Virus record (IMG/VR): IMGVR_UViG_3300042946_000412
Location: 1 to 46,491 of that record
Length of the DNA: 46,491 nt
Source of the DNA: a virus
Reading direction: 5' to 3' (one strand)
In this document: piece by piece, positions 1-46,491 of the stretch
Layout of the letters: each line of letters opens with the position of its first letter
Numbering within the stretch: position 1 is the stretch's first letter
Made by a program: the position numbers and the translations under genes
Notes under the pieces: generated by a model
Database searches by the model: none
Seen by the model: only the letters and a program-made list of their open reading frames with translations
What the model was told of the DNA's origin: nothing

Positions 1-105
1 ATTGATTTGGAATATAACCGGCTGGTTAGAGAGTTAGCTTCAGAAAATGGCGGGCGCAAAGAGATAGCAGATCTTCACTTGAACATTTTGCTTTGCAAAG
101 AATGA
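1..105 (+). CDS. 3' end of a small early-left gene (partial at window edge)
   Basis: An open frame enters the window in phase at base 1 and ends with TGA at 103-105. The visible 34 residues begin IDLEYNRLVRELASENGG and end NILLCKE. The stop overlaps the next start as ATGA (102-105), the spacing used throughout this operon. If the window is a circle, the frame continues back to ATG 46483, giving a 37-residue protein. The central part could be a small helix-turn-helix fragment, but I do not recognise a family. Confidence 0.55.
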   Translation: MDLEYNRLVRELASENGGRKEIADLHLNILLCKE

Positions 106-356
106 GCATCATCCACCCCGTCCCAGATCCCGGCACCCGCTACGGACGCTGGCAGGTCATCGGCGGCGAACGCCACACCAGCGACAAAACGCGGATCAGG
201 CAGACGCTATGCCGGTGTGAATGCGGAACAAAACGCTGGGTTGCAATCATTGCATTGCGCCGTGGCAGCAGCAAATCCTGCGGCTGCCGCGTGAAAGAGC
301 GCCACGCGGCGTTCATGAAGCGCAAGGCTGCGCTACCGAAGAGTTTCAGCCAATGA
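102..356 (+). CDS. Small zinc-ribbon phage protein
   Basis: This 84-residue basic protein begins MSIIHPVPDPGTRYGRW. A Cys cluster of form CxCxCG appears near residues 35-40 and a CGC near residues 60-63, the layout of the zinc-ribbon found in many phage small proteins and at the ends of phage homing-type endonucleases. It probably binds nucleic acid, but no catalytic motif is visible. The ATG at 102 is chosen over the in-frame TTG at 93 because it overlaps the preceding stop as ATGA. It is the last clear gene before the 1.1 kb structured stretch. Confidence 0.65.
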   Translation: MSIIHPVPDPGTRYGRWQVIGGERHTSDKTRIRQTLCRCECGTKRWVAIIALRRGSSKSCGCRVKERHAAFMKRKAALPKSFSQ

Positions 357-562
357 GTTACGGGCGGCGGGAACCTATTTTTAACGGTTCAATAAAACGA
401 CCGCTGCCCACCCTTTTATGGCCGGGTACTACCCTTAATTTGGGTGGGCAGATCGATCAAATCACCCGGCCACCCCGCGCATCAGGCCGCTTGTGAAGTA
501 TCACTGGAGCCTGACGCCAGCCAGAGCGATATCTGGCACCCATTTAGCAATTTATGATTTAC

Positions 563-768
563 GGAGCGGAAAGCGAAGGGATCGCACGGTGTACACAGAG
601 GCATAAGACCAGTTACGTGCTGGAGGAAGGAGACTTGGATTGATCGGGAGTAGCTACCCGATGACACGATTACTAGCCAAGTTAATGCTAAAGGCAAATC
701 CCGACTGGTCATTGGGAATTTGTAATCAACCGTTGACTGAGCAGGTTCGACTCCTGCCCGCTCCACCC
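563..768 (+). ncRNA. tRNA/tmRNA-like domain inside the structured region
   Basis: GGAGCGG at 563-569 pairs perfectly with CCGCTCC at 758-764. This helix abuts a textbook T-arm at 741-757 (5-bp stem GCAGG/CCTGC, loop TTCGACT), followed by A and CC, exactly as in a tRNA 3' end. A short D-arm-like hairpin (573-576/582-585, loop AGGGA) follows the 5' strand. The distance between the halves is about 170 nt too long for an ordinary tRNA. No anticodon arm is acceptable at the expected place, and no tmRNA tag ending in Ala-Ala-stop is visible. It may be a tRNA mimic, an insertion-bearing tRNA, or a tRNA 3' relic captured by another structure. Confidence 0.5.
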
Positions 769-770
769 TA

Positions 771-780
771 TTTGTATCAA
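771..780 (+). repeat. Direct repeat TTTGTATCAA, copy 1
   Basis: The 10-mer TTTGTATCAA follows the tRNA-like 3' end here and recurs twice in tandem at 1322-1341. The copies bracket the second half of the structured region. No function is known; they may mark the edges of an inserted segment. Confidence 0.5.
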
Positions 781-1321
781 GAAGCATCAACTATTTACGA
801 AGCGCATCAGGATCAGCCGGGGCTGGCCAGCCCATAGGTCAACGGCTTTTAACGGGAGTACCGGCTCCCGCCCGCGTCACCAAAACCCCTCGCCAGCGGG
901 TAGCTGGTCCCGCTACGGGGTAACGGTAGCTAGGAGTGGTCGCCCGAATAAACAGACCCGGCTGGCAGTCTGGTTATCGCTGCCGAGTTTGAGCCGCAAA
1001 TCTCTGAAAGGCTCCGGGTTGCATGGCCCGCTTGGTTAAGTCGCACCAGACTGGAGTTACTTCCAGGCCCGACACTGGCCAATAGAATCACCGCGCTGCC
1101 GCTGACTGGTAATCAGTGGGCAGCACTATTTGAAGACTTCTCCCAGACGACCGTAGCAATACGGAGGGATGCAGGCGGATTGTGTCGTCCTAACGATCCT
1201 GCCCTTGGGCTGTCAAGAGAAGGGCCAGCGCCTACGCCGTGACGGACAGCCAGCGTGGTGACAGCCGGGAAAGACCGGCACCTAATTATCGGAGAAATCA
1301 ATGTTTGCAATCGGCAACTAA

Positions 1322-1361
1322 TTTGTATCAATTTGTATCAACTTTGGAGAAACTGATACAA
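1322..1361 (+). repeat. Tandem TTTGTATCAA copies and an 8-bp inverted repeat
   Basis: Two back-to-back copies of TTTGTATCAA occupy 1322-1331 and 1332-1341. The core TTGTATCA (1333-1340) is repeated in inverted form as TGATACAA at 1354-1361, giving a perfect 8-bp hairpin with a 13-nt loop. It lies just downstream of the structured RNA region and upstream of the next gene. It could be a transcript-end hairpin or a protein-binding site; there is no T-run, so it is not a standard terminator. The remainder of 1281-1460 shows nothing else I can name. Confidence 0.5.
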
Positions 1362-1460
1362 GCAGTCAAAGAGTCCAATGACTCCCGGCACTTACTTTTC
1401 ATCACTTGGATGGGAGGTCGGTCAAAAATCACGGGAGTCACCCAATTTGGAGAATGAGCA

Positions 1461-1847
1461 ATGAAAGAAAAAAAAACCGAACTCCGCATGGATACACAAG
1501 ATGACATCAAACAATGGCTTCAAGAGCAAGGATTCAGCGAATGCAAAAACGAGCTGGCATATTTTGAAGACGAATGTAAGTGGTACGCATGTAAACGCTA
1601 TCCTAGCAAGTACAACTGCGAGTGCAACTACGACAAGGACGGTATTCAGGTAGTTGTTACTCCCCACAAATGGCGTATTAACGGGCATCAGTGTCAGTCA
1701 GTAGAAATAAATATAACCGGTGAAGCGAACGGCATTTGGTGCAAGCTGCAAGCGTATTCGCTGACGTGGGCAGAACTGCCAGACAAATTTGACCAAGTGA
1801 CCGACACACTAATGAAAGCGTGGGAAGCAATACCAAGGAATGAATAG
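1461..1847 (+). CDS. Hypothetical phage protein, 128 aa
   Basis: This begins MKEKKTELRMDTQDD and is preceded by a GGAG site at about 1449 with good spacing. It is acidic to neutral, with several cysteines and tryptophans (CKWYACKRYPSKYNCEC near residues 38-54) and no obvious membrane segment. The layout suggests a small globular protein. I do not recognise the family. It is the first gene after the structured RNA region, and its codon use looks more AT-rich than the late genes, as is common for early accessory genes. Confidence 0.7.
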   Translation: MKEKKTELRMDTQDDIKQWLQEQGFSECKNELAYFEDECKWYACKRYPSKYNCECNYDKDGIQVVVTPHKWRINGHQCQSVEINITGEANGIWCKLQAYSLTWAELPDKFDQVTDTLMKAWEAIPRNE

Positions 1848-1877
1848 ATGAAGAGTGCGTCAACCTTTATAGCAAAG

Positions 1878-1907
1878 TTAACATGGGTTAACAAAAGTCT
1901 GTATAAA
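1878..1907 (+). promoter_or_regulatory. Candidate sigma70 promoter within the early-left operon
   Basis: TTAACA (1878-1883) and TATAAA (1902-1907) are separated by 18 nt in an AT-rich gap of 74 nt between two genes. A GTTAAC palindrome appears twice (around 1877-1882 and 1887-1892). This would feed the run of small genes from 1922 through the integrase. The call rests on motif match only. Confidence 0.4.
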
Positions 1908-1921
1908 TAGGAGAAAGAGAA

Positions 1922-2293
1922 ATGAGCGAGCCTAAATTTACGCCTGGGCCTTGGAAAGTAGATATTGGCCGGGGCGATTGGGGAATACCAATCACTCATT
2001 GTGTATATGTCGGTGATTCCTATTGGGACCGAGACAACCAAATTGCCGAGCTGCATTCGATTCAGCCATATTGCGCCGGGGCGAGTGCAAAAGACATACA
2101 ACAGTATGTCCAAGCAAGAGCTAACGCATGCCTTATAGCCGCTGCACCGGAGCTTTATGAGGCTTTGGAAAAGTTAGAAGGATGGTTTGATAACGATTCA
2201 AAAGAAGGCGCCGACAAATATCTGAAGGAAGCAAAAGCCGCGCGAGCTAAAGCAAGAGGTGAGTTAATGTCTCCGCAGGAGAAAGAGCAATGA
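1922..2293 (+). CDS. Conserved phage protein of the FTPGPW...ANACLIAAAPELYEAL type
   Basis: This 123-residue protein opens MSEPKFTPGPWKVD and has, near residues 60-80, the ANACLIAAAPELYEALE segment. The pairing of an N-terminal TPGPW with a later NArLIAAAPeLleAL block is typical of a small protein family found in the early regions of many proteobacterial phages; its function is unknown. A charged, Lys/Ala-rich helix forms the C-terminus. The start is supported by an AGGAG site at 1909-1913. Its stop overlaps the next start by 4 nt. Confidence 0.75.
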   Translation: MSEPKFTPGPWKVDIGRGDWGIPITHCVYVGDSYWDRDNQIAELHSIQPYCAGASAKDIQQYVQARANACLIAAAPELYEALEKLEGWFDNDSKEGADKYLKEAKAARAKARGELMSPQEKEQ

Positions 2294-2682
2294 ATGACGA
2301 ATGGATAATCGAAACAGCAGAGCGTTATGGGCGGCTTGAAACTTTGGAAGATCATGATACTGGCTGTCACGTCAGCAAGTGGGTATTCAGTGAAGATGGG
2401 CTACGCTGTTTCGTGCAAGAGATTACTGAGAAAGAGGTAGAGGAACACAACGACCTGATCGCGCATGCTGTAGAGGTGCTACGGCGACAGGTAAAGCCCG
2501 CGTCGAAAAGCCGCCAACAACCCAAAACGCCGCTGGCTGATTATGAGATTTTGCAAGTCGCAGCGAAAGCCCCGCCAGTTTATCCGTGGTTGATTCAAGG
2601 GGATGTGACGCTTGACCATGTTCGAAAAATGGCTATTGATTATGCCCGCGCCATCGAACGGAAAATATGGGAGAAAGCGTAA
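2290..2682 (+). CDS. Hypothetical early protein, 130 aa
   Basis: This starts MNDEWIIETAERYGRLE at an ATGA overlap with the preceding gene. The N-terminal part is acidic, followed by a basic patch (KPASKSRQQPK) near residues 72-82 and a short helical C-terminus. No catalytic or metal-binding motif was seen and I do not recognise a family. It ends in TAATG, coupling it to the next gene. Confidence 0.65.
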   Translation: MNDEWIIETAERYGRLETLEDHDTGCHVSKWVFSEDGLRCFVQEITEKEVEEHNDLIAHAVEVLRRQVKPASKSRQQPKTPLADYEILQVAAKAPPVYPWLIQGDVTLDHVRKMAIDYARAIERKIWEKA

Positions 2683-2933
2683 TGAGATGTCCAATCTGCG
2701 GAAGCAAAGACTGCTGCGGCGGTGAACTAAACGAGAAAGTTAACCGGCTGGAGACGGAATTAGCCGAGCTGATCGAGAAGGCTGAAGCGGTGATTGAAGC
2801 GGCGGAAAGACACGGAAATGTTGGCTACGCAGATCGCCAAATAGTGCATCTGCAGGCAGCGGTTGAGAGGAGTCGAATAGCGGTCCGTGCGCTGCGTGAT
2901 GTTATTGAGAGAGTAAAGGGGGTTGATGAATGA
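2682..2933 (+). CDS. Small CxxC protein with a coiled-coil tail
   Basis: It begins MRCPICGSKDCCGG, a compact two-CxxC zinc-knuckle-like head, followed by a long charged heptad-type helix (roughly residues 18-80). The ATG at 2682 is preferred to the in-frame ATG at 2667 because it overlaps the previous stop (TAATG) and has a GGGAG-like site just upstream. It may be a small DNA- or RNA-binding dimer. I do not recognise a named family. Confidence 0.65.
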   Translation: MRCPICGSKDCCGGELNEKVNRLETELAELIEKAEAVIEAAERHGNVGYADRQIVHLQAAVERSRIAVRALRDVIERVKGVDE

Positions 2934-3274
2934 TTATGAGCGAAGCCCATCCAATGAAAACCCGAGTCCAGATCTACTTCGACGCTTTGGAGTTTCTGGA
3001 CTCCCGAGTACCAGCCAAAGCGGAAGACCTCCTGTCCGAGATTGAGCATTTATACTCCCACGGCATAGAAATCCATCACCTCAGCTTTCTTCTGGGGGTC
3101 CGCTGGTCTGAGCATGTCCAAGGGTTCGGAAGCCTAGGGTATGAGGAGGTTGATGAGGCAGAGCGTGAGCAGACCGCAATCAAAGTACCAACAGTCGTGT
3201 GGGACAAACTCAAGGACGTGAATACCGTGACTGATTTAATCAAAGCACTGAAAGTAGCGGAGAAAGCGGAATGA
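2930..3274 (+). CDS. Hypothetical early protein, 114 aa
   Basis: This starts at an ATGA overlap (MIMSEAHPMKTR); ATG 2936 is an alternative two codons later. The sequence is acidic and mostly helical, with no cysteines and no clear motif. It sits within a tightly coupled run of small genes leading to xis/int. I do not recognise the family. Confidence 0.6.
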   Translation: MIMSEAHPMKTRVQIYFDALEFLDSRVPAKAEDLLSEIEHLYSHGIEIHHLSFLLGVRWSEHVQGFGSLGYEEVDEAEREQTAIKVPTVVWDKLKDVNTVTDLIKALKVAEKAE

Positions 3275-3546
3275 CCTACTTGAGAACCTACTGGAAAACA
3301 GCCACGCCGCTTTCATGGGGGATCGGCATGTCGAAAGACGACAACCCGATTTATGGCGCAAATCGATGCTTGATTACCGTTGACGATCAAGGTGCTGGAC
3401 CATATCTGCAAGTTCAATTCAAGGATGAAGAGCCTGGACCGGGGGAATCAGCCGATATGGGTTACTTCTGCACGCACGAAGATATTGATGCTTTCTGCAA
3501 CCACTTACACCACGCGCTGAAACTGGCAAATGGAGAAAACAAATGA
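3271..3546 (+). CDS. Hypothetical early protein, 91 aa
   Basis: This begins MTYLRTYWKTATPLSWG at an ATGA overlap. It reads as a small alpha/beta protein; a segment near residues 30-50 (RCLITVDDQGAGPYLQVQF) looks like paired beta strands and the C-terminus is helical (DIDAFCNHLHHAL). It may be a small modulator of host or phage enzymes, but I do not recognise it. Confidence 0.6.
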   Translation: MTYLRTYWKTATPLSWGIGMSKDDNPIYGANRCLITVDDQGAGPYLQVQFKDEEPGPGESADMGYFCTHEDIDAFCNHLHHALKLANGENK

Positions 3547-3710
3547 CTGATGAACTAACTAGAAAAGAACTGCTTCAGATGGTCGCCAGACAGATGGAGA
3601 CCATTCACTTCCTGAAGACCCAGATCACCGAGGCTCTTCAGGCAATCGACAATCAGGCACCGGATTTGGCGTGGCGGAAGCTGCTGGCGGTGAAGGAGCG
3701 GTTTCAGTAA
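3543..3710 (+). CDS. Small helical protein, 55 aa
   Basis: The frame starts at ATG 3543, overlapping the previous stop as ATGA, and reads MTDELTRKELLQMVARQ to KERFQ with its stop at 3708-3710. It is almost wholly predicted helix, with a leucine-rich amphipathic pattern. Coupled overlaps on both sides (ATGA before, TAATG after) are the main evidence that it is translated. Confidence 0.6.
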   Translation: MTDELTRKELLQMVARQMETIHFLKTQITEALQAIDNQAPDLAWRKLLAVKERFQ

Positions 3711-3937
3711 TGGAGCCGTTATTTCTGAATGACGACCAGCTAAAGGAACTTACCGGACGCGTTGTGCGTCGGTGCCAGATAGAGTCCTTGCGGCAGATGG
3801 GCATCCCGTTCCGCGTCAATGCGGCTGGTCGCCCCGTGGTTTGCAGGTCTGCGGTTGAAGGCGGAAAATCAGCCGCCACATCAGCATCAGACTCAAGCTG
3901 GACACCGAGGGTACTCCATGGGAAGGCGACCAACTAA
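3710..3937 (+). CDS. DUF4224-type protein, candidate excisionase
   Basis: This 75-residue protein begins MEPLFLNDDQLKELTGRV and carries the DUF4224 pattern: L..deLkeLTG, RRCQIESLRQMGIPFRVNAAGRPVV. Members typically lie directly upstream of phage integrases and are thought to act as small DNA-binding directionality factors; that role is inferred from context. The start at 3710 overlaps the preceding stop (TAATG). The 3' end overlaps the integrase start by 20 nt. The Ser/Ala-rich C-terminus is probably unstructured. Confidence 0.75.
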   Translation: MEPLFLNDDQLKELTGRVVRRCQIESLRQMGIPFRVNAAGRPVVCRSAVEGGKSAATSASDSSWTPRVLHGKATN

Positions 3938-4961
3938 GCACCTGAACCTGCCGCCCAGGTTGCGGTTACGCACCCGGCGCGAGACGGAATATTACTACTA
4001 TGACTGCGGCGGGAAGCCACGCAAGGAAATCCCGCTCGGTTCTGATTATGTCCTGGCCATCAAGAAATGGGCAGAACTGGAACAGGGCGACCGATACAAA
4101 GAGACTGCGCTCACCGCGACATTCCCACTGCTGTGGGACCGCTACGCCATGGATGTGCTGCCAACGCTCAAGCACGGCACCATCCGCACCCATAAAAGCG
4201 ACATCAAGCATCTGCTTGGATTCTTCGGTGATCCGCCTGCGCCGCTTGAGAAAATCAAGCCCATGCACATCCGCCAGTTTCTGGACTGGCTGAAGGACAA
4301 GCCAACAACAGCCAACCGCTGCAAGCGTCTATTCTCGACCCTGTGGAATCACGCCAGAGGATGGGGATGGACTGACACTGAGAACCCTTGCGCGGGCATT
4401 ACCGGACATACCACCGGCAATCGCGAGGTCTACATCTCCGATGCCGTCTTCATGGCCGTGCGTAACGCCGCCTCTGCACCGATCCGCGACGCTATGGACC
4501 TGGCCTATCTAACTGGCCAGCGACCCGCCGATATTCTCAAAATGAACGAGACGGACATTCAGGACGGCACCCTACCCGTCCACCAGGGCAAGACCGGGGC
4601 GAGAGTTCGAATCCGCATTGAGGGAGAACTGGCCGACTTGCTGGAACGCATCAAGGCTAGGAAGCGCGGATACAAAGTCTGGACAACCTTCCTACTGGTG
4701 CAGGAAAACGGCAAGCCGCTGACAACCATGACGCTGCGGAATGGATTTGTCGCCGCAAGAGATGCCGCTTCTGAGCGCAATCCTGACATGGCGGAAGAAA
4801 TAAAAGCCTTCTGGTTTTATGACCTCAGGGCCAAGGCAGCCGACGACAAGGCCGACGCGGAAGGTGAATCTGAAGCCCAAAAACTGCTCGGCCACACCGA
4901 TGGTCGGACGACCTCACGGCACTATCTGCGCCGGGGCAAAATCGTCAGCCCTACTCGGTGA
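3918..4961 (+). CDS. int: Tyrosine-family phage integrase
   Basis: This 347-residue site-specific recombinase integrates the phage at a host tRNA-Gly. The basic N-terminus (residues 1-40) should be the arm-binding part, residues about 85-165 the core-binding SAM-like domain, and 170-340 the catalytic domain. Active-site residues visible are Arg202 (TGQRPADIL), Lys225 (HQGKTGA), Arg304 in FYDLRAK (Tyr301 where many have His), His326 in LLGHTDGRTT and the nucleophile Tyr336 in RHYLRR. ATG 3918 has a GAGG site 7 nt upstream and gives the usual integrase start (MGRRPTKHLNLPP). It lies immediately left of attP. Confidence 0.93.
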   Translation: MGRRPTKHLNLPPRLRLRTRRETEYYYYDCGGKPRKEIPLGSDYVLAIKKWAELEQGDRYKETALTATFPLLWDRYAMDVLPTLKHGTIRTHKSDIKHLLGFFGDPPAPLEKIKPMHIRQFLDWLKDKPTTANRCKRLFSTLWNHARGWGWTDTENPCAGITGHTTGNREVYISDAVFMAVRNAASAPIRDAMDLAYLTGQRPADILKMNETDIQDGTLPVHQGKTGARVRIRIEGELADLLERIKARKRGYKVWTTFLLVQENGKPLTTMTLRNGFVAARDAASERNPDMAEEIKAFWFYDLRAKAADDKADAEGESEAQKLLGHTDGRTTSRHYLRRGKIVSPTR

Positions 4962-4970
4962 CTTCGGTTT

Positions 4971-5201
4971 TTTGCGGAACTCGTTGGTTTTTGCGGAACT
5001 CTTGTGCAGGCTCCAGATCGCTGAAAGCCGCATGAATAGTGGAGCGGGTGATGGGAATCGAACCCACGCTATCGGCTTGGGAATTTGATGGGCATTTCAA
5101 TAACGACGCGGGTTTGAGTCGGTTTTTTGTCCCGCAAAAATGCTGGGTGAGATGCCCGGAAACCCGCGTGGTTGCTGATGCGGTTTTTATTTTGCGGAAC
5201 T
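4971..5201 (+). other. attP region with arm-type integrase repeats
   Basis: Three identical copies of TTTGCGGAACT lie at 4971-4981, 4990-5000 and 5191-5201, and an imperfect inverted copy (9 of 11) at 5128-5138. They flank the tRNA-Gly core at 5040-5083: two on the integrase side, the others on the tail-gene side. This is the arrangement of P and P' arm sites around an attP core. The segment separates convergent int (+) and tail (-) genes, and no gene is seen in it. Confidence 0.7.
5040..5083 (-). other. attP core: 3' half of a tRNA-Gly gene
   Basis: On the minus strand this reads as the 3' half of tRNA-Gly: an anticodon loop TTCCCAA (anticodon CCC), the T-arm GTGGG-TTCGATT-CCCAT, and acceptor CACCCGC followed by discriminator T and CCA, the U discriminator being diagnostic for bacterial tRNA-Gly. 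The 5' half (a GCGGGTG acceptor strand and D-arm) is missing upstream. It is therefore the identity segment that rebuilds the host tRNA after integration, not a functional tRNA. Confidence 0.85.
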
Positions 5202-5210
5202 GTTTCCGGC

Positions 5211-5480
5211 CTAATACTCCACCCCACTCGCCTCGATAAACAGCGCATCAAGCTGCTCCTCCGTCCACCCCAGCGCCTGGGCGACGGCGAGGATAGTGGG
5301 TGACTGACGTTTGAACTTCAGCGCGTACTCCCAAGCAGATCGGACCAACTCAGGTGTCTGCGGATCGGCAATCAGCGCCTCGACCTGCGGCATCAATCCG
5401 GCTCGGCGGATGGCTTCGCGGGCCTGAATAGGATCGACTTCGAGATCGTCCAGAGGTTTGCGGAATGTGATTTTGGTCAT
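5211..5480 (-). CDS. Small tail-operon protein (last late gene), 89 aa
   Basis: It begins [17 protein letters not shown] and overlaps the upstream stop as ATGA. The sequence is helical and acidic, with two Ala/Leu-rich helices (residues about 18-45 and 48-85). It lies at the promoter-distal end of the late operon, where small tail-fibre accessory or assembly proteins usually lie. The start at 5480 is chosen over an upstream in-frame ATG because of the overlap. I do not recognise a named family. Confidence 0.65.
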   Translation of the reverse strand: MTKITFRKPLDDLEVDPIQAREAIRRAGLMPQVEALIADPQTPELVRSAWEYALKFKRQSPTILAVAQALGWTEEQLDALFIEASGVEY

Positions 5481-5818
5481 ACGATCACCTCCCCTTCCCA
5501 ATCCTTATACGGCCAGCACTCCACCCGCAGCCGGTAGGTGCCGGGTAACGGAAACTCAAGCTCCACATTGCCTTCTGCCGAGTAACTCTCCCCGTTAATC
5601 GTCAGGGTGGACCCCGCCGGGACGCCTTGCAGGGTGAGATCGGAAAGCGTAACGGGGGAAGTTGGGCGCTCGGTGGGTTGTCCGTTGAGGATGTAGAACT
5701 CTCGGTTGTCATATTCACCTTCGACTACTGCATCCATCCCCGGCAAAAACAGGTTGACATCACCTATATGGACGCCGCCCATCTCGCCTGTCTGGCTGTT
5801 GTACTCAGTGTGTTTCAT
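5477..5818 (-). CDS. Tail-associated protein with beta-rich domain, 113 aa
   Basis: This opens [15 protein letters not shown] and has a C-terminal beta-sandwich-like part ([36 protein letters not shown]). It resembles small phage proteins encoded right after the receptor-binding/tip protein, possibly an accessory fibre or chaperone. It overlaps the tip gene by 4 nt. The family name is uncertain. Confidence 0.6.
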
Positions 5819-8800
5819 CGTTTTAACTCATTCCAAAACTCATACACTGCAACCAATTTTATGTCATACGCCGCATTGTTTTGAAAGGAAAAGGTATAAG
5901 TTGTAGCATTAGTGTCAAGATCATCATCCAAATAAACTATTACGACTTCAAAGGTATCGGCATTTGAGAACATTGTTGGACTGAACCCGCTTGTTGTCCT
6001 GACTGGTATTCCGTTTCTGTAAATTGCGATAGTGTATTTGAATGAGGCAGATCGTCCTGACGGAAGCCCCCACGCTTGCAAAGTGATATTACTGACAAAG
6101 CTGATCTTTCCTCTGTATGTTGCAGCGGCCTGGTTTGGGGTCCAGAAATTTAATGAAGCTCCAGCAGCAATCGTCGAATTTGCAGCCGCGCCATAGCCTC
6201 CTGCTCTCGTCACGGCTTCAAGCTCAATGTTCTTCGTCCGCACCATAACGGTGTTGAACTCTGCATTACCCGCAGTATCAATGCACCAACCCTGAGTGCC
6301 TGTGCCAGCGGTGGGTTGGCCAGTTCCCGCGTTAACCGTACCGTTCCAGTTTGCACTACGCGCCGAACCAGAAACAGAGGCACCGTAGAAGAAGGCAGTG
6401 CCGTCGCCGGAAATACGAAAGCCAGTCCCCAAGGTAAAGTTGGAAGTCTTGATAACCGCACTGGCCGTATTCAAGTTAATCACGGCGGCATCGATTGTGC
6501 CTGCCCCTATGCGGCTGGCACTGATATTGCCCGTGGTGATGTTGGCGGCATTGAGATTGGTGACGTTGCACAGGCTGGCATTCAGTGTACCCGTCGTCAG
6601 CACGTCGCCTGAAACACCCGTACCCACCCGCGCACCATTGAGCGTCCCAGTGGTGATATTGGTCGCATTCAGGTTGGTGACGGTGATATTGCTGCCGTTG
6701 ATGGTGCCTGCTGTCAGTTTGTCTGCGCTGAGACTGGCAATCTTGGCCGAGGTAATGGCCGCATCCGCAATCTTGGCGCTGGTGATGTTGGCATCACCAA
6801 TCTTGGCCGTAGTAATGGCCGCATCCTTGATCTGCGCCGAATCAATCGCCGCAGATGCGATATAGGTGGAGATGTTGCTTGCAGTGACAGGGTTGTTAAT
6901 TCCAACCTGATCCTCAACATGCGGAATCCAAGGCGTTGCAGCCGTGCCGGGTTCCAGCTTGATGTTGTAGGCTTCAATCTGGCCAGCTTGTGCGGCTGCG
7001 AAAAAACGCAACACGCAATTTGCCATGTCGGGATGGCTGCTCGTAAACTGCGCTGTAAATTTCTGTCTGGCCGGGGTGATGGTGAACGCGGCTTCAGGCA
7101 ATGTGTCCGGGAAAAGATCGACAATGAGCGTACGCGCAGTGCCTCCGTTTAGAAAAGCTTCAAAAGAAAGGGTATAGGTGCCGCCTAGGAGCGATAGTGT
7201 CGGTGAATTGGCTGGCGTGCCATTCTGCCCAGACGGAATAATCAGCGAGCGCTTGTCTACCGCCGAGTTTTCGCCGCCATATATCCACAAAGTCCCGAAG
7301 CGCGTCCATCGCAGCAAGCCAGGGATGAGGTTAATTTTGCCGGTGGGAGTGTACCCATCAGGGATTGTTTGCCCCGCGCTGAAAATGACATTGCCGCTGG
7401 CATCCTTGATGCTGAGTCCCCGGCTGTCGATTTTCTCGGCGGTAATCGCTGCGGTATTGATCCGGGCCATATCCAGAAAACCGCCCGTAATCTTGTCAGC
7501 ATTCAGCGTCCCGATTTTTGCACTGGTGATGGTGCCATCGCGGATAACGGCTTCCTTGATGTAAGTAATGCCGCCCACAATCTCAAACGGCACCACATTG
7601 CTGCCCGCCGATCCGACGACGAACTTATCCGCCCTGACAATGAAGCCATTGGCGTTTGGCCCTTCATTAAAAAGTCCGTAGCCGACGGTGTAGCCGTTGA
7701 CGTCCAGCTTGACGTTGTATTGCGCTCGTAAGCCCCCGGCCCCATAGATCGTCTCGAACTGCTGCTGCACCGTGGCCGACTGGCCGTTGCCGGCGGTGAT
7801 GCTGACTTGTCGGACGGCGGTCGCCCAAGGCAGGCCCGTGGCCCATGTGCCGCCTGCGGCTTCACAAGCGGTCTTATCGCCATGCACGGATGTGTTGCCG
7901 CCGATGGTGCAATAGCCAATGCGGGCGGTTTCGATGGTGTTGATGCTGGCCACTGCCGTGGGCAAGCGCGTGTCGGTGGTTTCCACCCACGCCGATCCGC
8001 TCCAACGGAGGGCCTTGTTGCCCTGGTCCGTCTGGAACCAAATATCCCCCGTGGTCGGAGATGACGGTGGGCTAGTGCTGGCCTGGTAGAACGTCCGGTT
8101 TTTGGCGCTGGCCGTGGCACTGATGCTGTTGATGCGCTGGGCGGCGGCACCGGAGGGGTTGGCCGTGGCGTTGCGGATGTCGAGAATTTCGGCCCAGCTA
8201 TCCGCCAGCCGGGTGTCTGTGGTTTCTGCCCAGGCACTGCCGGTCCACCGATAAGGCTTGTTGCCGTCATCGGTGTCAAACCACAGGTCGTTCGCCTTCA
8301 GCGTGTAGTTGCTGTCTGAAGCGGGGGCGGTGGTCTGATAGAAGACGCGGGTCTTGTTGTCCGAAAGTACCCTGACCGCTTCCACCTGGGAAAACGACGC
8401 GCCAGGTGCATTACGCCCAACACCCATCCAGTCGATAGAGTAGTTATCGCCGGAGGCCGTACCCAGTTGTATTTCGACAGCGGTGATGGTGTTGCCGGTC
8501 CAGAGGGCCACGCCCGCCATGTCCCAACTGGCCTCAACGTATTCAACGCCGATCTGAGCGGGTTCGCTGAGGGTGATCGTGTTGGAACCCCCCGAATAGT
8601 AATAGCGCAGGGTGCCATTCCAGCCGCTGCCGCCTGTGCGCTTCACTCTGAGTCGAACCAGTTGATACGCGCTGCCATCGACGGCGATGGTGGCGGTTTT
8701 GAACTTCGGATTGCTGCCCGTGGCGACGACGGTCAAATACCCGCCAGACACGGCGAGAGACGCGCTGGCGCCGGTCCAGCCGGTGATTTCCGACGACTGG

Positions 8801-9738
8801 TCAAAGTACCAGATGATCTTGCTGTCGAATTGCCCGTTGCCGACACTGACTTCGCTGATCTGCTGGACCAGGGTGTCGTATTGGCTGGCCAATCGGGCGT
8901 TGACCGATCCCGGTATCAGCGACGAAGCGTCGATGAGGTCTATGCGGCTAGAAAGGCTTCCAAACAGCTTGTCCTGCGTGACCGTACCGGGGCCAATCTC
9001 ACCATCCGACAGGCCATTACCCCACGGCGAGTACCAGACGCTGGCCGTGTCATACGGCCCGATCTTCTCTTCCAGCATCAAGCCGTCAATGTCGAGGCTG
9101 GTGCTGTTGTTGGTGATGGAGACACCCAGTTGCCCGAAGGCTGACGTGTCACTCGACAAGTCCAGCACACCGGAGACGCGCACCCAGCCGGTGGACGATG
9201 CGCCTGAGGTCAGGGTGACGCTATGCGTGGTGCCGCCTTGGGTCTTGAGCCGCAGCGTACCGGCCACCGCCGCATTGGTCAGCGGGCGAACATAGGCTGA
9301 GACAATCCACTTGGATGAGGGTGACAGAGCGATATTGAAAACGCTGCCCGATGCCGCCAGCCAGACAGTGCCTCCGGCTGAAGTGGTGGTCAGCCGGACA
9401 CCATACTGCCCGTGGTAGGTCGCCGCCGCCGTGCGGTTGACGGTCATGCCGCTGGTGTAATTGGGCGGCATCGCCCCGGCCCACTCAAAGCTGCTGTAAT
9501 CGTTCGGCAGAATGTTGACGCCCGATCCAGCATTGGTATCCCGGCCTGGGACTTCGGCCCCGGCCAGTTCGGACGGATGCCACGCGGATGTGAAGGTGCC
9601 CTTGTCCAGATTGCGCCACCAGGTGACGCGGTTGGCAATGGTGTCGGTCGGCTGGGCGGCAATCAGTACCCAGCCGCTGCCGGGATTGCTGGCGAACTCA
9701 CCGACAAACTGGGTGGCGGTTTGACGATACAGGGCCAT
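5815..9738 (-). CDS. Large tail tip/fibre protein (receptor-binding candidate)
   Basis: This 1307-residue protein is the last large tail gene. Carbohydrate-binding-like beta domains fill the N-terminal third (for example [15 protein letters not shown], and later a [19 protein letters not shown] region). A middle section has two copies of a [15 protein letters not shown] / [15 protein letters not shown] unit typical of lambda J-type and related fibres. A helical repeat region rich in [16 protein letters not shown] follows, then [16 protein letters not shown]-type repeats and a beta-rich tip. The position and architecture suggest host recognition; the receptor cannot be read from sequence. Confidence 0.8.
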
Positions 9739-10502
9739 TACAGCACCTCACCAATCTCGAAGCCGACTGAGTGCCGGTCAAGGTAGGGCCACTCGATAGC
9801 ATTCAGTGTCCTGAAGCGCCCCAAGAACCAGCACTGGTCAGGAAACTGCGTGTCCGGGTCGAAGATGGCATACACCTCTTTCTCCACGTCCTGCTCACGT
9901 AGGATGCTGAGATAAACCCCATGCGCCTCGGCCTGTGTCAGCCAAGACCATTGGCCGGTGACGATGCGGCGATTCGGGCGGGAGTCGAAGTATTCAGCGC
10001 CTGCCAGTGCCTCCATTACCGCCGTCTTGGATTCGACGCCGATGGACATACCCCAGTCTGTGCAGACTTCTGGCTCAAACTTCCAGCCGATAAAGACCCG
10101 GCCCAGTTCGATATAGTCGTCCGGGTTGCCGCTGTCATCGATGATGATCTTCCAATACCGGGCCGCGACCGGGGTGAAGGCATGGGCGAACTCGCCGCCC
10201 GGATACACCGACAGTTCCGTGGAGTCATAGGCCAACTCGGTCAGCCCCGCGTTTTCATAACCAAGGATTTGCACCGTGCCGTTGCTGCTGATGTTGTGCC
10301 GAATCAAGGCCACCACGCCGATGGTCTGGTTTTCGCCGGTATCAATCACCATCGTGCTGCTGGTGGCCAAGTCATCGGTAGACCGCGCTCGCTGATACAG
10401 ATAGCGGGTCTTGATGTTGGTCAGCGGATAGGCCGTTTCCCAACTGCCGCCCGAGACGGGCGCATCATCGACTTGGTTTGCGTACCCTAAGATAAAAGCC
10501 AT
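9738..10502 (-). CDS. Distal tail structural protein, 254 aa
   Basis: It begins [16 protein letters not shown]. Residues 25-130 look like a discoidin-type beta sandwich ([17 protein letters not shown], then [13 protein letters not shown] and [22 protein letters not shown]). A second part covers residues 140-250 with a WSWLTQAEA segment. Proteins of this design are found beside baseplate-hub genes in siphophages and are probably structural parts of the tip. Only 1 nt separates it from the upstream gene's stop codon. Confidence 0.65.
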
Positions 10503-10503
10503 G

Positions 10504-12108
10504 CTATCCCCACAAAGTCAGGTCGATGGTATTGGTCTGGTAGTCCACACCCACGCGGGTGACCGTCATCAATCGCCCGGTGCCGTAACCCAAGCAAGTG
10601 GAGGCGAGATTGACGACGGCACCCAGATCCAGCGAGGTGTAATACTGTTGCGGATTGGCCAGCGTGATGTTGACGACATCGCGGCGAACCGCGTACAGGT
10701 TCAAGCGTCTGGCCGCTTCCGCCTGGGCGATGCTGATGCCGTTCAGCGACGTGTCATAGGTGATCTCATCGGCCAACAGTCGAGTGGTTTTGACGGTGGC
10801 GTTTTCGGCCTTCTGTTCGCGGCTGGCTTCCTTCAGCCACGCCGCGCGGGCTTCCGTGACGACACCCGCCAGCCCGTTCTTGTCCTGGACGGCATAGTTG
10901 ATGTCGGCCATCATCTTCACCGACCAGAACGGCAGTTGCGTCTCCGGCTGGCGCTCGGCATCGATGATGAGGTCGTCGGTCAGGGTGGCCACGGGTGATC
11001 CGGTGGGCGCTTCAAAGCGGGCCACGCGAAACCGGCCCAAGGCATCAAAGCCCCACCAGGCCCCGACACTGGCGCAGATGCGGTCAAGAAGACTGGCCGT
11101 CGTCTCTTCGCCTTCCACCACGATGCCGATGGAACCGGCGTTCTTCTGGTTGAGGAGAGTAAAGTCGGCGGATACCCAGTTCGTCACACCCTTCTCGGTG
11201 AGGATGCGCTGAATCAGTCCCGCTGCGGTATTCTGGAGGTGGTCCCATTTCTCGACCACCGATACCGACAGCGTGTTGATGGGTGTGGACCCCAGCCGTA
11301 TCAGCCCCAGCGGTGGATAGGCCCGCCACTGGCCCGCAGGCGGATCGTAGGCGTACATGTCGGACAGGCTGAGATAGTCGCTGGCCTTAGTCAGATACGC
11401 ACCGCCATCGAAAGCATTCAGCACGGCATCGACGGCTTGCTCGTTGACCTGATAAATCAGCTGGCTGGTGTTGACCAGCACCGGCTGCATCAAGGCAATG
11501 CGGCCAAAAATGCGTGGCTTTATCTGATCCTTGATGTCGTCCGGGGTGCCTTCCACGCCGAGCGGTAGGGCGTTGGTGCCCGCATACTTGACGGTCGCAA
11601 ACGGCTGGTCCAGCGTGATGGCCTTGTCGCGCAGGCGAAAGCTCAAGCGGTCCTTCTCAATGCCCAGCGTCTCGATGGTGGCAGTCAGAATCGTCTGGAA
11701 GCTGGCATACGTGCCATCGCGGTCGCCCCACTTCAGCGTCAGGGTGCGTCCGTCGAAGAAGTCCTCACCCAACGCGGCAATGGCGTTGTCGGGATTCAGA
11801 AGCGTCAGTTCCCCGAACGACTGCCCGGTGCGGCCTGATAGGCCCGACATGGACCGGCTGAAAGTGGCCGGATTCTCCATGCGCGGCGTGTAGAAATCCC
11901 CCGCCTTGTCAAAACCCGATCCGCTGGCAAATAGCCAGGTCTTGGTCGTCTCGGTCGCCGGGTCATACGCCTCGATCTCCGCGAGGAAGATATGCGTGAA
12001 GCGGCGGACAAAGTACGCCACATCTGCCGGGGCCTGCTCCAGCAGAATGCGGTCGCCATTCTCGGTCAGCAGCCGGTCGCCGGTCTCAAGAAGGAGGTAA
12101 AAGGACAT
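10504..12108 (-). CDS. Tail tip/baseplate hub-type protein, 534 aa
   Basis: This starts MSFYLLLETGDRLLTEN and reads as a mostly beta protein. An N-terminal part binds the tail tube side (RRFTHIFLAEIEAYDP...TWLFASGSGF), a central region has the pattern of a gp27/tail-protein-like hub (TASLLDRICASVGAWWGFDALGRFRV near residues 335-365), and the end reads NTIDLTLWG. That central pattern occurs in phage hub proteins that bridge tail tube and fibres. It lies between a tip protein and small tail genes, which fits a hub role. Confidence 0.65.
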   Translation of the reverse strand: MSFYLLLETGDRLLTENGDRILLEQAPADVAYFVRRFTHIFLAEIEAYDPATETTKTWLFASGSGFDKAGDFYTPRMENPATFSRSMSGLSGRTGQSFGELTLLNPDNAIAALGEDFFDGRTLTLKWGDRDGTYASFQTILTATIETLGIEKDRLSFRLRDKAITLDQPFATVKYAGTNALPLGVEGTPDDIKDQIKPRIFGRIALMQPVLVNTSQLIYQVNEQAVDAVLNAFDGGAYLTKASDYLSLSDMYAYDPPAGQWRAYPPLGLIRLGSTPINTLSVSVVEKWDHLQNTAAGLIQRILTEKGVTNWVSADFTLLNQKNAGSIGIVVEGEETTASLLDRICASVGAWWGFDALGRFRVARFEAPTGSPVATLTDDLIIDAERQPETQLPFWSVKMMADINYAVQDKNGLAGVVTEARAAWLKEASREQKAENATVKTTRLLADEITYDTSLNGISIAQAEAARRLNLYAVRRDVVNITLANPQQYYTSLDLGAVVNLASTCLGYGTGRLMTVTRVGVDYQTNTIDLTLWG

Positions 12109-12131
12109 ACTTCGACTTCGCTCAGTACAAG

Positions 12132-12290
12132 TTACTCAGCCGCCGGTTCTTCGGCTTGGGCCGGAACCTGCCCCTGCGCTTCGCTCTGAATGCCTTGGAT
12201 CAGTTGCGCGACATTCTGATACGGCTGGGTGCCGAGATAGGCAAGAACGGCGTTTACAAGCTGGGTGGAGAGCGTGATTTTCTCAGGCAT
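12132..12290 (-). CDS. Small tail-operon protein, 52 aa
   Basis: The frame begins MPEKITLSTQLVNAVLAYLG and ends AQAEEPAAE. Short proteins with the pattern LSxxLVNxVLxYLxxxPYQxVxxLIxxIQ occur next to tail-fibre genes in many phages; function unknown. It is an amphipathic helical bundle with a disordered acidic tail. It is too short for routine gene calls, so it is easily missed. Confidence 0.65.
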   Translation of the reverse strand: MPEKITLSTQLVNAVLAYLGTQPYQNVAQLIQGIQSEAQGQVPAQAEEPAAE

Positions 12291-12313
12291 ATTGTCCTCG
12301 TTGTTGTGTGAAA

Positions 12314-12535
12314 TTAAGCAGGAATTTCCCAGCCGACTGCTTTGGCATAAAACTCACCACCATCGACTTCAGCAATGAAATCGTCCTTCTGGTCTTCAGT
12401 GTAGGCTTTGCGCTCGAAAGTCTCAGCAATCACCGCATCATCTTTGATAATCTGGTTTGTCCACTGGACGTTGAAAGCCGACTGTTCCGGCAGAGCCATG
12501 ACTTGTGAAAGAACTTTGTTTTCTATAATTGCCAT
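12314..12535 (-). CDS. Small tail-operon protein, 73 aa
   Basis: It begins MAIIENKVLSQVMALPEQ. It is acidic, with a central segment NVQWTNQIIKDDAVIAETFERKAY and a C-terminus ending VGWEIPA. It lies between two tail-fibre-type genes with a 4-nt gap to the upstream one. Proteins like this commonly accompany fibres, but no function can be assigned. Confidence 0.6.
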   Translation of the reverse strand: MAIIENKVLSQVMALPEQSAFNVQWTNQIIKDDAVIAETFERKAYTEDQKDDFIAEVDGGEFYAKAVGWEIPA

Positions 12536-12539
12536 TGTT

Positions 12540-13838
12540 TTATCCTACGAAGTAAAAACCGCTAAAATAAAGATCAGTGCTATTGCCCATAGCCGCCGCA
12601 ATATCCGTCTGATTTCCAGCCGCTGTACGTCCTTGGAAAATGATGGTTGCTGTATTTTGTGGAACTTCAAGCGTCAAAGAAAAGAGCGCAGTTGCCAAAG
12701 CCGTAGCCCTGCCCACGCTAAACTCACCCCTAGCGAATGTATTTGCCGATACAAAAGGCAGTCCAGAAATAGTCGAAGTGGAGCCGGTACCAATAACGTT
12801 AATCAAAAATCTTGCCGAGACATAAACAACCTTACCTATTTTGACGTAGTGCCCATCTTGAAGGGTATAAGTTGCTGTTCCGCCGACGCTTGGTGTCCAT
12901 GTACCTTCCTCATAATCGTCCAGCGTGTTTGCATTTGAAGAAGTGACCTGTGTTGCTGGGAAAGTGATACCGGATTTAAGCTGAAGGCATGCGCTGTGGC
13001 CAGTGTTTGGGGTGACTCCGATCCCTACGTTACCGCTCGCATCAACAGTCAACCCTGTCGCGTTATTGCCGAATATACTTACCGAGCTTCCTTGCACTAC
13101 TAGCGGCAAAAAACCGGGTGTCGTTCTATTGTAGGCAATCAGGAGGTTTGTGCCTGTTCCTCCGATCAACTCAAGACCTGAGCCAGATGTAGGGACCACT
13201 TGTGCTGTGGAGCGTATTGTTCCGTTGACATCTAGTGTGGTAGACGGCGAAGTCGCGATCCCCAGATAGCCACCAGCCGTAAGCAGCATCCTTGGGGCGT
13301 TGTTTGTGTAGAACGCCAGCGAATGATTAGTAAGCGTTCCTATCAACCCTGTTGCGCCGCCAGAATTGTAAAGAACCGTGTTGATGGTTCCGTCGCTGAC
13401 AGAGATTCCGTCGTTTGTAGTCGTTAAAACAGTGAGCTTTGACCCCGGAGTGGCAGTGCCCAACCCAACCCGGTTATTCGTCGCATCAATAAACAGCGTG
13501 TTGCTGTCAAAATTGAGGTTGTTTGGGGTGCTGACTGCCGTGCCGTTGATGGTCAGCGTGTCGGTGCTGGCGTCTCCGAGGGTGGTATTGCCGTCAACAG
13601 TAAGCTGGGCTAGGTCAAGCACTGATCCGCCGTTAATTGTCGGAGCGGTTAGAGTCTTGTTGGTGAGGGTCTGGGTGTCGGTGGTGCCAACAACAGCGCC
13701 AGCAATTCCACCTCGGACGTAGGTTTTGACGACACTGGCATTGGTTTGCTTGGTTTCGCCGTCCTGGACAATGGTGAAATCATCCGCATCGAAAACGGTG
13801 GTGGCGGTATTGAGTTGACTGATTTTCTTGTCGGCCAT
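12540..13838 (-). CDS. Phage tail fibre/spike-like structural protein, 432 aa
   Basis: This opens MADKKISQLNTATTVFDADD, the N-terminal motif of many phage fibre or capsid-fibre proteins (KISQL...ADDFTIVQDGETKQT). The middle contains repeated beta units such as NNRVGLGTATPGSKLTV and GNVGIGVTPNTG. The C-terminal part (LDDYEEGTWTPSVGGTATYT) is the knob-like domain seen in fibre and spike proteins. It sits just downstream of the tape measure, so it is probably a side or tail fibre. Confidence 0.75.
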   Translation of the reverse strand: MADKKISQLNTATTVFDADDFTIVQDGETKQTNASVVKTYVRGGIAGAVVGTTDTQTLTNKTLTAPTINGGSVLDLAQLTVDGNTTLGDASTDTLTINGTAVSTPNNLNFDSNTLFIDATNNRVGLGTATPGSKLTVLTTTNDGISVSDGTINTVLYNSGGATGLIGTLTNHSLAFYTNNAPRMLLTAGGYLGIATSPSTTLDVNGTIRSTAQVVPTSGSGLELIGGTGTNLLIAYNRTTPGFLPLVVQGSSVSIFGNNATGLTVDASGNVGIGVTPNTGHSACLQLKSGITFPATQVTSSNANTLDDYEEGTWTPSVGGTATYTLQDGHYVKIGKVVYVSARFLINVIGTGSTSTISGLPFVSANTFARGEFSVGRATALATALFSLTLEVPQNTATIIFQGRTAAGNQTDIAAAMGNSTDLYFSGFYFVG

Positions 13839-13839
13839 G

Positions 13840-16800
13840 TCAGCTTCCTACGGTAAAGCGTTGGGTGCGTTCCATTTTGGAGAGGCGCTGTTCCATGCCG
13901 GACAGCTTCTCGATAATCTGCGGGTTGGCATTCGATTGCGTGACGACGACGGCCCGCATCTCGGCCTTGAGTTCGGCAATGGCCTGAACGATCTTGCCGT
14001 CATTGCCACCGCGCAGGGCATCGCGGGTTTCGTCGGCGGTCATCACCTGGGCGGGGCGCTCGAAGCGCACGATCTCTGGGCCTTGTTCACCCACCAGGGC
14101 GAGACCCGCTTGGGCATAGCCGCCCTTGGCGTATTGCGGAATGGGGATGGCACTCAGCCCGTTGCCCATGAGGATGCTGTTGAGGGCTTCCAGCTGCGCC
14201 TGGTTGAGCCGGGTTCCGGCTTGCAGCGCGGCAAGTTGATCCTGCGCCATCTTCAGGGCGGCGTCGGCTTGTTCCTGCGCTTTCTGCTTGGCTTCCTCGG
14301 CTTGCTTGGCGGCTTCAATGCGTGTGAGTTCAGCCAGTTCAGCCAGCTTGCCCAGGTCGCGTTCAGCGGCTTCCCGTGCCGCCCGCATGGCTTCGTTCTT
14401 GTTCGGGTCGGATAGGTCAGCGATGGCTTGTTGAGTCTGCTTCTGCGCTTCCTCAATCTGCTTCTGTGCCGCGTCACGGATAGCCTCCGCCGTCTTCTGG
14501 CTGGCCTCGCGCATGGCGTCGAGGTTGTCCTGCTGGGCTTCACGGATCGCGTCGAGTTGCTCGGCTTGAATCTCGCGGATGGCGTCCAGTCGCTCGGCTT
14601 GGCTCTCCCGCAGCAAGTCCATCTCTTCGGCCTGGGCTTCGCGCAGGGCGTCGATACGGGACTGGATCGAGTCAGGATCGGGGGCTGACATGCCGCCGAT
14701 GGAGGACATGGCGTTCTTTACGCCATCAAAGATGTCGCCGTAGGCGGTACTGCTGCCGTAATAGGTCTTGGCGGCCTCAAGGTAGGCATCCGACGCACCG
14801 GACAGCTTCTGCATCGCATCGGCATCGCCGCCCTGGGCGCGGGCCAGCAAATCCTGATACTGCCGCTGGGCTTCGGCCAGACGTTGTTCGGGTGACAGCG
14901 GGCTGTTGCCGCCCAGCGCCATGCCGCGCACATAGTCCTGGATGCCTTTGATCGCATCCCGCAGCTTGTTGGCCGCATCGAGTTCGTCGCCCAGTGCCTT
15001 GAGTTGCGCGTCGTGCGCCTTCTGTAAGGCTTTCTGCTCCAGGTCGAACTGCTTCTGCACCAACTTGTTGGCGGCGTCAAACTCTTTCTGCTTGCTCTTG
15101 ATAGCCGCTTCGTCGATCTTCTGCTGTGCCTTGACGGCGGCATTCAGCCGGTCGTTTTCGGCTTCGATAGCGGCTTCGGTGGCGGCGTTAATCGCATCGA
15201 TCTGCAACTGCAAGGCGGCGTTGAGCTTCTCGGTCTCGGCGGCAATGTAGGCTTGCTGCGCTTCCTGAATGGCCGCGACTTCGGCGTTGTATTTCGCCAT
15301 GACCGCCTGCTGGGCGGTGTTCAGCAAACCCACCTCAACACCGACATCCCGCGCTCGGCCATCGGACAGGCTGTTGATATAGGTGTCGATGGCACCAAAG
15401 GCATTATTGCGGTCGGTGCTGGCAAGGCCGAAGACGGCTTGCGGGCCTTGAAGCTGTGCGATCTGGCTGGCGATGGACTTCTGGAGGTCCAGCACGGACT
15501 GGAGGCGTTGTTGGGCCTGTTGAATCGTCTGGACGATGCTGGTGAAAATATCTTCCAGCGTCGAACCCATGGCCAGACGAGCGTCATCGATGATCGCCTG
15601 CTTCTCCAGTGCCAGACGGGCAGATTCTGCGGCCTTGTCGATGCCTTCTTGCGTGAGAATGTCAGCCAGTTGCTGGTTGATGTCGTTGATTTCAGCGTTG
15701 AAGTCAGACCATCGTTCAATCTTCTGCCGCAACGTCTTGATGACTTCTTTGTTCTGTTTCTTCGGTGCCTTGGCCAGTTCCGCTTCCAGCTTGCGCTCCC
15801 AGTACGCAATCTGTTCGTTCATCTGGGCGACACCACCGAAGCGGGCCTTGATGCGCTTCATCAGGCGAGTGCGCTCGGAAAACAAGGGATCGCGGGCATC
15901 ACTGGCGGCATTGCCAATTGCATCTATGCGGGCTTGCGAGCCACCGGTGACACCACCGATCAGTTTGCCGAAGTCGGTGCCGACCTGTTTGATCTGGTCG
16001 CTGATGGCTTTGAACGGGTCGAGGATGGCGGCGTATTTGTCGCGGATGGCTTGCGCTTCGTTGGCCACCTGGGCAAAGGACTCGGACAGAGCGATCATCT
16101 GGCCGAAGAGTGTCTTCCCGGCGTCGGTGCTTTGGTCAATGCCACGAATCAGTGCGGCGAAACCTTCCTTACTGGATGGCATGACCTGCCCGAACTTGCC
16201 AAACTGCTCGGCCAGGACGCGCACATCGCCCGCGTATCGGTCCGCTTCGGACACAAAGTTTTCGTTGAAGGCTTCCATCGCGGCATTGAAGGCACTCAGC
16301 CCGCCTGCCGCGTTAATCATGGTCCGGTCGAGGTTGCTGTCGCCAATGCCAGCGGCTTTCAGCAAATTGCTGGCTTGGATCAGCTTTTTGTAGGCTTCGA
16401 TGATGTCTTCGGTTTTGCCGGTCAGTTCGTTGACGTACTGCCGCACACCTTCAGCGAGGCGCTTCTGGCCTGCCAGCGTCTGCCGCACGATTTCTGCCGA
16501 TACATCGCCTTGGGTGTTGATGACCTTGCGGTAGCTGATGGCGGTGAGGCCAAGACGTTCCAGTTCGCCCGAGGCGCGGCTGATGCCCTCGGAAACGCGC
16601 AGGAAGGTTTGCGCCATGCCCTCCCCGGCTTTCTGAAATGGCTGAAGGGCCAGCCCCAGATTCTGGTTGAGGGCTTCGGCCATTTGGTCGGTGATGTTTG
16701 AGAACACAGCATTGAGGGCTTGCTGCTGTTCCTCCATCGTCATGTCTTTGAGGCTGATCTGCTGCTGGGCCAGGGTGAAACCTTCCAGCGCCCCCAGCAC

Positions 16801-19800
16801 GTTCTCCGCACTCATCCCGAATGCCTTGCCGCCTTCAGTAAAGGCTTTGACGATTTCGGTGAAGATGCGGGTGATCTGGGTGTTGACCTCGGCCCCTGCC
16901 CCGGCTACATAAGTCTTGGTACTGCTGGACAGGACTGACCCCATCACCTCGAAGGATTTGGTGATATCGGCGTACAGCTTGGCATCGAAGGTGCCGCTCA
17001 GAATGTCGGTCAGCGACTGCTCAAACCAGCCAATCCCGGCGTCGGTCAGTTCCTTGTTGAAGCCTGAGAACAGGCTGATCTTGCTCATACCGAACTTCAT
17101 GCCGCTTTGCTTAATGGCGGCATCGATGGAGGGCATGACGTTGACGGCGACGTTATTGGCCAGCGCCAGAATCGACAGGCTCAAATCTTCCAGCGCCCGC
17201 AACATGGCGGCGGAATAGTTGAGGTCGTTGCTGCTGTTCTCGCGGATGATGTCCAGCGAGTTGGCGATGCTGTTGGATTGGGCGGCGGAATCACCGAGGA
17301 CGGTTCCGGTGCCTTGGGTTTCTTGTCGCTTTTGTGCCGCAGCAGAGATGCCGCCTGATCCTGACGCACCCGTGGAGATACCCATACTGGCGAGCATCGC
17401 AGCAACCGCCAAGGCGCGGGGGATGGCGCTGTATGGGTCGCCGGATGACATCTGGTGAACTACGGCCAAGACGCCCTCGGCAATCGCGGCTACCTTGGCC
17501 GCGACGGCAACAGCAGCGGCGGCTTGATCGTATTTCTGATATTCGGCGGTGCCTTTTTCGTATTGGTTGCGAACCAGGATCAGCGACTGCGTGACCATAT
17601 TCAGAGCGTTCTGCGCCTGCGCCAAATCCTCGGCCATATTCAACGCAAAGCTGCCTTTTTTCCCGTCCCGCATCTCCTCGTAGGCTTTTGCGATCTGGTC
17701 GATGTTCTTGATGAACTTATTCGACGCCACCATCATCGTGCCAAAGGCGTCGCTGCTGTTTTCGCCAATCTGACTCCAGATGTTGGCGTAGTCTTGCGCC
17801 CGGCCAATAAGCTGATCCCAGAAAGCGTTTTCACGAAGCTGCTGCTCCTTGACCGCCTGCTCCTGATTCTTCTTCTGCGATCCCGTCAAATCATCCACCG
17901 CCCCCTTCAGCGCTTGGGTCGAGAGGATGTATTGCTGCATCCGCTCAATCTGATCCGGCGACACCAGTTCGGGCAGGTTGCCGGTGGACTGATAGACATC
18001 GTTCAGCAGGGCCAGCTGGTCGGCGCTGGCACCCGCCTGCTTCGCGGCGGTCAGGCGGTCGAGAATGTCGGCTTGGCGCTGATAGGCGGCGATGATGCCG
18101 TCGATGGCGGTGACTTCGTTGCGCTTGAGGTCGGCGGATTGCTTGGCAAATTCGTTGACCTTACCGGCGGCGGTGATTTCCGCCTGCGCCCGGTTTTCTG
18201 CCAGCAACAGCAGATCGTTATCGGCGGCGCGGATGGCCTGCTTGAGTTTGAATTGGTCGTCTATGCTGACGTTGTACTTATCAGCCTGGGCCAGTTCGGC
18301 CTGATAGGCTTGTTTCTTGGCTTCCAGTGACTGCTGCTGGGCGTCATATTCGGCCCGGACCATATCCAGCGCCTTGGCGTTGTATTCGGCGGCTTTGGCT
18401 TGCGCGGCTTCGATGATCCTGGCCTTGTCCTCGTAGGTCTTCGCCCCGGCCAGTTGTTCAGCGGTCAGACGGGCAGCGGCTTCGCGCTCCTGATCCATCG
18501 CGGCCAGTTGCGTCTTGATCTTCTCGACCTGAACGCGGGCGTATTCATCGGCCTTCTTGATGTTGTCGTCTTGGTGCGTCTGAACCTGCTTAAATGCGGT
18601 ACTCAGTTCGTCGGCCTGATCCTTGGCGCTGACGAAAGCCTCGCCTTGTGCGCCGAGGACTTTCTGCCATTTCTGGTACAGCGCACCGACCGAGGTGACG
18701 TAGTTCTGGGTTTCCTTGTACGGCGGAACCCCGCCATACTTTTGCACCGCACCCGGTCCGGCGTTGTAAGCCGCTGCCGCGAGACGTAGTGACTTGAACT
18801 GCTTCTCTTGCTGGGAGAGGTACAGCACCCCGCCCTTGATGTTGTCATTGAGGTCGCTGAAGTTGACGCCCAACTGTTTGGCAGTGGCGGGCATCAACTG
18901 CATGACGCCTTGCGCTTTTTTCCCGGAGACAGCCAGTTGATTAAAGCCGCTTTCCTGCTGGGCAATCGCCAGGGCAAAGGCAGGATCGACCTTGTAGGCT
19001 TTGGCAGTATCGATGACGATTTGCGCGACGGCTTTTTGCTTGTCGGTCAGCTTGGTTAGAGCCAGCGCGGATTCGGAAGCACCTTTCTTGACGCCATCGA
19101 AGAATGGCTTGGTCGCCTCTTCTCCCCCGAAACCGCCGCCCGTCGAGTAGGCGTTCTTATCAATAACCTGATGCCTTGGCTGAAGACCCATGTCTGGCAA
19201 CATGCCCAGCATATTGCCCATCAACTCACGCAAGCCAGCCGTGGCGCTTTTTACCTTTTCAATAGCGTCTGCCCATTTTGCAAAAGCATTGACAATAAAC
19301 GTAGTAACAGATGCTATTGGGTCAAGTATTGCTTGCAGATTTTTCGCAATCAGCAGGATGGTATCGGCAAATTTGCCGGAAGCCCCTGATGCTGTATCAG
19401 CTTGCCCAATGTATTTTGCAAACTCGTTATTCAACACTTGGAACGCACCGGACACAGTGGTCCGCATGGTTGAAGCCTGCGATTCAAACTCTGACTTCAG
19501 CCTGATTGTTGCGTTGATGAGGTCTTGGCTAGTGACAGCGCCTTTAGAGATGGCTTCCTTGAGTGAACCATACTGAGCAATCAGTTCTGGGAATTGACGC
19601 CCCAGGCCTTGCCACAATGCGCTGGCATCATCAATGATGGTATTCATCTCTTCCATTTGCACCGTAGGCCCAGACACGGCCTGCGAAAACTGGCGCATGA
19701 CTTCAGACATTCTTCCGGCTTCAGTCCCTGAAACCTTCATGGCCGCTGATAACGAGGTCATCAGCGCAGCCATGTCACCTTGGGATTTGCCCATGCTGGC

Positions 19801-20196
19801 AACGACGGGCGCAATCTTTCCATAGGCTTGCCCTACGGCAGATAACTCGACCTGATATTTGTTGGCAATCGCCGACACATCAGCCATTGCAGAAGAAAAC
19901 TCTTTCTGTGTGCCAGAAACAAGTTTTATGCGGCTCGCAAGGTTGGTGTAGGAGTCCGCAATTTTGACAAGCTCACGGACTGATATAGCCACGCCCATTG
20001 CGGCCAAGGCCCGCCCCGCCGTAGTGGCCGCACTTCCCAGCCCTTGCGCGGCTTTTTCAATCCCGCCCAGGCTCTGCGCAGCTTTTTTTGAACTATTGCC
20101 GACCTGCTCGATATTCTTGACGACCTTGCCAATGTTGGCTTCGGCATTTCTGCCATCTGCCGTCAGGGTAATCCCAAGGTGCATCGATGAGTTCAT
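13840..20196 (-). CDS. Tape measure protein with lytic transglycosylase domain
   Basis: At 2118 residues this is the largest gene; it sets siphophage tail length and aids DNA entry. Residues about 1-330 match the TIGR02675-like tape-measure N-domain ([19 protein letters not shown]). A soluble lytic transglycosylase domain lies at about 395-520, with catalytic Glu in [12 protein letters not shown] and the typical [14 protein letters not shown] and [16 protein letters not shown] motifs. Long coiled-coil runs rich in Ala, Gln and Glu follow, densest at about 1640-1990. The C-terminus has the common [20 protein letters not shown] motif. At about 0.15 nm per residue the predicted tail is near 300 nm, which is an inference. 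Confidence 0.92.
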
Positions 20197-20203
20197 AAAG
20201 ACC

Positions 20204-20967
20204 CTACTTCTTGCTCGGCTTGTTCAAAATCGGCAGTGCCGCTGATTCCATGATTCGGAGTCCGTCAAATATCTCGCCGGCCTTCTTCCAGTGCCCCATC
20301 ATCCGCAGCGTCGATTCCGTCGCCGGGTAATCAAGCCCGTGCCAGATCATCTGGCCGGACATCGCCGGGATCTCTCGCCGCCATTGGGTCTGGAGTGCCA
20401 GCCAAACCATCAGCGTGTCCCAGTTGTCTTCCCACACTTCGCAGTCGTCACCGTCATCGGTTTCGGCGTCCAGGGTTTGGTCGATGACCTCCTCCGGGGC
20501 ACCGAAAGCGCGGAAGGCTTCAGCCAGTTCGTCATTCCCGCCCGTGGGGCGAGAAGGGGCGGCCCAGTGACGAGCCGCCGCCTCTAGTTTTTTCTCTTGC
20601 CGCCGCCGCCGAGGGTGGCTTCAAAGAAGGCGCTGACGATGACGCTGGCTGCGTTCGGGTAGTTGTCGAGCAACAGGTGGACGTTCTCGCGGGTGAACTC
20701 CATCGGCTTGCCGTCGGTGCCGTCCACATAACGCCAGCCTTCCGCGATATCCATCACGTAATCGGTGTCACGCTCCAGCGAATCGATGTTGCTGTCGGAC
20801 TCGCTCATCAGTTCCTGCGCTTTTTGCAGGTCGTTGAGTTTGGAGCGGGAGACGCGCTTGAACTTCACGTCGAACTTCTGCGCTTGGCTGGCCCCGCTAT
20901 CGGTGACCACGGGCAGGAGGATGGAGTAGAAAAACCCTTCGGTTTTCGGTTGCAGTACAAATGCCAT
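20204..20967 (-). CDS. Tail assembly chaperone GT fusion made by -1 frameshift
   Basis: The shift occurs at 20587-20593. After it the -1 frame is open and reads [17 protein letters not shown], then through an acidic linker into [19 protein letters not shown], the DUF1799-type partner that ends at 20204. The product is about 254 residues: 127 shared, then 127 unique. In lambda the equivalent GT protein is a minor product that bridges tape measure and major tail protein during tail assembly, then leaves. Without the shift the DUF1799 part has only a GTG start (20437) and no ribosome site. Confidence 0.88.
20584..20967 (-). CDS. Tail assembly chaperone, G-like (unshifted product)
   Basis: This 127-residue protein begins [21 protein letters not shown] and ends GGGGKRKN. 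It has the size, position (between major tail protein and tape measure) and lysine-rich end of a lambda gpG-like chaperone. It is expected to coat the tape measure protein before tail tube polymerisation. Its last codons contain the slippery heptamer. The start follows a short spacer after the major tail gene. Confidence 0.85.
   Translation of the reverse strand: MAFVLQPKTEGFFYSILLPVVTDSGASQAQKFDVKFKRVSRSKLNDLQKAQELMSESDSNIDSLERDTDYVMDIAEGWRYVDGTDGKPMEFTRENVHLLLDNYPNAASVIVSAFFEATLGGGGKRKN
20587..20593 (-). promoter_or_regulatory. -1 ribosomal frameshift site A AAA AAC
   Basis: On the minus strand the gene ends AGA AAA AAC TAG. The heptamer A AAA AAC is in exact X XXY YYZ register with the zero frame and is among the most efficient bacterial -1 slippery sequences. 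The zero-frame stop is the very next codon. Shifting -1 continues without a stop for 127 codons and is in phase with the DUF1799 segment (20587 and 20437 differ by 150 nt). A GC-rich stretch follows at once and could form a stimulatory structure. Confidence 0.88.
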
Positions 20968-21002
20968 TGGCGATACCTATCTGTCAGATTGTGGGAAATA
21001 GT

Positions 21003-21029
21003 CCCGGCCTATATCGCCCGCTGGCCGGG
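21003..21029 (-). repeat. Perfect 7-bp inverted repeat upstream of the chaperone gene
   Basis: CCCGGCC (21003-21009) and GGCCGGG (21023-21029) form a GC-only 7-bp hairpin with a 13-nt loop, in the 114-nt gap between the major tail gene and the G-like chaperone. No T-run follows, so it is not a classic terminator. It could be an attenuator or RNA-stabilising hairpin that lowers chaperone output relative to major tail protein. Confidence 0.4.
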
Positions 21030-21081
21030 AAGCGGTAGACAGCCCCGTGAACAGGGTCGCGATTGCTTGCCTGTCCGGGCG

Positions 21082-22014
21082 TTACTTGAAGGTCAGGACC
21101 AGTTCGTCATTGCCTGTCGAGGTCGGCTCGAAGATCAGCGGCGCAGACAGCATCAGCACACCATCGCTGTCCTGGTAGGACGGCGGGTTGAGGGTGACGG
21201 CGGGTGCGTCGATCTGGACGATGGAACCGGCAGCGGTGCCGTGAATCAGCTGGAATGCGCCGGAGGTCTTGAGCTTGGCCGCCTCGATCCAGTTGTAGGT
21301 AGTGACGGTCTGCATCTCGAACACCAAAGTCCCGGACGGGGCGCGGTCGGTGATGAGGGCCGCAGGATCACAACCGGGCAGGTCGCGATAGACCAGGTTA
21401 TTGGCCACGTCCGCTGAGAACGAGTCCATGCACAGCGTTTCGGTAAACAGCGTGATGGTCTGCGTGTTGCTGCTGTTGACGCCCAGCGGTTTCTTGAAAT
21501 CGCTGAAGTTCGGCGTCAGGGCAGCGGTGTCGGTGGGTGACACATAAGCGCCCATGAAGTTGAAGCTGATGGTCGGGATCGCCCCGCGTGCCATGCTGAG
21601 GCTGAAGCTGCCCCGCGCACCCGTCAGCTGATGCAGGATGCCGTCCATGTAGACCTCAATGGTCACAGAGTCGAAGCTGTCAGAGACTGGGGTGTAGGCC
21701 GCTGACGTAGTAGCCGTGATGGTTTCATCGAAACCACAGGCCAACAGGGCGTCACCAAAGGCAGGGCGGGTGCCTGCGGTGCCGGATGAGGCCAGTTCGA
21801 CATCGAAGCTGAGTTCGACATGGCTATCCAGTTGGATACTGGACGACTGGCCGAAGTAAGGGCGGACGAAATCACGGGTGGCTGAGTTACCAGCCAGCGG
21901 GGTCAGTGATACGTTGCTGACGAGGAAGCAATCGGTCCCGGCGAGCGTGGGATCGGTGCCGTAGGTGGTCTCTTTTTTAACCGCGACCAGGGTTTTGTTC
22001 ATATACAGGGCCAT
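21082..22014 (-). CDS. Major tail (tube) protein, 310 aa
   Basis: It starts MALYMNKTLVAVKKETTYG. The opening (short strand, KKETTYGTDPTLAGTDCFLV) and the core (DVELASSGTAGTRPAFGDALLACGF) match the pattern of siphophage tail tube proteins that begin with a 'kketTyGt' motif and stack as hexamers. The C-terminal half repeats the same type of beta sandwich. Position between the neck genes and the chaperone/tape measure genes agrees. A GGAG ribosome site precedes the ATG. The tube protein is made in large amounts. Confidence 0.85.
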   Translation of the reverse strand: MALYMNKTLVAVKKETTYGTDPTLAGTDCFLVSNVSLTPLAGNSATRDFVRPYFGQSSSIQLDSHVELSFDVELASSGTAGTRPAFGDALLACGFDETITATTSAAYTPVSDSFDSVTIEVYMDGILHQLTGARGSFSLSMARGAIPTISFNFMGAYVSPTDTAALTPNFSDFKKPLGVNSSNTQTITLFTETLCMDSFSADVANNLVYRDLPGCDPAALITDRAPSGTLVFEMQTVTTYNWIEAAKLKTSGAFQLIHGTAAGSIVQIDAPAVTLNPPSYQDSDGVLMLSAPLIFEPTSTGNDELVLTFK

Positions 22015-22103
22015 AGCGGACTCCGGGTTTTAAGCCGGGGTCGCTATGTCCTGAGTGCCGTTGCCGGGTCGTCAGGACGGGTGCCCGTCGATGTTGAGAA
22101 AAT

Positions 22104-22208
22104 TCAGTGAGGCTTTTCGTCCTCTTTCATCCAGTCTTCAATGGCGCTGATGGCACCCTTGAGGACGCGGATCAGGGTCTTAATCAGGATCTTGGTATGC
22201 GGCTTCAA
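22104..22208 (-). CDS. Very small basic-helical protein, 34 aa (TTG start)
   Basis: Reading from TTG 22208 gives MKPHTKILIKTLIRVLKG and continues AISAIEDWMKEDEKPH. A GAGGAA site lies about 4 nt upstream. The frame overlaps the end of the preceding gene (22180) by 29 nt, a coupling typical of this operon. It is an amphipathic helix with basic and acidic ends, possibly peripheral at the membrane. The evidence is the ribosome site, the overlap and a clean open frame; no family is recognised. Confidence 0.4.
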   Translation of the reverse strand: MKPHTKILIKTLIRVLKGAISAIEDWMKEDEKPH

Positions 22209-22371
22209 GCTGTTCCTCTGTCAGAAGGGTGGGCATGACAAACGCTTCGGGTTCTTGCGGCAGCGCGGCTTTCGCCTCGGCTACCTGCACACAACAACGC
22301 GCCTTCGGGGCGGTCGCGGGTGTCAACAGCACTTTTTCACCCGTTTCCGGGTCTTTCATCCAGGTGGCCAT
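22180..22371 (-). CDS. Hypothetical neck-region protein, 63 aa
   Basis: It begins MATWMKDPETGEKVLLTPAT and overlaps the upstream stop by 1 nt. There are two cysteines (ARCCVQVAEAKAAL) and an acidic C-terminal helix (LLTEEQLEAAYQDPD). The position between the tail terminator and the major tail gene is often occupied by small accessory proteins. I do not recognise it. Confidence 0.55.
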   Translation of the reverse strand: MATWMKDPETGEKVLLTPATAPKARCCVQVAEAKAALPQEPEAFVMPTLLTEEQLEAAYQDPD

Positions 22372-22769
22372 TAAGCTGCCTCCAGTCCGTCGTAATAAAA
22401 AGCAAAGGCATAGTCATCCCGCCACAGCACAATGCCGGGGTCGAGAAACTCCATGCGTCCGGCGCGGTAGGTGATGGGATCACCCGGCGCATCGGGTTGG
22501 TAATCAATCAGGGCTGCTCGCACGGCATCCCGTGTCGTCAGTACCGCATCGAGATCTGCTCCGGCGAGGGTGATACCCAGACGGGCATCAATCCGCTGCA
22601 ATGCCGGGGCATTGACGCGGGTATTCGGTCCGGCGCTTTCGCTGATGTCGGTGATCCAGCAGGTCGGGCCATTGCCCAGGCTGTCCGTGGTGGCCGGTTG
22701 CCCAACGGCGACTTTGCCGTCGAGTCCTTCCACGGTTTCCAGCTGACTGACAATGCCGTCGATGTTCAT
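22371..22769 (-). CDS. Tail terminator/neck protein candidate, 132 aa
   Basis: It begins MNIDGIVSQLETVEGLDGKV. Size, gene order (head-tail joining protein, this, then major tail protein) and the pattern of an N-terminal helix followed by beta strands match gpU-like tail terminators, which cap the tail tube and set the contact with the neck. A later segment AFAFYYDGLEAA is consistent. The call relies on gene order. Confidence 0.6.
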   Translation of the reverse strand: MNIDGIVSQLETVEGLDGKVAVGQPATTDSLGNGPTCWITDISESAGPNTRVNAPALQRIDARLGITLAGADLDAVLTTRDAVRAALIDYQPDAPGDPITYRAGRMEFLDPGIVLWRDDYAFAFYYDGLEAA

Positions 22770-23065
22770 GCCGGTGCCATCCGCGCCTTGCGAATGCCTG
22801 CCGAATCAACATCGTCAATCTCGATGATGGTGTAGCTGACCTCCCCAACGGTGACGCCATCTCTGACGCTGGCGTTGGGAAAGTCGGCATCACGAAACAT
22901 CAAATGCGCCCCGCCGATCATCTCGACACCGCCGCCCAGCATCATGTCGTCCTGGGGCGTGACAATCGCCATGCCTTCCACTTCATCGATGCTGACCGGC
23001 TGGCCAAACACACGCTCAAGTGAGGCGTGTGCCTGGTTGGTCAAGGTGTCGAAGGGGCTGGGCAT
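22766..23065 (-). CDS. Head-tail joining protein candidate (gpFII-like), 99 aa
   Basis: This reads MPSPFDTLTNQAHASLERVFG...VEGMAIVTP...GVTVGEVSYTIIEIDDVDSAG. The small beta-barrel pattern and the position right after the decoration protein fit the lambda gpFII family of head-tail attachment proteins. It overlaps the downstream gene by 4 nt. The upstream junction is a 1-nt stop/start overlap. Confidence 0.65.
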   Translation of the reverse strand: MPSPFDTLTNQAHASLERVFGQPVSIDEVEGMAIVTPQDDMMLGGGVEMIGGAHLMFRDADFPNASVRDGVTVGEVSYTIIEIDDVDSAGIRKARMAPA

Positions 23066-23430
23066 TAAGCGACAGTCCCGATGCGACGGTTGAAGTGAGC
23101 CTTGATAGAAGTGACGCCGTTACCGGCGGCTTCCCAAGCAATCACGCAGTTGCTGACATCGCCCGTTGCTGGGGTGGCCGCGTTGTCATCGAACTTGCCT
23201 GCGGAAGCGTCCCAGATGATGTTTTCACCCTGAACGATCACTGCCCCTGTGACTTTCGGTACAGTGAAAACGCCTTCGAGATGCACTGAGCCGCTTGCGC
23301 CGTTGGCAATATCGACAGCCGCCACGCCCATCATCTTGCCGATGACGACAACAGCGCCTGACGCAACGGCAGAGCCGGTGCCATTGGTCCAGGTGATGAC
23401 ATCACCATCCGTTTTGAAATTGTTAGCCAT
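23065..23430 (-). CDS. Capsid decoration/stabilising protein (DUF2190 type)
   Basis: This 121-residue protein (MANNFKTDGDVITWTNGTGSAV) has the pattern of DUF2190: 'G..i.v.n.tG.av.sG.vV..g..vGVA..dia.G..G.v...GVf..pk' and ends HFNRRIGTVA. Members are gpD-like trimers that bind the outer capsid surface and brace it against packaged DNA. It lies directly after the capsid gene, separated by a strong hairpin, with a TGAGGAAC ribosome site. Confidence 0.8.
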   Translation of the reverse strand: MANNFKTDGDVITWTNGTGSAVASGAVVVIGKMMGVAAVDIANGASGSVHLEGVFTVPKVTGAVIVQGENIIWDASAGKFDDNAATPATGDVSNCVIAWEAAGNGVTSIKAHFNRRIGTVA

Positions 23431-23456
23431 TTCAGTTCCTCAATATGTTGCTGCTA

Positions 23457-23474
23457 GGGGCGGCGAACCGCCCC
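23457..23474 (-). other. Strong hairpin between capsid and decoration genes
   Basis: On the minus strand GGGGCGG-TTCG-CCGCCCC forms a perfect 7-bp stem with a UUCG loop, in the 62-nt gap after the capsid stop. No T-run follows. It may protect the abundant capsid mRNA 3' end or partly attenuate downstream transcription. Confidence 0.45.
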
Positions 23475-23492
23475 GATTCAGTCCGCCAGGGA

Positions 23493-24857
23493 TCAGGCCC
23501 CGTCGTTCCAGTAGATGCCACGGTAGTCAACGATGCCGACACCGAATGGAAGCTCAACACTCCAGGAAAGGCCCTTGGTGCGGAAGCTTTCTTCCTGCTG
23601 GATGCGCGGGTTCTGGTTGCCGTCGAGGAAGACCACTTCGATAACCGGCGCGTCGGTCGGATTGGCCAATAGATACCAGCCAGTAGACAGGCGCGGCGTA
23701 TCGATGACGGTGCTGATAAGCCCGTTGACCTTGTTCGGCACCAGCAGGCGAGCCGCAGAGTCCGGGTCGTACTGGGAACCGGCCACCACGCGAGCGTTGC
23801 CACCCATGCTGATCGGGCAGAGCAGGATGCTGGGACGGATGTTCAGATAGTCGTTGCTATCGTTGTCCATCTGCTGCGCCATCGCGACGCGGCCAGCGTC
23901 CACGTTAGCCACGCTGATCGCGCCACCAGCCGTCTGGATGTTGCCGTGCGCTGAACTCAGCAGCGCATTGCCATCGGACATTGTTGGATTCGCAATCAAC
24001 TTGGCGTAAACCGCCGCTTCGATGGTGCGAGCCGCCGCACGGCCCAAGGCCGCTGACTGATTGGCAATCCAGTCGAAATCGTCGTTGACGATAGTCTCTG
24101 GGGTGACACTGATGATGTTGCCGTAACGGCTGGCCTGCACACTTTCAGCGGTTGCATCGCTGATCGGCATGTTGTTCAGTTCGCCTGCCTCGTTGACCGG
24201 TTCAAGGTTGGCCAGGGTGCCGGTACGCAGACGCTTCCAGGCGCGGAAATCAGAAACCGAACCAACGCGGGCGATCTGCCGCCAGGTATCAGGTGCCGTC
24301 TGGTAGGCCGCCAGCAGAGTCTTGTGCATGACGTTTTCCAGCAGGACCGGGAAGTCGCTGGTAGTCTGGCCATTCCGCAGGACGGCTTGTGCCATTGCGT
24401 CGTAGGACAGGCCGCGGGTGTTCTGACCGGCTTTCTCCATGGAGAGGCGTGCAAAGTCCGACAGGCGCATTCCCCGGAACTCGTTACCCTTCAGGTCTTC
24501 GTGCTTGACGATGCCAGCACGGGCTAGCAGGGCTTCTTCCATGCCGCGCAGGGCTTTCTCTTCATGGGTTGCGCCCATTTCGATGCGGCTTGGTGTGGCG
24601 GACGCATCAGACTTGGTGGCCATAGCATCGATGATCGAAGCGCGAGCCTCGTCAATCGCCACACCCTTATCGATCAGCTTGTCGGCAAAGGCGTCATCGA
24701 GACGGGCCTTGCGAACAGCATCACGGATGGCAGAGATGCGGGACAATTCCTGACTGCGTACCTGAGCGCGGATTTCGTTTGCGTCGGGTGCAACAGGGGC
24801 TTCAACCGGAGCCTGAACTTCGTCAGCCGGTGTTTGGTTTTCTGAAGGTTCAGACAT
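23493..24857 (-). CDS. Possible internal-start scaffold/major capsid product, 454 aa
   Basis: Residue 188 of the fusion is Met (MSEPSENQTPADEV), the exact junction of the protease and scaffold/capsid parts. Directly upstream on the minus strand is AGAGGT, 6 nt before the ATG, a strong ribosome site inside coding sequence. This suggests a nested product like lambda Nu3 within C, giving more scaffold/capsid than protease. The sequence features are seen; use of this start is inferred. Confidence 0.5.
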   Translation of the reverse strand: MSEPSENQTPADEVQAPVEAPVAPDANEIRAQVRSQELSRISAIRDAVRKARLDDAFADKLIDKGVAIDEARASIIDAMATKSDASATPSRIEMGATHEEKALRGMEEALLARAGIVKHEDLKGNEFRGMRLSDFARLSMEKAGQNTRGLSYDAMAQAVLRNGQTTSDFPVLLENVMHKTLLAAYQTAPDTWRQIARVGSVSDFRAWKRLRTGTLANLEPVNEAGELNNMPISDATAESVQASRYGNIISVTPETIVNDDFDWIANQSAALGRAAARTIEAAVYAKLIANPTMSDGNALLSSAHGNIQTAGGAISVANVDAGRVAMAQQMDNDSNDYLNIRPSILLCPISMGGNARVVAGSQYDPDSAARLLVPNKVNGLISTVIDTPRLSTGWYLLANPTDAPVIEVVFLDGNQNPRIQQEESFRTKGLSWSVELPFGVGIVDYRGIYWNDGA

Positions 24858-25418
24858 GCTGTTACCTCTGGTGGTGATTGAGACAGAATGCAGTTCTTGC
24901 GAACCGCGTATTTGCGCGGAGGAATCCGCAGGGATGGTGACGATGGAGAGTTCCATCGGCTCCCAATCGGTCGCCCGGTACGTCGGCATTCCGCCGCGCT
25001 CGGTGGGCTTCTCGATCTCGTATTCGTGAACCTGGTAGCCCACGCTGATGTTTCGGAGGATGCCTGCCTTCACATCGTTGATAATCGGTGCCACGTCTTC
25101 ACGGTCGCTGAAGCGGACGGTGGCGCGGCCTTGGTTGCCATCGATCCAGGCTTTCTCAACGACACCAATGACGGCATCGAGCGAACGGGCATCGTGATTG
25201 GCGAGCAGGGGTGCGCCGGAGTTGAGGCGGTCCATGCGGATGGCCTTGGCATCCAGTGAGAGTTCTTCCAGATACGGCCCTTCCATCCAGTCGAAGCGGC
25301 GGACCTGGGCGCCGGTCGTCCACACCAGTTCGACGGTGCGGGCTTCCTCGTTATAGGTCTGTGGCTGGACAGCGGCCCGCGTGGATAGCATCGGGATCTG
25401 TTGAGTGAGTTCAGGCAT
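23493..25418 (-). CDS. Prohead protease/major capsid protein fusion, 641 aa
   Basis: Residues 1-185 form a prohead protease-like domain: PLLANHDARSLDAVIGVV holds the expected catalytic His, and EPMELSIVTIPADSSAQI the Ser region, as in HK97-type (S78/U35) proteases. Residues about 188-310 form a charged, helical scaffold-like part with EVQAPVEAPVAPDANE. Residues about 320-641 are capsid-like, with SDGNALLSSAHGNIQTAGG and the C-terminal VELPFGVGIVDYRGIYWNDGA. This organisation matches known protease/major capsid fusions. It overlaps the portal stop by 8 nt. Confidence 0.85.
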   Translation of the reverse strand: MPELTQQIPMLSTRAAVQPQTYNEEARTVELVWTTGAQVRRFDWMEGPYLEELSLDAKAIRMDRLNSGAPLLANHDARSLDAVIGVVEKAWIDGNQGRATVRFSDREDVAPIINDVKAGILRNISVGYQVHEYEIEKPTERGGMPTYRATDWEPMELSIVTIPADSSAQIRGSQELHSVSITTRGNSMSEPSENQTPADEVQAPVEAPVAPDANEIRAQVRSQELSRISAIRDAVRKARLDDAFADKLIDKGVAIDEARASIIDAMATKSDASATPSRIEMGATHEEKALRGMEEALLARAGIVKHEDLKGNEFRGMRLSDFARLSMEKAGQNTRGLSYDAMAQAVLRNGQTTSDFPVLLENVMHKTLLAAYQTAPDTWRQIARVGSVSDFRAWKRLRTGTLANLEPVNEAGELNNMPISDATAESVQASRYGNIISVTPETIVNDDFDWIANQSAALGRAAARTIEAAVYAKLIANPTMSDGNALLSSAHGNIQTAGGAISVANVDAGRVAMAQQMDNDSNDYLNIRPSILLCPISMGGNARVVAGSQYDPDSAARLLVPNKVNGLISTVIDTPRLSTGWYLLANPTDAPVIEVVFLDGNQNPRIQQEESFRTKGLSWSVELPFGVGIVDYRGIYWNDGA

Positions 25419-26835
25419 TCATCGCTCCTGTTTGCGTGTCGGTGGCGCTGACTTTTGGCTTGGCGTCGAAGCGGTAATCGCTCTCGACAATCACGCCAGC
25501 GGCATCGAGTTTCTTGAGGTATTCGGCTTGTTCGGCCAGGACGGCATCGGGGTCGAAGCCTTGCGAGCGGATGGCTTCCGGCAGGGTCATGAATCCCGCA
25601 CGGACGGCGGTCATCAGTGCCGGCCATTCACGGGCCGGGTCCACCAGGGTTCTGGCGGGCGGCGTCCATTCGGCGGTGAGGTCGGTGACGTTCATGCCTT
25701 GAATGGCCAGCGCATCCTTGAACCAGGCGAAGACGCCATGACAGAAGCGCGGGATAAACAGGTTCCACAGCCATGCGTCGATGTTGCGGCCCATTTCGTG
25801 GGCACCCATACGGGCACTGCTGAAGTTGACTTCAGAGAGATTGCCGGTCAGTGCTTCAAAGGTGATTCCGAAGCCAGCAGCGACACGGCGCAGGCAGGCA
25901 TCACGAAAGGCAGGATCTTCGCCAGCGGGCGGTGGGTTGTTAAATTCCACCCGGCGTCCGTTCTTCATCAGATAGAGAGTGCCGGGTTGCAGGTCGGGTA
26001 TTTCGTCGGCCAGTTCTTCATCCATCGCGGCGGGGTCATCGGAATAGATGAAACCGGCGAACAGGTTGCTGATCTGCTGACGCTTTAGGTAAGCGTCCTC
26101 AAAGATGCCCAGCTCGCGCAGGGTGACGATGACCGGCGCGGTCCATGGCACGCCCCTTTCCTGACCTGGCCTGTCCTTGCGGAACAGGTGGATGATTTCG
26201 TCTGCGGGAACGCGGCTGTACTGAGCCGGTGACAGATTGATGAGGTCTGCGCCGGGGTGGACCCTGTAGAGGTAGTAAGCCACCCGACGACCGAGCGCGT
26301 CGTATTCGATGCCACGTTGAATCTGGTTGCCGTTTGCCAGACCGGACAGTTGCACGGTGGTAATGCCGGATAGATCATCGACCAGCAGATCCGGCTCAAT
26401 CACCTGAATCTGGAACGGGACAGGCAGTCCATCTTCAACGCGACGCTGGCGACGACGTATGATGACTTCGCCAGACTCGGCCAATGACCGCATGGCCAGC
26501 GCCTGCAAGCCATAGATGTCATGCAAGCCATCCGCATCACAGGCAGAGGTTTCTGCCCATCTTTGCCAGATCATTTCGGCTTGCTTCTGTCGGCCTTTGG
26601 CCTTGTCGCGCAACTGAGCGCGGATGCCGTAGCCGATGCAGTTATTGACGATGACGCTGACGCCCTTGGCGGCCCATGGGTTATTACGGACCAGATCGCG
26701 GGAACGATTGCGGATGGTTGCAGGCGATTGAATCGCCGCATTCGCATCGGTAGCCGGGGCAACCCAGCTAGATAGCCGAGGATTACGCGAGGCGGCGTCG
26801 TAACGGCGCTTGTTGAGCTTGGTGACGGTACTCAT
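25411..26835 (-). CDS. Portal protein (lambda gpB family), 474 aa
   Basis: This reads MSTVTKLNKRRYDAASRNPR...RNRSRDLVRNNPWAAKGVSVIVNN, a classic lambda-type portal opening. Characteristic blocks follow: IIRRRQR, GIEYDALGRRVAYYLYRVHPG, ADEIIHLFRKDRPGQERGVPW, AYLKRQQISNLFAGFI and RRVAAGFGITFEALTGNLSEVNFSSAR. It forms the dodecameric DNA gate of the prohead. The start at 26835 is preferred because its ATG overlaps the preceding stop (ATGA); an in-frame codon 9 positions upstream is possible. Confidence 0.93.
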   Translation of the reverse strand: MSTVTKLNKRRYDAASRNPRLSSWVAPATDANAAIQSPATIRNRSRDLVRNNPWAAKGVSVIVNNCIGYGIRAQLRDKAKGRQKQAEMIWQRWAETSACDADGLHDIYGLQALAMRSLAESGEVIIRRRQRRVEDGLPVPFQIQVIEPDLLVDDLSGITTVQLSGLANGNQIQRGIEYDALGRRVAYYLYRVHPGADLINLSPAQYSRVPADEIIHLFRKDRPGQERGVPWTAPVIVTLRELGIFEDAYLKRQQISNLFAGFIYSDDPAAMDEELADEIPDLQPGTLYLMKNGRRVEFNNPPPAGEDPAFRDACLRRVAAGFGITFEALTGNLSEVNFSSARMGAHEMGRNIDAWLWNLFIPRFCHGVFAWFKDALAIQGMNVTDLTAEWTPPARTLVDPAREWPALMTAVRAGFMTLPEAIRSQGFDPDAVLAEQAEYLKKLDAAGVIVESDYRFDAKPKVSATDTQTGAMNA

Positions 26836-27041
26836 AGCCCGTCGCTCGCTATCGGTCGCCACGCCCTGCCCCGTGCCGCGCTTGGGGTTGCTACACCCAG
26901 CTCAGCCTTGATCTGGTCACGCAACTTGATAAGCGCGTCGAGTGACTGATAAACGACCACCCGCCCGTCTATTTCAACGCGCAGGGTTCCTGACGCAATA
27001 GCGCCTTCGATGGTCTCAAGTTGTGCAGTGGTGTACGCCAT
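26832..27041 (-). CDS. gpW-like head completion protein, 69 aa
   Basis: This protein (MAYTTAQLETIEGAIASGTL...YQSLDALIKLRDQIKAELG) is the size of lambda gpW and sits directly before the portal gene as gpW does. The pattern 'l..le.AiasG...v...gr.v.Y.sl..L......i' is typical of that family, which joins head and tail. The C-terminus is basic. No clear ribosome site precedes it; instead two hairpins abut its start. Confidence 0.75.
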   Translation of the reverse strand: MAYTTAQLETIEGAIASGTLRVEIDGRVVVYQSLDALIKLRDQIKAELGVATPSAARGRAWRPIASDGL

Positions 27042-27090
27042 GCCGCACTTTTTACGCGGCAGGCGTCAAGCGTTTTAGGGGGAAACGCTT
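27042..27090 (-). promoter_or_regulatory. Two adjacent perfect hairpins between regulator and head genes
   Basis: GCCGC (27042-27046) pairs with GCGGC (27056-27060), and AAGCGTTT (27068-27075) with AAACGCTT (27083-27090). The first abuts the gpW-like start codon; the second reaches the last codon of the Mor-like gene. With no T-run they are more likely an operator, an RNA-processing site or a translational switch than a terminator. On the minus strand a TTGACG lies between them without a good -10. Confidence 0.4.
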
Positions 27091-27368
27091 TACAGAATGG
27101 CGGAAGATTTGCGGGCGTTGTGGACGGTCTGGCGGGTGACGCCAAGGCGGGCCGATATTTCGGATGGTGTCAGGCCTTTTTCGGCCAGTTCGGCAATCCT
27201 CATCTGGCGGATGATGTGGGATCGGCGGGCAATGTATACCTCGTCGCCCCCGTAGCGGCAGCGCCAGTCTCTGATCTTGGCGCGGATCTCTGAAACGACG
27301 CCCTCGGCGTGAGCCGCAGACAAGGTGTCGCAGATTATGGATTCCAGGGCGTCAATCGGATCAGCCAT
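27090..27368 (-). CDS. Mor-like transcription activator, 92 aa
   Basis: It begins MADPIDALESIICDTLSAAH. The segment KIRDWRCRYGGDEVYI near residues 32-47 matches the Mor/C family of Mu middle regulators, in which GG..VYI forms the dimerisation strand. A C-terminal helix-turn-helix follows (LTPSEISARLGVTRQTVHNA). Mor binds promoters lacking a good -35 and contacts RNA polymerase. Here it lies just before head genes, so it may drive a late promoter. The start overlaps the upstream stop region. Confidence 0.7.
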   Translation of the reverse strand: MADPIDALESIICDTLSAAHAEGVVSEIRAKIRDWRCRYGGDEVYIARRSHIIRQMRIAELAEKGLTPSEISARLGVTRQTVHNARKSSAIL

Positions 27369-27573
27369 ATTGCGCTTGATGTCTTTCCCAGTCTTGTTGG
27401 CACTCAATGCAGCGGACGGCATGGGGCGCGGCCTTGAGTCGCTGCGGCTCGATCAGTTCCTGGCAGTCCACGCAGTAATCCGAAGCCCGCATGACGTGCT
27501 TGCGGCGATGCTTGATGCGGTATTCCTCCAGCCACTCGGCTTGCGCCTGGGCCTTGTCGGCATCATCGGCCAT
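27361..27573 (-). CDS. DksA/TraR-family C4 zinc-finger protein, 70 aa
   Basis: This protein (MADDADKAQAQAEWLEEYRIK) has the signature YCVDCQELIEPQRLKAAPHAVRCIECQ, a four-Cys zinc finger of the TraR/DksA type. TraR-like phage proteins enter the RNA polymerase secondary channel without ppGpp. The length matches TraR-type rather than full DksA. It overlaps the Mor-like gene by 8 nt, which suggests joint control of late transcription. Confidence 0.8.
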   Translation of the reverse strand: MADDADKAQAQAEWLEEYRIKHRRKHVMRASDYCVDCQELIEPQRLKAAPHAVRCIECQQDWERHQAQYG

Positions 27574-27775
27574 TGGCAGTGGTCAGCCGGGTCAGCGTCA
27601 GGTCAATCTCGCGCAGACTTTTTTGAATCTCGCGATACTGGTCGTCATGCTTGTCGAGGTGGCTTTTGAAGCCTTCTTCAAGTTGCCCGAGGCGGTATTC
27701 GTGTTGCTGAACCATATTCCACACGGCAAAGACCGCCACAACCACCGTTCCGATAATCTTCAGCCAGTCACTCAT
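27563..27775 (-). CDS. Small membrane protein with coiled coil, 70 aa
   Basis: It begins MSDWLKIIGTVVVAVFAVWNM: one membrane segment (residues about 4-20), then a charged coiled coil (YRLGQLEEGFKSHLDKHDDQYREIQK). This topology fits an inner-membrane spanin or accessory lysis protein. ATG 27775 is chosen because AAGGAG lies 7 nt upstream; the longer in-frame start at 27856 has no such support. It is the last lysis-cassette gene. Confidence 0.6.
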   Translation of the reverse strand: MSDWLKIIGTVVVAVFAVWNMVQQHEYRLGQLEEGFKSHLDKHDDQYREIQKSLREIDLTLTRLTTANGR

Positions 27776-28007
27776 CTTTCTGCTCCTTAGCCATTTCGCA
27801 AATGAGGTGAGCCATGAGTCCGTACTGTCTGATTGAACGTGGTTGATACTCGCCATCGGGTTTGTCCTCTATGTCGGCAATCACTGCGGGGCTGATGTGG
27901 CAACTGCACCCGGCTTGAGTAAGGATCGCGCCCGCACATAGCCACGCAGCAGCGTGTCGCCGCAGTCGTTGGCGGTCACTTTGTCGCCCTGGATGTCCAG
28001 CAGGCAA
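27768..28007 (-). CDS. Candidate o-spanin-like lipoprotein in overlapping frame
   Basis: This frame overlaps the 28207-27881 gene in a different phase, an Rz/Rz1-type arrangement. Its reliable part begins near RRHAAAWLCAGAILTQAGC, a basic N-region, hydrophobic stretch and Cys that resemble a (weak) lipoprotein signal, and continues SCHISPAVIADIEDKPDGEY to KEQKDE. No ATG is available: TTG 28007 gives 79 aa and CTG 27965 gives 65 aa. The downstream part beyond 27881 is not shared with any other gene, which supports translation. Confidence 0.45.
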   Translation of the reverse strand: MPAGHPGRQSDRQRLRRHAAAWLCAGAILTQAGCSCHISPAVIADIEDKPDGEYQPRSIRQYGLMAHLICEMAKEQKDE

Positions 28008-28207
28008 TCGGTGCCGATGGGCGGCATGACCAGGGTCGGGCAGGTTTGCGCGGGCTTTTGGCCGAGAGAAATATCCATCAGCTTGTCCACCTTGGTCTGG
28101 GCGCAGCCGGATAAAAAACCGAACAGCGCCAGCAGGGTGATGAACAGGCAAGCGCCAATAAAGCAGAAGGCGGCGGCAATGGCGGAATCAAGCACTTCGC
28201 GATTCAT
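27881..28207 (-). CDS. Membrane/lipoprotein lysis-cassette protein, 108 aa
   Basis: It begins MNREVLDSAIAAAFCFIGAC; residues 9-30 are strongly hydrophobic and end in LFGFLSGC, which fits both a membrane anchor and a lipobox (LSGC). The rest is soluble with four more cysteines (AQTCP, TDCLL, NDCGD). ATGA overlap with the preceding gene sets the start at 28207. With the overlapping frame after it, this looks like a spanin pair; which member spans which membrane is unclear. Confidence 0.55.
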   Translation of the reverse strand: MNREVLDSAIAAAFCFIGACLFITLLALFGFLSGCAQTKVDKLMDISLGQKPAQTCPTLVMPPIGTDCLLDIQGDKVTANDCGDTLLRGYVRARSLLKPGAVATSAPQ

Positions 28208-28302
28208 GACAGCGCCCAATACAAGACGGCAGCGAGGCCGAAGGCGATACAGGTGACGATGCCGACACCAATGAGGATCTGATTCAAGAAGTCGTCGGTC
28301 AT
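28204..28302 (-). CDS. Single-pass membrane miniprotein, 32 aa
   Basis: The frame reads MTDDFLNQILIGVGIVTCIA then FGLAAVLYWALS, a short polar N-terminus and one membrane helix. ATGA overlaps at both ends (with the endolysin stop and the next start) strongly suggest translation. It could be an antiholin or pinholin-like regulator beside the two-helix holin, but no homologue is recognised. Confidence 0.55.
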   Translation of the reverse strand: MTDDFLNQILIGVGIVTCIAFGLAAVLYWALS

Positions 28303-28892
28303 GCCATCACCTTCCGCATCGATGCCCACAGTGATCTGCGGTCTGCGAGTCCATTGGTGCCGCCGTTGATGCGACGGGTCAGCAGGGTGAACTGATCGGT
28401 ATCGGCCAGCGCGTTGCCGTCGATCATGTCCCAGTAGTCTGCGGCTGATAGCGCAGCCCATCGCGGTAGCGTCAGCTTGGTGGGTTCGGCTTCAAAGTCC
28501 GGCACACCCAAGACGGGAAACCGGGCACGAAGGCGCTGCGTGACGCGGCGGTGGTTGAACCGGCCCGTCGTCTGGATCAGCCCATGGCCGCGAAAGCGTG
28601 AACCATCGCCGGGGTAGATATTGCCGAGATCCTTGCGGCCCTCGTAACGGCGCTGGGTGGCTGTCGGACCCCAGATTTCTGAGGTGTATTTGAGTCGGCC
28701 CGATTCATGCCCAACCTGGGCGAGAAAAGCGGCGATGCGTTTTTTGGTGTTGATGCCGTACAGCGCCATGGCTTCGTTTAGCCAGTCATCCCAATAATCC
28801 GCCCGTTCAGCCGTGATACCCAAGCCACGGCGCAACTGATCCTTGGTAATCAGCGTGGGGGCTTTGGGGGATATCGGGCTGGGGATAGTCAC
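28299..28892 (-). CDS. Endolysin, glycoside hydrolase family 19
   Basis: This 197-residue enzyme (MTIPSPISPKAPTLITKDQL) has the GH19 layout used by many phage muramidase/chitinase-like endolysins: RIAAFLAQVGHESGRL holds catalytic Glu63, the second acid is Glu72 in TSEIWGP, and YEGRKDLGNIYPGDGSRFRGHGLIQTTGR and TRRINGGTNGL are the substrate-groove motifs. No signal peptide is seen, so release depends on the holin. It overlaps its neighbours by 4 nt on both sides. Confidence 0.92.
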   Translation of the reverse strand: MTIPSPISPKAPTLITKDQLRRGLGITAERADYWDDWLNEAMALYGINTKKRIAAFLAQVGHESGRLKYTSEIWGPTATQRRYEGRKDLGNIYPGDGSRFRGHGLIQTTGRFNHRRVTQRLRARFPVLGVPDFEAEPTKLTLPRWAALSAADYWDMIDGNALADTDQFTLLTRRINGGTNGLADRRSLWASMRKVMA

Positions 28893-29119
28893 TCCCGGCC
28901 CTCTTTCAACACGTCCTGAATGTCAGCGGTGGTATCCAGCACTTCCTGTGCTTCTTTCGGTGACAGGCCTGATCCGGTGGTTCGCCAGGCGACGATGGCC
29001 ATGACGACCATGCCAAGCGCCAGCAGGATGGTGCGCTCGGTGCCGGTGTCCATGGCGGTGATGGCCGACATCGCCAGCCAGATCACCGCCTGCCAGTTCA
29101 TGCCGGTGCTGGTAGTCAT
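28889..29119 (-). CDS. Holin candidate, 76 aa, two membrane segments
   Basis: It begins MTTSTGMNWQAVIWLAMSAI. Two hydrophobic stretches (about residues 10-24 and 29-45) are followed by a charged tail (SPKEAQEVLDTTADIQDVLKEGRE). The size and the place directly before the endolysin fit a class II-type holin. Overlap ATGA with the preceding and following genes is present. Confidence 0.7.
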   Translation of the reverse strand: MTTSTGMNWQAVIWLAMSAITAMDTGTERTILLALGMVVMAIVAWRTTGSGLSPKEAQEVLDTTADIQDVLKEGRE

Positions 29120-29379
29120 GGCTTGCTCTCAATCTGGCCGGTCGCCTTCGCGACCCAGAGGACCGTGTGAATTACCCAGTCCACGACGACATCGGCCAGG
29201 TCGCCCGCCAATTCCTTGATGAGGTCCGCCGCCCGTTGGTGCTTGATGGCGTTGCTGATGGCTTCGTTGGATTGGCCGACGATGAAGTTCTTGATGCGCT
29301 CGACGTTGGCCTTGTCGAGCGCCTGGTCGGTAATGGCCCCGATGACCAGCATCGCGGCCCATTTGAGAAATGCGTTCAT
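29116..29379 (-). CDS. First gene of lysis unit, small membrane-associated protein, 87 aa
   Basis: It begins MNAFLKWAAMLVIGAITDQA. The short hydrophobic N-terminus may be a signal anchor; amphipathic helices (SNAIKHQRAADLIKELAGDLADVVVDWVIHTVL) follow. The start at 29379 is supported by AAGGGGG about 8 nt upstream and by the strong promoter just before it. It may be an antiholin or accessory lysis factor; it is not a recognised family. Confidence 0.6.
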   Translation of the reverse strand: MNAFLKWAAMLVIGAITDQALDKANVERIKNFIVGQSNEAISNAIKHQRAADLIKELAGDLADVVVDWVIHTVLWVAKATGQIESKP

Positions 29380-29406
29380 GCGGAAACCCCCTTGAGATTT
29401 CCGCCA

Positions 29407-29433
29407 ATTATACTACATATTGTGGTTTGTCAA
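29407..29433 (-). promoter_or_regulatory. Strong sigma70-type promoter for the lysis unit
   Basis: On the minus strand the -35 is a perfect TTGACA (29428-29433) and the -10 a perfect TATAAT (29407-29412), with 15 nt between. Consensus hexamers with a short spacer suggest tight control rather than weakness. It lies between the gene ending at 29457 and the lysis unit starting at 29379, in the middle of an otherwise continuous late operon. Confidence 0.65.
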
Positions 29434-29452
29434 GCGTCTAGGCACTATATGT
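29415..29452. promoter_or_regulatory. Inverted repeat over the lysis promoter (operator candidate)
   Basis: ACATATTGTG (29415-29424) and CACTATATGT (29443-29452) are inverted with 9 of 10 matches. One arm sits in the spacer and the other upstream of the -35, so a bound dimer or looped tetramer would block the promoter. It differs from the CI-type sites at 39923 and 43340, which implies another regulator, possibly host-encoded. Confidence 0.5.
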
Positions 29453-29456
29453 TGTG

Positions 29457-30221
29457 TTACATGCTGGATTTTGCTGCCTGCATCAAGCGCCGGTCGCTGG
29501 CGATAGCCTTCATCAGACTTTCACTCATAAGCCGCTTGCCATCGCGCTTGAGCGTCTCTTCGGCAATGTCGGCCAGGTCGATGGCCCGTTTGTACTTACC
29601 CTTCCGCACAAACATGATGATCGGCTCCAGTCCGTTGATCTTGTCGCGAAACCAGATACCAGGCGTGAGCTTGGTGCGGTCGCCAGGATGAACCACAAAG
29701 TATCCGCTGCCCTTGTTCTTGCCCTTTTCCTTGCTTCCGGTCGAAAAGCGGACGCGCCTGTTATGCTGAATCTTCTCGCGCCATGGCTCTTTTAGCAGGC
29801 GGCGAATCAATCCGAGCGGAATGTTGCCGTAGCTGTCGAGACTCATCGACCGGCTGGGAACCATCTGCATCCCTTCCGGCAAGACACCTATCTTGGTGAA
29901 CGCACCCTCGGCTTTCTTCCATGCTCGACTGCCTCCGATCAGTTCATGCGCCAGTGCCCGCCTAAATCCGCCCTTCTTGCGTAAACCGACCCAGGCTTCC
30001 GGCGCTTGCTTGCTAGTGGCCTTTTCAACCTCCATTGATCTGAGCGTGAAGCTTGGCTTTGGTCGGTCAAATTCATCACGCATCTCGTTGATGGTGTCTT
30101 CGCGAATCTGGAATGCCAGCGAGTTGAGAGTCTGCTGCATGGCGAACGGCATCTGCCGCTGGACGACCGTTTTGAAGAAATCCCGAACGGCTTGGCTGTT
30201 GTGGGTGATTTCAATCTTCAT
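29457..30221 (-). CDS. gpZ/minor-tail-like structural protein candidate, 254 aa
   Basis: It begins MKIEITHNSQAVRDFFKTVV...MPFAMQQTLNSLAFQIREDTI, the opening seen in phage minor tail Z-like and HK97 gp10-like proteins ('.f...v...qlPfa...aLN.lA...r..'). The rest is basic (RVRFSTGSKEKGKNKGSGYFV) and ends AAKSSM. The ATG overlaps the terminase stop (ATGA). Lying directly after terminase it is displaced relative to lambda, where Z is in the tail block. The call is moderate and rests on the N-terminal pattern. Confidence 0.5.
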   Translation of the reverse strand: MKIEITHNSQAVRDFFKTVVQRQMPFAMQQTLNSLAFQIREDTINEMRDEFDRPKPSFTLRSMEVEKATSKQAPEAWVGLRKKGGFRRALAHELIGGSRAWKKAEGAFTKIGVLPEGMQMVPSRSMSLDSYGNIPLGLIRRLLKEPWREKIQHNRRVRFSTGSKEKGKNKGSGYFVVHPGDRTKLTPGIWFRDKINGLEPIIMFVRKGKYKRAIDLADIAEETLKRDGKRLMSESLMKAIASDRRLMQAAKSSM

Positions 30222-32074
30222 AAAATCGCACTCGATGTTCTGGCCTTGGGTTTGGCTTTGGCGGGTTCGGCTGACTTCTGTCTTTCCTGCACCAGCTGAC
30301 GGGCGATCTGCATCAATCGTCCATCGTGGCGCTTGAGAAATTCCAGACCGGCCACGGCATAGACGAAACAGTCGAAGGCTTCATTCCTTGCACCTGCCGG
30401 TTTCTTCCACACGCGGACGCGGACGCCCTTGGTGTTGTAGGTGGTCACGCGCCGTTCTACGGTCAACTGCTTGAAGTAATCACCCGGCAGATTCATGCTG
30501 AAGCTGACGTACTTCGGCAACTCTGGATTCGTTACCGCCAGCGCGGAATAGATTGCGTCCTTGGCCGTATCGACGCCCACAAGCTGCAACCGTGCGCCGT
30601 TTCTCAGTTGCTTGTTGGAGAGCTTGACCGGCCAGATCGGGTGATTCCCGGCGCGGCCCTTGATGGCAAAGATGCGCCGCCCGGTATTGGCCGAGACGTA
30701 ATCATAGACTTGCTTGGTATGCAGACCACCGGAGTCGATACAGGCGGCGTTGATGTTCATCACGCGTCCGGTGTCAGTGGGATATTCAGCCTTCAGGATG
30801 CCATCCAGTTGCCGCCAGACTTCCGGCGCGGCGGGACTACCGATCAACTTGTGATGGTGCATCACCTTGGCCTGTTCGGTGGCGGTAAAGCCGATGATGG
30901 AGACTTCCAGCCGATCCAGCTGGCAATCGACGCCGGCGACTAAAGCGACACAGGCATCCGGCACGGCCCGCCATATTTCCCGGCGTGACATCAATCCACC
31001 CTCGTCCACCACTTCGCCGCTGCGCTCTTCCCAGCACTGGCCGAGCTTTGTGTTGATGAAGGATTGCAGCTTGGTGGGATGGCCTTGCGCGGCCAGGAAC
31101 TCGCGGGCGGCATCAGCCCATGAATACCAGCCGGGTGGAGAGTACAGGGACGACAGGTGGAAGCCGATGGTGTGGGTGTCTGCGCTGGCTTGCGTCGCCC
31201 GCCATTGGCCGCGATCCAGCATCATGCCCTTGTGGCGTTCATCGATCAGTGAGCCGCAATGTTCACACGCCAGCGCGGCGGTATCCGGCAAGCCTTCCTG
31301 CCAGATGATGCGCTTCCAGTCGATAACCTGATAACCGTCGCAGTCTGGGCAGGGAACGTAGTAATACTGCTGGTCGGTATGCTCAAAGGCGTTCCAGATG
31401 CGCGACTGGCCCTCAATCGTCGGTGTGCTGCACAGGAATATCTTCCGGTTGCGCTTGAATGTGCTGGTACGGGCGATGGCCAGATCCACGGGGTCGCCCT
31501 CGCCTTCCACGTCACCAGGGTAGGCGTCCACTTCATCGAGGAACAGATATCGGGCTGGCATCGAGCGGAGGCCGGTGGCGGAGTTAGCGCCGGTCATCAC
31601 CAGCGTTCCGCCTGGGAAATCCTTCTGGAAAAGCGTGTTTCCGGCATCTCGCGCTCGACTGGGGGCGATGCGCTCAACCAGAACCGGCGTGGCGTCGATC
31701 ATCGGCTGAATCCGCTGCTTACTGACGCGCTTCACCATGTCCAGGGTCGGCTGAACCATCATCGCGGGAGCCGGGGCGTGATGGATGCAGTATCCCAGCC
31801 AATTACTCCCGGTCTCCGTCGCACCGATCTGAGCGCCCTTGGCGAAGACAACCGTGTGATACGGACTGCCGGTAGACAGTGCGTCCATGATGGCCTTGAG
31901 ATACGGGGTGCGACTGGTGCGCCACGGTCCCGGTTCAGCCGCGCCCTTGCTGGGCAGGATGCGGTAATGGTCAGCCCACTCGGATACGAGGAGGAGCGGT
32001 TCTGGCCGGATGCGGTCAACAAACCGCGTCCAGGCCAGTGTCACCTCGGCAGGGCTATCCAGTACGGTAGTCAT
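30218..32074 (-). CDS. Terminase large subunit (lambda gpA family)
   Basis: This 618-residue packaging motor begins MTTVLDSPAEVTLAWTRFVD and has the gpA pattern: SEWADHYRILPSKGAAEPGPW, then the ATPase A-motif region VVFAKGAQIGATETGSNWLGY, LFLDEVDAYPGDVEGEGDP (acidic B-motif), FLCSTPTIEGQSRIW, CPDCDGYQ and CEHCGSLI zinc pairs, and a nuclease domain with AGVDCQLDRLEVSI. It cuts and pumps DNA into the prohead. gpA-type enzymes usually act at cos sites. Confidence 0.95.
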   Translation of the reverse strand: MTTVLDSPAEVTLAWTRFVDRIRPEPLLLVSEWADHYRILPSKGAAEPGPWRTSRTPYLKAIMDALSTGSPYHTVVFAKGAQIGATETGSNWLGYCIHHAPAPAMMVQPTLDMVKRVSKQRIQPMIDATPVLVERIAPSRARDAGNTLFQKDFPGGTLVMTGANSATGLRSMPARYLFLDEVDAYPGDVEGEGDPVDLAIARTSTFKRNRKIFLCSTPTIEGQSRIWNAFEHTDQQYYYVPCPDCDGYQVIDWKRIIWQEGLPDTAALACEHCGSLIDERHKGMMLDRGQWRATQASADTHTIGFHLSSLYSPPGWYSWADAAREFLAAQGHPTKLQSFINTKLGQCWEERSGEVVDEGGLMSRREIWRAVPDACVALVAGVDCQLDRLEVSIIGFTATEQAKVMHHHKLIGSPAAPEVWRQLDGILKAEYPTDTGRVMNINAACIDSGGLHTKQVYDYVSANTGRRIFAIKGRAGNHPIWPVKLSNKQLRNGARLQLVGVDTAKDAIYSALAVTNPELPKYVSFSMNLPGDYFKQLTVERRVTTYNTKGVRVRVWKKPAGARNEAFDCFVYAVAGLEFLKRHDGRLMQIARQLVQERQKSAEPAKAKPKARTSSAIL

Positions 32075-32480
32075 GTTCCTTGGCCTCGCTGATCTGTTCC
32101 AGCGCCCTGCGTATCTCGGTTTCGAGCAGGGTTTCTATCGTCCTCGCGTCCGACTCAGCGGCGAGGATGGAGGCATAGCGCCCAGGTATGCCCATCAGGT
32201 GTTCACGGCAAGCGGTCACGGCAGAATCCAGCACCCGGTAAACCGACTCGATGGCGATGAGTTCAGCGCGTTTCTGTTTGTATTCGAGTTCAGCCAGGTG
32301 TGCCAGATAGGATTCCTTCTTGGCTTTGGCTTCGTGCATTTCCAGCACAGCATGGTTCGCCCGCTGCTTGATATCTTCAGGCGGCTCCATGCCTTTTGGC
32401 TTGCGCCCAGAACCTGGCCGTTTTCCGCCAGTATTTGGGCGCTTTCCGCCATGTCCAGGGAAGTCCAATAACTCAGTCAC
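32055..32480 (-). CDS. Terminase small subunit candidate, 141 aa
   Basis: This starts at GTG 32480 (MTELLDFPGHGGKRPNTGGK). The basic glycine-rich N-terminus would be the DNA-recognition part; a long helical region (AKAKKESYLAHLAELEYKQKRAE) then follows, as in Nu1-like small terminase subunits that bind the large subunit through the C-terminus. It overlaps TerL by 20 nt. No ribosome site is strong. Confidence 0.75.
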   Translation of the reverse strand: MTELLDFPGHGGKRPNTGGKRPGSGRKPKGMEPPEDIKQRANHAVLEMHEAKAKKESYLAHLAELEYKQKRAELIAIESVYRVLDSAVTACREHLMGIPGRYASILAAESDARTIETLLETEIRRALEQISEAKEHDYRTG

Positions 32481-32592
32481 AAATAAGAACTACTTTCATC
32501 AAGTTTCATGCCAGACGCTAAAAATAGAACGCGAGTTTTTGCACTACCCGCAACAGGCCCTCGGGAAGGACCCACGCTTTTTCGCCACGCCC
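32481..32592. other. Gap upstream of terminase: candidate cos/packaging region
   Basis: The 112 nt between the small terminase gene and the early-right operon hold no gene. In lambda the cos site lies directly upstream of Nu1. The segment contains a GC-rich part near 32560-32575 (GGCCCTCGGGAAGGACCC) with partial dyad symmetry, and an AT-rich part near 32510-32535. Nothing here proves cos; the location is the reason for the call. Confidence 0.3.
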
Positions 32593-32652
32593 TCACCACC
32601 ACAGCGCCAACAGCATCAGGCCCAATGGAATGAGCAAGAGGAAGTCAGTCAT
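32593..32652 (-). CDS. 19-residue membrane peptide
   Basis: The frame reads MTDFLLLIPLGLMLLALWW and stops. A GAGGTGA ribosome site lies 5 nt upstream, complementary to the 16S tail over seven bases, and the ATG overlaps the end of the upstream gene. The peptide is one hydrophobic helix. Its function is unknown; small single-helix phage peptides can modulate host membrane enzymes. Confidence 0.45.
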   Translation of the reverse strand: MTDFLLLIPLGLMLLALWW

Positions 32653-32938
32653 GGCTCACCTCTAATCCTTCCGTCTTCACCCTGCATTCACCCAACAGCG
32701 CGAAGTACGCCGCACCGTCGATGAGGTCATCGATATGCAATTGCCCTTGCGATTCACGCGCCATCTTCACAGCCAGCAAGCAACGCCATACGTCGGCCTC
32801 TACCCAGTCATGGGCAGTCCATGCCCTGAGTATTGATGCGGCGCGCGCTGCACTGCGCTCACCTGATGGCTGGTCACGCACTTCGGCACGATCTTTCATT
32901 GCATCAAGGCCAGCTTGCAGGAAGTCTGCTGCCTTCAT
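32645..32938 (-). CDS. DUF6378-like phage protein, 97 aa
   Basis: It begins MKAADFLQAGLDAMKDRAEVRDQPSGERSAAR, the signature of a small phage/prophage family (often annotated DUF6378) with the further block LLAVKMARESQGQLHIDDLIDGAAYFAL. Members occur beside MazG-like proteins, as here. It may belong to nucleotide metabolism; the biochemical role is unknown. Overlap with the next start is 4 nt. Confidence 0.7.
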   Translation of the reverse strand: MKAADFLQAGLDAMKDRAEVRDQPSGERSAARAASILRAWTAHDWVEADVWRCLLAVKMARESQGQLHIDDLIDGAAYFALLGECRVKTEGLEVSHD

Positions 32939-33264
32939 GCCTTGTCCATCCTTGCTGCGGCATGGGCTTCGCTGAACTGATCTGGATAGCGACGTTTCAA
33001 CTTCTCGACGTTATCAACAGCACACAGCTCACGTGATGCCCTGATCGAATCAGCTAGCATGGACAGGTAGTAATCCACATCCCCTATCTCTTCTTTCAGA
33101 TTGTCGATATCCAGCGCCTTACCGTAACGCTTGTATTTTTTGATCGTGTCAGCAATCTCGCCAACCTCGCTGATTAGCCCCTCTAAGGCATGGGCCATCT
33201 TCTCGTCGTTGGTTTCAGTTTTGGCCGTGCGACGGCAAGCCATCTGAAATTCGTTGTAATCCAT
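32935..33264 (-). CDS. MazG-like nucleotide pyrophosphohydrolase, 109 aa
   Basis: It reads MDYNEFQMACRRTAKTETND and then has the all-alpha NTP-PPase motif pair: EGLISEVGEIADTIKK (ExxE-type metal ligands) and NLKEEIGDVDYYL (ExxD). Such enzymes hydrolyse (d)NTPs or modified nucleotides, and phage MazG may lower ppGpp effects. ATG 33264 is used since AGAGGAAC is 6 nt upstream; the upstream ATG 33291 has no site. Confidence 0.8.
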   Translation of the reverse strand: MDYNEFQMACRRTAKTETNDEKMAHALEGLISEVGEIADTIKKYKRYGKALDIDNLKEEIGDVDYYLSMLADSIRASRELCAVDNVEKLKRRYPDQFSEAHAAARMDKA

Positions 33265-33275
33265 GCGTTGTTCCT

Positions 33276-33503
33276 CTATTTCGGTTGCCACGATTCTTTA
33301 GTGTCCATCGAGTTAATCAGCACGCGTTCCACGACGAACGAATGCGCCTCGCCTTCCTGTACTTTTTCCCGTGCGATCTCGGTGGCGCGCACCAGTCCGA
33401 GATTGCCAAGCCAGACCTTAGCCAGCTTTGCGCCTCGATCGTTAAACATCGTCAACGAATACGAATCCGTTCCGTACTTTGCTTGGCCTAATTCATCCTG
33501 CAT
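33276..33503 (-). CDS. Hypothetical early protein, 75 aa
   Basis: It begins MQDELGQAKYGTDSYSLTMF and appears alpha/beta (SLTMFNDRGAKLAKVWLG, then EIAREKVQEGEAHSFVVERVL). It overlaps the upstream small membrane protein gene by 11 nt. I recognise no motif or family. Confidence 0.55.
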   Translation of the reverse strand: MQDELGQAKYGTDSYSLTMFNDRGAKLAKVWLGNLGLVRATEIAREKVQEGEAHSFVVERVLINSMDTKESWQPK

Positions 33504-33627
33504 CTCGATTCCTCTCTGTCTGATTCAATAACCCCAACAACAACGCCACCGGCATCAGCGCCACAATCGCCAACAGTGTCAGCATGACGAGCGCGGTGGA
33601 TAGCATGTGGGTGAGGATGGGTTTCAT
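33493..33627 (-). CDS. Small membrane protein, 44 aa
   Basis: The frame reads MKPILTHMLSTALVMLTLLA and continues IVALMPVALLLGLLNQTERNRDAG. It has one long or two short hydrophobic helices and a polar tail. The ATG overlaps the methyltransferase stop (ATGA), which supports translation. It is short and easily missed. Confidence 0.55.
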   Translation of the reverse strand: MKPILTHMLSTALVMLTLLAIVALMPVALLLGLLNQTERNRDAG

Positions 33628-35033
33628 CTCAGCGTTTCCCATGCTGTTGCAACCACTCTTGGAACTTGCCCATTACCAAGGGCCTTAAGTCGGTCCACCC
33701 GATCCTTTTTTTCCTCGGTTACACGAGGGATGCCATCTTCCCAGCTACCATCCGCCCAACACGCCGGGCCGTGGTATGCCAAAAGTCGTGACAATGCTTG
33801 CATAGGGTTTGAATGTTCTCCGGGACATTGTTCGTTGGGTTTTGGTCTATGTGATGCGCTTGCAGTTTTCTGTCGTATCCGCACGCCTCGCATCTCTTTT
33901 TCAAATGTTTTCGCGCACGCCATGAATATCCGTGCTTCGTAAGGTCTGTTCTCGTGTTCGCACAACTCAGAGAGCAGAACCGCCGTCTCTGGAAGACTGA
34001 ATAATCTTCCAGTCGCGTCCCAAATCTCTTGCGTGACATTTCCTTCCCGCAACACTCGCAAAACTTGTTCTCTTCCTGTTTCTTCATCACGACAGAACCC
34101 CATAAACCAAAAGCACATTTTAACACGGCTAATGGGGTTAACCGCTGTCCACGAATCCGGCCAGCCCATGAGTTTTTCAACCCACGTCGGATTCAGGCGC
34201 ATCGGCGGGGTCTTCTGGCCAGGCCTGAAAGATTCCCTCTCCACTGTGTAATCCAGTCTGTCGTCCGTATTTGCGCGGTTGTGGTTTGGCGACCATCCCT
34301 TGTATGCTGTTGCTGTTGCTGTTGGCCATACCCTTGCTTGCCCCAGCAATGATGGACGAACCGTCCCATTCCTCTGGTTGTGCCGATCCCGTCCATTCGC
34401 GTCTTGCACTGTCGGCGTTTGCCACATCACCTGAGCCTCTAGTCCTCTGTTTGAGCTGATCCCGTTTGGACGCATGTGACGTACTGATCCGGTCGATGTC
34501 TGGTATAGATTCCCGCCTGTGATCGGCTTCGCATCTTGAGCGCATGGAGTAACCCACAATCCACATCCTGTCCCGCTTGTGAGGTGCGCCGGTTTCTGCC
34601 GCTGATATGCAACCCCATTCCGCATCGAACCCCAGCGCGGCCAAATCTCCAAGGACGGTTCCGAGTCCTCGAAGAGAGAGCATTGGGCTGTTTTCCACAA
34701 GGACGCATCGCGGTCGTACTTCGCCAATAATCCGGGCCATTTCTGACCAGAGTCCTGATCGTTCGCCGCTGATGCCTGCGCCTTTTCCTGCTGCGCTGAT
34801 GTCTTGGCACGGGAAGCCGCCAGTGACAATATCCACGCATCCAGCCCAAGGTCGCCCGTCGAATGTTGTAACGTCGTCCCAGATTGGGAATGGTTCAAGG
34901 CAACCGTCATCCTGACGCTGCATGAGAACCCGCCGACAGTAGTCGTTGATTTCGACGGCGCAGACGGTGCGCCACCCGTTGAGGATGCCTCCAAGGATTC
35001 CGCCACCGGCTCCTGCGAAGAGTGCAAGTTCAT
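33624..35033 (-). CDS. Cytosine methyltransferase, second frame (beta-like: motifs IX-X)
   Basis: This 469-codon frame overlaps the motif I-VIII gene by 857 nt in the +1 phase, starting at ATG 35033, 4 nt after the other start. Its end carries C5-methyltransferase pieces absent from the first frame: RLNPTWVEKLMGWP (motif IX-like, residues about 278-291) and RVDRLKALGNGQVPRVV (motif X, near residue 450). Upstream, RDASLWKTAQCSLFEDSEP and EIWPRWGSMRNGVAY resemble segments of phage methyltransferase-associated proteins, so the overlap itself appears to be used. Residues about 305-420 are the frame-shadow of the nested HNH gene. Confidence 0.7.
   Translation of the reverse strand: MNLHSSQEPVAESLEASSTGGAPSAPSKSTTTVGGFSCSVRMTVALNHSQSGTTLQHSTGDLGLDAWILSLAASRAKTSAQQEKAQASAANDQDSGQKWPGLLAKYDRDASLWKTAQCSLFEDSEPSLEIWPRWGSMRNGVAYQRQKPAHLTSGTGCGLWVTPCAQDAKPITGGNLYQTSTGSVRHMRPNGISSNRGLEAQVMWQTPTVQDANGRDRHNQRNGTVRPSLLGQARVWPTATATAYKGWSPNHNRANTDDRLDYTVERESFRPGQKTPPMRLNPTWVEKLMGWPDSWTAVNPISRVKMCFWFMGFCRDEETGREQVLRVLREGNVTQEIWDATGRLFSLPETAVLLSELCEHENRPYEARIFMACAKTFEKEMRGVRIRQKTASASHRPKPNEQCPGEHSNPMQALSRLLAYHGPACWADGSWEDGIPRVTEEKKDRVDRLKALGNGQVPRVVATAWETLR
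33719..34087 (-). CDS. HNH endonuclease nested within the methyltransferase gene
   Basis: This 122-residue protein (MKKQEENKFCECCGKEMSRK) lies in the third frame. A Cys4-type head (CECC, then CSLSC) precedes a full HNH domain: KRCEACGYDRKLQAHHIDQNP, then TNNVPENIQTLCKHCHDFWH, with the catalytic His pair in HHID, Asn in TNN/PEN and metal ligands in CKHCH. It fits free-standing homing-type nucleases. An in-frame ATG at 34180 exists, but the recognisable protein begins at 34087. It occupies the space between the beta-frame motifs IX and X. Confidence 0.82.
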   Translation of the reverse strand: MKKQEENKFCECCGKEMSRKRFGTRLEDYSVFQRRRFCSLSCANTRTDLTKHGYSWRARKHLKKRCEACGYDRKLQAHHIDQNPTNNVPENIQTLCKHCHDFWHTTARRVGRMVAGKMASLV

Positions 35034-35037
35034 TCAC
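34177..35037 (-). CDS. DNA cytosine-5 methyltransferase, catalytic part (motifs I-VIII)
   Basis: It starts at GTG 35037 (MNELALFAGAGGGILGG), overlapping the RusA stop as GTGA. Motif I is LFAGAGGG (6-13), motif IV with nucleophile Cys77 is TGGFPCQDIS, motif VI is VLVENSP (112-118) and motif VIII is HKRDRMWIV (153-161). The C-terminus is rich in Ser/Asn (KGMANSNSNSIQGM) and the frame stops at 34177 without target-recognition end motifs IX and X, which lie in the overlapping frame. An active enzyme would need both products or a +1 frameshift. Such phage enzymes protect DNA from restriction. Confidence 0.85.
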   Translation of the reverse strand: MNELALFAGAGGGILGGILNGWRTVCAVEINDYCRRVLMQRQDDGCLEPFPIWDDVTTFDGRPWAGCVDIVTGGFPCQDISAAGKGAGISGERSGLWSEMARIIGEVRPRCVLVENSPMLSLRGLGTVLGDLAALGFDAEWGCISAAETGAPHKRDRMWIVGYSMRSRCEADHRRESIPDIDRISTSHASKRDQLKQRTRGSGDVANADSARREWTGSAQPEEWDGSSIIAGASKGMANSNSNSIQGMVAKPQPRKYGRQTGLHSGEGIFQAWPEDPADAPESDVG

Positions 35038-35405
35038 GCCGCCTCCCAAGCAATCACCAGCCCGCCATCCGGTATCGGCTCGCCTTTGCGGATGGATAGA
35101 TGCGTAATCTGTTTATCGTCCGCGTAAGCAATCCCGTTCAGGCAATCAATCGCTACCTTCATCACGTTATCCAGATCCATCGACCGCACGGCTTGCCCTG
35201 GCTGATACTTTTGCGGACGCTTGGGGTGATAACTCATGTCCAGCTTCACCCCGCCTTGCAGCGGGTCACAGACGCCCTTGTTAGCAGCAATCACTTGCAC
35301 CGCTGCCTTGTACTCGCGGGCCTCGGTGGATTTCACCGTCATGCCGCGAAACGACCGCCAATAGCGATTCGTGCTGATGGGGTAAGGCAGGATCAGTTGC
35401 GGCAT
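35034..35405 (-). CDS. rusA: RusA-type Holliday junction resolvase, 123 aa
   Basis: This protein (MPQLILPYPISTNRYWRSFRG) shows the RusA pattern: YPISTNRYWR, VKSTEAREYKAAVQ, GVKLDMSYHPKRPQKY, SMDLDNVMKVAIDCLNGIAYADDKQITHL. The conserved acidic residues in MDLDN and YADDKQ bind metal for cutting four-way junctions. It probably processes recombination intermediates made by RecE/RecT. Its stop overlaps the methyltransferase start. Confidence 0.93.
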   Translation of the reverse strand: MPQLILPYPISTNRYWRSFRGMTVKSTEAREYKAAVQVIAANKGVCDPLQGGVKLDMSYHPKRPQKYQPGQAVRSMDLDNVMKVAIDCLNGIAYADDKQITHLSIRKGEPIPDGGLVIAWEAA

Positions 35406-35407
35406 GG

Positions 35408-35725
35408 CTAAAACGGAATGTCATCGTCAAACGGCACCGCCGAAGGGGCTGCACCGATAGTCGTGACGCTTGCAACAGGTGCAGACGTGGCCGGGGTAAA
35501 GCTGCCCTGCCCGTCCCTTTCCTTGGGCTTGAAGAAGTTGATACGAACGCCCCGCTCCCCCGGACAGCCAGCCGGGTTGAACCACTTCTCCAGAATCAGG
35601 CACTGCCCGCCATCCTCGAATTGCAGGACGGCCCCGACATTCACCCAGTTCTTCTTGGTGCTGCCATCGCGGGCCTGATATTCGCTAGTGGCTACTGCCG
35701 CGTCATAAATTTTCTGTGCTGCCAT
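35408..35725 (-). CDS. ssb: Single-stranded DNA-binding protein
   Basis: This is a 105-residue OB-fold-sized protein (MAAQKIYDAAVATSEYQARD). The core has strands KKNWVNVGAVLQFEDGGQCLILE and RGVRINFFKPKE. The linker is Pro/Ala-rich and the last residues are DDDIPF, the acidic tip by which SSB proteins call in partner enzymes. It lies beside RusA and the replicative helicase, which fits DNA replication. The gap to RusA is 2 nt. Confidence 0.82.
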   Translation of the reverse strand: MAAQKIYDAAVATSEYQARDGSTKKNWVNVGAVLQFEDGGQCLILEKWFNPAGCPGERGVRINFFKPKERDGQGSFTPATSAPVASVTTIGAAPSAVPFDDDIPF

Positions 35726-35728
35726 GTG

Positions 35729-35959
35729 CTACTTCCAGTGGTTTGAATCGAGAATGAGTCCGGTGTCATCCTTCACGCGAATGCGCTGGATATCGCCGGG
35801 TTGGTTGAAGACGGACGCAAAGCCCGCCAGAAAGTCGGCCATGTCGGGATGGTGGTTGCGCAGGTAGGCTTTCTCTTCGCGTTGCTTTTGGCGCTTGGGT
35901 TCCTGCTGGGCATGAACCGCTTGACCGAGTTTTTGCAGGCCATCGGTTAGCTCACCCAT
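35729..35959 (-). CDS. Small hypothetical replication-region protein, 76 aa
   Basis: It begins MGELTDGLQKLGQAVHAQQE and is basic and helical for half its length (KRQKQREEKAYLRNHHPDMAD), with a beta-like C-terminus (IQRIRVKDDTGLILDSNHW). The start at 35959 is set by overlap with the helicase stop; a longer frame lacks support. It may be a helicase accessory or loader factor, but nothing is recognised. Confidence 0.55.
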   Translation of the reverse strand: MGELTDGLQKLGQAVHAQQEPKRQKQREEKAYLRNHHPDMADFLAGFASVFNQPGDIQRIRVKDDTGLILDSNHWK

Positions 35960-37233
35960 TCTTGCGCCTGGACATTCGTCCACAGCATCTGGTCCGGGAT
36001 GAACCTCGCCATCACCTTGCCGCAAGGCCCGTGGCGGTTTTTCTCCACCAGAATCTCGGCCTCTTCGGGATTGGCGTCATCGTTGTAAACCGAGTCGCGG
36101 TACAGAAACATCACCGCATCGGCCTCTTGCTCGATCTCGCCGGAATCACGCAAGTCGGCCATCAGAGGGCGCTTATCGGATCGCTGCTCACATTGGCGGG
36201 ACAGCTGGGCCAGACAGATGACCGGCACATTCAGGGTCTTGGCCAGCGTCTTGAGTGACTGGATCATCTGCCCCACTTCGCGGACCCTTGAATCCATCGA
36301 ATCATCGGGACTCAAGCGCGTCAGGTAATCCACCATCAGCAAATCCAGCCCGCCTGATAGCTGCCACGCCCTGGCTTGCATAGCAATATCGCCAGGGGTG
36401 CAAGCGGGCTTGTCAAAGACCTCAATCGGCAACTCGCTGTAGTGCATCGCCGTTTCATTCAGTCTGGCAAAGTCCTGCTCGTCCAAGTCGCAAGCGCGCA
36501 GTTTGGTGGAAGCGATGTTGCCGAACATGGACACCATGCGCAGGCCAATCTGCACCGCAGGCATTTCCGCCGATGCGATGCCCACCCGTTTGCCATTGAG
36601 CGCAGCGGCTTTGGCCAAGCTGACCATGAACGCCGTTTTACCCATGGCCGGTCTTGCCCCGACGACAATCAGATCCGACTTGTGGAATCCGCCCAGCAAG
36701 CGATCCAGCCCCGTGAGGCCAGAACTCACCCCAACCAGCCCGCCCGCCTGTTTGGCGTCAAAAGCCATTTGCAGGTAGTCCACCACCTCGGCCATCGTCT
36801 GCTTGGCCGTGTGGACGTAGGTCTTGCCAGATGACTCCAAGCTGGCCAGTCGGGTAATCAACCGAGCGCGGACGGTATCCGGGTTTTTGCCGGTTTCGAG
36901 GGTTTGCTGGGCCAGGCGCAACAGCTCCGCCATTTGCCGAGCGCGAGAGGCCGACTTCAGCGTTTCGCAACGGTCCACCAGGCTCTCGGGACGGATCAGA
37001 CATTCCTTCCAGATTTCCGTAATGTCCCCGAGATTGGCATGACCGCCGATGCGCTCGGACACCCCGAACACGTCCACCGACTTGCCCTCGGCAATGATCG
37101 CCCGCATCGAAGCAAAGGCCTGACCGCAGAGCGGCACGGTGAAATCATCCACCGCAATCTCCAGCCGAGCGATCATGTCCGGGTGCCGAAGCAGCCCGCC
37201 GATGACCTGATACTCGTTATCCGCCGCGCTCAT
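35947..37233 (-). CDS. dnaB: Replicative DNA helicase (DnaB type), 428 aa
   Basis: This starts MSAADNEYQVIGGLLRHPDM. Residues 1-110 are the N-terminal DnaB domain. The RecA-like motor follows with Walker A GARPAMGKTAF (about 197-207), Walker B LLMVDYLTRL and the H/Q motifs VICLAQLSRQCEQR, PLMADLRDSGEIEQEADAVMF and the arginine segment VEKNRHGPCG. It unwinds at the phage fork. It overlaps the DUF1376 gene by 4 nt, the usual helicase/loader pairing. Confidence 0.93.
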   Translation of the reverse strand: MSAADNEYQVIGGLLRHPDMIARLEIAVDDFTVPLCGQAFASMRAIIAEGKSVDVFGVSERIGGHANLGDITEIWKECLIRPESLVDRCETLKSASRARQMAELLRLAQQTLETGKNPDTVRARLITRLASLESSGKTYVHTAKQTMAEVVDYLQMAFDAKQAGGLVGVSSGLTGLDRLLGGFHKSDLIVVGARPAMGKTAFMVSLAKAAALNGKRVGIASAEMPAVQIGLRMVSMFGNIASTKLRACDLDEQDFARLNETAMHYSELPIEVFDKPACTPGDIAMQARAWQLSGGLDLLMVDYLTRLSPDDSMDSRVREVGQMIQSLKTLAKTLNVPVICLAQLSRQCEQRSDKRPLMADLRDSGEIEQEADAVMFLYRDSVYNDDANPEEAEILVEKNRHGPCGKVMARFIPDQMLWTNVQAQEWVS

Positions 37234-37982
37234 TGGTACACCTGGCGAGCTTGGCGCCTGACGGGTTCGGAATGACTCCTAGCGGGTGGTGAGGACGGTT
37301 CAAACAATCCTTGCCAGCCGTTGCGAATGGCGGTGTCAATCAACCCTTCGGGGGGATTGCCACGGGTACTCGCTTCCGTCAGGTAACGCAGTTGCTTAAC
37401 CATCGTCGGTTCGCTGCACGTCAGGCGTCGGCTTCTGCGGTAAGTGATCCATTCCTCCCAAGCCGATGACGGGACGCTATCCGGCAATGGCATGCTTAGC
37501 GGATCAAATTTGTTCCCGCCCCCTGCAAGGGGGGTAGGGGGGTTTTTATTCTCTGGTTGTTGGTTATTGGTTATTGGTTGTTGGTTAGCATCGACTTTCG
37601 ATGAAGAATCGTGCAACGGCATAGCGGGGGCAATGCCATCGCATTGCGGTTGCATAGCGTCGGCATTGCGTCGGCTATTCGACCAGCGTGCGTTCGCATT
37701 TTCCCGCGCCTTTTCGCCCTTCGTCTGATAGGCTGAAATTTCGGCATCAATGCGCTTGTGATGCCACCCGTCAGCCTCTTTTTTGAAGAAAGTTTCGAGC
37801 AATAACTCGACCGTTTCAGCGTCAGATCCGAGCTTGAATGCCAGCTTTTTGATGGCATCCTCTATCGGCTGCTCAGTGTCGTAATAGGTCCAGATCAGGC
37901 GTAAATACGTCATGCTCTGGCTATCGGTCAGGTTCGCCGTGTCCCGGATAAAATCGCCAATGTGATGTTGGTAGTAGTGCAT
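37230..37982 (-). CDS. DUF1376 replication protein (initiator or helicase loader), 250 aa
   Basis: It begins MHYYQHHIGDFIRDTANLTD. Residues 1-95 match DUF1376 (YdaU family): YYxHHIGDFI, LTDSQSMTYLRLIWTYYDTEQPI, EADGWHHKRIDAEI. A low-complexity linker (ANQQPITNNQQPENKNPP) follows and a C-terminal part (EEWITYRRSRRLTCSEPTMVKQL) resembles primosome-type domains. The place upstream of dnaB suggests that it recognises the origin or loads the helicase. The linker DNA contains short tandem repeats, listed separately. Confidence 0.82.
   Translation of the reverse strand: MHYYQHHIGDFIRDTANLTDSQSMTYLRLIWTYYDTEQPIEDAIKKLAFKLGSDAETVELLLETFFKKEADGWHHKRIDAEISAYQTKGEKARENANARWSNSRRNADAMQPQCDGIAPAMPLHDSSSKVDANQQPITNNQQPENKNPPTPLAGGGNKFDPLSMPLPDSVPSSAWEEWITYRRSRRLTCSEPTMVKQLRYLTEASTRGNPPEGLIDTAIRNGWQGLFEPSSPPARSHSEPVRRQARQVYQ
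37554..37590. repeat. Short tandem TTATTGG-type repeats (origin iteron candidate)
   Basis: The plus strand has successive units of TTGTTGGTTATTGG followed by TTATTGGTTGTTGG, about four to five imperfect 7-8 bp copies. They lie inside the initiator-like gene. In lambda the origin iterons are inside O. The repeat also encodes an N/Q/P-rich linker, so a purely coding explanation is possible. Confidence 0.35.
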
Positions 37983-38176
37983 CAGGATTCACCCGCAACC
38001 ACACCGTTCAGAATGAACGCGGCCAACCCGATTGCGGACTGGCGTGATAGCACCACCACGTCAGAACCACCCCGCTTATTGGCTTGCACCACCAGCACAT
38101 TGCCGCTGGCATCCCGTTCACAGCGCACGTCATATTCAGCTAACTGCGTCAGGGTGATAGAATGTTCTCTAGTCAT
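37982..38176 (-). CDS. Small hypothetical protein, 64 aa
   Basis: It reads MTREHSITLTQLAEYDVRCE and continues with GNVLVVQANKRGGSDVVVLS. AAGGAG is 7 nt before ATG 38176, so the longer frame starting at 38197 is not used. It looks like a small mixed alpha/beta protein, perhaps DNA-binding. The stop overlaps the DUF1376 start by 1 nt. Confidence 0.6.
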   Translation of the reverse strand: MTREHSITLTQLAEYDVRCERDASGNVLVVQANKRGGSDVVVLSRQSAIGLAAFILNGVVAGES

Positions 38177-38193
38177 CGTTGATCTCCTTGGGA

Positions 38194-38718
38194 TCAATGG
38201 TTGATAGAAGCCCTCGACAGTTCGCCGCTGTCGGGGGTTTTGCTTTTGTGGTCAGCCTTCCACGCTCTCAGTTCGGCCTGATTCATCGCGTAAGTCGGAC
38301 CATATCCTTTCGTCGTCAATCGGCTTTCATGGCAAAGCTCAGAGGCCAGCGCATAGCCAGGAAACAGCACCTGTTCGTCATCCAAAATGGCCAGCACATA
38401 AGCATCCACGTCTGGATTGCCCTTGGTCGTGGCCAAAAGACTGCCGTCCTTCCTGCGCGTGGTTTTCACATCACACCGCAGCCTGCCAACCACCACGTCA
38501 CAAGAACCGGATCGGGGTGTTAGCGACAGGTCCGGCCAGACGTTATGAAGCTGCGCAAAGGCCAGCTCACCGATAATCGCGTCCTGGTCAGCCTGTACCC
38601 CGTCCTGCGGCCCGATCTTCTTATCGGCCACACCTTGCCTGCGGTTCACCATCGCCCGCATACCACCGAGCAATGCAGCAATCAGGCGCATGTCTGGCGT
38701 AATGGGGACGACCTTCAC
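38194..38718 (-). CDS. Phage protein with PD-(D/E)xK-like core, 174 aa
   Basis: It begins MKVVPITPDMRLIAALLGGM. The middle resembles a nuclease-fold core: DAIIGELAFAQLHNVWPDLS (conserved Glu), then SGSCDVVVGRLRCDVKTTRR (D...DxK), and VDAYVLAILDDEQVLFPGYA. That pattern (E, D, D-x-K) occurs in phage early proteins of unknown role and in PD-(D/E)xK nucleases. Whether it is active is not known. Its stop nearly abuts the following gene. Confidence 0.6.
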   Translation of the reverse strand: MKVVPITPDMRLIAALLGGMRAMVNRRQGVADKKIGPQDGVQADQDAIIGELAFAQLHNVWPDLSLTPRSGSCDVVVGRLRCDVKTTRRKDGSLLATTKGNPDVDAYVLAILDDEQVLFPGYALASELCHESRLTTKGYGPTYAMNQAELRAWKADHKSKTPDSGELSRASINH

Positions 38719-38954
38719 GCCCAGTTCCCCGTCCTGATTTTGTGAGGACTCGAATGCGGCCCCGATTCGATACCGACCTGGAATCTCCGCAATGCCGGGT
38801 CAGCGCAAAGCTGACTGACCGCATTACGTTCGGATGACTTCTCAATGCCGAGACGGGTGCAAATGTCCATCACGTTCATGCCTGTCTTGCGCAAGGACAC
38901 GACTTGTGCGCGAAGCTGAACGGGCAGCAGAGAAACTCGCGCAGTGCGTCTCAT
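38715..38954 (-). CDS. Small HTH-like protein, 79 aa
   Basis: It begins MRRTARVSLLPVQLRAQVVS; residues 16-45 (QVVSLRKTGMNVMDICTRLGIE) look like a helix-turn-helix and the rest is probably flexible (GPHSSPHKIRTGNWA). ATG 38954 overlaps the upstream stop (ATGA). A role in transcription control of the early-right operon is possible. Confidence 0.6.
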   Translation of the reverse strand: MRRTARVSLLPVQLRAQVVSLRKTGMNVMDICTRLGIEKSSERNAVSQLCADPALRRFQVGIESGPHSSPHKIRTGNWA

Positions 38955-39289
38955 GCCACCTCTGTCCAATACCGATTGTTTTTGATGGCGCTGATCGTGG
39001 ACCGGCTCACTTCAAACTTGCGGGCAATCTCGGCACACGACAGATCCGGCAACAGCCCGCGAATCAATCGCACGTCTTCATTCCTCAGCTTCGCCTTATG
39101 AGACTTTTCCCCATAGGCGGGATACCAGTAACGGATACGGCCTTGACGGGTGCGAGAGGCGCGTAAAGCCCGCATGCCTTCAGCCTTGCACGGCTTACAC
39201 CAGGCTTGCAGGGTGCCGTCAGGACGATCCCGGTTTGCGTGGAAATCGCTCTCAGGTTTATCGGTCTTGCAATGCGGGCAACGCTTCAT
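38951..39289 (-). CDS. Zinc-ribbon plus HTH protein, 112 aa
   Basis: It reads MKRCPHCKTDKPESDFHANR...GTLQAWCKPCKAEGM, a CxxC-x25-CxxC zinc ribbon like those that precede phage HNH or DNA-binding domains. The C-terminus is a helix-turn-helix (SCAEIARKFEVSRSTISAIKNNRYW). No HNH residues follow. It is probably a DNA-binding regulator. ATG 39289 overlaps the preceding stop. Confidence 0.65.
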   Translation of the reverse strand: MKRCPHCKTDKPESDFHANRDRPDGTLQAWCKPCKAEGMRALRASRTRQGRIRYWYPAYGEKSHKAKLRNEDVRLIRGLLPDLSCAEIARKFEVSRSTISAIKNNRYWTEVA

Positions 39290-39438
39290 GCAGACACCTT
39301 CACCGTGAGCGGAGCCGAACGACCCGTCTCGGCCCAATACTCGAACCGATAGCACGGGATCGGACAGGCCGCGCAGCGTTCCGCCCGAAAGCAGGACTCG
39401 CAGGGCGAGGGTGCGTCTTGGGGTTCTTGTTCGTTCAT
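39286..39438 (-). CDS. Cysteine-rich miniprotein, 50 aa
   Basis: This frame reads MNEQEPQDAPSPCESCFRAE and continues RCAACPIPCYRFEYWAETG. Six cysteines in CxxC...CxxC...C spacing suggest a small zinc or disulphide fold. The stop overlaps the next start as ATGA. It is too short for default gene callers, but this coupling and the composition argue for translation. Confidence 0.6.
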   Translation of the reverse strand: MNEQEPQDAPSPCESCFRAERCAACPIPCYRFEYWAETGRSAPLTVKVSA

Positions 39439-39442
39439 TCAG

Positions 39443-39679
39443 TCACATCAAAAAAGCCCCGCCAGCTTTGCGCCAGCGGGTAATCGGGGAGAAAGGTGCA
39501 GACAACTTGCCGCCGTCTGCCAGGGCGGACTGAAGGGTGGCCCGGTCGACTACCGGCGCTTTGGGCGCAGGGCGGGCCATAGAAGAAAAAAGCCCCACGG
39601 GAGCGCGGCTCGACCGGGAGGCAGGGGTAGCCCGTACGTGTTTGTACGTATAGGAATCGGTGGGGGATTGGGGGAACAT
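39443..39679 (-). CDS. Weak candidate gene, 78 aa, overlapping terminator-like DNA
   Basis: The frame runs from MFPQSPTDSYTYKH to RWRKAGGAFLM. The last third (LQSALADGGKLSAPFSPITRWRKAGGAFLM) resembles a short phage protein motif, and an internal ATG at 39580 would give 45 residues, but no ribosome site is visible at either start. The DNA also holds two terminator-like hairpins, so it could be regulatory instead. It lies directly after the Cro-like gene. Confidence 0.35.
   Translation of the reverse strand: MFPQSPTDSYTYKHVRATPASRSSRAPVGLFSSMARPAPKAPVVDRATLQSALADGGKLSAPFSPITRWRKAGGAFLM
39450..39480 (-). terminator. Rho-independent terminator-like hairpin after the Cro-like gene
   Basis: On the minus strand CCCGC (39476-39480) pairs with GCGGG (39458-39462), followed by GC and six T residues (39450-39455). 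A second weaker GGGGCTTTTTT element sits at 39586-39596. Terminators here would match tR1 of lambda, placed between cro and the replication genes and overcome by antitermination. Confidence 0.4.
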
Positions 39680-39910
39680 TTAGGCGGCGTTTAGCTTTCT
39701 GAAGTCATCAATCGCAACATCAGGGCGGAGGTCTTCGACCCTTACCTCGCCTCTGGTCAGCACTTCGATGGCAATGCAACGCTCCACCGGCACACGCTTC
39801 ATGCCTTTGGTCCATTGGTGGACGGCCCCGACAGTGATGCCAAGATGATTAGCCATCGCGGTGATGCCGCCGACTCTTTCGCACGCTGTTTTTATGGCTT
39901 GTGTGTTCAT
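39680..39910 (-). CDS. Cro-like (YdaS-type) repressor, 76 aa
   Basis: It begins MNTQAIKTACERVGGITAMANHLGITVGAVHQWTKG, the Cro/YdaS helix-turn-helix pattern, and continues VPVERCIAIEVLTRGEVRVEDLRP. It is the first gene of the leftward transcript facing the CI-like gene across the operator region, so it probably turns down pRM and early transcription. ATG 39910 is used; the in-frame codon at 39946 lies inside operators. Confidence 0.85.
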   Translation of the reverse strand: MNTQAIKTACERVGGITAMANHLGITVGAVHQWTKGMKRVPVERCIAIEVLTRGEVRVEDLRPDVAIDDFRKLNAA

Positions 39911-39918
39911 GGCTGCAT

Positions 39919-39969
39919 GATATAGCCACGCTACAATAAATAGCAAGCCCCGCTATTGTAGCAACGCTA
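39919..39969. promoter_or_regulatory. Immunity operator region with three TAGC/GCTA sites
   Basis: Three related dyads lie between the divergent repressor genes: TAGCCACGCTA (39923-39933), TAGCAAGCCCCGCTA (39941-39955) and TAGCAACGCTA (39959-39969). The first and last match at 10 of 11. They also sit inside a 9-bp inverted repeat GCTACAATA/TATTGTAGC (39930-39938/39954-39962). A leftward promoter is plausible with TTGCTA (39941-39946) and TATATC (39919-39924), 16 nt apart. This mirrors a lambda OR-type triple operator. Confidence 0.7.
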
Positions 39970-40005
39970 TAGAGTCCCCATATCGCTTACCCACAGGGGA
40001 ATACA

Positions 40006-40701
40006 ATGAATGACGAAGGCGAAAACCTTAGAAAACGGTTTGATGGGTTAAAACGAGAGAAAGGAATCAGCCGTGCCGCGTTTGCAAAAATGAACGGCAT
40101 CAAAGGCGGCGACGCAATGATTTATCAGCACCTCAATGGATTGAAGCCCATTAGCCTTGAAGCCGGAATGGCTTATGCCAAAGGCTTTGGCTGTAAACTG
40201 GAGGACATTAGCGAACGGCTGACAAGCGAAGTGAAGGCAATCTCGGATGATCTCTCACAGAACGTCAACCTCGGCCTCAAGCTCTACCCAGACCGTCGCG
40301 GCTACCCCATCATCAGCGCCATTCAAGCAGGCAACTGGCGTGAAATTGTGGACAGCTTCCCGCGTGGGGGTGCCGATGAATACATCATGGCCTCCAACAC
40401 CTATTCGGCGCACACCTTCGCCCTGCGCATCACTGGCAACAGCATGGAGCCGGAATTTAAGGAAGGGGACGTGGTGGTGATTGACCCGGACGTTCGCCCT
40501 TCGCCGGGTGATTACGTGGTCGCCAAAAATCACGAGGAAGCTGCCACGTTCAAGAAGTACCGCCCACGCGGGATAGACGCGAGCGGTGTTGAGATATTTG
40601 AGCTAGTCCCACTGAATGAGGACTATGCCATCATGCGCTCCGATCAGCAGCCGATTCATATCATCGGCACGATGATGGAGCACACGCGATATCGGCGTTA
40701 A
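40006..40701 (+). CDS. CI-like repressor with S24 (LexA-type) autoprotease domain
   Basis: This 231-residue protein (MNDEGENLRKRFDGLKREKG) has an N-terminal HTH in residues 20-70 and a peptidase S24 domain from about 100. The cleavage bond is Ala108-Gly109 in SAIQAGNW; nucleophile Ser146 is in GNSMEPEFKEGD and general base Lys183 in EEAATFKKY. RecA* during SOS should trigger self-cleavage and prophage induction. A GGGG-type ribosome site precedes the ATG. The stop overlaps the convergent helicase-methyltransferase stop. Confidence 0.93.
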   Translation: MNDEGENLRKRFDGLKREKGISRAAFAKMNGIKGGDAMIYQHLNGLKPISLEAGMAYAKGFGCKLEDISERLTSEVKAISDDLSQNVNLGLKLYPDRRGYPIISAIQAGNWREIVDSFPRGGADEYIMASNTYSAHTFALRITGNSMEPEFKEGDVVVIDPDVRPSPGDYVVAKNHEEAATFKKYRPRGIDASGVEIFELVPLNEDYAIMRSDQQPIHIIGTMMEHTRYRR

Positions 40702-43298
40702 GCCGCTTCCAGCTCCGATTCATCCTCAAAGGTATCAAACAATGAGGGCGTCGCCATCTGCTCTTCAGCCGCCTTGCAGTAGCCTACCCCGTCAAAGAAA
40801 TAGCTAGGACTCAGTTCGATCCCGTAGCCCTTGCGGCCCTTCAGCACGGCCCGGTAAGGCACTGTCATCAGTCCACCGAAAGGGTCCAGCACGGTTTCAC
40901 CCGGCATGGTCAAGCGATCAATCACCCGGTCGGCTATATCAAACTGCATCGGGCATAAGTGCATCTGCTGGCCTTTGCTGTATTGGTTGCCGTTCAGGGT
41001 GCGCATGCGTGTCACATCGGTCCAGACATGCCCATTGGACGATTGCGGCTGCAACAGCATAAAAGAGGTCGGGAGCCGCATCTCCCCTTCCAGGCTTTCG
41101 CCAATCTTTACATGATGCTCATAGTCATAGATGGTCGTCATGCTGTAATCGCGGAACAGCTTGAAGATGACATCGTGTGCCAGGTTGCTCAACTCTTCCG
41201 GCATCAATAGCCGGTCGCCACTGGATCGCTGAAAGCCATGCGCGTCTAACTGCCATCGGGCGCGACTGTAGCCGGTGCCGGGTTTAATCGGCTTATAGAG
41301 GTCGAAGGGGATCTCGTTTCCATCGTCATCAATACAATTCGGCTTGCTCTTTTTGGCCGGTTTGTCGGAGTAGCTGTTTTCATTACTGGTCGGCGGCTTG
41401 CGGAACAGCAGCAGGTATTCCGGCATTCCCACGCCCATTTTTGTTGCGTCCTTGCATTGTTCAGACCAGCCGAGCCGATAGGTCTGGTTATTTTCCCGCA
41501 CGACGTCGGTGACGATGGTCACCATGCCCATATAGGCGAAGCCGTGCTTGGTGTAGTGGTTGATGGTGTCCATGTGGAACGGGTACACCGTCTGGAAGCC
41601 TAGCCCGGTCAAACCACCGGGGACAATCCGATCCTTGACATGGATCGCTGCCATGCGGCCCGGTTGCAATACGCGCAACAGGTTTGGCGTCAGGTAATCC
41701 ATCTGCTCAAAGAAGTGCTGATTAGAGTCCGTATGGCCGAAGTCGTGATAACTCGGGCTGTATTCGTACTGGGTGGAAAACGGGATGCTGGTGAGGATCA
41801 AATCGACACTGTTTTCCGCCATGCGCCCGGTCTCAATCACGCAGTCATTATTGACCGCTGTCCAGCCCTTGCCGGTCACTTCCACCCGTTCCACGCCCAT
41901 TTGCCGCTGCAACGCTTCACGCATGCCAGCCGTGGTTAATCCGTATTCCTTAATGATTTCGCTCATGGTGTCCACCGTTTGATTATGTCTAGTCCACTTG
42001 TCTTGAAGGATGCGCAGCACTTGCCGTTCTGATTCGGCATGGACGATATGCAAGTTGACCGGGTGCGCTTGTAGGAAGCGATAGACCCGATGCACGCCCT
42101 GGATGAAGTCGGCAAACTTGTAGCCGACCCCGGCAAAGATCATCGTGTGACATTGCTGCATGTTGATCCCGGCCCCGTACATGACCGGCTTGCTAAGAAA
42201 GACCGCCGTCCGCCGTTCACGCCAGTCATCCAGTAACGTTTCGCGCAGGTCGATAGATTGGTTGCCGTAGAGGCTGGAAAAGCTGTAGCCGCCTTCTTTC
42301 AGCATCTTTTCCAGCGCCTTCTGCTCGTCGTTGAGGTCACACCAAATCACCACCTGATCTTGAAGCGTGCTATCCGGATTCCGCATATCGGCCAGAATAT
42401 CGGCCACAGCCGCCACGCGGGTGTCCATCGTCTCGCGCTTTTCCCGTGCGGCTTCCACAATGCCGCCGGTCGCTTCCCTGAATAACTGGAACTGCCCCCA
42501 TTGATTCGGATGCGCTTCGGCATGGTCTACCTCCACCTCATGATAGTGAACGTGCATGGGCGGCAAAGCGTAGCCGGTATCATCGTGGCCCAGGTCAGAT
42601 GGCCGTTGTAGGAAGATGCCCCAAGACGCCACCCATAGCCAGAACTCGCGTTCCTTATGCGGGTGAATGGTCAACTGGTCGGCCTTGGTGGAGTCGCGCT
42701 TAAAGAATCGAGTTTTCGCTTCCCCGACATCCATCACTTCCAGATAGGCCGAATAAGCCAATAGCTCGATAAACTCATTCGGACTCGGCGTGGCCGTGGC
42801 CACGAACTTATAGCGGACGCCCTCAAACAGCCGCATAAACTCGCGGAACGTCTTGGTGGCCCCAAAGCCACGTAGGCAAGCCGCTTCATCTAGTGAAGTT
42901 GCCTCAAACGCTCGCGGGTCCAACTTGCCATCGCGGACGCTTTCGTAGTTGGTGATATACAGTCCCGGCCCGGTCGCCTCTTCGGTGGAGCGGATGAAGG
43001 TGATGGATTCCCCCAGCATCGCGGCATCCCGACGAAACTCGCCACGGACCCCAAGTGGGGCCACAATCAAGCCCTTGCCGCCTTCGGTCTGCTTCAGGCA
43101 AGCCTTCACTATTTCAATCTGCATGACAGATTTGCCCAGGCCAAAACTGGCAAAGATAGCCGCCCTGCCCCGCTTGACCGCCCACCGGACAATATCCACC
43201 TGATGCGCTTTCAGGATCGGATGCACCGGCATCTGGGTCGTTTCCTGATCCTCCACCGCCATCGGCACCTTGGCCTTTAGAAATTCCTCGTAGTTCAT
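40698..43298 (-). CDS. Helicase-DNA methyltransferase fusion, 866 aa
   Basis: Residues about 25-460 are a SF2/SNF2-like motor: Walker A FASFGLGKSVM, LDEAACL (DEAH-type box II), VATATPSP, GINMQQCHTMIFAGVGYKF and QGVHRVYRF (box VI). Residues about 490-866 are an N6/N4-type methylase: motif IV is LTSIPFSTQYEY (SIPF where SPPY is usual) and motif I is VLDPFGGLMTVPYRA. The conserved stretch DFGHTDSNQHFFEQMDYL and RENNQTYRLGWSEQCKD identifies a phage family. It lies between cI and pL on the opposite strand to its neighbours, a moron-like place. AAGGAG precedes the ATG. Protection from restriction or altered epigenetic state is plausible but unproven. Confidence 0.85.
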   Translation of the reverse strand: MNYEEFLKAKVPMAVEDQETTQMPVHPILKAHQVDIVRWAVKRGRAAIFASFGLGKSVMQIEIVKACLKQTEGGKGLIVAPLGVRGEFRRDAAMLGESITFIRSTEEATGPGLYITNYESVRDGKLDPRAFEATSLDEAACLRGFGATKTFREFMRLFEGVRYKFVATATPSPNEFIELLAYSAYLEVMDVGEAKTRFFKRDSTKADQLTIHPHKEREFWLWVASWGIFLQRPSDLGHDDTGYALPPMHVHYHEVEVDHAEAHPNQWGQFQLFREATGGIVEAAREKRETMDTRVAAVADILADMRNPDSTLQDQVVIWCDLNDEQKALEKMLKEGGYSFSSLYGNQSIDLRETLLDDWRERRTAVFLSKPVMYGAGINMQQCHTMIFAGVGYKFADFIQGVHRVYRFLQAHPVNLHIVHAESERQVLRILQDKWTRHNQTVDTMSEIIKEYGLTTAGMREALQRQMGVERVEVTGKGWTAVNNDCVIETGRMAENSVDLILTSIPFSTQYEYSPSYHDFGHTDSNQHFFEQMDYLTPNLLRVLQPGRMAAIHVKDRIVPGGLTGLGFQTVYPFHMDTINHYTKHGFAYMGMVTIVTDVVRENNQTYRLGWSEQCKDATKMGVGMPEYLLLFRKPPTSNENSYSDKPAKKSKPNCIDDDGNEIPFDLYKPIKPGTGYSRARWQLDAHGFQRSSGDRLLMPEELSNLAHDVIFKLFRDYSMTTIYDYEHHVKIGESLEGEMRLPTSFMLLQPQSSNGHVWTDVTRMRTLNGNQYSKGQQMHLCPMQFDIADRVIDRLTMPGETVLDPFGGLMTVPYRAVLKGRKGYGIELSPSYFFDGVGYCKAAEEQMATPSLFDTFEDESELEAA

Positions 43299-43339
43299 CG
43301 CTTGTCTCCTTGCGCCGGAATTGGCGTGGGGAAATTCTA

Positions 43340-43377
43340 TAGCTTGGCTATTGACAAGTCTATACCTTGGCTATAAT
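43340..43377 (+). promoter_or_regulatory. pL-like promoter with two repressor sites
   Basis: A perfect TTGACA (43351-43356) and TATAAT (43372-43377) are separated by 15 nt. TAGCTTGGCTA (43340-43350) abuts the -35, and TACCTTGGCTA (43363-43373) overlaps the -10. Their reverse complements, TAGCCAAGCTA and TAGCCAAGGTA, match the pR-side site TAGCCACGCTA at 10 and 9 of 11 positions. Binding would block the early-left operon starting at 43421. This is the second arm of the immunity control. Confidence 0.75.
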
Positions 43378-43420
43378 CTACTCCCAACGCCGCAGAGACG
43401 GCATCAACCGGAGAAAGAAG

Positions 43421-43867
43421 ATGAATAGAAGTGAAGTCGCCACCGTAGCCAGCCTGATTCGCGCCGAACTGAAGAAGAACGGCATCGCCGCCCGTGTCAC
43501 CAGCAAGTCATACAGCATGGGCAACTCAGTCAACGTCACGGTTTACAACCAGTCGCCCGCCGTGATTCGCAAGATTGAGGCTTTTTGTGGCCAATACGAG
43601 GCGGGTCACTTTGACGGCATGACCGATTGCTACAGCTACGACCACAGCAAAACCGGCCCGACTGCCAAGTACATCCACATCAACAACAACATCAGCGATG
43701 ACCTCCGCGCCAGAGCTGTTGAGTTTGTAAGCCAGCTTTTTCGGGATCAGACCGCATGGGAACAAGACGACACCGTTCGCGGGATGCTTTACGGACGCTT
43801 TGACATGGACAGCATCGGCGCTGGCTTTTGGTCGCAACTGAAACCCCGCGTTCGCCTTGCCGCTTAA
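43421..43867 (+). CDS. LPD29-type protein, first gene of the early-left operon, 148 aa
   Basis: It begins MNRSEVATVASLIRAELKKN. The pattern 'vAt.iRaeLKkngI.aRV.SksYSMGNSVnVtV' followed by QYEAGHFDGMTDCYSYDHS and KYIHINNNISDDLRARAVEF matches the LPD29 polyvalent-protein domain, found alone in phages and within large plasmid or phage proteins. The role may be host takeover or anti-defence; it is not settled. ATG 43421 has a GGAGAAAGA site. It lies directly downstream of pL. Confidence 0.7.
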   Translation: MNRSEVATVASLIRAELKKNGIAARVTSKSYSMGNSVNVTVYNQSPAVIRKIEAFCGQYEAGHFDGMTDCYSYDHSKTGPTAKYIHINNNISDDLRARAVEFVSQLFRDQTAWEQDDTVRGMLYGRFDMDSIGAGFWSQLKPRVRLAA

Positions 43868-43907
43868 CCCACTTCGGCCACGGACGGCCACCCTTTCGGA
43901 GACCAAC

Positions 43908-44087
43908 ATGAACAAAACCACTAAACAAGAACGCTTTGCCATGATCGCCATTGTCTGCGGGATTCTGATCGTGGGCTGGATGGATGGGAATGACGCGGCA
44001 ATGGCCGAGAAATCCTCGGCAGTTGCCAAGTACAAAACCAGCCAGCAAGGACAAAAGCTGGCCTGCATCCACTGCGGTGAACGCTGA
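43908..44087 (+). CDS. Small membrane-anchored protein, 59 aa
   Basis: It reads MNKTTKQERFAMIAIVCGIL and continues IVGWMDGNDAAMAEKSSAVA. Residues about 11-25 form one hydrophobic segment; the C-terminus has CIHCGER, a CxxC knuckle. GGAG lies about 7 nt before ATG 43908. The stop overlaps the next start as TGATG. No family is recognised. Confidence 0.6.
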   Translation: MNKTTKQERFAMIAIVCGILIVGWMDGNDAAMAEKSSAVAKYKTSQQGQKLACIHCGER

Positions 44088-44374
44088 TGGGCGTCCTGCT
44101 AGACCTGAACGGGACCGAAGTGGCTGTGGACTACACAGCCAGCGTCTACATCCCCCCAAACCTATCCGGGCACCCCGACAACTGGTGCCCAGCCGAAGGC
44201 GGCGAAGTTGAGATTGAAGCCGTCGAGTACGAAACCAAAGGCAAAGCCTTTATTGACGGCAAATGGCAGCGCGTCGATCGGGTGATTGTGGACGTGATGC
44301 CGCTGCTACCGGACAGCGAAATAGAACGCTTTCAAGAAGAGATCGCCAACATCGAGGAGGACGACGAACCATGA
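44087..44374 (+). CDS. Hypothetical phage protein, 95 aa
   Basis: It begins MGVLLDLNGTEVAVDYTASV and has a segment YIPPNLSGHPDNWCPAEGGE typical of a small beta-rich phage early protein that continues EIEAVEYETKGKAFIDG. The C-terminus is very acidic (IANIEEDDEP). It is translationally coupled at both ends (TGATG, ATGA). Function is unknown. Confidence 0.6.
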   Translation: MGVLLDLNGTEVAVDYTASVYIPPNLSGHPDNWCPAEGGEVEIEAVEYETKGKAFIDGKWQRVDRVIVDVMPLLPDSEIERFQEEIANIEEDDEP

Positions 44375-44568
44375 TGATGAATCAAGACTGCATCGACGTA
44401 GCTGGCCTGAAGTTTGCCAGGCCCAAGCTCTGCCAATCCATCTGGAGCTGGAAACCGCGCTATCACAACGACATCGTGCGGAGAGGCCGCAAGGCGTACC
44501 GAGTCGTCGAAAAGGTCGGCTTCTTCAGCTACCTGGCCATTCCATACAAGTGGCACGCGCACCGATGA
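44371..44568 (+). CDS. Small basic protein, 65 aa
   Basis: It reads MMMNQDCIDVAGLKFARPKL and SWKPRYHNDIVRRGRKAYRV, strongly basic in the middle. It may bind nucleic acid or the replication machinery. The start is set by the ATGA overlap (44371). I do not recognise it. Confidence 0.55.
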   Translation: MMMNQDCIDVAGLKFARPKLCQSIWSWKPRYHNDIVRRGRKAYRVVEKVGFFSYLAIPYKWHAHR

Positions 44569-44753
44569 GCGCGTGGCATCGCTTCATGGACTGGGCCGGC
44601 CTCGGAGACATGAATCGCCGTCATCGCGAATGGCGACGGCAACAGATAGCGCTTGAACTCGAAGAAGCGCATTTGGAAGTAGCCCAACTCGCCGCATGGA
44701 TCGGGAAGTTGCAGCGAGAGAAAAACGAGCTTGAGAGAGACCTTAATGATTGA
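44565..44753 (+). CDS. Coiled-coil miniprotein, 62 aa
   Basis: It begins MSAWHRFMDWAGLGDMNRRH. Nearly all of residues 17-62 is a charged heptad-type helix (REWRRQQIALELEEAHLEVA). ATG 44565 overlaps the previous stop (ATGA), and its own end overlaps the RecE-like gene by 8 nt. It may be a dimer that assists the recombination proteins. Confidence 0.55.
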   Translation: MSAWHRFMDWAGLGDMNRRHREWRRQQIALELEEAHLEVAQLAAWIGKLQREKNELERDLND

Positions 44754-45546
44754 CCACACCCCAACCAACGCCGAATACCACCGGCATCCCGCCATCAGCA
44801 AAAGCGGGCTGGACCGCATCGACCAGTCGCCAGCCCACTATCGCGCCTGGTTGGAATCACCCCGCGAAACCACCCCGGCCTTGACCTTTGGCAGCGCGGC
44901 CCATGCCTACCTGCTGGAGCGCGATGTGTTTGACGAATCCTATGTCGTCATGAGCGAGAAGATTGACCGCCGCACCAAGGCCGGAAAAGAAGCCTGGGAA
45001 GCATTCCAGGCAGACGCCAATGGCCGCGAACTGCTGACACTGGATGACATGGCCACCCTAGCAGCGATGAATGCCAGCGTCGGCCAACACCCTATTGCCG
45101 AAGAACTACTAGATAGCGGCGCGGGCAAGGCGGAAGTGTCGTTTTTTTCGGAACTGTGGGGCGTCAACGTCAAGTGCCGCCCGGATTGGTTGCGCGAGGA
45201 TGGCATCGTCGTGGACCTCAAAACCACCGACAACGCGGGGCCGAATGCCTTTGCTAAGTCGTGCGCGAAATGGCGCTACCACGTCCAGGCCGCGTTCTAT
45301 TCCGATGTGCTGGCCAATGAAGGCATTGACGTGAAGGCTTTTATCTTCATCGCGGTTGAGAAAGCCGCACCGTATGCGGTGGGCGTCTATGAGTTGGATA
45401 TGGACTCACTGGAAGCGGGCCGCGAGGCTTATCAGCGCAATCTGGATACCTACAAACGCTGCATTGATACCGGCCACTGGCCTGCCTACAGCAGCGCAAT
45501 CGAAACCCTAACCCTGCCACGCTGGGCGATCCAGCAGGCCGCATAA
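44746..45546 (+). CDS. RecE-like exonuclease (PD-(D/E)xK, DUF3799 type), 266 aa
   Basis: This begins MIDHTPTNAEYHRHPAISKS, and the motif ISKSGLDRIDQSPAHYRAWL is the helical gate of RecE/Cas4-like exonucleases. The catalytic core has Glu in GKAEVSFFSEL, Asp in VNVKCRPDWL and DLKTT (D-x-K), then YHVQAAFYSDVL (QxxxY). It resects double-stranded ends 5' to 3' for RecT annealing. It lies just before recT, as expected. ATG 44746 is used; an upstream in-frame codon (44731) is less likely. Confidence 0.88.
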   Translation: MIDHTPTNAEYHRHPAISKSGLDRIDQSPAHYRAWLESPRETTPALTFGSAAHAYLLERDVFDESYVVMSEKIDRRTKAGKEAWEAFQADANGRELLTLDDMATLAAMNASVGQHPIAEELLDSGAGKAEVSFFSELWGVNVKCRPDWLREDGIVVDLKTTDNAGPNAFAKSCAKWRYHVQAAFYSDVLANEGIDVKAFIFIAVEKAAPYAVGVYELDMDSLEAGREAYQRNLDTYKRCIDTGHWPAYSSAIETLTLPRWAIQQAA

Positions 45547-45563
45547 CACCCAAGGAGAACATC

Positions 45564-46358
45564 ATGAGTACCACTGTTACAGAACTGAAAAATCGCACCG
45601 CAGCACCGGCCAAGAACGACTTCCCGGCCTTGTTGGAACGCTTCAAGCCCGAGATTGCCCGCGCTTTGCCGAGGCATCTTAATGCTGACCGCATGAGTCG
45701 CATCGCGCTGACTTCATTCCGGCGCAATCCGGGACTTGGCAAGTGTGACCCGCTGTCAGTTTTTGCTGCTGTCATCCAGGCCGCGCAGTTGGGGCTGGAG
45801 CCGGACACCCTGGGCCGTTCGTACCTGATTCCCTACGGGCGCGAGTGCCAGTTCGTGCCGGGATGGAAAGGCATGGTGGATCTAGTCAATCGCACCGGCA
45901 ACGCCACCGTCTGGACCGGCGCTGTGTTTCAGGGTGACGAGTTCGATTATGCCCTGGGCGACTCGCCTTTTGTCACTCACAAGCCATCCGGTGAATCCGA
46001 TCCCGACTTGCTGACGCACGTCTACGCCATTGGTCGCGTCAAGGGTAGCGAGTGGCCAGTCATCGAAGTGTGGCCGATTGCCCGCGTCAAGAAGCACCGC
46101 GACCGTTACAACAAGGTCGGCAATCGCCACTACAGCCACCAGAACTGGGAAATGTACGCCCGCAAGGTGGTGCTGTTGCAGGTCATCAAGTACATGCCAG
46201 CGAGCGCCGATCTTGCGGCTGCTGTGGCGCTGAATGATGCGGCTGAAGTGGGTCACCAGAATCTGACGGTGCAGGATGCGATTGATGGGACATGGACGGT
46301 AGAGACGCCGACGGAAGGTGTGGACGTTGAAACGGGCGAGATTGTTGCGGCTGAGTGA
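45564..46358 (+). CDS. recT: RecT single-strand annealing protein, 264 aa
   Basis: It begins MSTTVTELKNRTAAPAKNDF and reads ALPRHLNADRMSRIALTSFRRNPGLGKCDP, SVFAAVIQAAQLGLEPDTLGRSYLIPYG and FVPGWKGMVDLVNRTGNATVW, the RecT core. The family anneals single strands and promotes exchange with no ATP. It ends with an acidic tail (TGEIVAAE). GGAG precedes the ATG. With the exonuclease it forms a Red-like recombination pair for replication and repair. Confidence 0.95.
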   Translation: MSTTVTELKNRTAAPAKNDFPALLERFKPEIARALPRHLNADRMSRIALTSFRRNPGLGKCDPLSVFAAVIQAAQLGLEPDTLGRSYLIPYGRECQFVPGWKGMVDLVNRTGNATVWTGAVFQGDEFDYALGDSPFVTHKPSGESDPDLLTHVYAIGRVKGSEWPVIEVWPIARVKKHRDRYNKVGNRHYSHQNWEMYARKVVLLQVIKYMPASADLAAAVALNDAAEVGHQNLTVQDAIDGTWTVETPTEGVDVETGEIVAAE

Positions 46359-46364
46359 ACTGAT

Positions 46365-46491
46365 ATGTGCCAGATAATTTATGACCAATTTAGATATCAA
46401 GCACGACGCAGAGCGTCAGATATTGCGAGGTGTCATGCTTATCATCAGCTAAGAGAAAAGACTTCTGCAACTTATCAGGATTATGAAAACG
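46365..46491 (+). CDS. Partial small basic protein at the right window edge
   Basis: The frame begins MCQIIYDQFRYQARRRASDI and continues ARCHAYHQLREKTSATYQDY, open to the last base. It is Arg-rich and helical. If base 46491 joins base 1, the next codons are GAT TGA, so it would stop at base 5 after 43 residues. A second ATG (46483, an AGGA 2 nt before) would open the next gene and continue in phase into the frame ending at 105. No strong ribosome site precedes 46365. Confidence 0.5.
   Translation, partial: MCQIIYDQFRYQARRRASDIARCHAYHQLREKTSATYQDYEN

Follow-up and report, generated by a model that had tools for sequence, protein, structure and literature searches.

Why should the lysis genes of a phage, standing in the middle of a late operon, have a promoter of their own, and which regulator would read the palindromic sequence that lies over it? 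These questions are raised by a locus in a single viral contig of 46,491 bases (IMG/VR virus record IMGVR_UViG_3300042946_000412), which was analysed over its whole length and is called the window below. The locus is best explained as a sigma-70-type promoter of the phage lysis unit, placed inside a putative NrdR-type operator. NrdR is a dATP/ATP-sensing repressor of ribonucleotide reductase (RNR) genes.

Gene order and promoter of the lysis unit

The virus looks lambda-like and temperate. Besides an integrase and a CI/LexA-type repressor (Table 1), the window holds exonuclease VIII and RecT at its right end, and a DnaB-type helicase and a primosomal protein on the minus strand. The late block, also on the minus strand, begins with the small terminase, followed by a large terminase of the GpA type (Pfam and PHROGs); the closest named terminase, among the best 30 of 801 records, is 48.3% identical. 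An earlier note on this DNA had placed a lysis unit between terminase and portal, and the Pfam and PHROGs matches bear out this order: after the endolysin come more small proteins, then a helix-turn-helix protein, then the portal. By eye, the 108-aa protein of this unit has a hydrophobic N-terminal stretch and a lipobox-like cysteine, and it may be a spanin. The helix-turn-helix protein weakly matches a late transcriptional activator family (phrog_836, E 1.4e-5) and is also found, by eye, in two related loci (L023 and L026). No relative of the 254-aa protein next to the site was found in genome_contigs. Elsewhere in the window, an 866-aa protein (40698-43298, minus strand) matches a DNA helicase family for the greater part of its length, with further matches to DNA methyltransferase families within residues 478-834, and is possibly a fusion of the two.

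The lysis genes do have the TTGACA-15-TATAAT promoter that had been attributed to them; it is read on the minus strand, ahead of the genes for the 87-aa protein, the holin-like protein and the endolysin. Each hexamer agrees with the canonical sigma-70 sequence at 6 of 6 positions. The spacer of 15 nt, a length found in all nine distinct sequences compared below, is under the canonical 16-18 nt, and a standard promoter scan missed the site because it allows only spacers of 16-18 nt. From the -10 to the ATG at 29379 there are 27 nt, which include a leader hairpin (-16.1 kcal/mol, z -4.5). The hairpin is kept in one relative (L003, z -3.55) and is weaker or different in two others (L023, z -1.45; L249, z -0.73); its predicted folding suggests an extra translational brake on the first lysis gene.

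Table 1. Position of the lysis promoter, its boxes and the main genes in the window
Feature	Position	Strand	Remarks
Integrase	3819-4961		
Portal protein	25411-26862	-	Downstream of lysis unit; Pfam/PHROGs
Small helix-turn-helix protein	27090-27422	-	At end of lysis unit
108-aa protein, spanin candidate	27881-28207	-	Without family match
Endolysin, 197 aa	28299-28892	-	phrog_181, E 1.1e-53
Holin-like protein, 76 aa	28889-29119	-	Weak phrog_3428 holin match, E 0.002
First lysis-unit gene, 87 aa	29116-29379	-	Without family match
Leader hairpin	29380-29404	-	Pairs most of ribosome-binding site AAGGGGG, directly before ATG
-10, TATAAT	29407-29412	-	15 nt from -35
NrdR-type box B, downstream, CCACAATATGTAGTAT	29410-29425	-	Overlaps -10 and promoter spacer
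-35, TTGACA	29428-29433	-	Between the two boxes
NrdR-type box A, upstream, 16-bp palindrome ACACAACATATAGTGC	29442-29457	-	
Minor tail protein family gene	29457-30221	-	Upstream of site; phrog_1924
Terminase large subunit, GpA type	30218-32074	-	Pfam/PHROGs
CI/LexA-type repressor	40006-40701		

Two palindromes resembling an NrdR operator

The promoter had been described as covered by a 9-of-10 inverted repeat. The arms of this repeat are real (ACATATTGTG at 29415-29424 and CACTATATGT at 29443-29452, plus-strand letters), but they are parts of two tandem 16-bp palindromes (29410-29425 and 29442-29457), each symmetrical in itself; a single inverted repeat was thus rejected, and the element as first delimited stops 5 bp short of the end of the upstream palindrome. 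Read on the minus strand, the layout is box A, TTGACA, box B with its end overlapping TATAAT, and ATG. The first base of box A is the final base of the stop codon of the upstream gene, and the boxes are 32 bp apart from centre to centre, with a 16-bp spacer.

NrdR boxes have the published consensus acaCwAtATaTwGtg, usually present twice, the copies being a whole number of helical turns apart (PMC4009431). For scoring we used ACACWAYATRTWGTGT, the same consensus with Y/R allowed at two inner positions, a widening made after the window had been seen. Box A agrees with it at 15 of 16 positions and box B at 14 of 16 (14 and 13 of 16, respectively, without the widening), and no other site reaching 12/16 on the unwidened consensus exists elsewhere in the 46-kb window. 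The pair scores 29/32; in 100 second-order Markov copies of the window, the best pair spaced by 31 or 32 bp scores 23. Unwidened, it scores 27, a value attained neither in 40 simulated windows (highest score 21) nor in 20,000 shuffles of the intergenic 78 bp (highest score 23). When any spacing from 25 to 45 bp was allowed, the best pair in the window was still the one at 32 bp (29/32), and the best pairs in three E. coli nrd promoters, which make up the whole bacterial positive control, were found at 31 bp, with scores of 26, 25 and 27.

Four bacterial NrdR proteins are reported to bind best at spacers of about 14-17 bp, and again at 24-27 bp, binding being some two orders of magnitude weaker at other spacers within the tested range of 12-27 bp (PMC12051234). 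The 16-bp spacer of the window falls within this optimum. Overlap of an NrdR box with the -10 is likewise described in the nrd promoters of Pseudomonas aeruginosa (PMC4409342). Like the bacterial nrd operators as described (PMC4009431, PMC12051234), the site thus combines two 16-bp palindromes close to the same consensus, a spacer of suitable length and overlap with a sigma-70-type promoter; unlike them, it precedes phage lysis genes and no RNR genes. By sequence it is, very probably, an NrdR-type operator, and it lies outside the nrd operon regulon as published.

Several other candidates were considered. The statement that the repeat does not resemble CI-type sites stands: no second copy is present at the repressor gene or anywhere else in the window, and a CI/Cro-type operator was rejected on this basis. 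A known RNA element was rejected as well, with no Rfam match at the gathering threshold. A phage-encoded NrdR was rejected in the same way, as the window has no ATP-cone match; with no ATP-cone gene there, the regulator must come from the host. According to a 2014 review, nrdR is present in all eubacteria known at the time except Rickettsia, Helicobacter and Desulfovibrio (PMC4009431). The earlier note had left room for control by another regulator, which would most likely be host NrdR, with the dNTP pool as the expected signal.

Conservation among relatives

The four loci found through relatives of the upstream gene all show box A, TTGACA, box B, TATAAT and ATG in this order. A scan with the promoter pattern gave 15 stretches, 14 of them with a box A of at least 13/16; the remaining one, L248, lacks box A and differs in its gene. 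The same pattern had two matches in genome_contigs, in MAGs of Treponema and Bacilli whose genomes hold no 32-bp pair, and we take these matches to be due to chance.

The holin-like protein offers a test in which the promoter is not the bait. It retrieved 21 loci, 20 of them with readable upstream DNA (L259 is cut off), and a pair at exactly 32 bp is present in 19 of the 20, L275 being the one without, although 13 of the 21 lie on contigs already found by the promoter or box scans and the query alignment was seeded with promoter-selected loci. The other eight comprise six with the pair (four distinct sequences), one without and one cut off. Many relatives are near-identical, such that the 19 amount to eight further distinct promoters and two loci identical to the window's. 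Conservation was measured on the nine distinct promoter sequences, the window's included, all rows coming from protein searches. Mean divergence was 18.4% and 16.3% in the two boxes and 0% in the -35; it was 48.6% in the spacer without the -35, 47.8% in the 10 bases upstream and 53.3% in the leader. A set selected by the pattern (the window and 10 relatives) gave 17.7% and 14.1% for the boxes and 49.6% for the spacer, the selecting pattern itself fixing the -35 and most of box B. TTGACA is unchanged in the nine distinct sequences, and the -10 in the relatives is TATAAT or TACAAT.

The operator-promoter is kept while the genes around it change. The endolysin is of the phrog_181 type in the window and L249; L026 and L050 have one of the phrog_7 type. 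By eye, the groups also differ in their first gene and in the upstream gene, and the counterparts of the first gene in L003, L023 and L249 have no family match. In L275 (2400-3000), a 69%-identical relative with a similar holin-like gene, the preceding 420 bases contain no NrdR boxes; T-run hairpins, terminator-like by eye, stand in their place. NrdR-type control is therefore not essential to such a lysis unit.

Which gene does the promoter serve? A simple scan of the minus strand between terminase and promoter found no terminator-like site, and read-through from an upstream late promoter could therefore express the lysis genes regardless of NrdR. With nothing found to block transcription from terminase, the promoter might work mainly for the 87-aa gene, as a lysogen function (exclusion, immunity), while lysis would be driven by the upstream late promoter. 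That gene, which has no family match, is indeed the promoter-proximal one in the loci that we read. However, the first three genes of the unit overlap in the window, a holin-like gene comes after the first gene in every locus that reaches that far, an endolysin comes after the holin-like gene where the locus is long enough, and it is the first gene that is very different, by eye, among L003, L249 and the window, the promoter being kept. We therefore regard this scenario as rather doubtful, and tend to view the promoter as that of the lysis unit as a whole.

A possible mode of control

It is likely, in our opinion, that host NrdR loaded with dATP represses the lysis promoter, and that falling dATP during replication opens it. 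Given a full dNTP pool, host NrdR carrying dATP and ATP would occupy both palindromes and kink the DNA; bound to the operator, it would block RNA polymerase and keep the promoter quiet in lysogens and during early infection. Phage replication would then consume dATP, NrdR would return to its non-binding form and the promoter would open, such that synthesis of the lysis proteins would be coupled to phage DNA replication. If there is read-through from the upstream late promoter, the NrdR-controlled promoter would set the onset or the level of expression.

The biochemical part of this scheme has been described for NrdR itself: at rising dATP levels the protein takes up both ATP and dATP and thereby becomes able to bind DNA (PMC12051234). 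In pneumococcus infected by phage SpSL1, no other host genes are reported to rise nearly as strongly, at 50 or at 90 min, as the operons with NrdR sites in front of them (PMC6755750), which supports the idea that NrdR control is relieved in infection. In P. aeruginosa, however, NrdR is reported to activate topA, with no significant effect of hydroxyurea (PMC4409342), and this counts against the scheme. So do the 15-nt promoter spacer, the group of viral pairs at 27 bp described below, the relative that lacks the boxes (L275) and the possible read-through.

Relation to known systems

Host regulators acting on phage promoters are already known, LexA and CtrA being examples; NrdR sites in phages are apparently new, and we found no report of NrdR boxes in phage genomes in the open-licence literature. 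In phage GIL01, promoter P1 is repressed by host LexA together with the phage protein gp7 (PMC4551915). As would be the case in the window, a host repressor that senses the status of DNA sits directly on a promoter of a temperate phage. In contrast, the GIL01 system, as described, involves LexA and the SOS response, the lysogenic promoter P1 and a phage partner, with no nucleotide sensing.

Another parallel is the 'lytic deferment' by CtrA described in alphaproteobacterial phages, where sites for a host regulator, present in several phage lineages, are proposed to time lysis (PMC9437464). There too, the sites of a host master regulator would tie lysis to host physiology. CtrA, however, is a cell-cycle regulator whose sites are dense in one intergenic region (PMC9437464); in the window, the lysis promoter carries just one NrdR-type pair, for which the expected signal is the dNTP pool. 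The word NrdR has 0 occurrences in the CtrA phage text PMC9437464. As for SpSL1, the induced operons with NrdR sites are host genes, and the available part of that paper mentions no phage NrdR site (PMC6755750).

Box pairs in other viral contigs

If phages use NrdR, similar pairs should not be confined to the window. We scanned IMG/VR for two ACWAYATRTWGT cores at set spacings, with a pattern widened beforehand (Y/R) to fit the window's boxes. The spacings of 31 and 32 bp each gave at least 120 stretches with a pair, whereas 42 bp gave 43 (33 distinct), 27 bp gave 12 (8 distinct) and 37 bp gave 0. The spacings thus closely follow the helical-phase rule of NrdR, but for the small 27-bp group, which corresponds to an 11-bp spacer that the rule does not predict. 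Within this group (L277, L301, L311 and L318-L326), several loci resemble one another by eye, and the first three named have an additional core that makes up a 42-bp pair.

At 31 and 32 bp, the pairs listed comprise 198 distinct ones, from 242 occurrences in 238 loci; near-identical relatives of the window (L077, L123) are among them. Only 5 of the 198 lie inside an ORF of at least 130 aa, whereas 2497 of 3960 positions drawn at random from these loci do, and the pairs can therefore be seen as elements of intergenic, promoter-type regions. Plain chance as the origin of the window's pair was rejected on these position counts and the viral spacings, together with the simulations and shuffles given above.

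The avoidance of coding sequence also bears on a scenario in which the boxes would mainly soak up host NrdR as phage copies build up. Host RNR operons would then be derepressed and the dNTP supply increased, any control of the lysis genes being a side effect. The strong induction, during SpSL1 infection, of host operons that have NrdR sites in front of them (PMC6755750) agrees with such titration, as does the presence of several box pairs on some viral contigs. A decoy could sit anywhere, however, and the pairs are rarely found in long ORFs; moreover, the window genome has one pair only, and the boxes frame a TTGACA and TATAAT/TACAAT promoter in 19 of the 20 holin relatives. Titration as the main function is unlikely, and we retain direct repression of the lysis promoter by NrdR.

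Which genes follow the viral pairs? In a search with E. coli RNR queries of classes I and III, only 3 of the 198 distinct pairs have such a gene starting within 2.5 kb downstream. In L152, the pair stands 23-25 bp before an NrdA gene, which is followed by NrdB. Neighbouring ORFs (at least 80 aa, on either side, starting within 350 bp of a pair) were compared through 150 of 151 cluster representatives. Among the 25 commonest of 200 PHROG families, those with two or three neighbour ORFs are terminase small subunit, portal, endolysin, antirepressor, HNH endonuclease, methyltransferase, scaffold, head-tail adaptor and two families of unnamed function, and RNR families have single ORFs each; the Pfam view covers 25 of 38 families. 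In 20 ORFs picked by hand, we counted four portal proteins, two terminase small subunits, two endolysins, one scaffold, one tail fibre (C-terminal stretch only), one RNR, one methyltransferase and eight of unnamed function. Late genes form a large share of any phage genome, and their number here may simply reflect this share. It appears that most of the genes which phages place under NrdR-type operators are not class I/III RNR genes, and that late genes are among them. Nine loci (L006, L038, L098, L099, L128, L141, L165, L185 and L216) have pairs before portal, terminase small subunit, scaffold or endolysin genes, and their contigs carry differing versions of such late genes.

This scarcity of RNR genes (3 of 198 pairs) could also mean that the palindromes are read by a different regulator, of phage or host, unrelated to nucleotide sensing. 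The 27-bp group exists, and a small helix-turn-helix protein is encoded within the lysis unit itself. Yet the sequence, the pairing and the spacing of three or four turns all fit NrdR, the same score singles out 31 bp in each of the three E. coli nrd promoters, and the pair of L152 does stand before NrdA and NrdB. We find a different regulator improbable, and NrdR remains our preferred candidate.

Whether the window illustrates a general strategy is a matter on which we are evenly divided: different phages may, on repeated occasions, have set operators of host NrdR in front of their late or lysis genes, where these would serve as a late switch gated by the dNTP pool. If this is true, late expression would start only after replication has drawn down dATP, and the window would be one clear case of a general and so far unreported mode of phage timing. 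To our knowledge, it is an open question, outside a few model phages, by what means a phage detects that its DNA has been copied sufficiently; a host dNTP sensor read out by a late or lysis promoter would be a simple answer. Lysis timing would then be tied to drugs or mutations that change dNTP pools, and the NrdR regulon, discussed for RNR genes and topA, would extend to mobile elements.

Finally, some contigs carry NrdR-type pairs in several separate stretches, such as 3300025012_000035 (L012, L021, L032 and L047) and 3300031555_004942 (L016, L062 and L129), as might be the case if a large phage kept more than one of its operons under common control.
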